Shown: in pieces, positions 1-33,329 of the stretch
Layout of the letters: every line of letters begins with the position of its first letter
Position numbering within the stretch: the first letter of the stretch is position 1
From: Gammaproteobacteria bacterium
GTDB lineage: Bacteria; Gemmatimonadota; Gemmatimonadetes; Longimicrobiales; Gaopeijiaceae
NCBI GenBank assembly: GCA_009843625.1
Contig: VYDD01000146.1
Location: forward strand, 1 to 33,329
Reading direction: 5' to 3'
Length of the DNA stretch: 33,329 nucleotides
Notes under the pieces: generated by a model
What the model saw: the letters and a program-made list of their open reading frames with translations, nothing else
What the model was told of the DNA's origin: nothing
The model's database searches: none
Translations under genes and position numbers: made by a program

Positions 1-861
1 ACGGTCGGAGGAGAGCTCTCCGAACGCCGGGACATCCCACTCTGGCAGGGCAATCGAATCCGTCTGCATAGTCGACAGGTCAACCAGCCAGAGCAACCGC
101 CGTCCGCCGTCTGAAATGGCGACGCAGTCCTTATGCCGCGCCCAATAGGACCGTGCCTCCCTCCTGCCGAGCAGCGCAAGAGGTCCATCGCCGGCGCTCG
201 CACGCCTAGGAACGGATCGTTCCCAGAGGATCTCGCGGTAGTTTGGGTTGGAGCGTTGCACCCGCCACAACTGAAGACGCCGACTGCCTGCATTCAGCGA
301 GTCCAACCCGAACATCATCTCGTCGCCGCCTCCCGGACTGACGAATCTCACACCTTCGCCCAAGCTGACCGTCGGCAGTGTGGCAGACCACCGAAACTCC
401 CCTTCGGGATCGAAAGCAGCTAGGTCGAAGCGGTCGTAGACAACCAAGTTACGGCCGTCGAAAGCCACATGGCCTTCGAAGATGTTGTCCACCCAAGTCA
501 CGGGGAAGGGCATGTTGAATTCGCCGGGACCTTCTCCCACTCGTCCGAACACATGCCTCTCCTTCAACTCTCCCGACAGGTGGAGGACGCCCGGTCGAAG
601 CTGGTCGTAGAGGAACACGCTATCGCCTGCGGCGGCGAGCCCGCCGTAGGACGCGATCCACCCTCCCGAACCGGACCCGTCGCTCAGGCCATATGTGTGG
701 GTCTCCTCGTACGACTCGGCCAGCCAACGCGTCTCATCTGCCGACACTCCGCACGACCGCGTCTCGACCTGACCCGACGCTGGCGTGCTCGAGCACGCCA
801 GCGTCACGATCACCAGCGCTCCTGATACTGACCGACGATGAACCCGGGCGAGGCTGATCAC
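1..861 (-). CDS. 6-bladed beta-propeller-type lipoprotein (partial, C-terminus off the left edge)
   Basis: I translated this frame by hand from a GTG at 861; 287 codons are open to the first base of the window with no stop. The N-terminus has a basic start, a hydrophobic stretch and a lipobox (ALVIVTLAC followed by SSTPAS), so it should be a lipid-anchored envelope protein. Downstream repeats such as DSVFLYDQLRPGVLHL, GRVGEGPGEFNMPFPV and LVVYDRFDLAAFDPEGE are typical of 6-bladed beta-propeller (BF3164/TolB-like) proteins, which carry the 'G.GEGPGEF..P' type motif. A GAGG lies 6 bases before the GTG. The gene starts 32 bases after the stop of the small six-cysteine protein and probably shares its promoter. 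Function is unknown; the propeller could bind a peptide or glycan ligand. Confident of the reading frame, moderately confident of the family. Confidence 0.8.
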   Translation of the reverse strand, partial: MISLARVHRRSVSGALVIVTLACSSTPASGQVETRSCGVSADETRWLAESYEETHTYGLSDGSGSGGWIASYGGLAAAGDSVFLYDQLRPGVLHLSGELKERHVFGRVGEGPGEFNMPFPVTWVDNIFEGHVAFDGRNLVVYDRFDLAAFDPEGEFRWSATLPTVSLGEGVRFVSPGGGDEMMFGLDSLNAGSRRLQLWRVQRSNPNYREILWERSVPRRASAGDGPLALLGRREARSYWARHKDCVAISDGGRRLLWLVDLSTMQTDSIALPEWDVPAFGELSSDR

Positions 862-893
862 TACGGGCCTCGAACGTGACCCGAAACGCCGCA

Positions 894-1136
894 CTAGAAT
901 TCGTCGCACTCAAATCCGCCCGTCGCCCCGTTCGAGCAAACGAAAACGCAGTACCCCGAGTCGAACACTTCGCAGTAGGCGCACTCATGGGTGCCTTCGT
1001 CGTCCCAACTCTCCGTTGTCCCGCACCCACCGCTGTTCGGGATTGCCTGGCCCGGCGTGGCCGCGAGCATAGCGCTACCGGTGGCAACAGCCGTGATGAG
1101 AAAAGCACCTCTGAGTAGCCGACGGATGACGAACAT
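894..1136 (-). CDS. Small exported six-cysteine protein (80 aa)
   Basis: The start chosen is the ATG at 1136, preceded at 9 bases by GGAGG; a longer in-frame ORF runs upstream but has no ribosome site. Residues 1-31 form a signal peptide (FVIRRLLRG, then a hydrophobic core AFLITAVATGSAMLAA, likely cleaved after TPGQA). The mature part of about 49 residues has six cysteines at 38, 52, 55, 63, 67 and 77, and is acidic with aromatic residues (ESWDDEG, CAYCEVF, GYCVFVC). Six cysteines in so short a mature chain suggest disulfides or metal binding in the periplasm. It is the first gene of a unit with the propeller lipoprotein 32 bases downstream. The layout resembles the Bacteroidales pairing of NVEALA-type Cys-rich peptides with BF3164/6-bladed-propeller lipoproteins, but the NVEALA motif itself is absent. 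No function is established. Confidence 0.75.
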   Translation of the reverse strand: MFVIRRLLRGAFLITAVATGSAMLAATPGQAIPNSGGCGTTESWDDEGTHECAYCEVFDSGYCVFVCSNGATGGFECDEF

Positions 1137-1596
1137 GATGGGATACCTCCGATCCCTGATGATGAAAGATGAAGATGGGAGAGGAAGTATACGAACGGTC
1201 CGCTCCGGCGACAAGCGGCTCGTCGTCGAGCCAATGTCTGCTCCCGTTGTGCGCCATGTGTCCCCCAACCAACTCTTTCGTAGAGCGCCCAGAAACCGGC
1301 CTTGAGCCCGCTGTGGAGCGGCGGCAGCTCCGCGGCGACCTATCGCTGCGTGACCATGAAGCTCCGTGTCCCGTTTGGGTGGGTCCGCCGCTACGGTCCG
1401 GCTGGTTCGGGTCGCCGATGCGCCCGGACAACATGGTTTCCCGAGACGACTTCAGGGAGACCGTCCAAGACCTCCCGCGAAGACAAGCCGCAGGCGCAAG
1501 GATTCCCGCCATTCATGTCTGGTAATCCCGCTTTCGCGGCTTGGTCCAGCAAGGTCCAATACAACGCCAGAAAACGCAGATCGTGCGGCCCTGTAA
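1137..1596. other. Stretch without a recognisable gene, between the six-cysteine gene and the truncated amidohydrolase
   Basis: Apart from the minus-strand promoter at 1186-1214, I recognise nothing here. Several short open frames exist on both strands, but none has a convincing start, ribosome site or family motif. The region contains a copy of TCTGGTAATCC at 1518-1528 that is repeated at 1630-1640, where homology of the downstream amidohydrolase begins. It may hold decayed coding or mobile-element sequence. Confidence 0.5.
1186..1214 (-). promoter_or_regulatory. Sigma70-like promoter of the six-cysteine protein unit
   Basis: On the minus strand a -35 box TTGTCG (1214-1209) is separated by exactly 17 bases from a -10 box TATACT (1191-1186). 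The predicted transcript start near 1179 gives a leader of about 43 bases before the ATG at 1136, containing a GGAGG Shine-Dalgarno at 1150-1146. It is the best-looking housekeeping promoter in the window. Confidence 0.5.
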
Positions 1597-1640
1597 GCAG
1601 TTAGCCGATTTCCTGCCGGTATTCAGGCCTCTGGTAATCC
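1518..1640. repeat. Short direct repeat TCTGGTAATCC at the amidohydrolase junction
   Basis: The 11-mer TCTGGTAATCC occurs at 1518-1528 and again at 1630-1640. Both copies are preceded by ATTCA (1511-1515 and 1621-1625), so the similarity extends over 18-20 bases with a 2-base length difference. The second copy sits exactly where the amidohydrolase reading frame starts to look like its family (GNPPDGRHIWYARRTG). This marks a probable recombination or insertion/deletion junction. Confidence 0.55.
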
Positions 1641-1779
1641 GCCCGACGGGCGCCACATCTGGTACGCGCGCCGCACCGGCGACTGGCAGTACAACGCGCA
1701 GTTCCCGCAGTACCAGCTCGAGGCCTACGACCGCGAGGACGGCGAGCGCTATCCGAAGTCGTCGCGCTACGGCTCGGCG

Positions 1780-4383
1780 GTGCGCCCCACGCCTTCTCCC
1801 GACGGCCGCTGGGTGGTGTTCGGAACCCGCCACGACGACCACACCGGGCTTCTGATCCGCGATCTGGAGACGAGCGAGGAGCGCTGGCTGGCGTATCCGG
1901 TGCAGCACGACGACCAGGAATCGCGGGCGACGCTGGACGTGCTTCCGGGCATGTCCTTCACGCCTGATTCGCGCTATCTGGTGGTTTCCTACGGCGGCAG
2001 GATGTGGAAGCTGCCGGTCGAGGGAGGGGCCGCCGAGGAGATCCCGTTCCGGGTGCAGATGGAGCTGACGCTCGGGCCGCGGGTCGATTTCGACTACCCG
2101 ATCGAGGACACGCCCACCTTCACGGTGCGGCAGATTCGCGACGCGGCGCCGTCGCCCGACGGCGAGAGGCTCGCGTTCACCGCGCTCGACCGGCTGTGGG
2201 TCTCCGATGCCGACGGCTCCAACGCGAGACGAATCACCGAGGCCGACCGATCCGAGCACTTCCCGGTCTGGTCGCCGGACGGGGAGTGGGTCGCCTACTC
2301 GACCTGGGACGGAGAAGTCGGCCACATGTACAAGTCCCGGGCCGATGGCGGGGGGAGTCCGGAGCGGCTGACCAGCGAGCCCGCGGCCTACTTCTCTCCC
2401 GCGTGGGGGCCGGGCAACCGCCTGGTTGCGCTGAGGGGCTTCATCCGCGCCTACGAGAGCCAGGGCGAGGCGGGAACTCCCGGAAACGAGATCGTTCAGG
2501 TGTCCACCGAACCCGACGACGATGACGGAGGCCCCGTGACCGTGATCGCGCCCAGCGACGGGCGCCGCGACCTGCACTTCGTCGAAGGCGAGGACCGAGT
2601 CTTCATGTTCCGTCCGCCCGATCTGCTGGTGTCGATCCGCTGGGACGGGAGCGACGAGAAGGAGCACGTGCGCGTGCGGGGCGCCACCCTCACCGGCGCG
2701 ACCCAGGGACTCGCGCCCACGACCGTGCAGATGGCGCCGCGCGGGGACCAGGCGCTTGTGGAGCTGCAGCGCCAGATCTACAGCGTGACCGTCCCGCGCA
2801 TCGGCATCACGCCCACCATCAACGTCTCAAACCCGGACAACGCGGCCTTTCCGGCCCGGCAGCTGACCGACATTGGCGGCGAGTTCCCCGCTTGGAGCGG
2901 CGACGGGCGCTCGGTGCACTGGTCGCTGGGCAACGCGCACTTCGTCTACGACCTGGATGCCGCCGAGGCCTTCGAGGACAGCGTGGCGGCTGCGGAGGAA
3001 GAGGAAGAAGCGGAGGAGGAGGCCGAGGAACAGGAAGCCGAGGAGGAAGCGGAGGCGGAGGACGAAGATGACGAGTACCGCGCTGCGGAGGTCCGGGTGC
3101 TCATAGACGCGCCGCGCGACATCCCCGAAGGTCTGGCCGTGCTCCGTGGCGGGCGCGCGATCACCATGAACGGCGGCGAAGTCATCGAAAACGCCGACAT
3201 CGTGGTTCGCAACAACCGGATCGAAGCAGTGGGCCGGAGCGGATCGGTGATGGTCCCGGACGGTGCAACCATGATCGACGTCAGGGGGCGCACCATCGTG
3301 CCCGGCTACGTCGACACCCATTCTCACCTGCGCGCGCGCGACGAGCTGCACCGGACCGACGTGTGGCCCTACCTGGCCAACCTGGCCTACGGAGTGACCA
3401 CCACCCGCGATCCCCAGACCGGCAACACGGAGGTCCTCTCATACGCGGACATGGTGCGCACCGGCTCGATACTCGGCCCGCGCGTCTACTCGACCGGGCC
3501 GGGCGTCTTCTGGCAGGACCAGATCGACACCGCCGAAGAGGCGCACGATGTCCTGAAGCGCTACTCCGACTATTTCGACACCAAGACCATCAAGATGTAC
3601 GTGGCCGCGGCCCGCAAGGGACGCCAGCACATCATCATGGCGGCGCGCGAGCTGGGGCTCATGCCGACCACCGAGGGCTCGCTCAACATCCGTCAGAACC
3701 TCACCGAGACCCTCGACGGATACCCGGGGCTGGAGCATTCAATTCCGATCTTTCCGGTATATGACGACTACGTGCGGCTGTTCGCCGAGACCGGCCGCGT
3801 GTACACGCCGACGCTGCTGGTGACGTACGGCGGCCCCTGGGCGGAGAACTACTTCTACAGCCGCGAGAACCCGCACGACGACCTGAAGCTGCGCCGCTTC
3901 ACCCCCCACGACGAGATCGACAGCCGCACCCTGCGCCGCCCGCAGTGGTTCCACAGCGACCAGCACACCTTCTCGCGCCACGGCGAGTTCGTGAAGGACC
4001 TGGTCGCGGGCGGGGGCAAGGCCGGCGTCGGCAGCCATGGCCAGTTGCAGGGACTCGGGTACCACTGGGAGCTGTGGGCCATGGCGGCCGCGGACATGGA
4101 CGAGCACGACGCGCTGCGCATGGCCACCATCTTCGGGGCCGAGGCGATCGGGCTCGACCAGGACCTGGGCACCATCGAGGCGGGCAAGCTGGCGGATCTG
4201 GTGATCCTCGAGGCCAATCCGCTCGACGATCTGCGCAACACCAACGCCATCGACCGGGTGATGCTGAACGGGCGCCTCTACGACGCCGACACGCTGGACG
4301 AACTCTATCCGCGCGAGCGGCCGCTGGCGCCGCTCTGGTGGTGGGACGACGAGCCGAACGGGGTGCCGGGGGTGGGGCGCTAG
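1780..4383 (+). CDS. TolB-propeller / amidohydrolase fusion, 5'-truncated
   Basis: Residues 1-390 are a TolB/WD40-like propeller with repeated SPDG motifs (PSPDGRWVVFG, WSPDGEWVAYS). A very acidic Glu-rich linker follows at about 400-435, then an imidazolonepropionase-like amidohydrolase domain from about 450. The metal-binding pair His514/His516 is in DTHSH, the conserved Lys lies in KTIKMYV (about 602-605), and GSHGQ (about 751-755) replaces the usual Asp motif, as is common in these fusions. It should be an exported peptidase- or imidase-type hydrolase. Coding similarity continues upstream in frame to about 1640 (PPDGRHIWYARRTGDWQYN), but a TAA lies at 1594 and no ATG is present; the GTG at 1780 is only the first formal start. 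Full-length relatives have a signal peptide plus roughly 200 more propeller residues. This copy therefore probably cannot be secreted and may be a pseudogene. Its stop overlaps the stop of the convergent YdeI-like gene. Confidence 0.85.
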   Translation: MRPTPSPDGRWVVFGTRHDDHTGLLIRDLETSEERWLAYPVQHDDQESRATLDVLPGMSFTPDSRYLVVSYGGRMWKLPVEGGAAEEIPFRVQMELTLGPRVDFDYPIEDTPTFTVRQIRDAAPSPDGERLAFTALDRLWVSDADGSNARRITEADRSEHFPVWSPDGEWVAYSTWDGEVGHMYKSRADGGGSPERLTSEPAAYFSPAWGPGNRLVALRGFIRAYESQGEAGTPGNEIVQVSTEPDDDDGGPVTVIAPSDGRRDLHFVEGEDRVFMFRPPDLLVSIRWDGSDEKEHVRVRGATLTGATQGLAPTTVQMAPRGDQALVELQRQIYSVTVPRIGITPTINVSNPDNAAFPARQLTDIGGEFPAWSGDGRSVHWSLGNAHFVYDLDAAEAFEDSVAAAEEEEEAEEEAEEQEAEEEAEAEDEDDEYRAAEVRVLIDAPRDIPEGLAVLRGGRAITMNGGEVIENADIVVRNNRIEAVGRSGSVMVPDGATMIDVRGRTIVPGYVDTHSHLRARDELHRTDVWPYLANLAYGVTTTRDPQTGNTEVLSYADMVRTGSILGPRVYSTGPGVFWQDQIDTAEEAHDVLKRYSDYFDTKTIKMYVAAARKGRQHIIMAARELGLMPTTEGSLNIRQNLTETLDGYPGLEHSIPIFPVYDDYVRLFAETGRVYTPTLLVTYGGPWAENYFYSRENPHDDLKLRRFTPHDEIDSRTLRRPQWFHSDQHTFSRHGEFVKDLVAGGGKAGVGSHGQLQGLGYHWELWAMAAADMDEHDALRMATIFGAEAIGLDQDLGTIEAGKLADLVILEANPLDDLRNTNAIDRVMLNGRLYDADTLDELYPRERPLAPLWWWDDEPNGVPGVGR

Positions 4384-4967
4384 CTCTTCTCCACCCAGCG
4401 CATGAGCGGGATCACCTTCCCGCTGGCGCTGGACTCGATGAGGATGCCGAGACGCCGCAGCCGCGTCTCCTCCTTCTTCGCGCTCACCACCCAGCGCGCC
4501 ACCTGTTTGCGGTACGACGGGCGCGCGTTGCGGAAGTAGTCCCAGGCTGCGGGATCGGCCCTGATCCGGCTCTCGTACTTCGGAGGCAGCTTCGTGACGC
4601 TCGGTTCGTACGCGGCGCGATCCCTGCTGTTGTCGCGTCTCTCGTATGCGGCCAGCCCCGCTTCGGTCACGACTCCCTGCGCGAGCAACTGCTTCATGCG
4701 GCCCAGGTTGCGGGGGCTCCAGTGGCTGCGGCGTCGCCGCGGGGTGAAGCGGACCTTGTAGGCCTTGTCGTCGACGGTGCGCTTCAGGCCATCGATCCAG
4801 CCGAAGCAGAGGGCGGCATCAACGGATTCACCGACGGTGACGCTGGGGAGCTTCGTGGCCTTCTTGTAGTACCCGACCCACATCACGTCGACATTGTCGT
4901 GGTTTTCCTCGAACCAGGCGCGCAAGGCTTCAGGGGTGGGAAAGAAGTGAGGAGTGGTGTCTTCCAA
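4380..4967 (-). CDS. YdeI/OmdA (bacteriocin-protection-like) family protein
   Basis: This 195-residue protein has the YdeI/OmpD-associated family layout. It opens with FFPTPEALRAWFEENHDN, then VMWVGYYKKATKLPSVT, then the hallmark DAALCFGWIDGLKRTVDD, and an RRSHWSP motif. The C-terminal region (ARWVVSAKKEETRLRRLGILIE) is the typical helical OmdA tail. It is probably cytoplasmic. Members are loosely linked to stress or antimicrobial-peptide resistance, but the biochemical role is not established. It starts at a TTG (4967-4965) preceded by AGGA about 8 bases upstream. Its last bases overlap the stop of the convergent amidohydrolase. The family call is firm; the function is not. Confidence 0.85.
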   Translation of the reverse strand: MEDTTPHFFPTPEALRAWFEENHDNVDVMWVGYYKKATKLPSVTVGESVDAALCFGWIDGLKRTVDDKAYKVRFTPRRRRSHWSPRNLGRMKQLLAQGVVTEAGLAAYERRDNSRDRAAYEPSVTKLPPKYESRIRADPAAWDYFRNARPSYRKQVARWVVSAKKEETRLRRLGILIESSASGKVIPLMRWVEKS

Positions 4968-4995
4968 TGGGGGATCCTCGAAGGGCGATTCGCTT

Positions 4996-6693
4996 CTAGA
5001 TCTCGCCCCGGCGCGACGCCCACACCGCGTAGTGACTCGTGCGGGCCGCGAGCGCCATGTACGTGAGCGACGGGTTCTGGCATCCCGACGAGGTCATGGC
5101 CGCGCCGTCGATGACGAAGAGATTGGGGACATCCCACGCCTGGTTGAAGCCGTTCAGCACTGACGTGGCGGGATCGCGGCCCATGCGCGCGGTTCCCATC
5201 TCGTGGATGGCCAACCCCGGTGGAGAGATGACCGGCTGGGGCCGGACGTCCCGACCGCCGGCCGCCTCCAGCATTTCGGCGGCCTGGTCGACGGCCTCGC
5301 GCATCATTGCGCGCTCGTGCTCGCTCCACTCGCAGAGTATGCGGTGCGTGGGTATGCCCCAGGCGTCGACCTGCTCCGGGTCGAGGGCCACATGGTTCTC
5401 CTCCCGCGGGAGGCACTCGCCGAAGGCGTGCAGCCGGAACTGCCAGGGTCCCGGGCGCATGAGCTCGCGCTTGAAGTCGGCTCCGAAGCCCGGCATGGAG
5501 ACCCCGCGTCCCCATCCCACCCGCTCCGCGGCGCCCTGGAACCCGTAGCCGCGCACGAAATCGGAGGACGGCTCGGTGACGTTGGCGAAGCGGGCGATGT
5601 AGATGCCGTTGGGACGGCGCCCGCGCGTGGTCCGGTCCTCCCAGCCGTCGAAGGTGGCCACCGAATCGTCGCACATGGCGTGGTCCATGAGGTACTTGCC
5701 GAGCACGCCGCTCGAGTTGGCCAGGCCGTCGGGGAAGTCTGATGACGTCGAGTTGAGCAGGATGCGTGTCGACTCCAGGGCCGAAGCCCCGAGGAAGACG
5801 GTGCGGGCGTGGAACTCAAGCTCTTCGTGGCTCTCGCGGTCGATGACGCGCACGCCGGTTACGCGTCCGCGTTGCGGATCCCAGATGACGCTGGGCACCA
5901 CGCTGTTGGGGCGGAGGGTCAGGCGGCCGGTCGCCTCCGCCGCGGGCAGGGTCGCGTTGATGGAGCTGAAGTAGCTGCGGGTGCGGCAGCCGCGGTGGCA
6001 GGGGCCGCAGTAGTGGCAGGCTCGGCGGCCCTTGTGGTCGCGTGTGAGGACCGCGGTACGGCCGATGGTCATGCGCCGGGTTCCGCCGAACGCGCGCTCG
6101 ATCGAGTCGCGCATGTGCTCCTCGACGCACGACATCGGCATGGGCGGCAGGAAGACCCCGTCCGGAACCTGAGCCAGCCCCTCGGCCTGTCCGCTGATGC
6201 CGACGAAGGCCTCGACGTGGTCGTACCAGGGGGCGATGTCGGCGTAGCGGATGGGCCAGTCGATGCCGTGGCCGTCGCGGGCGTTGGCCTCGAAGTCGAG
6301 GTCGCTCAGCCGGTAGCACTGCCGCGCCCACATGATCGAGCGGCCCCCCACCTGGCGCCCGCGGATCCACAGGAAGGGTTCCTCCGAGTCGCTGGTGTAG
6401 GGGTGCTCGTTGTCGTTGACGAAGAACTTGCGCGCCACTTCGTCGCACGCGTAGCACTGGCTCTGGATGGGCTGGTCGGCGGCCAGGGCCTTGCGGTCGT
6501 TCCAGCCCCGGTAGGGCATCTCCGACGGGCGGGTGTGCTCGGCGTAGTCCCGTTCGGGCACGATCGCGGGCCCGGCTTCGAGGACGAGGACGGTCGCGCC
6601 CAGCTCGGTGAGTTCCTTGGCCGCCCAGCCCCCGGACATCCCCGAGCCGACGACGATGGCGTCGTACTCCTGGCGCCTCCGGCGGATGTTCAT
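4996..6693 (-). CDS. GMC-family oxidoreductase (glucose-methanol-choline flavoprotein)
   Basis: This is a 565-residue FAD-dependent sugar or alcohol dehydrogenase. An N-terminal Rossmann motif (VVGSGMSGGWAAKEL, with GSGMSGG at 16-22 and E about 20 residues later) binds FAD. GGRSIMWARQ is the second FAD-contact motif. The catalytic pair is His497 (HEMGTARMG) and Asn540 (QNPSLTYMALA). Two Cys-rich segments (CYACDEV and CHYCGPCHRGC) are common in the gluconate/glucoside-3-dehydrogenase branch. There is no signal peptide; export could occur by hitchhiking with the Tat-exported small subunit, whose stop overlaps this start by 4 bases (ATGA at 6693-6690). By family, substrates are sugars, polyols or glycosides, with electrons passed to a cytochrome c or quinone. 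No cytochrome gene lies in the window. Confidence 0.92.
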   Translation of the reverse strand: MNIRRRRQEYDAIVVGSGMSGGWAAKELTELGATVLVLEAGPAIVPERDYAEHTRPSEMPYRGWNDRKALAADQPIQSQCYACDEVARKFFVNDNEHPYTSDSEEPFLWIRGRQVGGRSIMWARQCYRLSDLDFEANARDGHGIDWPIRYADIAPWYDHVEAFVGISGQAEGLAQVPDGVFLPPMPMSCVEEHMRDSIERAFGGTRRMTIGRTAVLTRDHKGRRACHYCGPCHRGCRTRSYFSSINATLPAAEATGRLTLRPNSVVPSVIWDPQRGRVTGVRVIDRESHEELEFHARTVFLGASALESTRILLNSTSSDFPDGLANSSGVLGKYLMDHAMCDDSVATFDGWEDRTTRGRRPNGIYIARFANVTEPSSDFVRGYGFQGAAERVGWGRGVSMPGFGADFKRELMRPGPWQFRLHAFGECLPREENHVALDPEQVDAWGIPTHRILCEWSEHERAMMREAVDQAAEMLEAAGGRDVRPQPVISPPGLAIHEMGTARMGRDPATSVLNGFNQAWDVPNLFVIDGAAMTSSGCQNPSLTYMALAARTSHYAVWASRRGEI

Positions 6694-7364
6694 GGGTGCG
6701 CGCCGTGCGGAGGCGCCGCGGTCGGCGAGGAGCCCCGGGTGTCCGCACCGGAAGACCGGCCGGCTTCCGCGTCGGTCAGCGGGGCGCACCCCTCGAAGGC
6801 CGGGAAGGTGATGCGGTAGCCGATGGCCTCCAGGCCGACCTCCGAGGTGAAGTACGCGGCTAGGGTGAACCGCTTGACGTCGTGGAAGAAATGCCGGGTC
6901 TCGTCGGCCGCGGGGTCGTCGCGGAGGCGGGTCAGGTCGGCGTCGAGGTCGCCCATCAGGGCCGCCTGCTGGGTCGAGGTGCAGTCGGCGAAGTCGCGTC
7001 CGAAGCGGTCGCGGGCCGACGGATCCACAGTGTCGAGGCCGGCGAGGAAACGGTCGCGGTCGTCGTCGTCCAGCCAACCGTCCACCAGGGCGGCCACGAA
7101 TTCCGTCACTCCGGCCTCCGATGCACCCGGGGTGTCGGTCGCGGGGATGATCGCCTCGGCCATGGCGGCCATAACGCGCGCGCGGGGCGGGGTGAGGAGG
7201 CTCGCGGCCACTTGTGGCGCAACCTCGTTCGTCCCCACGGGCGTCCCGGCGGACGCACGAACCCGCTCCGCCCAGGCGACCAGCTCCGCAAAGGCGCCTT
7301 CCGGCGCGAGCAGGGGACCGCCCACGATCCCGCCCAGCACTCCGATGGCCCGCCTTCGCTTCAT
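6690..7364 (-). CDS. Gluconate 2-dehydrogenase subunit 3-family protein (Tat-exported)
   Basis: This 224-residue protein begins MKRRRAIGVLGGIVGG, a twin-arginine-type signal, and carries the subunit-3 signature AAMAEAIIPATDTPGASEAGV near residues 67-87. A later segment (FFHDVKRFTLAAYFTSEVGLEAIGY) matches the family's C-terminal 'T..GYYTSE.G...IGY' block. In gluconate and glucoside dehydrogenases this small subunit escorts the GMC flavoprotein through the Tat pathway. Here it lies immediately upstream of the GMC gene with a 4-base ATGA overlap. It is divergent from the TIM-barrel gene, with 75 bases between the two starts. The tail after residue 200 is low-complexity (Ser/Ala/Pro-rich). Confidence 0.9.
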   Translation of the reverse strand: MKRRRAIGVLGGIVGGPLLAPEGAFAELVAWAERVRASAGTPVGTNEVAPQVAASLLTPPRARVMAAMAEAIIPATDTPGASEAGVTEFVAALVDGWLDDDDRDRFLAGLDTVDPSARDRFGRDFADCTSTQQAALMGDLDADLTRLRDDPAADETRHFFHDVKRFTLAAYFTSEVGLEAIGYRITFPAFEGCAPLTDAEAGRSSGADTRGSSPTAAPPHGAHP

Positions 7365-7439
7365 GGGTTACCGTTTCCGCCGCCTGACGCGGCCGTGTCG
7401 GGACGAGGTTTCTCCGAACGAAATGGAGGCTGGGGAACG

Positions 7440-8312
7440 ATGCCCAACCTTACACGTCGCGAAGTCCTGAAAGCAACCGGCGCCGCCTCGCTGGGGCTGA
7501 TGGTACCGGGGGCCGGCCGGGCGCTTGCCGGCGCAACGGTCGCCCAGACCGGCATCACCCAGTCCGTGGCCCGCTGGTGCTTCGAGGACATCCCCCTGCA
7601 GCCCTTCTGCGCGGCGGTCGCGGAGATGGGGCTGCCCGCCATCGACCTCCTGCTCGTGGAGGAGTGGGCGGTCGCACACGAGCACGGCCTGGTAGTCTCT
7701 TGCGGCGATGTCGGCGCGGGCACCATCGAGGACGGACTCAACGAGCCCCGCAATCACGCGGGCATCATCCGCGCCTTCGAAGAGCACATCCCCCGGGCCG
7801 CGCGTGAGGGCGTCCCCAACGTCATCTGCTTCTTCGGCAACCGCCGCGGCATGCCCGATGCGCCGGCCATCGAAAACTCGATTCAATGCCTCCGGGAATG
7901 CGCGCCCATCGCCGAAGCCGAAGGGGTCACGATCCTGGTCGAAGCGCTCAACTCCAAACCCGGCGGACACGTGGACTACATCGGCGACCACATGTCCTAC
8001 GCCCTCGAAGTCATCCGCGCCGTCAACTCCCCCCGGGTGCGCATCCTCTACGACATCTACCACATGCAGATCATGGAAGGGGACATCATCCGCACCCTCA
8101 CCGACGCCCGCGACTGGATCGGCCACTACCACACCGGCGGCGTCCCCGGGCGCGCGGAGATCGACGAGTCGCAGGAACTGAATTATCCGGCCATCGTGCG
8201 CGCGATCCGCGACACGGGCTTCACCGGCTACATGGCCCACGAGTTCATTCCGCGCAGCAGCGACCCCTTGCGCTCGCTGAGGGAGGCCGTGGAGATGTGC
8301 GCGCAGGCGTGA
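7440..8312 (+). CDS. Tat-exported sugar-isomerase-like TIM barrel (hydroxypyruvate isomerase/AP-endonuclease-2 superfamily)
   Basis: The ATG at 7440 is preceded by GGAGG about 11 bases upstream. Residues 1-31 are a Tat signal (TRREVLK, then AASLGLMVPGAGRALAG). The mature 260 residues form a xylose-isomerase-like TIM barrel. The expected metal and catalytic ligands of hydroxypyruvate isomerases are visible: Glu168 (ILVEALNSK), Asp205 (LYDIYHMQ), His231 (GHYHTGG) and Glu268 (AHEFIP). Classical hydroxypyruvate isomerase is cytoplasmic, so a Tat-exported version next to an exported GMC dehydrogenase suggests a periplasmic ketosugar epimerase, isomerase or lyase. The divergent position relative to the subunit-3/GMC pair supports co-regulation. 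Substrate is unknown. Confidence 0.85.
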   Translation: MPNLTRREVLKATGAASLGLMVPGAGRALAGATVAQTGITQSVARWCFEDIPLQPFCAAVAEMGLPAIDLLLVEEWAVAHEHGLVVSCGDVGAGTIEDGLNEPRNHAGIIRAFEEHIPRAAREGVPNVICFFGNRRGMPDAPAIENSIQCLRECAPIAEAEGVTILVEALNSKPGGHVDYIGDHMSYALEVIRAVNSPRVRILYDIYHMQIMEGDIIRTLTDARDWIGHYHTGGVPGRAEIDESQELNYPAIVRAIRDTGFTGYMAHEFIPRSSDPLRSLREAVEMCAQA

Positions 8313-8360
8313 GGTGGCCGGGACCGCAAGCTGGCGGGTTTAGGACAAATAGGCGGTCAC

Positions 8361-8464
8361 AGAAGATGCCAAATAACATGTCATCTTAGGATATCATCTT
8401 CCCTATCTCGTTGTGATAAGGTATCTTGATCTGTCACACAACGTGTCAGATAAGGTGCAAAACA
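8361..8464 (+). promoter_or_regulatory. AT-rich, repeat-rich control region of the fic gene
   Basis: This stretch is visibly AT-richer than its surroundings. TCATCTT is repeated at 8381-8387 and 8394-8400, with the inverted partner AAGATG at 8363-8368. GATAAGGT occurs at 8415-8422 and 8449-8456. GTTGTG and CACAAC form an inverted pair across 8410-8443. A possible -35 (TTGATC, 8426-8431) and -10 (GATAAG, 8449-8454) are 17 bases apart, and the second GATAAGGT overlaps the Shine-Dalgarno (AAGGTG). Repeats overlapping promoter and ribosome site suggest a repressor-bound operator. The functional reading is inference. Confidence 0.45.
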
Positions 8465-9661
8465 ATGGACTGGTCTCGGTTTAGCTTCGACTACCGTCTC
8501 AATCTATCGGACTTCCAGCCCTTGCTCATCCAGATCGAAGGACGCAAGGAGGCAGCGATGAACTTGCTGCTGCCGCCAGAGTGGAAGGAAGGGCTTGATC
8601 TCCTCAACCGCATCAGAACGATCCATGGGTCCACGGCTCTTGAGGGTAATCCGCTTTCGGAAACCCAGGTTGGCCAGTTTCTGCAAGGCAAGATCGGGCT
8701 CGATCCCATGAGCAGGGACATGCGGCAGATTCAGAACGCCGATGCGGCCCAGGAATGGGTCCGGCGCCGGTTCGGACCCGGCAAGGCCCCGATCAGGCTT
8801 GAGGATGTCCTGCGGATGCACGAACTGATGACAAGGCTGTCCGACGAAACCAACAACGTTCCGGGTCACCTTCGCTCTCATGATGTTCAGGTCGGCACCC
8901 CGGAACTGGGGGGCATCCATGTGGGGGCACCCTACCCGGATCTCCCCTCACTCATGCCCGATTTCGTTTGCTTCGTGAACTCAGCCCGGCTCAAGCGTGA
9001 GCACGCCGTTGTCAGGGCCCTGCTCGCCCACTTCTTCCTCGTTACGATCCACCCGTTTGGGGATGGAAACGGTCGGGTCTCTCGTCTCGTCGAAGCGGCC
9101 ATCCTCTATGAGGGAGGCTACAACATCCACGGGTTCTACGGGCTCTCGAACTACTTCTACCGAAACGGGGACGATTACAAGAAGCGGCTGCAGGAATGCC
9201 GCCGAGTCCAGCCGTTCGACATGGTGCCCTTCGTAGTCTTCGGGCTGCATGGCTTCGAGGCCGAGTTGGAAGGGATCAACAACTTCATCAAGACGAAGAT
9301 GAACCGCCTGGTGTACCGCGACAGGATCACCAACGCGCTAGGTCAGCGAGTGAGCAAGCGCCGTCACTTGCTCAATGCCCGGGAGTACCAGCTTCTCCGC
9401 TTCCTTCTTGAGGAAACCGAGCCGCAAGATCCGTTCTCCGAGGTTCCGTCGGAACGCATTCGTCTGGATGACCTGGTGAACTCACCCTACGTGAGAAGCA
9501 CCTATCGCGACGTAACCAACCGGACGTTCCGGCGGGAACTTACGCGGTTGGCTGAATTGGGGTTTATCGTGTTCGACCATCTGCCCGAGTCGGGCGAGTA
9601 CACCGTCCAGATCGACTTCGGAGCGATCGAGAGGGACTTCGACGAATTCGGAAGCCGCTAA
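8465..9661 (+). CDS. Fic/DOC-family protein (putative AMPylase) with C-terminal winged helix
   Basis: The start at 8465 is supported by AAGGTG 6 bases upstream. This 398-residue protein has the complete Fic motif HPFGDGNGR at 196-204, with catalytic His196. N-terminal to it is a class II inhibitory-helix motif, S-T-A-L-E-G-N (56-62), whose Glu60 would block ATP gamma-phosphate. A flap-type segment (HVGAPYPDLPSLM) precedes the core. The C-terminal about 90 residues are predicted winged helix (NRTFRRELTRLAELGFIVF). By family it transfers AMP or another nucleotide to a protein target and is restrained by its own N-terminal helix; the winged helix may allow autoregulation. It stands alone without an antitoxin-like partner. 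Its promoter is AT-rich compared with neighbours, compatible with horizontal acquisition. Confidence 0.92.
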   Translation: MDWSRFSFDYRLNLSDFQPLLIQIEGRKEAAMNLLLPPEWKEGLDLLNRIRTIHGSTALEGNPLSETQVGQFLQGKIGLDPMSRDMRQIQNADAAQEWVRRRFGPGKAPIRLEDVLRMHELMTRLSDETNNVPGHLRSHDVQVGTPELGGIHVGAPYPDLPSLMPDFVCFVNSARLKREHAVVRALLAHFFLVTIHPFGDGNGRVSRLVEAAILYEGGYNIHGFYGLSNYFYRNGDDYKKRLQECRRVQPFDMVPFVVFGLHGFEAELEGINNFIKTKMNRLVYRDRITNALGQRVSKRRHLLNAREYQLLRFLLEETEPQDPFSEVPSERIRLDDLVNSPYVRSTYRDVTNRTFRRELTRLAELGFIVFDHLPESGEYTVQIDFGAIERDFDEFGSR

Positions 9662-9787
9662 CGATGGGAGACGTCTCAGCACACCTCTTGCCAACGACCC
9701 GCAGCCCCTGACTCGCCGTTGCGGATGTGAGCCTGCAGGTGAGTAGATTGCCCCATGGCCATCGACCACTTGGGCAAGGAGAACAGC

Positions 9788-10108
9788 ATGGCCAAGTACA
9801 TGTTCCGAACCAGCTATACGCGATCCGGCCTGAAGGGGCTGCTCGCCGAGGGGGGCAGCGGCCGCGAGGCTGCCCTGCGTCAGACCGTCGAGAGCGTTGG
9901 CGGAAGTCTGGAGGGGTTCTACTACGCCTTCGGCGACACGGACCTCATCCTGATCGTCGACCTTCCCGACGAGGCGGCCGCGACGGCGCTCTCGCTCAAC
10001 ATCGCCGCCGCGGGTGCGCTCACGGTGTCCGTGACCGTTCTGCTAACCCCGGAGACCGTGGACAAAGCGGTAGGCCAGTCCGTGTCGTACCGGTTGCCGG
10101 GGGCCTGA
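9788..10108 (+). CDS. GYD domain-containing protein
   Basis: This small cytoplasmic protein of 106 residues starts at the ATG at 9788, with AAGGAG 6 bases upstream; an in-frame ATG at 9755 lacks a ribosome site. The sequence MAKYMFRTSYTRSGLKGLL followed by GGSLEGFYYAFGDTDLILIVDLPDE is characteristic of the GYD (PF08734) family, a ferredoxin-like fold that forms oligomers. In this copy the namesake motif reads AFGDTD. Family members have no established biochemical activity. It lies 126 bases after the Fic gene and converges with the hydroxyacid dehydrogenase, 28 bases separating their stops. Confidence 0.82.
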   Translation: MAKYMFRTSYTRSGLKGLLAEGGSGREAALRQTVESVGGSLEGFYYAFGDTDLILIVDLPDEAAATALSLNIAAAGALTVSVTVLLTPETVDKAVGQSVSYRLPGA

Positions 10109-10136
10109 GGTTGCGGAAAGCAGGCGCCGTGGCCTG

Positions 10137-11195
10137 TTAGTACATCCGCTCGCTCCGGAAGACGTTGCGCATGTCGCCCAGGCGTCCGTCCAGGTAGCAG
10201 CGGAGGTTGTGGCGGAAGATGTCGGTGATCTTCCGGTTCTCGCTTGCGGCGTTCGCCGAGGAGTGCGGGCTGACGATCACGTTGGGCATTTCCCAGAAGG
10301 CGCTGTCGGGCGGGAGCGGCTCATCCGCGAACACGTCGAGGCCGGCGAGGGCGATACGTCCGTCGCCCAAGGCCTCGAGGAGGGCTGGCTCGTCCACGAC
10401 TCCGCCCCGCGCCACGTTGACCAGCACCGCACCCGGCTTGAGCGCCCGCAACGCGGCGGCGTCGATGAGCCTGTCGGTCTCCGGCGTGTGGGGGACGCTG
10501 AGGACCAGCGCGTCGGTTTCCGCCAGCATCTCGTGCATGGCGTCGTTCGGATGGAGCGCGTCCACGCCAAGCTCCCCGGCGGAACGGCCCGATCCCGGGC
10601 TGGCCAGCGCCACGATCCTCATCCCGAAGCTTCGGCCGACCCGCGCCACCTGGCGGCCGACTTCCCCCGCTCCGATGATGGCAAGCGTCCTGCCCTCCAG
10701 CTCCTCTCCGCAGAAACGTTCCCACAGGTGCCGGCGCTGAAGGTCGGCGAGATGCGCGAACTTGCGCACGTGCGCGAGCAGGATCAGGAAGACGAACTCC
10801 GCCAGCGGGCCGCCGTGCACGCCGCGCGCGGTCGTGATGAGCAGATCCGAGTCCAGGAGGCCCAACGCTTCGACCGTGCGGCCCACACCTGAACTGGTCC
10901 CCTGGATCCAGCGAACGTTGGGCGCGTATGCGAGCCCCCCGCTGCCGTCCGGATTGCGTGGCGGGAAGTCCCAGAGGATGTCGGCCCGCCCCAGGTGCGC
11001 TCGCCAGCGCGCCTGCTGCTCCGGTGTGCGGCGGAAGTCGGCCGGACCGGTGTGGTCGGCTTCGTAGCGTTTGGGGGGAAGGACATCCGGGTCATGGACG
11101 ACTTCGAGCCGCTCGGGGTCGACGGCGCGGATGCGCTCCACCTGCTCGGGCTCGAGTGGGCTGGCGATGAAGATGTTGAGGCGGTTCCGAGTCAT
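10137..11195 (-). CDS. D-2-hydroxyacid dehydrogenase
   Basis: This 352-residue NAD(P)-dependent enzyme of the D-isomer-specific 2-hydroxyacid dehydrogenase family interconverts 2-hydroxyacids and 2-ketoacids. The start at 11195 (MTRNRLNIFIASPLEPEQ) begins directly with the first beta strand of the substrate domain. The Rossmann motif is GAGEVGRQVARVG. The catalytic residues are the Arg in NVARGGVVDE, the Glu in DVFADEPLP and the His in SPHSSANAAS. The segment TARGVHGGPLAEFVFLILLA is the usual hinge helix. The exact substrate (glyoxylate, hydroxypyruvate or phenylpyruvate type) cannot be told. It is transcribed divergently from the M14 peptidase across a 243-base gap containing two hairpins. 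Confidence 0.9.
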   Translation of the reverse strand: MTRNRLNIFIASPLEPEQVERIRAVDPERLEVVHDPDVLPPKRYEADHTGPADFRRTPEQQARWRAHLGRADILWDFPPRNPDGSGGLAYAPNVRWIQGTSSGVGRTVEALGLLDSDLLITTARGVHGGPLAEFVFLILLAHVRKFAHLADLQRRHLWERFCGEELEGRTLAIIGAGEVGRQVARVGRSFGMRIVALASPGSGRSAGELGVDALHPNDAMHEMLAETDALVLSVPHTPETDRLIDAAALRALKPGAVLVNVARGGVVDEPALLEALGDGRIALAGLDVFADEPLPPDSAFWEMPNVIVSPHSSANAASENRKITDIFRHNLRCYLDGRLGDMRNVFRSERMY

Positions 11196-11258
11196 GGAAG
11201 ATGTCGGGAGATGTGCGAAATGGCGGGAGTCCCATTGAATGCGGGGAGGCCAGAGCCT

Positions 11259-11290
11259 CTGTGTTATCACAGGCCGTTGGGGGAACGGCC
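11259..11290. promoter_or_regulatory. Two adjacent hairpins in the divergent spacer
   Basis: A 5-bp stem CTGTG/CACAG with loop TTAT (11259-11272) abuts a 7-bp perfect stem GGCCGTT/AACGGCC with loop GGGGG (11272-11290). They sit between the divergent hydroxyacid dehydrogenase and M14 peptidase starts. No T-run follows on either strand, so they are not ordinary intrinsic terminators. Confidence 0.35.
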
Positions 11291-11438
11291 CTCGAACAAC
11301 CTACACGCCTGAGGCTCGCCCGCATGTTCCGGTAACCCCGCCTCCTCCTTAGAATCATCCGGTTCCATCCTCGTGTCCTCTGGTTCCGCTCCCGTTGCGC
11401 GGACCACGCACGCCTGACCCCCATCCTCCGCGAGAATC

Positions 11439-14060
11439 ATGCTTGCCACCATCGCCCTCGCCGCCCTGCTGCAGCTCCCCGGTCCCCAGGCGCCCGCCTC
11501 GCCGGGCGAGTTCGCTCCCGGTACGACGTACGACCCGGCCATCCCCACGATACAGTCCGTGGTGGGGCACGAGGTCTGGGAGGTGGTCACGCCGCCCGAC
11601 CAGGTCGTGCGCTACTTCGAGGTGCTGGCCGAGGCGGCCCCGGACCGGACCCACCTGGTCCACTACGCCGACAGTTGGGAGGGACGGCCGCTGGTGATCA
11701 TGGTGATCGGGTCGCCGGAAAGGATCGCATCGCTGGACGCGATCAAGGCCGGGCTGGCGCGGCTGGCCCACCCCGAAGGGCTCTCGGATGCCGATGCCGA
11801 CGAGCTCATCGCCGGGCTGCCGGTGGTCACCGCGCTCATGCACAGCATCCACGGGAACGAGATCAGCCCTTCCGGGGCGGCCATGATGGAGGCCTACCAC
11901 CTGCTGGCCGCTCAGAACGACCCCAACGTCGACCTCATCTTCGCCGAATCGCTGGTGCTCATCGATCCGATCGAGAACCCGGACGGGCGCAACCGCTTCG
12001 TCCAGGAGAACACCATGGCGGCGGCGGTCCGGCCCAACGTCGAGGCGTACTCGGCGGAGCACGACGAGCGCTGGCCGGGCGGGCGCGTCAACCACTACCT
12101 GTTCGACCTGAACCGCGACCTCTTCATTCAGAGCCAGGTGGAGACCCAGGGCAAGGTGCGCATCTTCCTGGAGTACTGGCCGCACATCGTGGCCGATCTG
12201 CATGAGATGGGCGGCAACGCGACCTATTTCTTTCCGCCCACGGCACCCCCGGAGAACCCCTGGTACGGTGAGCGCCAGATCGCGCTGATGGACGTGTTCG
12301 GTCGCGCCAACGCCGCTGCGTTCGACGCGCGGGGCTTCGCCTACTTCAACCGCGAGGTCTACGACCTCTTCTATCCGGGCTACGTGGACATGTGGCCCAT
12401 GAACCACGGCGCTCTCGGGATGACCTACGAGCAGGCGTCGGCGCGCGCGCTGGTGCTCGAGCAGTCCGACGGCGATGTGCTCACCTACGGGGACGGTGTT
12501 CTGCACCAGTTCACCGCGGCGATGGCCACGGCGCACACCTCGGCCGTCAACCGGGAGCGCATCCTGCGCGACTACCTGGCCTTCCGCCGCGAGGGGATCG
12601 AACTGGGAAGCCAGGGTGTTGCCGAGTACGTGCTCCATTCGGCGCACGACCCGGGGATGTCGGAGCGGCTGGCGCGCATGCTGGTTCGCAACGGCATCGA
12701 GGTGCGCGAGGCCAGCGGGCCGGTAAACGTGGCCGGACGCCAGCTCCCGGCCGAGGGGACCTTCATCGTCCCCATGGACCAGCCGACGCACCGGTTCGCG
12801 CGCAACCTGCTCGACCCGCACGTGCCCATGGCGGAGGACTTCCTTCAGGAGCAGATCGACCGGCGCTCCCGGCGAGAGCCCGACCAGATCTACGACCTGA
12901 CCGCGTGGAGCCAGTCGCTGCTCTGGGACGTGGAGGCGATCACCGTCGACCGCCCAACCGGGGCAGCCGGCGCTCCCGTCACGGCTACCCGCGAGACGGA
13001 GCCTCTCGCCCTCCCGGAAGCCACCGTCGGCTACCTCCTGCCGTGGGGCACCAACGCGGCCGGCGCGGTCGTGGAAGCCCTGCGCGAAGGCGTGCGCGTG
13101 CGGGCCGCCGGCGCCCGCTTCACCCTGGACGGGCGCGAATTCCCGATGGGCACCGCGATCGTGCGCACAGCCGAGAATGGACCCGACCTGCGCGCGACGC
13201 TGGGGCGCATCGCGGGGGCCCACGGAGCGGAGGTCGTCCCCATAGACGGCGCCTACGTGACCGAAGGGACGTCGCTGGGCAGCAGCGCCACGCGGGGGCT
13301 GCGCGAGCCGAGGGTGCTGCTGGTCTACGACGAGCCCGGCCAGACCTATTCGGTGGGCTGGACCCGGTATGTCCTGGAGCGCCGCTACGCCCAGGCCACC
13401 ACGGTCGTGCGCGCCTCCAGCCTGGGACGCGCGGACCTCAACCGTTACGACGTCATCGTCTTCCCCAGCGGCAACTACTCGGGCGCGGTAGGCGGCGGCC
13501 TGCAGGACCGGCTGAGCGAGTGGATGCGCGGGGGCGGCACCCTCATCACCATGGCCGAGTCGACCCGCTGGGCCACGCGGGCGGGGCTGCTCGCCAGCAC
13601 CGCCGAGCGCCGCGGCGGCCGTGCCGAGGCCGACGATCCCCCGGATCCCGGCACACCGGATCAGCCGATCGAATACCTGGATGCCATCGTCCCCGCGGAC
13701 GAAGCTCCGGCGGCTGTGCCCGGCGCCATCCTCAGGGTGCTGCTCGACGACGAACACTGGCTCGCCTCCGGGACCGACGGCGAGATCGGGGTTCTGGTGG
13801 AGGGCTCGCGGGTGTTCCGTCCGGTCACACTGGATGACGGGGCCAACGTCGGACGCTACGCGGACGAGGACGATCTCCTGCTGGGCGGGATCGTCTGGGA
13901 GGAATCCCGGCCCCAATTGGCCAACAAGGCGTTCCTGATTCATCAGCCCGTCGGGTCCGGCCAGATCGTGGCATTCGCAGAGGATCCCAACTACCGTGCG
14001 TACGCGGAGGCGACCCAGCTTCTGTTCATGAACGCCGTCCTGCTCGGGCCGGGCCGCTGA
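11439..14060 (+). CDS. M14-family zinc carboxypeptidase (exported)
   Basis: This is an 873-residue secreted metallopeptidase. A short signal peptide (MLATIALAALLQLPG) starts at 11439. Zinc ligands are His138 and Glu141 (SIHGNE) and His255 (ADLHEMGGN); NPDGRNR (180-186) is the substrate-binding segment. Glu331 in GMTYEQAS is the likely general base. The C-terminal half (about 620-870) resembles a class I glutamine-amidotransferase-like domain: VLLVYDEPG, VIVFPSGNYSG, LSEWMRGGGTLITMAEST. That architecture is common for the long M14 proteins in this kind of genome. It probably trims peptides in the periplasm or outside the cell. The next gene starts 67 bases downstream. Confidence 0.92.
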   Translation: MLATIALAALLQLPGPQAPASPGEFAPGTTYDPAIPTIQSVVGHEVWEVVTPPDQVVRYFEVLAEAAPDRTHLVHYADSWEGRPLVIMVIGSPERIASLDAIKAGLARLAHPEGLSDADADELIAGLPVVTALMHSIHGNEISPSGAAMMEAYHLLAAQNDPNVDLIFAESLVLIDPIENPDGRNRFVQENTMAAAVRPNVEAYSAEHDERWPGGRVNHYLFDLNRDLFIQSQVETQGKVRIFLEYWPHIVADLHEMGGNATYFFPPTAPPENPWYGERQIALMDVFGRANAAAFDARGFAYFNREVYDLFYPGYVDMWPMNHGALGMTYEQASARALVLEQSDGDVLTYGDGVLHQFTAAMATAHTSAVNRERILRDYLAFRREGIELGSQGVAEYVLHSAHDPGMSERLARMLVRNGIEVREASGPVNVAGRQLPAEGTFIVPMDQPTHRFARNLLDPHVPMAEDFLQEQIDRRSRREPDQIYDLTAWSQSLLWDVEAITVDRPTGAAGAPVTATRETEPLALPEATVGYLLPWGTNAAGAVVEALREGVRVRAAGARFTLDGREFPMGTAIVRTAENGPDLRATLGRIAGAHGAEVVPIDGAYVTEGTSLGSSATRGLREPRVLLVYDEPGQTYSVGWTRYVLERRYAQATTVVRASSLGRADLNRYDVIVFPSGNYSGAVGGGLQDRLSEWMRGGGTLITMAESTRWATRAGLLASTAERRGGRAEADDPPDPGTPDQPIEYLDAIVPADEAPAAVPGAILRVLLDDEHWLASGTDGEIGVLVEGSRVFRPVTLDDGANVGRYADEDDLLLGGIVWEESRPQLANKAFLIHQPVGSGQIVAFAEDPNYRAYAEATQLLFMNAVLLGPGR

Positions 14061-14127
14061 AGAGCGGCGACAGGGACGCGCGCCGGCGGAATGCGTGCCG
14101 GCACCATCTCAACATGGGAACGACCGA

Positions 14128-15111
14128 ATGAAGATCTGCGTGGTGGGCGCGGGAGCCATCGGAGGACTGCTCGCGGTGAAGCTCGCGAATGCGGGCGAGG
14201 ATGTGACGGTCATTGAGCAGGGCGCGCACCTGGAGGCGATCCAGCGGAACGGGCTCAAGCTGATCATGGCCGACGGCTCCGAGCACCATGCCGTGCTCGA
14301 CGCCCGCGGCGGCATGGACGACGTGGGCGAGCAGGACCTCGTCATCCTGGCGGTGAAGGCGCAGGTGCTGCCGGTGGTGGCGCCGGGGGTCCGCGGCATG
14401 CTTGGTCCCGAGACGATGGTCGTCCCGGTTCAGAACGGCCTTCCCTGGTGGTACTTCGAGAAGCACGGTGGCCCGTTCGCCGGGCACCGGCTGCAGTCGC
14501 TGGATCCCGACGGCGTCCTGGCCGACAACATCCTTGTCGACAACATCGTGGGCACCGTGACCTTCCCTGCGGGCGAGATCGCATCGCCCGGGGTGGTGCG
14601 CCACACCGAGGGCAACCGCTTCCCCATCGGCGAGCTGGACGGCTCGCGCACGGAGCGCGCCCAGCAGCTCGTGGACTTGCTCACGCGCGCCGGCTTCAAG
14701 TCGTTCGTCATCGAGGACATCCGCGCCGAGATGTGGCTCAAGCTCTGGGGCAACCTCTCGTTCAACCCGATCAGCGCCCTCACCCGCGCCACGCTGGTGG
14801 ACATCTGCCAGTATCCGCTCACGCGTCAACTGGCGCGCACGCTGATGGAGGAGGCCCAGGAGGTGGCGGGCAAGCTGGGGATCACATTCCGGGTCGGGAT
14901 CGAGCGGCGCATCGCGGGCGCGGAGCGCGTGGGCGCGCACAAGACCTCGATGCTCCAGGATGTCGAGGCGGGCCGCTCGCTCGAGATCGACGCCATCATC
15001 GGCGTGGTTTCCGAGCTCGGCCAACTGGTGGGCGTGCCGACGCCGAGCGTCGACGCCATCCAGGCGCTGGTGGCGCTGCTCGACAAGGGTGTGCGGGAGG
15101 GGACGGTCTAG
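14128..15111 (+). CDS. 2-dehydropantoate 2-reductase family protein
   Basis: This 327-residue protein of the ketopantoate reductase (PanE/ApbA) family begins with the NADPH-binding motif MKICVVGAGAIGGLLAVKLA (GxGxxG at 7-12). VILAVKAQ, VPVQNGLPWW and GTVTFPAGEI follow at the expected positions. A catalytic Lys lies in MWLKLWGNLSFNPISALT, which also carries the conserved Asn and Ser. Ketopantoate reductase makes pantoate for coenzyme A. The family also contains many paralogues acting on other 2-keto acids, and no other pantothenate gene is nearby, so I do not assign panE. Start chosen at the ATG beginning the Rossmann strand. Confidence 0.85.
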   Translation: MKICVVGAGAIGGLLAVKLANAGEDVTVIEQGAHLEAIQRNGLKLIMADGSEHHAVLDARGGMDDVGEQDLVILAVKAQVLPVVAPGVRGMLGPETMVVPVQNGLPWWYFEKHGGPFAGHRLQSLDPDGVLADNILVDNIVGTVTFPAGEIASPGVVRHTEGNRFPIGELDGSRTERAQQLVDLLTRAGFKSFVIEDIRAEMWLKLWGNLSFNPISALTRATLVDICQYPLTRQLARTLMEEAQEVAGKLGITFRVGIERRIAGAERVGAHKTSMLQDVEAGRSLEIDAIIGVVSELGQLVGVPTPSVDAIQALVALLDKGVREGTV

Positions 15112-15117
15112 AGGATA

Positions 15118-15140
15118 GACTTAGTCCACAGAACTAAGTC
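15118..15140. terminator. Hairpin between convergent genes, lacking a T-tract
   Basis: GACTTAGT and ACTAAGTC form a perfect 8-bp stem with loop CCACAGA. The hairpin lies 6 bases after the ketopantoate reductase-like stop and 7 bases before the stop of the convergent DUF2723 gene. No T-run follows on either strand. It could act as a bidirectional terminator or transcript-end stabiliser. Confidence 0.5.
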
Positions 15141-15147
15141 CGATGCC

Positions 15148-17418
15148 CTACAGCCCCAGCTCGTTCCAGGCCTCCATCCGCTCCAGCATCCTGTTGGCGG
15201 TTGCCGTGTCGCCGCGCAGGCCGGCTTCACGGTACAGGGCGAAGTAGGCGAGGGCGTAGTAGGTGGGGATCCCCAGGCTGCTTGGGTCGCGCCAGTAGTC
15301 CCACCCCTCGGGAAGGCCGCTCCGGTGCACGTACACCTCGTCCACCAGCGTGCGCGTGCGCTCGGTATCCACCCACACTCCGACTCCCGACAGCCGGTTC
15401 GGATCACCCACCTGGGCGATCCCCCGGGCCTGCAGCGGCGCCGGGTCTCCGGGCCAGAGCCGATAGGCCACACCCTGCCGGACGATGTACCTGCGCAGCC
15501 CCATATCCTCCGGGGCTCCGACGGCGGAGGCGAAGTAGATGGGCCGGTCGTCGATGGAGTTGGCGATGAAGGACAGCGCGAACTGCATCCACGGCTGCAT
15601 CTGGCGCCCTTGCGCGACCGTGGCCGTGACCGGGCCCAGGCGAAAACGGCGCTCCTCGGCGAGCGGCGCGACGCCGGTCATGACGACCCGTTCGATCATG
15701 TCGTCGGTCAGCTCGGTGCTGACGACCGCTCGCGTCGGGGGCGAAATCGGCTCGCGCAGGACCAGCGGCACCAGTCCCGCAGCCTGCGCCGAGGCCGGGT
15801 TGTCGGTGTACAGCGCCGCCGTACCCACCGGGGTGTAGGGACGCTGGCAGAGGATCCGGGTCGGGTCCGCGTCCGGGTCCTCGCCGGGACCGCAGGGACG
15901 GCTCAGACCCCGCAACTGCTTCACGTACCAGTCGGTGTTCAGGTACGACGTGACCGCCACGACGACATCGCGCCGGATGCCCTCCACCTCCTGCAGATAC
16001 CAGAGCGGGAAGGTGTCGTTGTCGCCGTTCGTGAAGATGAGCGCGTAGGGTTCCACGCTCATGAGCAGATTGTAGGCCCAGTCGCGCGCGGAATAGTCGT
16101 CCGAACGGCTCGCGCGCTGGAAGTTGAAAATCAGTGGCAGCAGCGCCAGCAGGAGCACCGGCGAGGCCATCTTCATCGACCCCAGGTTTCTCGACAGCGA
16201 CTTCCACAGGCCCGCGAGGCCGATCCCCGAGATGAGGCCCCAGACCGAGAAGCCGACGACGAAGAAGTAGTCGCGCTCGCGCACCTCCTTCTCGATGCCC
16301 TGGTCGGGGAAGGAATAACCGAGCTTGAAGTTCAGATAGTAGACCAGCCCGACGGAGAGGATGCCGAAGAGCGAGGCCAGATAGAGCCAGCTGGCGCGGT
16401 CCTTCCGGTAGTGCTCGCGCAGGCCGAGCGCGCCCAGCGCCAGGAACAGCAGCGTGAAGAGGAGTCGGCTGGGAGGAAAGCGGTTGTCCGCGAAGGCCAC
16501 GCCGCGGGCCCACTGCCAGTCGAAATACTGCATCCAGTTGCCGTACTGGGCGAGGAGCGGCGCCTGACGGGGAACGAGCGGCGGCTTGGCGTACTGCTCC
16601 CGCTTGAGCGCCGATGACAGCTCCTCGCATCCCGCGTTGCCGTAGGTGGCGACGCTCACCAGCGCGTCGGAGACCCCTTCGCAGGTCGGCTGCGCCTCGT
16701 TGATGACCGGGTCGAGGTCGGAGCGGATGGGCAGGAAGAGGTGGATGCTCAGCCCGAGGAGGACCGCCACCAGCGAACTCGCGTAGAGGCGCGGGCTGAG
16801 GAGCGTGCGTGCGCGCACCGCGAGGATGAAGAGGAAGAGGGAGGGCAGCACCAGCAGCGCCATGAGGTGGTTCCCCACGGAGAGCGCCATGATGAACGCC
16901 ATCAATACCAGCAGGTTGTCTTCCCTTCCCTTTCCGAGGTTCTCCTGCCAGCGGAAGGTGAGCCAGGTCAGGAGGGCGATGGTGAGGAGGGAGACGGTGT
17001 AGACCTTCTCGTTCACGTTGGACTGGTTCCAGACCGTGAACGCCGTCGCGCTGATCAGGACCGCCGCGCACGCCCCCACCAGCCGGAAGCGCCGGTCGGA
17101 GGAAAAGAAGCGCAGGATGTGATGGACGACGAGGAACCAGAAGCCGTGGGCGGCCGCGCTCACCGCCGCCGAGAGGAGGTTGATGCGGACTGCGGTCGAG
17201 ATCCCCAGCGGAGCCAGCAGGATGTCCCAGGCGCGAGCGAGCACGACGAAGAGCGGGTTCCCCGGGGGATGCGGGATGCCGAGCATGTGCCCGGTGGCGA
17301 TGTACTCGCTCGTGTCCCAGAACGCCGTGGTGGGAGCCACGGTCGCCGCGTAGAGGAGGAACACGGCGCCCGCCACCCCGGCCGCCCAGCGGTAGGGAGG
17401 TGTGTTGCCCGAGGCCAC
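15148..17418 (-). CDS. DUF2723 multi-pass membrane protein (TMEM260-like, putative glycosyltransferase)
   Basis: This 756-residue protein carries the DUF2723 signature near its N-terminus: a first membrane helix (AAGVAGAVFLLYAATVAPT), then FWDTSEYIATGHMLGIPHPPGNPLFVVLA. Some ten hydrophobic segments follow to about residue 430. A soluble periplasmic domain comes next (IFTNGDNDTFPLWYLQEVEGIRRDV), then a helical tail. The GT-C-type topology, and the human homologue TMEM260 being an O-mannosyltransferase, suggest transfer of sugars to exported proteins, which is inferential here. Its GTG start shares one base with the TAG of the upstream propeller gene (TAGTG at 17420-17416), so it is the last gene of a coupled operon and could modify the proteins encoded before it. 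Confidence 0.9.
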   Translation of the reverse strand: MASGNTPPYRWAAGVAGAVFLLYAATVAPTTAFWDTSEYIATGHMLGIPHPPGNPLFVVLARAWDILLAPLGISTAVRINLLSAAVSAAAHGFWFLVVHHILRFFSSDRRFRLVGACAAVLISATAFTVWNQSNVNEKVYTVSLLTIALLTWLTFRWQENLGKGREDNLLVLMAFIMALSVGNHLMALLVLPSLFLFILAVRARTLLSPRLYASSLVAVLLGLSIHLFLPIRSDLDPVINEAQPTCEGVSDALVSVATYGNAGCEELSSALKREQYAKPPLVPRQAPLLAQYGNWMQYFDWQWARGVAFADNRFPPSRLLFTLLFLALGALGLREHYRKDRASWLYLASLFGILSVGLVYYLNFKLGYSFPDQGIEKEVRERDYFFVVGFSVWGLISGIGLAGLWKSLSRNLGSMKMASPVLLLALLPLIFNFQRASRSDDYSARDWAYNLLMSVEPYALIFTNGDNDTFPLWYLQEVEGIRRDVVVAVTSYLNTDWYVKQLRGLSRPCGPGEDPDADPTRILCQRPYTPVGTAALYTDNPASAQAAGLVPLVLREPISPPTRAVVSTELTDDMIERVVMTGVAPLAEERRFRLGPVTATVAQGRQMQPWMQFALSFIANSIDDRPIYFASAVGAPEDMGLRRYIVRQGVAYRLWPGDPAPLQARGIAQVGDPNRLSGVGVWVDTERTRTLVDEVYVHRSGLPEGWDYWRDPSSLGIPTYYALAYFALYREAGLRGDTATANRMLERMEAWNELGL

Positions 17419-18602
17419 TAACTGGCTCCGGGAACCAGCGTGATGCCCCCCGCCTGCTTGCCTGTCTCCGCCATTCCCACTCGCTCGTAGGTCGCGAGGT
17501 CGATGACCTCGACGATGCCCGGCTGTCCCCCGATTCCTTCGACGGTGACGAAGGCGAAGCGGTTGTCCGACGTCACGACGACCCCGTGGGTAACTTCCTG
17601 GGTGCTCTCGATCTTCGCCAGCTGCTCGCCGGTGTCGAGATCCCAGACCGCCAGGTGGCCGCTGCCCTTGAGGGTCGCGAGCAGGCGCGAGCCATCGTGG
17701 GTGAGGGCCAGGTTGTAGGGCGCGCCGTCGGCGGGCATGCGCCGGGCCACGCTCCAGGACTCGATGTCCACCTGGACGATCTCGTTGCCGCGGTTGCAGG
17801 CCACGTACACGAAGCGCCCGTCGCCGGAGAGCGTGGTCCAGGTCGGCGAGCAGGCGGCCATGCCGGAGCCGCCCATCGCGCCGGCCATGTCACCGGTGGT
17901 CCCGCCGGCCATGCCGCCAGCGCCCATCCCCCCGCCATGGGCGACCGGTTCGTCGACCGGCTCTCCCGTCACCAGGTTGAGCCGCCGGGTCACCTCGAGC
18001 GAGAAGGTGGACATCTCCACCAGCTGGTCGTCCATCATGCACGCCGAGTAGTTGTGCATGCCGTCCGGCGACATGCGCGACCCGTGCGGCATGGTGCAGG
18101 TGGTCACCTGCTCGATCTCGTACATCTCCTCGGTGTCGACCACCGACACCGTGCTCGGGACGTGGTCGCCGTAGAAGTTCGAGTTGACGGCGAAGGCCAG
18201 CACTCCGTCGGGGGTGAGCGACACGGTCGCGGGGAAGAACCCGAGCTCGGTGGCGGCCACCACCGTGTCGGGGCCGGTCTCGTACTTGAGCAGGTAGCCG
18301 TTCGGGAAGCCGTGCCCGAGCGTCAGGTACCAGTATTCGCCCGACGGGTCGAAGAACATCCCGTGCGGGCCCTCGATCTCCGCGGGCCAGCGGCCCACCC
18401 GGATGACCTTCTCCACCGAGAGCCCGCCTTCCGGCGTGAACTCGAGCACCGCGACCTCGTCCTCCGACTCCGCGGCCACGTATGCGCGGTACGACTGCGC
18501 CTGGGCTGGTTCGGGCGCGACGACAAGCACCGCCAGCAGCGCGGCGGCCGCGAGCCGGAGTGACTCGGCGCGGCGATGGCGCCGCGACAGGCCCTTCGTC
18601 AC
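17418..18602 (-). CDS. Exported YncE-like beta-propeller protein with Met/Gly-rich loop
   Basis: This 394-residue protein starts at a GTG at 18602 that overlaps the upstream stop (GTGA). A signal peptide (LRLAAAALLAVLVVAPEPAQAQ) covers about residues 15-36. Seven-bladed-propeller repeats follow: AVLEFTPEGGL, VSLTPDGVLAFAVN, TLSGDGRFVYVACN, ALTHDGSRLLATL, VVTSDNRFAFVTV. Between blades is a loop rich in Gly and Met (HGGGMGAGGMAGG, then DMAGAMGGSGMAACSP). Several Cys and His residues occur nearby (TTCTMPHGSRMSPDGMHNY, SACMMDD). Met/His/Cys clustering suggests copper or another soft metal, but this is inference. Sandwiched by overlaps between the Ig/LVIVD gene and the DUF2723 gene. Confidence 0.85.
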   Translation of the reverse strand: MTKGLSRRHRRAESLRLAAAALLAVLVVAPEPAQAQSYRAYVAAESEDEVAVLEFTPEGGLSVEKVIRVGRWPAEIEGPHGMFFDPSGEYWYLTLGHGFPNGYLLKYETGPDTVVAATELGFFPATVSLTPDGVLAFAVNSNFYGDHVPSTVSVVDTEEMYEIEQVTTCTMPHGSRMSPDGMHNYSACMMDDQLVEMSTFSLEVTRRLNLVTGEPVDEPVAHGGGMGAGGMAGGTTGDMAGAMGGSGMAACSPTWTTLSGDGRFVYVACNRGNEIVQVDIESWSVARRMPADGAPYNLALTHDGSRLLATLKGSGHLAVWDLDTGEQLAKIESTQEVTHGVVVTSDNRFAFVTVEGIGGQPGIVEVIDLATYERVGMAETGKQAGGITLVPGAS

Positions 18603-20584
18603 GGAACCAGCGTCCTCCTCGGCTGCAGCCTCACCGACCAGAGCCCGGAGTGGTGCTCGGCGATGAACAGGTGTCCCTTGTGGATCTGCGGGCCCCAGCT
18701 GAATGGCGCATTGGGCACGAAGGCGTCGGGGTCGTTGGCGGCGTAATGCGCGATCTCGCGGCCCTGCAGCCCCAGGTTGCCCTTGAGCTCGCCGGAGATG
18801 TCGATGACGCGGGTGCCACCGTTGTAATACGCTGCGTAGAGGCGGTCTCCGTCGATCCACATGTTGTGCGACCCGGCCTCCGGGATCTCGTAGCGCGCGA
18901 CCTCTTCGGGGTTGTTGGGGTCGGTGAAGTCGACGACGTGGATGTAGCCGGCCATGCGCGGGGGCGTGCGCTCGGCGTCCAGGTCGTTGAAGCCGGGGCG
19001 GCCGATCTCGTCGCCCATGAAGATGTAGAAGCGTCCGGTCGGGCTCCAGTACGGGAAGGCCGCGTGGGTCGCCCCGCCGATGTCGGCGAAGCGGGTCATG
19101 AGCACCGGGTTCGAGGGGCTGCCGCCCCGGTCGCCGCCGCCCACGTCGATGACCGCCACCCCGTCGGCCCAGTTGGACGTGTACGCGATCCCGTCCACAA
19201 TCCAGATGTCGTGAATGCCGTGGCCGGGGGTGTCCAGCTCGAAGCGGCCCACCCGGTGCGGGCTGGTCGGGTCCTCGATGTTGATCACGTCGAAGCGGAC
19301 GCCGTTGTTCACCGCGTACACGTGGTTGTCGTAGACGAAGACGTTGTGGACCCCGCCGGTCAGCTCGTCGTCGAAGGTGGAGAGGATTTCCACATTGCGC
19401 GGGTCCGAGCAGTCCACGATGACGATGCCGTTGCGCCGGTTGGAGGCGCCCTCGCGCGAGATCACGCAGACGCGGCCGTCCTCGGAGACCTTCACGTCGT
19501 TGGTGGTGCGCGCGTCCACCACCAGCGAGTCGGTCATGACCGGAGCCGCCGGGTCGGTCACGTCCCACCAGTAGGTCGCGCCGTAGGCGCCCCAGGTGCC
19601 GGTGATGGCGTAGTCGCGGCCGTCGACCCCCTCCCACACCCACAGGTCGGAGGTGGGAACGTCGCGCACGGCGCCCTGGCCGATGAACTCCACCGTCTCG
19701 CTCACATTGCGCGGCTCGATGCGGATGGTCTGGTTGGCGGAGTGGCCCGGAACGGTGGCCATGACCGTGTACACTCCCGGCCGGTACGCCACGAAGCGGC
19801 CCTGCTGGTCGATCTCGGCGGGCCAGAAGTCCGCGGTGGCCTCGACATCCGCGTAGGGCACGACCGAATAGGTCACGGGGACGTCGCTGGCCTCGTCGCC
19901 TCCCATCGGGGTGGCTTCGAAGCGGATTACGTCGCCGGTACGACCCACCTCCTGGCTCCCGGACAGCGCAATCGAGGTGACCGGGCTCGCGACCACGTCG
20001 TAGACGACCTCTCCGGCGATGCCCTCGGCGGTCGCGGTCAGGGTGACCCGGCCGGGTGCGTGCGCGCTGAACACGCCGAAGCGGTCGACGCTGGCCACCG
20101 ACTCGTCGCTGGTGCTCCAGCCCAGCTCCACGTCGCCGCGGACATCGTCGACCGCGTCGTACACGGTGGCCCGGTGGCGCATCACCGTGCCCACGTAGAA
20201 GTGCCCGCTCTCGCCCGGCGAGATCTCGACCCGGTCGAGGGCGGGGTACGGCACCGAGACGGTCATCTCCGCGCGGATGTTGCGGTCGGTGGCGACCATC
20301 AGCGTCACCAGGTAGTCGCCGCCGTACACCGCCTCGACGGCGCCGGTGGTTCTGTTCACGTCCAGACGCCCGCGCGCGCCCCGGGCCATGTACATGATCG
20401 GGGCATCGACGGCGTTCCCGTCGGCATCGACAACGCTGGCCGTGATCTGCCCGCTCTCACCGGGCTGGAGGGTGAGCACCCCTTCCTCCACGACGATGCG
20501 CGCAGGTTCCTGGGCGGTGAGGGACGGCGCGCCGAGCGCGAGAAGGGCGAGGAAGCAGAGGACGCTGGCAGGACGGATCTTCAT
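18599..20584 (-). CDS. Exported protein with bacterial Ig-like domains and LVIVD repeats
   Basis: The ATG at 20584 is preceded by GGAG 8 bases upstream. A signal peptide (MKIRPASVLCFLALLALGAP, cleaved near SLTAQ) leads into about 300 residues of Ig-like, Big2-type domains (LTLQPGESGQITASVVDADG; WSTSDESVASVDRFGVFSA; GRVTLTATAEG). A C-terminal propeller of LVIVD-type repeats follows (YWWDVTDPAAPVMTDSL, VIVDCSDPRNVEIL, DVINIEDPTSPHRVGRF, HVVDFTDPNNPEEVARYEIP, RVIDISGELKGNLG). Total length is 661 residues. Such proteins are surface or periplasmic and probably mediate binding rather than catalysis. It opens the tight three-gene group Ig/LVIVD, Met-rich propeller, DUF2723, with a 4-base overlap downstream and 80 bases after the DUF481 gene. 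Confidence 0.88.
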   Translation of the reverse strand: MKIRPASVLCFLALLALGAPSLTAQEPARIVVEEGVLTLQPGESGQITASVVDADGNAVDAPIMYMARGARGRLDVNRTTGAVEAVYGGDYLVTLMVATDRNIRAEMTVSVPYPALDRVEISPGESGHFYVGTVMRHRATVYDAVDDVRGDVELGWSTSDESVASVDRFGVFSAHAPGRVTLTATAEGIAGEVVYDVVASPVTSIALSGSQEVGRTGDVIRFEATPMGGDEASDVPVTYSVVPYADVEATADFWPAEIDQQGRFVAYRPGVYTVMATVPGHSANQTIRIEPRNVSETVEFIGQGAVRDVPTSDLWVWEGVDGRDYAITGTWGAYGATYWWDVTDPAAPVMTDSLVVDARTTNDVKVSEDGRVCVISREGASNRRNGIVIVDCSDPRNVEILSTFDDELTGGVHNVFVYDNHVYAVNNGVRFDVINIEDPTSPHRVGRFELDTPGHGIHDIWIVDGIAYTSNWADGVAVIDVGGGDRGGSPSNPVLMTRFADIGGATHAAFPYWSPTGRFYIFMGDEIGRPGFNDLDAERTPPRMAGYIHVVDFTDPNNPEEVARYEIPEAGSHNMWIDGDRLYAAYYNGGTRVIDISGELKGNLGLQGREIAHYAANDPDAFVPNAPFSWGPQIHKGHLFIAEHHSGLWSVRLQPRRTLVP

Positions 20585-20664
20585 CTCGGTTACTCCATGC
20601 AACGGATCGACTGTCGGGCCTGAAAAAGTCGAAAAATCCGCGGGTTTGCGCAAATGCAACAGTC

Positions 20665-21603
20665 CTAGAAATTCACCACCAGAGCCATGGTCAGCACTCG
20701 ATCCGACTTGTCCAGCGGGATGGGCACCTTGCCCGCGGACTCCCCCTGCATGCTGGTGAGGGGGACGTCGACCAGCGAGGGCCGGTTGTCGAACTGGTAC
20801 TGGAACTTGGCCTGCAGCCCGAAGTGCTCGCTCATCGAAACGCCCAGCGAGGTCACCCAGTCCGCGCGCAGGTCCGCCGGATTGAAGCCGTTCTCGTCCA
20901 CCACCAGGGTGCTCTTCAACTCCGTGTTGTCGGTCAGCTGGATCTCGTATTCGCCGGAGACCTGGAGTCCGATGAAGGTGTTGGCCGCGTCGGGATCGGG
21001 CACCACGTCGTCCTGCCTGGTCACGGTGAGCCCGTAGGAACTGCGCAGCTGGTGCACTTCATCCTCCACCCAGCGCGTCGACATGCCGGCGACCAGCACG
21101 TAGCGGCCATCGATGCCGGTGAAGGTGTTGCGGGTCCATCCCAGCTGGCCGAACACCGACGACCGCTCCGAGAACTCGCGGTCGCCGCGGAAGCGGATGT
21201 GGTAGTTTTCCGCCGATACCCGGGTCTCGCTCTCCTCTTCGACCCGATAGTCGTCGGCGGTGCCGATGGCAGAACGCTTGAAGCGGCTGGTGTTGGTGCG
21301 CAGGGCTCCGAACTCCAGCCTGGTCTCGGTCCTCTCCCATTCCGTGATCAGCTCGTTGGCGAGCCCGAACGTGGTCGATTCGGTGTTGCCCCGGGTCTGG
21401 ATGAAGCTGAACTCGCTGGAGTTGGACCACTCAGGCGGGAGAGGAATCTGGGGGATCTGCGCGCTGGCGTCGGTGCCGGTGCCCAGCAGCACCGCGAACA
21501 CCAGGGAGAAGGGCACGCAGCCACCCGTCCCCGGCGGGTGCCCGGCCGGAAAGCGACCTCGTGTTACCAAACGCCCTCGTAGCCGTCCGCGGCGAGATTC
21601 CAC
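20665..21603 (-). CDS. DUF481-family outer-membrane beta-barrel protein
   Basis: The mature part (from about QIPQIPLPPEWSNSSEFSFI) is a DUF481/YdiY-type barrel. Alternating beta-strand segments such as TESTTFGLANELITEWERTE, YHIRFRGDREFSERSSVFG, TGIDGRYVLVAGMSTRW and ELKSTLVVDENGFN lead to a C-terminal strand ending in Phe (LTMALVVNF), the usual outer-membrane insertion signal. Family members are salt-induced or uncharacterised porin-like proteins. The start is uncertain. The first formal start is a GTG at 21603, but a TTG at 21570 or a GTG at 21516 nearer the hydrophobic SLVFAVLLG segment is as likely. Any of these overlaps or nearly abuts the upstream rhodanese gene. Confidence 0.82.
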   Translation of the reverse strand: MESRRGRLRGRLVTRGRFPAGHPPGTGGCVPFSLVFAVLLGTGTDASAQIPQIPLPPEWSNSSEFSFIQTRGNTESTTFGLANELITEWERTETRLEFGALRTNTSRFKRSAIGTADDYRVEEESETRVSAENYHIRFRGDREFSERSSVFGQLGWTRNTFTGIDGRYVLVAGMSTRWVEDEVHQLRSSYGLTVTRQDDVVPDPDAANTFIGLQVSGEYEIQLTDNTELKSTLVVDENGFNPADLRADWVTSLGVSMSEHFGLQAKFQYQFDNRPSLVDVPLTSMQGESAGKVPIPLDKSDRVLTMALVVNF

Positions 21604-22019
21604 TTGGGCCCGAACACGTGAAGCTTCGTCGTTGGCGCCGAGCCGTCGGTGAGTTCTCCGCCGACATGGGTCCAGGCGAGCAGGCTTCCCTCCAGGTTCA
21701 GCACCGGCACGCCCTTCCTGCTCATGCGGCGTGCGTACTTCGAGCTCCGCGCGCCCACCGTGCAGTAGGCGACCACGGTACAGTCTCCCAGTTCCTCGAG
21801 CTGGCCCTCGAACTCCTCGGGGGTGATCGCTCCGGGCAGGGTGGACACCGCTCGTTCCGCCGGAGAGCGAACGTCGACGAGCACGGTATCGTTGGCGGGC
21901 AAGCGCTCGCGGAGCGCCGCCGCGCTGATGGTCCTGACCTCGGGAAAGCGACGGCCGACCTGCGAAATCATCCCCTCCAGCGCCCGCCGTCTGTCTTCCT
22001 GCGAAGCCGCGTTCTTCAC
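21564..22019 (-). CDS. Rhodanese-like domain protein
   Basis: This 151-residue single-domain rhodanese has DTVLVDVRSPAERAVSTLPGA followed by the active-site loop C-T-V-G-A-R with Cys86. The loop length of six residues fits sulfurtransferases, which carry a persulfide on Cys, rather than the longer loop of Cdc25-type phosphatases. A C-terminal extension of about 35 residues (LHVFGPKWNLAADGYEGVW) is unusual. There is no signal peptide, so it should be cytoplasmic. It starts at a GTG at 22019 with AGGGGA about 6 bases upstream, 55 bases after the formyl-hydrolase-like gene. The sulfur acceptor is unknown. Confidence 0.88.
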   Translation of the reverse strand: MKNAASQEDRRRALEGMISQVGRRFPEVRTISAAALRERLPANDTVLVDVRSPAERAVSTLPGAITPEEFEGQLEELGDCTVVAYCTVGARSSKYARRMSRKGVPVLNLEGSLLAWTHVGGELTDGSAPTTKLHVFGPKWNLAADGYEGVW

Positions 22020-22074
22020 GCTGTGTCCCCTGGTCCCAGGTGCATGCAGCCGTCTCTCGAATACGCTCCGTTCA

Positions 22075-22989
22075 TCAAATGAAGAACATGCCTCTTGTCA
22101 GCCCGGCCGACTCCGCCCACTCGCCCGCGGCCATCTTCTTCCCCCCTTCGGGCCGCACCTTGCGGACCAGCAACTGGCCATCCGGAGCCGCGACGCGAAT
22201 CCCTTCGGGGCTGATGCCGGTGACCTGCCCGGGGCGAATCGAGAGCGCGTCGTCGATCCGCGAAGCGCCGTAGAGCTTGATCCAGGCGCCGTTGAACGTA
22301 CTCCAAGCGCCCGGCTGGGGATCCGCGCCGCGCACGAGGTTCCACGTCCGGCGCAGCGGCAGATTCCAGGAGACCCGCACGTGCTCGTGTTTGCACCAGC
22401 CTTCGTAGGTGGCCGCGGAATGATCCTGGGGGATCTTCGGCGCCTCGCCCGCGCGCACCAGGTCCACGCCCTCGAGCATGGCGTCGACCCCCATGGGGAA
22501 GAGGTGGTTGAAGTAGAGGCTGCCCAGAGTATGATCCCCGACATCGACTTCCTTCTGAAGGAGAATCGGGCCCTCGTCGAGCCCGTCGTCGGGCCAGAAG
22601 ATCGAGAGCCCCGTCTTCTCCCTGCCCCAGATGATGGGCCAGTTGATGGAGCTGGGGCCGCGATGCAGCGGGAGCAGCGAGGGATGATACTGGATGGTCC
22701 CGTGGGTCGGGATGTCGAGGGCCTGCTCGGGCACGAAGAGGGTCACGTAGGCCATCACGCCCAGATCGGGGCGGAGCGATTTCATCTGCGCCCAGGTGTC
22801 CTCGTTCTTGAAGGAGGAGGGCTGGAAGAGGGGCAGGCCGTGTTCGCGGGCCGCTTCCGCGAGCGGGTCGGGGCGCTGACCGGGCTTTTCGGGACGGGTG
22901 TAGACGCCGACGATGTCCTCGCCGCGCTCGACCAGCGCGTTGAGGACAGCCGCGCCGAAGGCCTGCTGGCCGTTGACGATGATTCTCAT
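22075..22989 (-). CDS. Free-standing formyltransferase-fold protein resembling the 10-formyl-THF hydrolase domain of ALDH1L1
   Basis: This 304-residue protein has a formyltransferase N-terminal domain (about 1-200) and an Fmt-like C-terminal domain. The segment YHPSLLPLHRGPSSINWP, then GLSIFWPDDGLDEGPILLQK, then LYFNHLFPMGVDAM, is much closer to the hydrolase domain of mammalian 10-formyltetrahydrofolate dehydrogenase than to methionyl-tRNA formyltransferase. His102 and Asp138 are spaced 36 residues apart, as are the catalytic His106/Asp142 of that enzyme. It has Tyr where Fmt has the conserved Asn before HPS. It probably releases formate or transfers a formyl group; no aldehyde-dehydrogenase domain is attached. 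Starts 3 bases after the S9 peptidase stop, so it is co-translated with it. Confidence 0.85.
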   Translation of the reverse strand: MRIIVNGQQAFGAAVLNALVERGEDIVGVYTRPEKPGQRPDPLAEAAREHGLPLFQPSSFKNEDTWAQMKSLRPDLGVMAYVTLFVPEQALDIPTHGTIQYHPSLLPLHRGPSSINWPIIWGREKTGLSIFWPDDGLDEGPILLQKEVDVGDHTLGSLYFNHLFPMGVDAMLEGVDLVRAGEAPKIPQDHSAATYEGWCKHEHVRVSWNLPLRRTWNLVRGADPQPGAWSTFNGAWIKLYGASRIDDALSIRPGQVTGISPEGIRVAAPDGQLLVRKVRPEGGKKMAAGEWAESAGLTRGMFFI

Positions 22990-22992
22990 CCT

Positions 22993-25032
22993 TCAGCTCA
23001 CCGGACGGTTGGCGTTCATGACCCAGCGATCATACCAGGCGAGGTAGCGCTCGTAACGGTCCTTCTGGTAGCTGGGGACGCGGATGCCGTGGCTCTGGCC
23101 CGGATAGACCACGAGCTGGGTGGGCACGCCCCGCCGGCGCAGCGCCTGGTAGAGCTGCTCGGAGTTGAGGATGGGCACGTTCCAGTCGTCCTCGCCGCCC
23201 ATGATGAGGGTCGGGGTGGTGACCTCGTGCACCTTGTTGAAGGGGCTGATGCGCTCCCAGTTGTCGCGGTTGTCGCCCTCCCACGGGAGCCCCAGCTCGG
23301 CCTCCCACTGCCGCTGGTAGTGGTCGTGCCCGTAGTTGGCGATGTAGAGCACTTCGCTGGCCCCGGTGATGGCGCCCTCGAAGCGGTCGGTCTGCGTGAT
23401 GACGTAGTTGGTGAGGATGCCCCCGTACGACCAGCCGCCCACCCCCAGCCGGTCGGGGTCGGTCCAGCCCTGCTCGATGGCGTAGTCGATGCCCGCCATC
23501 ACGTCCTTGAAGTCGGGGTTGCCCCAGTCCGCCCACAGCGCCGCCGAGAAATCCTGGCCGTAGCCGGACGAGCCGCGCGGGTTGGTGCGCACGACCACGT
23601 AGCCGTGGGCCGCGAAGAGCTGCGACTCGAACTGGAAGGAGTGGCTGTACTGGGAGACCGGGCCCCCGTGGATGCGCAGGATGGTGGGATAGGCCCGTCC
23701 TTCCTCGTAGTCAGGTGGGAAGGTGACGAAGCCCTCGACTTCGATGCCGCCCTCGGAGGGGAACTGGATGTTGCGGGTTTCGGCGACGTTGACCGTCCCG
23801 AGGAAGTCGTCGTTGTGGCCCGTGATGCGGCGGAGCGAGGCTTCTCCGTCATCGAAGTCCTCGACGGCGTAGATCTCGCCGGGACGGTCCAGGTGGTTGA
23901 CCAGGGCCGCGAAGGTGCCGCCGCGCCGGTCGAAGCCCGAAGCCGACAGCCCGCCGGACACCGGCCGCTCCAGGTCCGAGCCGTCGGGACGAATGCGCGC
24001 GATGTGGTTCTCGGACGAGTCCTCGAGCCCGAACCAGATCCACTCGCCATCGGGAGAGAAGCGGGGCGAGCGCACGTTGCGGTCCAGGTCGGTGGTGAGC
24101 AGCCGGGGCTCGCCCCCGTCCGCGGAGACGACCGCCAGGTGGGTTGTGGCGTACCAGATCAGGTCGGGGCGGATGCCGGTGCTGTAGGCGATCCAGCGGC
24201 CGTCCGGGCTCCACTGCGGTGAGCCGTCGGAACCGGGGTTGGTGGTGACCTGCCGGGGCGAGTCGGTGGGCTCCTCCAGGTCCGCCGAGACCACCCAGAT
24301 GTCGTTGTTGGCGTTCAGGTCGGGATCTTCCGTCCGGTTGGAGACGAACGCGATCTGCGTGCCGTCCGGGCTCCAGACGCCCAGGGACTCATTCCAGCGC
24401 CCCGTGGTGAGCTGCTGCAACTCGTTGGCATCGATCTTGTAGACGTACAGGTGCGTCATGCGTGAGCCGGTCAGGTATCCGGCTCCGTCCCGCTTGAACT
24501 GGATGCGGTCGATGACCCACGGATCCTGCGGAGCGTTGGGCTTCGCATCCTCGTCATCCTCCTCGGCATCGCGGATGGTGAGGAGGAGGCGCGTGCCGTC
24601 GGGCGACCAGCGGTATCCGCCGACACCCTGCTCGACGTCGGTGAGGGGGAAGGCTTCGCCGCCGCGCCGGTCGAGCGCCCACACTTGGGTCGGGTCGCCG
24701 TCGCGCGCCGCCGTGAAGGTGAGGTATCGGCCGTCCGGACTCCAGGCGGGAGAGCCGGCAGACTGCTTGTCGCGCGTGAGCGGGACGGGGTCGCCGCCCG
24801 CGACCGGCGCCATGTAGACGCGGGTATAGGAGCGTTCATCCTCCAGGGAGGTGCGAGAGACAGTGTACGCGACCCAGTCGCCCTCGGGACTGACCACCGG
24901 TGAGCCGACGTTCTCGAGCTCGAACAGATCGTCGACCGTGATGTTGCGCCGCTCCTGCGCGACTGCGGCTGGAGGCGCGAGCGCCGCCGCGAATAGCGCG
25001 AACCCGAGGGCTGCCGTTGCGAGAGCCTTCAT
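22993..25032 (-). CDS. S9-family prolyl oligopeptidase-type serine peptidase (exported)
   Basis: This 679-residue protein has a signal peptide (MKALATAALGFALFAAALAPP, cleaved near AVAQ). A TolB/WD40-like propeller follows (about 40-400; SPEGDWVAYTV, WSPDGRYLTF, WSPDGTQIAFVSN), then an alpha/beta-hydrolase domain. The catalytic triad is Ser535 (GGWSYGG), Asp616 (GGEDDWNVP) and His648 (GQSHGI). Family enzymes cleave short peptides or release dipeptides, with the propeller filtering substrate size. The start at 25032 has AGGAG 7 bases upstream. It is first in a seven-gene minus-strand run and is divergent from the small lipoprotein gene. Confidence 0.95.
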   Translation of the reverse strand: MKALATAALGFALFAAALAPPAAVAQERRNITVDDLFELENVGSPVVSPEGDWVAYTVSRTSLEDERSYTRVYMAPVAGGDPVPLTRDKQSAGSPAWSPDGRYLTFTAARDGDPTQVWALDRRGGEAFPLTDVEQGVGGYRWSPDGTRLLLTIRDAEEDDEDAKPNAPQDPWVIDRIQFKRDGAGYLTGSRMTHLYVYKIDANELQQLTTGRWNESLGVWSPDGTQIAFVSNRTEDPDLNANNDIWVVSADLEEPTDSPRQVTTNPGSDGSPQWSPDGRWIAYSTGIRPDLIWYATTHLAVVSADGGEPRLLTTDLDRNVRSPRFSPDGEWIWFGLEDSSENHIARIRPDGSDLERPVSGGLSASGFDRRGGTFAALVNHLDRPGEIYAVEDFDDGEASLRRITGHNDDFLGTVNVAETRNIQFPSEGGIEVEGFVTFPPDYEEGRAYPTILRIHGGPVSQYSHSFQFESQLFAAHGYVVVRTNPRGSSGYGQDFSAALWADWGNPDFKDVMAGIDYAIEQGWTDPDRLGVGGWSYGGILTNYVITQTDRFEGAITGASEVLYIANYGHDHYQRQWEAELGLPWEGDNRDNWERISPFNKVHEVTTPTLIMGGEDDWNVPILNSEQLYQALRRRGVPTQLVVYPGQSHGIRVPSYQKDRYERYLAWYDRWVMNANRPVS

Positions 25033-25270
25033 GATGAACTCCTGTACAGATTGAGTAATGATCCTGACCGAAGGGGAGGCGAAGATGAGTAACGAAGCCG
25101 GGGGAATCCGGGCGCACGCAAGAATAACAGCGAGTCAACGGAGGGCGCGACCCGAATCGGCCGCGCGCCGGAAGCGCATGGAGGCAGCGATGATGATGGG
25201 GGGATCTGGAGTGTCCACCGTGGTGGACAGTGCCGCACCCGCGAGAGTCGGCGGAGTGGCACCTTTCCTC
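25033..25270. other. Spacer between divergent S9 peptidase and small lipoprotein genes
   Basis: This stretch of about 240 bases must hold the promoters of both flanking genes, but I cannot point to a convincing -35/-10 pair. An in-frame ATG at 25058 would extend the lipoprotein gene upstream, but the added residues are Arg/Ala-rich, lack domain features and would bury the lipoprotein signal. I therefore treat it as noncoding. Confidence 0.4.
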
Positions 25271-25663
25271 ATGCGGGCGATGCTGGTGACGGCGGTGACC
25301 GCGCTCGCCACCGCCTGCGCCGCGCGCGCCGGGGAGGGCAACCCGGCCATCACGCCCGGCCTCGAGGATCAGATCGAGATCCGGATCATCAACAACAACT
25401 TCAGCGATGCGCGGATGTACGCGGTGCACCCGCGCGGGCGCGAGTACATCGGCATGCTCACCGGGAAGACCGAGGCCAACTACACCCTGGACTGGGACAT
25501 CTCGCAGACGCTCTCGATCGAGATCTCGCTGCTCGCGGGCGGAACCTGCACGACGGAAGAACTGATCGTCGATCCCGGCGAGGCCCTCTTCCTCAGCATC
25601 GATTCGACGCTGGCCACGATGACGAACTGCCGGCCGACCGCGACGGGGATCGGCGGGGGTTAG
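25271..25663 (+). CDS. Small putative lipoprotein, unknown function
   Basis: The chosen start at 25271 gives a 130-residue protein with a lipoprotein signal ([16 protein letters not shown], lipobox L-A-T-A-C). Longer in-frame starts at 25058 and 25178 exist. The mature part has a compact beta-rich look ([60 protein letters not shown]) with two Cys residues that may pair. It resembles small Gram-negative lipoproteins of a beta-sandwich kind, but I recognise no named family. Its last 4 bases overlap the stop of the convergent DprA-like gene (TTAG at 25660-25663). Confidence 0.6.
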
Positions 25664-27096
25664 TTGCCGGTTGGCGTCAGGCCGAGTTCCTTGAGGTGAT
25701 CACGGCCCACTTGGGTTAGCCGAAACCGCTGGTTGACGCTGCTTGGCTTCTCGGGAATCGTCATCTCGATCCAGCCCTGCTCAAGGCAGGGCTTGAGATA
25801 CCGCTTACGCAGGTTTCCGAGGTTCCGGAGCCCCAACGCGGTCAAGATGTCCTGGCGGCTCATGTCGCCCGAGATGGACAGCAGCAGTTTCTCTCGAGGT
25901 GTGGCGAGGGAAGCAGTCTCAGCCACCTCCGGTAGGTGCTCGCCGGCAGCGGTTGGTGGACGGTCATCCGGTCCATCGCTGGCCGCGTCCTCCCGTTGTG
26001 CTTTGGTCGGCTGATCCGGCCGATCCTCCCGTACTTCCGAGGGCTCGGCAAGGGAAAGGTCGTATTGCCCGGATGCGGTTGGTGGTACCGTCGTGGGGGA
26101 CTGATCTTCGAAGGGCTCACCTCGGAGCACTTGTGCCAATTCCTCTGGTGTCCTGGGGTTCGGCCATGGCTTCGCACCGCGGTTAAGCAGGCCGTTGAGG
26201 CCCTCGGAGGGCTCGCCGCCGGAGCGAACGTAAACCGACACGAACCTCAGCTTGTCCAGTTGGTCGGTTGCTCCTGCCCAGGTACCGCCATGCCCATGGT
26301 CCGAGTTCACCACAAGGGCGGCGTCCGACAGCGCGTAGATGAGCTTGTTGCGCTGCATGGCATGGCCCACCACGAAGCGGGCTGCGGGATCGTATGGGCA
26401 AACAAGAACCAGTTGTCCCCCCATCAAAGCCCCGCGGTTTCCCCGGTTCAGGGCCGCCCGTTCGAGACCGTTGGCCAGAACACCCACGGACTGGCCACCG
26501 GCTTCCAATGCGCCCCTCATCGCGGCCTGGTCGACTCCGCGCGCGCCGCCGGAGATGATCGTCGTGTTCGCTTCGGCGCTGAGCCTGCCAACGTCTTCCG
26601 TGTACTCGATGAGGTCTTCCTTGACCTTCCTGGAACCCACAACCGCCAGCCCGCCACCGTCCAGAATCGTGCGATCCCCGCACCCGTAGAGGACCGGCGG
26701 GGCGTTGCCTCGCATCCGGGCCTTCAGCTTTCGCGGATAGTCCGGATCAGCCCGGGTAACCACCCACAGGGCGCGCGCGCCCCATCGCTCGACCGCCTGC
26801 GCCAGGAGGAATCCGCGGCCCAGAAGCCGGTGAATTCGTTCGGCGTCCAGGCTGGCGAGGGATTCCCGCACCGTTTCCCGAGCGTCACTACCGAGCAAAT
26901 CGGCTGGTTCGCGGTGGATGGTCCGAAGCCGCGTGGCGAAATCGCGATACTCGGCGGTGCTCAGTGGACGCAGCTTGGCCGCACCCACGCTCCCTCGCTG
27001 GGTCCGCGGTCTCGGAGGGCGTCTCCGCCGGCCCGCGAGCAACGGCGCGGTCAACAGCAGAATCGCCTGCGCGTTCGGGCTGAGATCGGCGTTCAT
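25660..27096 (-). CDS. Divergent DprA-like protein with C-terminal winged helix
   Basis: The ATG at 27096 shares its A with the stop of the helicase gene (TGATG) and is preceded by GGGAG, so the two are translationally coupled. The 478-residue product has the DprA region from about residue 116 ([22 protein letters not shown]) and the Rossmann-like core GLAVVGSRK (about 149-157), [12 protein letters not shown] (182-193) and [17 protein letters not shown] (247-263). Canonical DprA has the RNR motif and an SGSL(I/L)TA loop; here these read QRNK and [10 protein letters not shown], so it is a side branch. The last about 85 residues form a winged helix ([23 protein letters not shown], then [19 protein letters not shown]) joined by a polar linker. 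DprA loads RecA on incoming single-stranded DNA; this divergent member may instead sense or handle DNA with its helicase partner. Confidence 0.88.
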
Positions 27097-29175
27097 CAGC
27101 TCCCTCGCAGTGATGAGAGGGCGAGCGGCCACACCTCGCCGCTTCCGTGGCGGCGCAAGAGCCATGCGGCCACGGTGAAGGTCCAGCGCGAACCGACGAC
27201 ATCGTCCACCAGAAGAACGGGCCTAGGCAGTGGCTCCTCGTGCACTTCCAGCACACCATCGAGGTTTAGTGCCTGCTGCAGGCTGTTGGCCATCGACTTT
27301 TGCTCTTCGGGCTCACCGGTCTGTTGGAGGACTGCGCGAAACGGCAAGCGCAGGGCACGTGCAAGCCGTCGGGCAAAGTCTGGAACCAGATCCGGGTGCC
27401 GGCGCGAGGGTATGCAGGTGATCCACTCCGGTGCAGATTGCGGGCTCCATCGCTGCAGCAGCCGGACGCAGGCGTCAACAAGTTCATCGTCGAATCTTCC
27501 TGCGTGTTTTCCCTGCCGGACCAACTCCCCCCATCCCCCATCGCGCCACACGGAGAGCGCCCTCCCTTCGTTCGCACGAAGCTCATCGGGAATCTTCCCC
27601 TTGATCTCGTATTGGGGCAATCCGCCAGCTGGCCACATCTTGCGCGGCTCGATCACCAGAGCCCGGCGGCGGAGGAATGCCACGGCCTCTCGCACGAGAA
27701 CAGGGGCAACGCTCGTGGACAGTGACGGCAGATCCGGCGGTTCAAACGCTTCAGGGTCACCGTCGAGCGCTCGAACCAGGAATTCCATGTGTCCAGACCG
27801 GAGTGCGACGTATTCCTGCATCTCACGCTGCTCCTCTCGTCGCAACTCGGTCAATCGCTCGGCGCGGTCCCAGAAGGCCTGTCCCAGGGTTGCCGCCGTA
27901 AGCTGCCACTTCGAACCCTGCTTGACGACTGGCGGTGGTGACTCAAGAGACAGCAGTTTCATCGTCTGCTTGATACGGCCACCGCTGATGTTCAGGCTAC
28001 GCCGCAGATCTGTTGGCGTTGCCCCCTGCGGTGACTCTTCGAGCGTGTCGATCACTCGTTGTACCTGATTGCGGGTAGGGAATGCGGTGTCGATGAAGTA
28101 GTCCGTGATGTCCTTCTCCTCGTCTCCGCTCAGCAGCACTCCGTAGGCGGCCTCCAGAGCCCGCCCGGCGCGGCCTACCTGCTGGTAGTAGAACACGACG
28201 GACCCCGGCGTCTGGTAGTGGATCACGAAACCGAGGTCGGGTTTGTCGAATCCCATGCCTAATGCGACGGTCGCAACCAGGGCCTTGACCTGGTTCTTGA
28301 GCAACGCGCGTTCCAACTCCTCCTTTTCCTCTGTCTCCTTCTTCGCCGTATAGGCGTGTACGTCCAGACCCTGTGATTGGAGCCACTCCGCCACCAGCTC
28401 CGCATCGCGGACGGTCAGCGTGTAGATGATTCCGTGACCTGCAAGTTGCGGGACCGTCCCGGCGAGCCAGGCCAGCCGCTCCTCCTGACGACGTAGCCGG
28501 ATCGTTTGCAGAAAGAGGGACGGCCGCGACAAGCTGCCTTGGTGGACCCTCAAATCGGGTCCGAGGACCTCCCGGAGGTCCTGCATTACGCGGTGATTCG
28601 CCGTGGCTGTCGTTGCGAGGAGTCTCAGGTTTCGGGGGAGCGTCCGGGCCATGCGTTCGATCAGTCGGTAGTCGGGCCGGAAATCGTGCCCCCAGTCGGA
28701 GATGCAGTGCGCCTCGTCAATGACGAGCAACGCAATGCGCTCGGCCATGTGGGAGAGGACATCGTCACGAAAGTGCTCGTTGGCCAATCGCTCCGGGGCG
28801 ACCAGCAGGAGGTCCACCTCGTCACGGACCAGGAGTTCTTCCACCTCGGGCCATTCGTTCATGTTGGCCGAGGTTATCCACTCGGCACGGACTCCCATCC
28901 GCTTCGCGGCGGAAATCTGGTTACGCATCAAGGCGAGCAAGGGAGAGATCAAGAGGGTCGGTCCAGCCCCCATTTCCCGCAGCAGCTTGGTCGCGATGAA
29001 GTAGACGAAGCTCTTGCCCCAACCCGTCTTCTGCACAACGAGGAGTCGGCCGTCGCCCCCAAACCACATGGCGGACTGCTTCTTCCTGTCCAGGGCGGAA
29101 TCCGGCATCAGGAAGACCAGTACCAATTCTGAGTAGTCCAAGAGCACGGCTGCCATCGTATCTTGATCGCCACAT
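27096..29175 (-). CDS. RecQ-family DNA helicase fused to a ComF-like phosphoribosyltransferase domain (apparent +1 frameshift near the N-terminus)
   Basis: The reading frame open from 29156 to the stop at 27096 encodes Walker A QKTGWGKS, the DEAH box ([20 protein letters not shown]), the TTATA motif and QQVGRAGRA, a RecQ-type helicase core of about 350 residues. It lacks the RecQ Cys4 zinc module. A winged-helix-like segment follows, and the C-terminal about 110 residues are a type I phosphoribosyltransferase ([19 protein letters not shown], then [14 protein letters not shown]) of the ComFC kind. The RecQ Q-motif region ([20 protein letters not shown]) is in another frame that starts at an ATG at 29175. 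The frames join at a five-base run (29056-29060); removing one base gives [12 protein letters not shown]. It is therefore frameshifted or affected by a sequencing error. Coupled downstream to the DprA-like gene. Confidence 0.85.
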
Positions 29176-29264
29176 GTCAGACTCTCTTGCAGCGGACGTG
29201 GACCCCAAGAACGCGAGTGTGCTCAAACAGGATCGCCGGCGGACTCGCTGTCCGCGTCGAGTCG

Positions 29265-30881
29265 CTAGCCCAGCGGTGGGGCGCTTTCTGGCGGGCGCCG
29301 GTGCCCCGTGGCCTGCTCGAAAGCATAGCCGAAGCGAATCAGCATCCCTTCAGCAAAGGGGCGGCCCAGGAACTCGATGCCGATAGGCAGGCCGTCCGGG
29401 GTGAAGCCGGCGGGAACGGTGAGCGCGGGCCAGCCGGTCAGCGGGCTGAGCAGGCGGTTGTCGCCAAGGCCGTAGTCGTCGGCCGGGGAGGGATTGGTCT
29501 CGACGTCCGGGGCGATGAGGGACGGCGGGTGGTCAAAGGTGGTGTGCACCAGCGCGTCGAGGTCGTGGTCGGCCATCACCTGGTAGATATCCTGGCGGAG
29601 TTGGTCGCGGGCCAGCAGGTAAGCCAGGTAGCCGGGGTCGCGGGTGGTCTTGCCGAGTGAGTTCGCCAGCCCCGTCGCCCGCCAGGGCGTCACGCGCCCG
29701 CTGAGCAGGATGGAGCGCAGGGTGGTGTAGGGCGGGTTGTCGAGTTCCGCCAGGTAGGCGTTGGTGGCGGCTTCGGTCTCGTGGGGGTTCAGGGAGTAGA
29801 TGGCGTTGACCCCGTCGACCCCGGGGATCGCCACGTTGTCCACCACTTCGGCGCCCAGCGTGCGCAGCTGTTCGACGGCCGCATCGACGATCGCGCGAGC
29901 CTGCCGGTATCCTTCCGAATCCGTGTCCAGCGCCTGGTCCATGGGGTCGCGGATGACGCCGATGCGGGCCCCGTCGAGCCCATCCTCGGATAGCCCCTCG
30001 CTGTAGGAGTCGGGGATCTGGCCGGCCGACATCGCGGTCACCGGGTCGTTGGGGTCGTACCCGGCGATGGCGTCCAGCAGGATCGCCGCGTCCATCACAG
30101 TGCGCGTCATCGGCCCCATGGTGTCGGTGGTGGGGTTGGCGGGCATCATGCCGTAGCGGCTGACCAGTTGGAGGGTGGGCCTGAGCCCGACCAGCGCATG
30201 CACCGCCGACGGGCCGCGGATGGAGCCGCCGGTGTCCTCACCGATGCCGATCAGGCCCAGGTTCGCGGCCACGCCCGCGCCCGTGCCGCCGGAAGAGCCG
30301 CTCGGATTGCGCCGCGGGTCGTACGGATTGCGGATGAAGCCGAACCCCGAGCCCACGTAGCGCGATGCGAACTCACCCATGTTGGTCTTGGCGATGATGA
30401 GCGCGCCCGCGTCCTCCATGCGGGTGACGATGGTGGCGTCCCGGGAGGACACGAAGTCCGCGAAGAGCGCCGATCCGTAGGTGGTGGGCATGTCGCGGGT
30501 CTCGACCTGGTCCTTGAGGAGGACCGGGATGCAGTGCAGCGGCCCGCTGAGTCCGCCGCCGGCGAGGGCCTGGTCCAGGCGGGCGGCCTCGTCGAGGGCG
30601 GCCGGGTTCAGGTTGGCAATGGTGTTGAGTTGCGGTCCCTGCTGGTCGTAGGCCTCGATACGGTCCAGGTAGCCCTGCACCAACTGCACGCAGGTCAGCT
30701 CACCGGAGAGGAAGGCGTCGTGCACCTCGGCAATGGTCGCCTCCTCGATTTCGAAGTCCTGGGCGAACGCGGCGCCCGGCGCGGCGAGGAGCAGACCGGC
30801 GGCCAGGAAGAGCCCCATCGCGCGCGAGGCGCGAGAGCGGGAGCGAGTTGTCCATTTCACAGGAAACGATCCGGGATTCAT
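29265..30881 (-). CDS. Exported amidase (amidase signature family)
   Basis: This 538-residue protein has a signal peptide (hydrophobic AMGLFLAAGLLLAAPGAAFAQ at about 21-41). The start chosen is the ATG at 30881 with GGAG 7 bases upstream. The Ser-cisSer-Lys triad is complete: Lys123 (VLLKDQ), Ser196 (NPSGSSGGTGAG) and Ser220 (EDTGGSIRGPS), with the 24-residue spacing between serines seen in FAAH. Family enzymes hydrolyse carboxamides to acid and ammonia. Export suggests it acts on external amides or peptide-amides. It lies 89 bases upstream of the helicase gene on the same strand, and 170 bases from the divergent hydroxyacid dehydrogenase-like gene. Substrate cannot be predicted. Confidence 0.93.
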   Translation of the reverse strand: MNPGSFPVKWTTRSRSRASRAMGLFLAAGLLLAAPGAAFAQDFEIEEATIAEVHDAFLSGELTCVQLVQGYLDRIEAYDQQGPQLNTIANLNPAALDEAARLDQALAGGGLSGPLHCIPVLLKDQVETRDMPTTYGSALFADFVSSRDATIVTRMEDAGALIIAKTNMGEFASRYVGSGFGFIRNPYDPRRNPSGSSGGTGAGVAANLGLIGIGEDTGGSIRGPSAVHALVGLRPTLQLVSRYGMMPANPTTDTMGPMTRTVMDAAILLDAIAGYDPNDPVTAMSAGQIPDSYSEGLSEDGLDGARIGVIRDPMDQALDTDSEGYRQARAIVDAAVEQLRTLGAEVVDNVAIPGVDGVNAIYSLNPHETEAATNAYLAELDNPPYTTLRSILLSGRVTPWRATGLANSLGKTTRDPGYLAYLLARDQLRQDIYQVMADHDLDALVHTTFDHPPSLIAPDVETNPSPADDYGLGDNRLLSPLTGWPALTVPAGFTPDGLPIGIEFLGRPFAEGMLIRFGYAFEQATGHRRPPESAPPLG

Positions 30882-31051
30882 CGGCGTTCTCCGGCTGGGT
30901 CGCGCGCTGGAAGAACTGGGTCGCGCGTCGGAAGAAGGGGATGGAAGCGGAGATTGCCGGGGCTGCGAGGCGCTGATGATTGCCCCGGGCATCCGGCTCC
31001 AACACTATCGTGTCGATCACGCATCCTCCACAACATGGCAGAGACGGAAAC

Positions 31052-31972
31052 ATGGCTGATCTCGAGATCAAACCGGGCAGGACCCGCATCGGCTGGATCG
31101 GGCTGGGCGTCATGGGCCGCAGCATGTGCGCGCACGTCATGGACCACGGGTTCGAGGCGACGGTCTTCACACGCACGCGGGCGACGGCGGCGTCGGTGCT
31201 GGAGAAGGGCGCGGCGTGGGCGGACAGCCCGCGGGCGGTGGCCGAGCGGAGCGACGTGATCTTCAGCATCGTCGGCTTCCCGCGCGACGTGCGCGAGGTG
31301 ATCCTGGGCGAGGACGGCGCGCTTGCGGGATGCGAGCCGGGCAACGTCCTGGTGGACATGACCACCAGCGAACCGTCGCTCGCGGTCGAGATCTACGAGG
31401 CCGCGCGCGCGAAGGGGGTGGCCAGCGTGGACGCCCCCGTGTCGGGAGGCGACATCGGGGCCCGCGAAGCGCGCCTGTCGATCATGATCGGGGGGGACGA
31501 GGACGTGGTGGAGGCGCTGGGGCCGTGCTGGCGGGCGATGGGCAAGGCCATCGTGCGCCAGGGAGGACCGGGGGCGGGCCAGCACGCAAAGATGGTGAAC
31601 CAGGTGCTGATCGGCCCGCTGATGATCGGGATGTGCGAGGGACTGCTCTACGCGTACCGGTCAGGGCTCGACTTGGAGACCGTCATGAAGTCGGTCGCGC
31701 CGGGAGCCGCGGGAAGCTGGTCCCTCTCCAACTACGGCCCGCGCGTGATCGCCAACGACTTCGATCCCGGCTTCTTCGTCGAGCACTTCGTCAAGGACAT
31801 GGAGATCGCCCTCGCCGAGGCGGGCCGCATGAAGCTGGCGCTTCCGGGACTGGCGCTGGCGCACCAGCTGTATAACGCCCTTCGCGCGCAGGGGAAGGGA
31901 CACAGGGGAACCCACGCGCTCCAGCTGGCGCTGGCGCATCTGTCCGACATCGACTGGATGGGGCGGGACTGA
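31052..31972 (+). CDS. NAD(P)-dependent beta-hydroxyacid dehydrogenase (3-hydroxyisobutyrate dehydrogenase family)
   Basis: This 306-residue protein has the N-terminal cofactor motif [20 protein letters not shown]. The family substrate-binding signature follows ([20 protein letters not shown]), then the catalytic Lys in [14 protein letters not shown]. The C-terminal helical domain ([17 protein letters not shown]) completes the fold. Family enzymes oxidise 3-hydroxyacids such as 3-hydroxyisobutyrate, tartronate semialdehyde or 6-phosphogluconate. No valine- or glyoxylate-pathway gene lies nearby, so the substrate stays open. The ATG at 31052 is chosen because the Rossmann strand begins about 11 residues later; its ribosome site is weak. 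Confidence 0.9.
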
Positions 31973-31988
31973 CCCGCTCTGCCCCGAT

Positions 31989-32024
31989 ACTGACATCTAC
32001 TGTCAACTACACTGACATCTGCTG
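31989..32024. repeat. Direct repeat ACTGACATCTRCTG between convergent genes
   Basis: ACTGACATCTACTG (31989-32002) is repeated as ACTGACATCTGCTG (32011-32024) with a 22-base period. The first copy also contains an inverted TGACA/TGTCA pair spaced by 5 bases. It lies in the 65-base spacer between two convergent stops. Function is unknown; a terminator role is not supported because no strong GC stem or T-run is present. Confidence 0.4.
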
Positions 32025-32037
32025 GAAACTATCTGGT

Positions 32038-33329
32038 CTAGGACCCTCCCGGCGCCAGCACCAGCCGGTTCTCGGCCTGCGCCTCCACGGCTTCGCGCGA
32101 GAAGAGCATCGGGAAGTACTCCTGGTTGGCCCAGTCATCGGTGAGGTTGCCGTAGTAGGGGCTTCCCGGCCGGCCGGACTGCCCGGGCGCGTTGGTGAAC
32201 AGCGACCCGTCCAGGTCGGCGAAGTCGACGATGTGGCGGTAGGTGGCGCCCGTCGCCGCCACCGTGCCCGCGCCCCCGGAGCGCTCCGCCGACGGCAGGT
32301 CGTAGGCGGTCACCAGCGCGTGTGGAAACTCGTTCGTGTGGTCGCGACCCCAGCGCCACTGGGCGGGATCGTCGCCCTGGTCGAGTGCGATCCGGTCCAG
32401 GGCGGCGGCGAGGGCCGCCTCCAGCGTAGGCGACGCGTCCCCCCCGTCGCCCGCCGCCTGGTCGAGCACATCCCCGTCGAGACGGCGGTAGATCGCGGCC
32501 GCCCGGCTGTCGCGGTCGAAGACGCCGTTCCAGGCGGCCAGCTCAGCCCGGTAGGACTCCACGTCCGCGTCGCTCGCCGTCCATCCTCCGAAGAGAGCCG
32601 CATGGCGCGCGCCTGACGCCGAGTACGCGTCCTGCTGGAGCGCCCGCGAGTCATCGAGCGTGAAGTCGCTGCCCGCGTTCAATACCTCCTGCACGCGCGC
32701 GAAGCGGGCGAAGGGGCCGGCGGTCTTGAAGAAGAGCGGCGGATCGTAGCCGGGCGGGTGGATGTCGTGGTTGGCGGTTCCCACCCAGCCCCGCTCCGGG
32801 TTGTACTCGGTGGGCAGGTCATCGCGGAAGCCGTCCCATTCGAACTCCCCGGTCCCGGGCACCGGAAGCCGCCCGTGCCAGTCGGGGCGGCTCGGCGAGA
32901 GAGCGGCCGCCTGCCAGGCGATGTTCCCGTCCGCGTCGCCGCAGATCATGTTCTCGGTCGGTGCCAGCCAGTAGCGCATCTCCTCCAGAAACGCGCTGCA
33001 GTCGGAGACCACGTTGAGCCGCAGACCGGCCAGGTATCCCGTGGTGCCCGGTTCGTGCATCGTCGACCGCATGGCGTAGGCGAGGTTGTTCCCGGGATCG
33101 CGGTGGAAGATCGGGCCGTGACGGGAGAACTCGAGTTCCAGGGTCACGGGCTCGCCGTCCCTGACCTGGACGGTTTCGGTGATGGTCCGCACCTCCTCCC
33201 AGCCGTCGCCCCAGCGCACCTGTTTCGGGTTGTCCGGGTTCACCTGCTCGACGATCACGTCGGACTGGTCGGTGCCGACGATCGTGAGCCCACAGGCGAT
33301 GCGTCCGTTGTGCCCGATGGCCCCCCCGG
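32038..33329 (-). CDS. Penicillin acylase family protein (partial, N-terminus off the right edge)
   Basis: The frame is open from the stop at 32038 to the right edge of the window, giving about 430 residues of C-terminal sequence; a GTG at 33258 is an internal codon, not a credible start. The edge sequence IGHNGRIACGLTIVG matches the conserved 'IGHN..IAWG.T' of Ntn-hydrolase penicillin acylases. Downstream are SRHGPIFHRD, MICGDADGNIAWQAAALSP, GTANHDIHPPGYD (containing the conserved oxyanion Asn region) and WRWGRDHTNEFPHAL. The N-terminal nucleophilic Ser of the beta subunit should lie just beyond the window. Family enzymes hydrolyse amides including beta-lactams and N-acyl homoserine lactones and mature by self-cleavage in the periplasm. 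Confidence 0.9.
   Translation of the reverse strand, partial: GGAIGHNGRIACGLTIVGTDQSDVIVEQVNPDNPKQVRWGDGWEEVRTITETVQVRDGEPVTLELEFSRHGPIFHRDPGNNLAYAMRSTMHEPGTTGYLAGLRLNVVSDCSAFLEEMRYWLAPTENMICGDADGNIAWQAAALSPSRPDWHGRLPVPGTGEFEWDGFRDDLPTEYNPERGWVGTANHDIHPPGYDPPLFFKTAGPFARFARVQEVLNAGSDFTLDDSRALQQDAYSASGARHAALFGGWTASDADVESYRAELAAWNGVFDRDSRAAAIYRRLDGDVLDQAAGDGGDASPTLEAALAAALDRIALDQGDDPAQWRWGRDHTNEFPHALVTAYDLPSAERSGGAGTVAATGATYRHIVDFADLDGSLFTNAPGQSGRPGSPYYGNLTDDWANQEYFPMLFSREAVEAQAENRLVLAPGGS

Follow-up and report, generated by a model that had tools for sequence, protein, structure and literature searches.

In Bacteroidales, NVEALA peptides (PF14055) sit beside six-bladed propeller lipoproteins, and such peptide-propeller pairs have been annotated without a function. 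Two other described systems have parts like those of the locus studied here: sublancin operons carry the Bdb thiol-disulfide oxidoreductases BdbA and BdbB, and in methylamine dehydrogenase MauA occurs with the propeller MauB and the thioredoxin-like MauD. A literature search on NVEALA, on Gemmatimonadota propellers, and on DsbA with propellers returned no paper. In NHLRC2, a Trx-like domain with a CCINC motif lies beside the cleft of an NHL propeller, and the bacterial homologues are without conserved neighbors (PMC6107167).

The window, i.e., the whole stretch of 33,329 nucleotides that was analyzed, is a complete contig of its genome (G000:C360), and the propeller gene at its left end is therefore cut at base 1. 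The features of the locus are as follows.

1..861, minus strand: gene for a six-bladed NHL-type propeller, read from GTG 861 or alternatively from GTG 909, incomplete at the contig end
894..1136, minus strand: gene for an exported six-Cys mini-protein of 80 amino acids, framework C-13-C-2-C-7-C-3-C-9-C
897..1043, minus strand: mature mini-protein, about 49 amino acids, net charge about -10, 6 Cys, 1 Trp
1044..1136, minus strand: region coding for the Sec signal peptide predicted from sequence, about residues 1-31, a leader more conserved than the mature part
1146..1150, minus strand: Shine-Dalgarno GGAGG, 9 nt before the ATG
1186..1214, minus strand: sigma-70-like promoter TTGTCG-17-TATACT, called from its consensus match only
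1500..1650, minus strand: repeat copy (dispersed type, about 145 bp), located where the segment common to G099 has its outer edge

The earlier note had described an 80-codon reading frame with a signal peptide and six cysteines, preceded by a good promoter with a 17-base spacer and by GGAGG, and both descriptions fit the gene at 1136-894 (minus strand). Its product, MFVIRRLLRGAFLITAVATGSAMLAATPGQAIPNSGGCGTTESWDDEGTHECAYCEVFDSGYCVFVCSNGATGGFECDEF, is acidic. RRLLR at the N terminus is followed by a hydrophobic core and then by a cleavage region of AxA type, in which the site was placed by eye; the six cysteines come after it. The promoter-like site agrees with the consensus at 9/12 positions, with 0.1 such sites expected in shuffled sequences. 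Homologues of the mini-protein were found in G108 (51% identity) and G009 (44%), so that the frame is conserved, and dN was lower than dS, which indicates purifying selection on the frame, although dS was high in several peptide pairs and is a rough estimate. Neither the mini-protein nor the window propeller had a Pfam or NCBIfam match above cut-off, and single-sequence structure prediction gave a weak three-strand model (pLDDT 56) for the mini-protein and a poor model (pLDDT 37) for the propeller.

With the start at GTG 861, the propeller gene lies on the same strand as the mini-protein gene and 32 bases after it, as previously noted, while a start at GTG 909 would make the two genes overlap. 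The full-length protein, 401 amino acids from the start equivalent to 909, is encoded at L034:2956-4161. A profile of these propellers (A4) matched solved NHL chains (Thin, 7e-36; TRIM71, 4e-34) over parts of the sequence and weakly matched SOQ1, which places them at the fold level among the six-bladed NHL-type propellers. Pfam-A propeller models, including the Bacteroidetes-type 6-bladed propeller families, assigned no family to three of the propellers up to E 0.1. The word lipoprotein in the earlier note was not upheld for the window propeller, nor was the surface location that went with it: the lipobox, TLAC, is noncanonical, its Cys is missing in close orthologues (e.g., AALVGASTPALGQ and MVPAAAGMPAHGQ), and a signal-peptidase-I (SPI)-type site (TPASG↓Q, PAMA↓Q) follows it. 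Lipoboxes are present in other propellers of such pairs (L088 and L040).

The window pair is only part of a larger cassette. Locus L034, a copy with 99% identity on VXQO01000130.1 of the MAG Gemmatimonadetes bacterium SB0664_bin_10, contains the whole propeller and continues into a DsbA-like gene (4158-4826) whose product has a CPYC motif and an N-terminal membrane anchor. By domain match (PF13462, 3.8e-15; PF01323, 1.2e-13), CxxC (CPYC), and cis-Pro (TPTFV), this protein, which belongs to the relative and not to the window, is a member of the DsbA/Thioredoxin_4 group. The order peptide-propeller-DsbA recurred in G009, G108, G027, G332, and G031. The cassette DsbA proteins scored above cut-off with Pfam Thioredoxin_4/DSBA and had CPYC, CPFC, or CRHC motifs, and both CxxC and cis-Pro motifs were present in most of them. 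Some cassettes carried tandem peptides (three in G332, two in G108, and three in G100). In G105, G111, G075, and contig C89 of the window's own genome, the third partner was another small CxxC thioredoxin-like protein, with no Pfam match where checked.

Several observations count against the model set out below. The window contig stops short of a DsbA gene, and a search of the own-genome assembly, which is 87% complete, for a DsbA of the cassette type (E<=1e-25) returned none. Two further pairs in that genome (C50 and C213) had no thioredoxin-like gene in the stretch read. Additionally, the DsbA gene lies on the opposite strand in G109 and G106, whose cassette also has a short CxxC lipoprotein and two pairs of peptide and propeller. 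As a side observation, a run of G interrupts the propeller frame of the G034 cassette (L036, 6196-7466) and the DsbA gene there is truncated, which suggests decay of the cassette or an error in sequencing.

Pairing of peptide and propeller was more frequent than expected by chance. Small open reading frames for exported Cys-rich products, called with one fixed detector, were recorded at 13/42 propeller genes and at 0/207 other genes of at least 200 amino acids from the same loci (Fisher, 1.5e-11). The earlier note had named the lack of a small Cys-rich neighbor beside homologous lipoproteins of relatives as a refutation, and the outcome was mixed: many propellers have one, but nine orthologous propellers of one neighboring genus lack both the peptide and a thioredoxin-like gene. 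Among the propellers examined, a DsbA gene or another CxxC thioredoxin-like gene was nearby for 13/17 propellers with a peptide versus 1/21 without one (Fisher, 5e-6, or 2e-5 after removal of near-identical loci; the loci are not all independent). Within the own genome, a peptide stood beside only 4 of the 30 best propeller-like genes, and the pairing thus marks a subset of them.

The genome-wide counts rest on profile searches. When 395 Gemmatimonadota genomes were searched with a peptide profile, all 11 significant hits lay beside a propeller, with DsbA present wherever the contig allowed, and one new locus was obtained (G027, with a peptide, DsbA, and a divergent propeller). The strongest result for the cassette came from a profile of DsbA only, run over the same number of genomes, from which the 40 best nonseed loci were fetched: 36 had an adjacent or fused propeller, fused in 10 cases to give proteins of about 580 to 620 amino acids. 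Two of the fusions (L253 and L255) were called from length and likeness, since their C-terminal part fell under the propeller-profile threshold. An exported Cys-rich peptide was found at 35 of the 40 loci; the script gave 36, of which L235 was discarded by eye, and detector hits at L237 and L241 were discarded as out-of-frame reading frames inside fused genes. Even much more distant DsbA loci were not free of the association, with a propeller in 5 and a peptide in 7 of 20. A three-part cassette of peptide, propeller, and DsbA recurs across the phylum Gemmatimonadota.

The peptides of these cassettes differ in framework. The framework of the window peptide recurs with varied spacing, also beside the fusions L217, L220, L226, L251, L253, and L255, with C-x2-C ... 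C-x3/4-C as the part common to window and fusion loci. The same partners also accompany other frameworks: a twin CX3C type, seen chiefly in genus g61, and C-10-C-8-C-6-C-3-C-9-C, seen chiefly in g25. Cysteine number is not fully constant among homologous peptides, as one has 5 and two have 7, which counts against the model set out below. In those peptide pairs that were far enough apart for a useful comparison, conservation was higher in the leader than in the mature part. Net charge was negative (-1 to -15) in each of the 21 mature parts examined. Peptide and propeller distances agreed (Mantel r, 0.93), an agreement that reflects shared inheritance and not binding.

The cassettes also appear to be mobile. 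The window and G099, which represent different genera, share 1650 bp at 99% identity up to the outer edge of the repeat, of which the own genome has 16 copies. Next to it, at 1640-4383, lies a gene for an amidohydrolase with PD40 propeller repeats whose 5' end is missing; the gene is intact across this site in five g1 relatives, while in the window copy the break falls at the repeat, in the codons for P-D-G-R. One tyrosine integrase is common to both G099 cassettes and G111 and is present in fragmentary form at G105; G109, G106, and own contig C50 share an integrase-side block with them. From these sequences, we infer that an integrative element family carries the cassettes as cargo. No propeller relatives were found in viral contigs and plasmids. 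Misbinning of the whole contig was rejected, as identity over the rest of it is 88-94% with genus g1 but about 69% with g25; a local assembly chimera at the repeat retains a slight probability. Several copies of the repeat lie at junctions of truncated genes with cargo, such as GmrSD-type (DUF262) genes or peptide-propeller clusters, and the repeat is sometimes inserted at GGGCGG within the codons for P-D-G-R.

We consider it probable that the Sec-exported mini-protein is the dedicated substrate of the DsbA-like enzyme, which would make its disulfides, and that the propeller binds or presents it. After export by Sec, the mini-protein would meet the membrane-anchored, periplasm-facing DsbA-like enzyme in the periplasm and be oxidized by it to form disulfides, while the propeller would bind the mini-protein and hold or present it next to the DsbA active site. 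From the observed genes, their conservation, co-occurrence, order, fusions, and motifs, we infer these steps of export, oxidation, binding, and presentation. The main arguments for oxidation while the mini-protein is held by the propeller are that DsbA tracks the peptide rather than the propeller alone and that the two proteins are sometimes fused. Thus, a substrate of a dedicated disulfide-forming module is better supported than the ligand-receptor or peptide-export pair proposed in the earlier note. The two conserved Cys of the propeller could also be DsbA clients; orphan propellers keep both without DsbA. As a first guess, and an unlikely one, the finished mini-protein might be a secreted effector or mediator in bacterial competition, given the mobility of the cassettes and the greater variation of mature parts compared with leaders. 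More tentatively than the cassette model itself, we suggest, as a possibility somewhat short of probable, a phylum-wide, mobile, and dedicated disulfide-maturation system of a kind undescribed in the literature searched, in which DsbA and propeller, as separate proteins or as one fused chain, form a module that oxidizes and handles families of hypervariable secreted mini-proteins used between bacteria.

Each of the described systems resembles the cassette in part. Like NVEALA loci, the present ones have small exported Cys-containing peptides, sometimes in tandem, beside six-bladed propellers. However, PF14055 had no match in the own genome, including the window peptide, whereas the positive control Bacteroides ihuae matched, so that the NVEALA motif is missing as previously noted; the tested peptides had no NCBIfam match above cut-off, the propellers match no Pfam propeller family, and the cassette has a dedicated DsbA, sometimes fused. 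NHLRC2 and SOQ1 likewise couple a thioredoxin fold to a six-bladed NHL-type propeller, and NHLRC2 is a structural precedent, since its thioredoxin fold sits at the propeller cleft. In contrast, the present enzyme resembles DsbA, is anchored in the membrane by its N terminus, and is encoded with a Cys-rich exported peptide, and the fusions carry CPYC, CPFC, CPSC, CIAC, CQVC, CPVC, or CAVC instead of the CC(I/V)NC motif. Sublancin-type operons also encode a secreted disulfide-bonded peptide with its own thiol-disulfide oxidoreductase, but the export route differs, and a propeller takes the place of the glycosyltransferase and peptide ABC transporter, neither of which was recognized here. A constant DsbA-type partner gives the peptide-propeller pairs a testable biochemical hypothesis, in which the propeller presents secreted mini-proteins as substrates for oxidative folding. 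If true, Gemmatimonadota would have a client-specific disulfide system beside the general Dsb machinery and would be a source of new natural disulfide-rich scaffolds.

The same parts can be read in other ways. The mini-protein could be a secreted antibacterial toxin or bacteriocin, oxidized by its own DsbA, with the propeller as an immunity or carrier protein. The mobility of this cargo fits such a role, as do integrase-element repeat copies that also border GmrSD-type genes, tandem and divergent peptide copies with conserved leaders (in G332, G108, and G100), propellers without a peptide that recall orphan immunity genes, and the Bdb enzymes of sublancin operons. However, the mature peptides are net negative, unlike most cationic bacteriocins, most cassettes are without a dedicated exporter, and no toxin family matched, and we regard this explanation as unlikely. 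For a redox or metal carrier, whose CxxC would exchange with DsbA and which would not be a folded end product, the argument is a CxxC that many of the peptides have near their middle (CAYC, CGYC, CYYC, CELC, and CVSC); the twin CX3C and C-10-C-8-C-6-C-3-C types lack it yet have the same DsbA-propeller partners, which leaves such a role quite improbable.

A signal sensed by the propeller would be consistent with the conserved pairing and the matched peptide and propeller families. Against this ligand-receptor reading, which we find very doubtful, no regulator or signal-transduction gene was recognized as a constant neighbor, a place taken by DsbA, and neither lipoprotein nor surface status is clear for the window propeller. 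Finally, the operon has the same three kinds of part as that of methylamine dehydrogenase, and the mini-protein could be the small disulfide-rich subunit of a propeller enzyme. Tryptophylquinone needs two Trp in that subunit, while the window peptide has one and the mature part of G108 copy 1 has none; the missing Trp already disfavors this highly improbable assignment, and the propeller profile matches six-bladed NHL chains.

Minor observations were made on the propellers and peptides of these loci. A perfect 30-bp palindrome lies at 776-805 of the window, among the signal-peptide codons of the propeller gene, and a subthreshold Rfam match to SymR on it was taken as chance. The own genome, of 4 Mb, has about 52 six-bladed propeller-like genes, most of which, where examined, are without a peptide neighbor. 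In G075, near the peptide-propeller-thioredoxin cluster, L095 (2413-2829, reverse complement) encodes a possible lanthipeptide-like precursor, MKLNVDELHVESF..., with several Cys. On own contig C213 (L181), two paralogous four-Cys exported peptides are encoded at a distance of about 4 kb, and the interval holds a propeller gene and ABC transporter genes.
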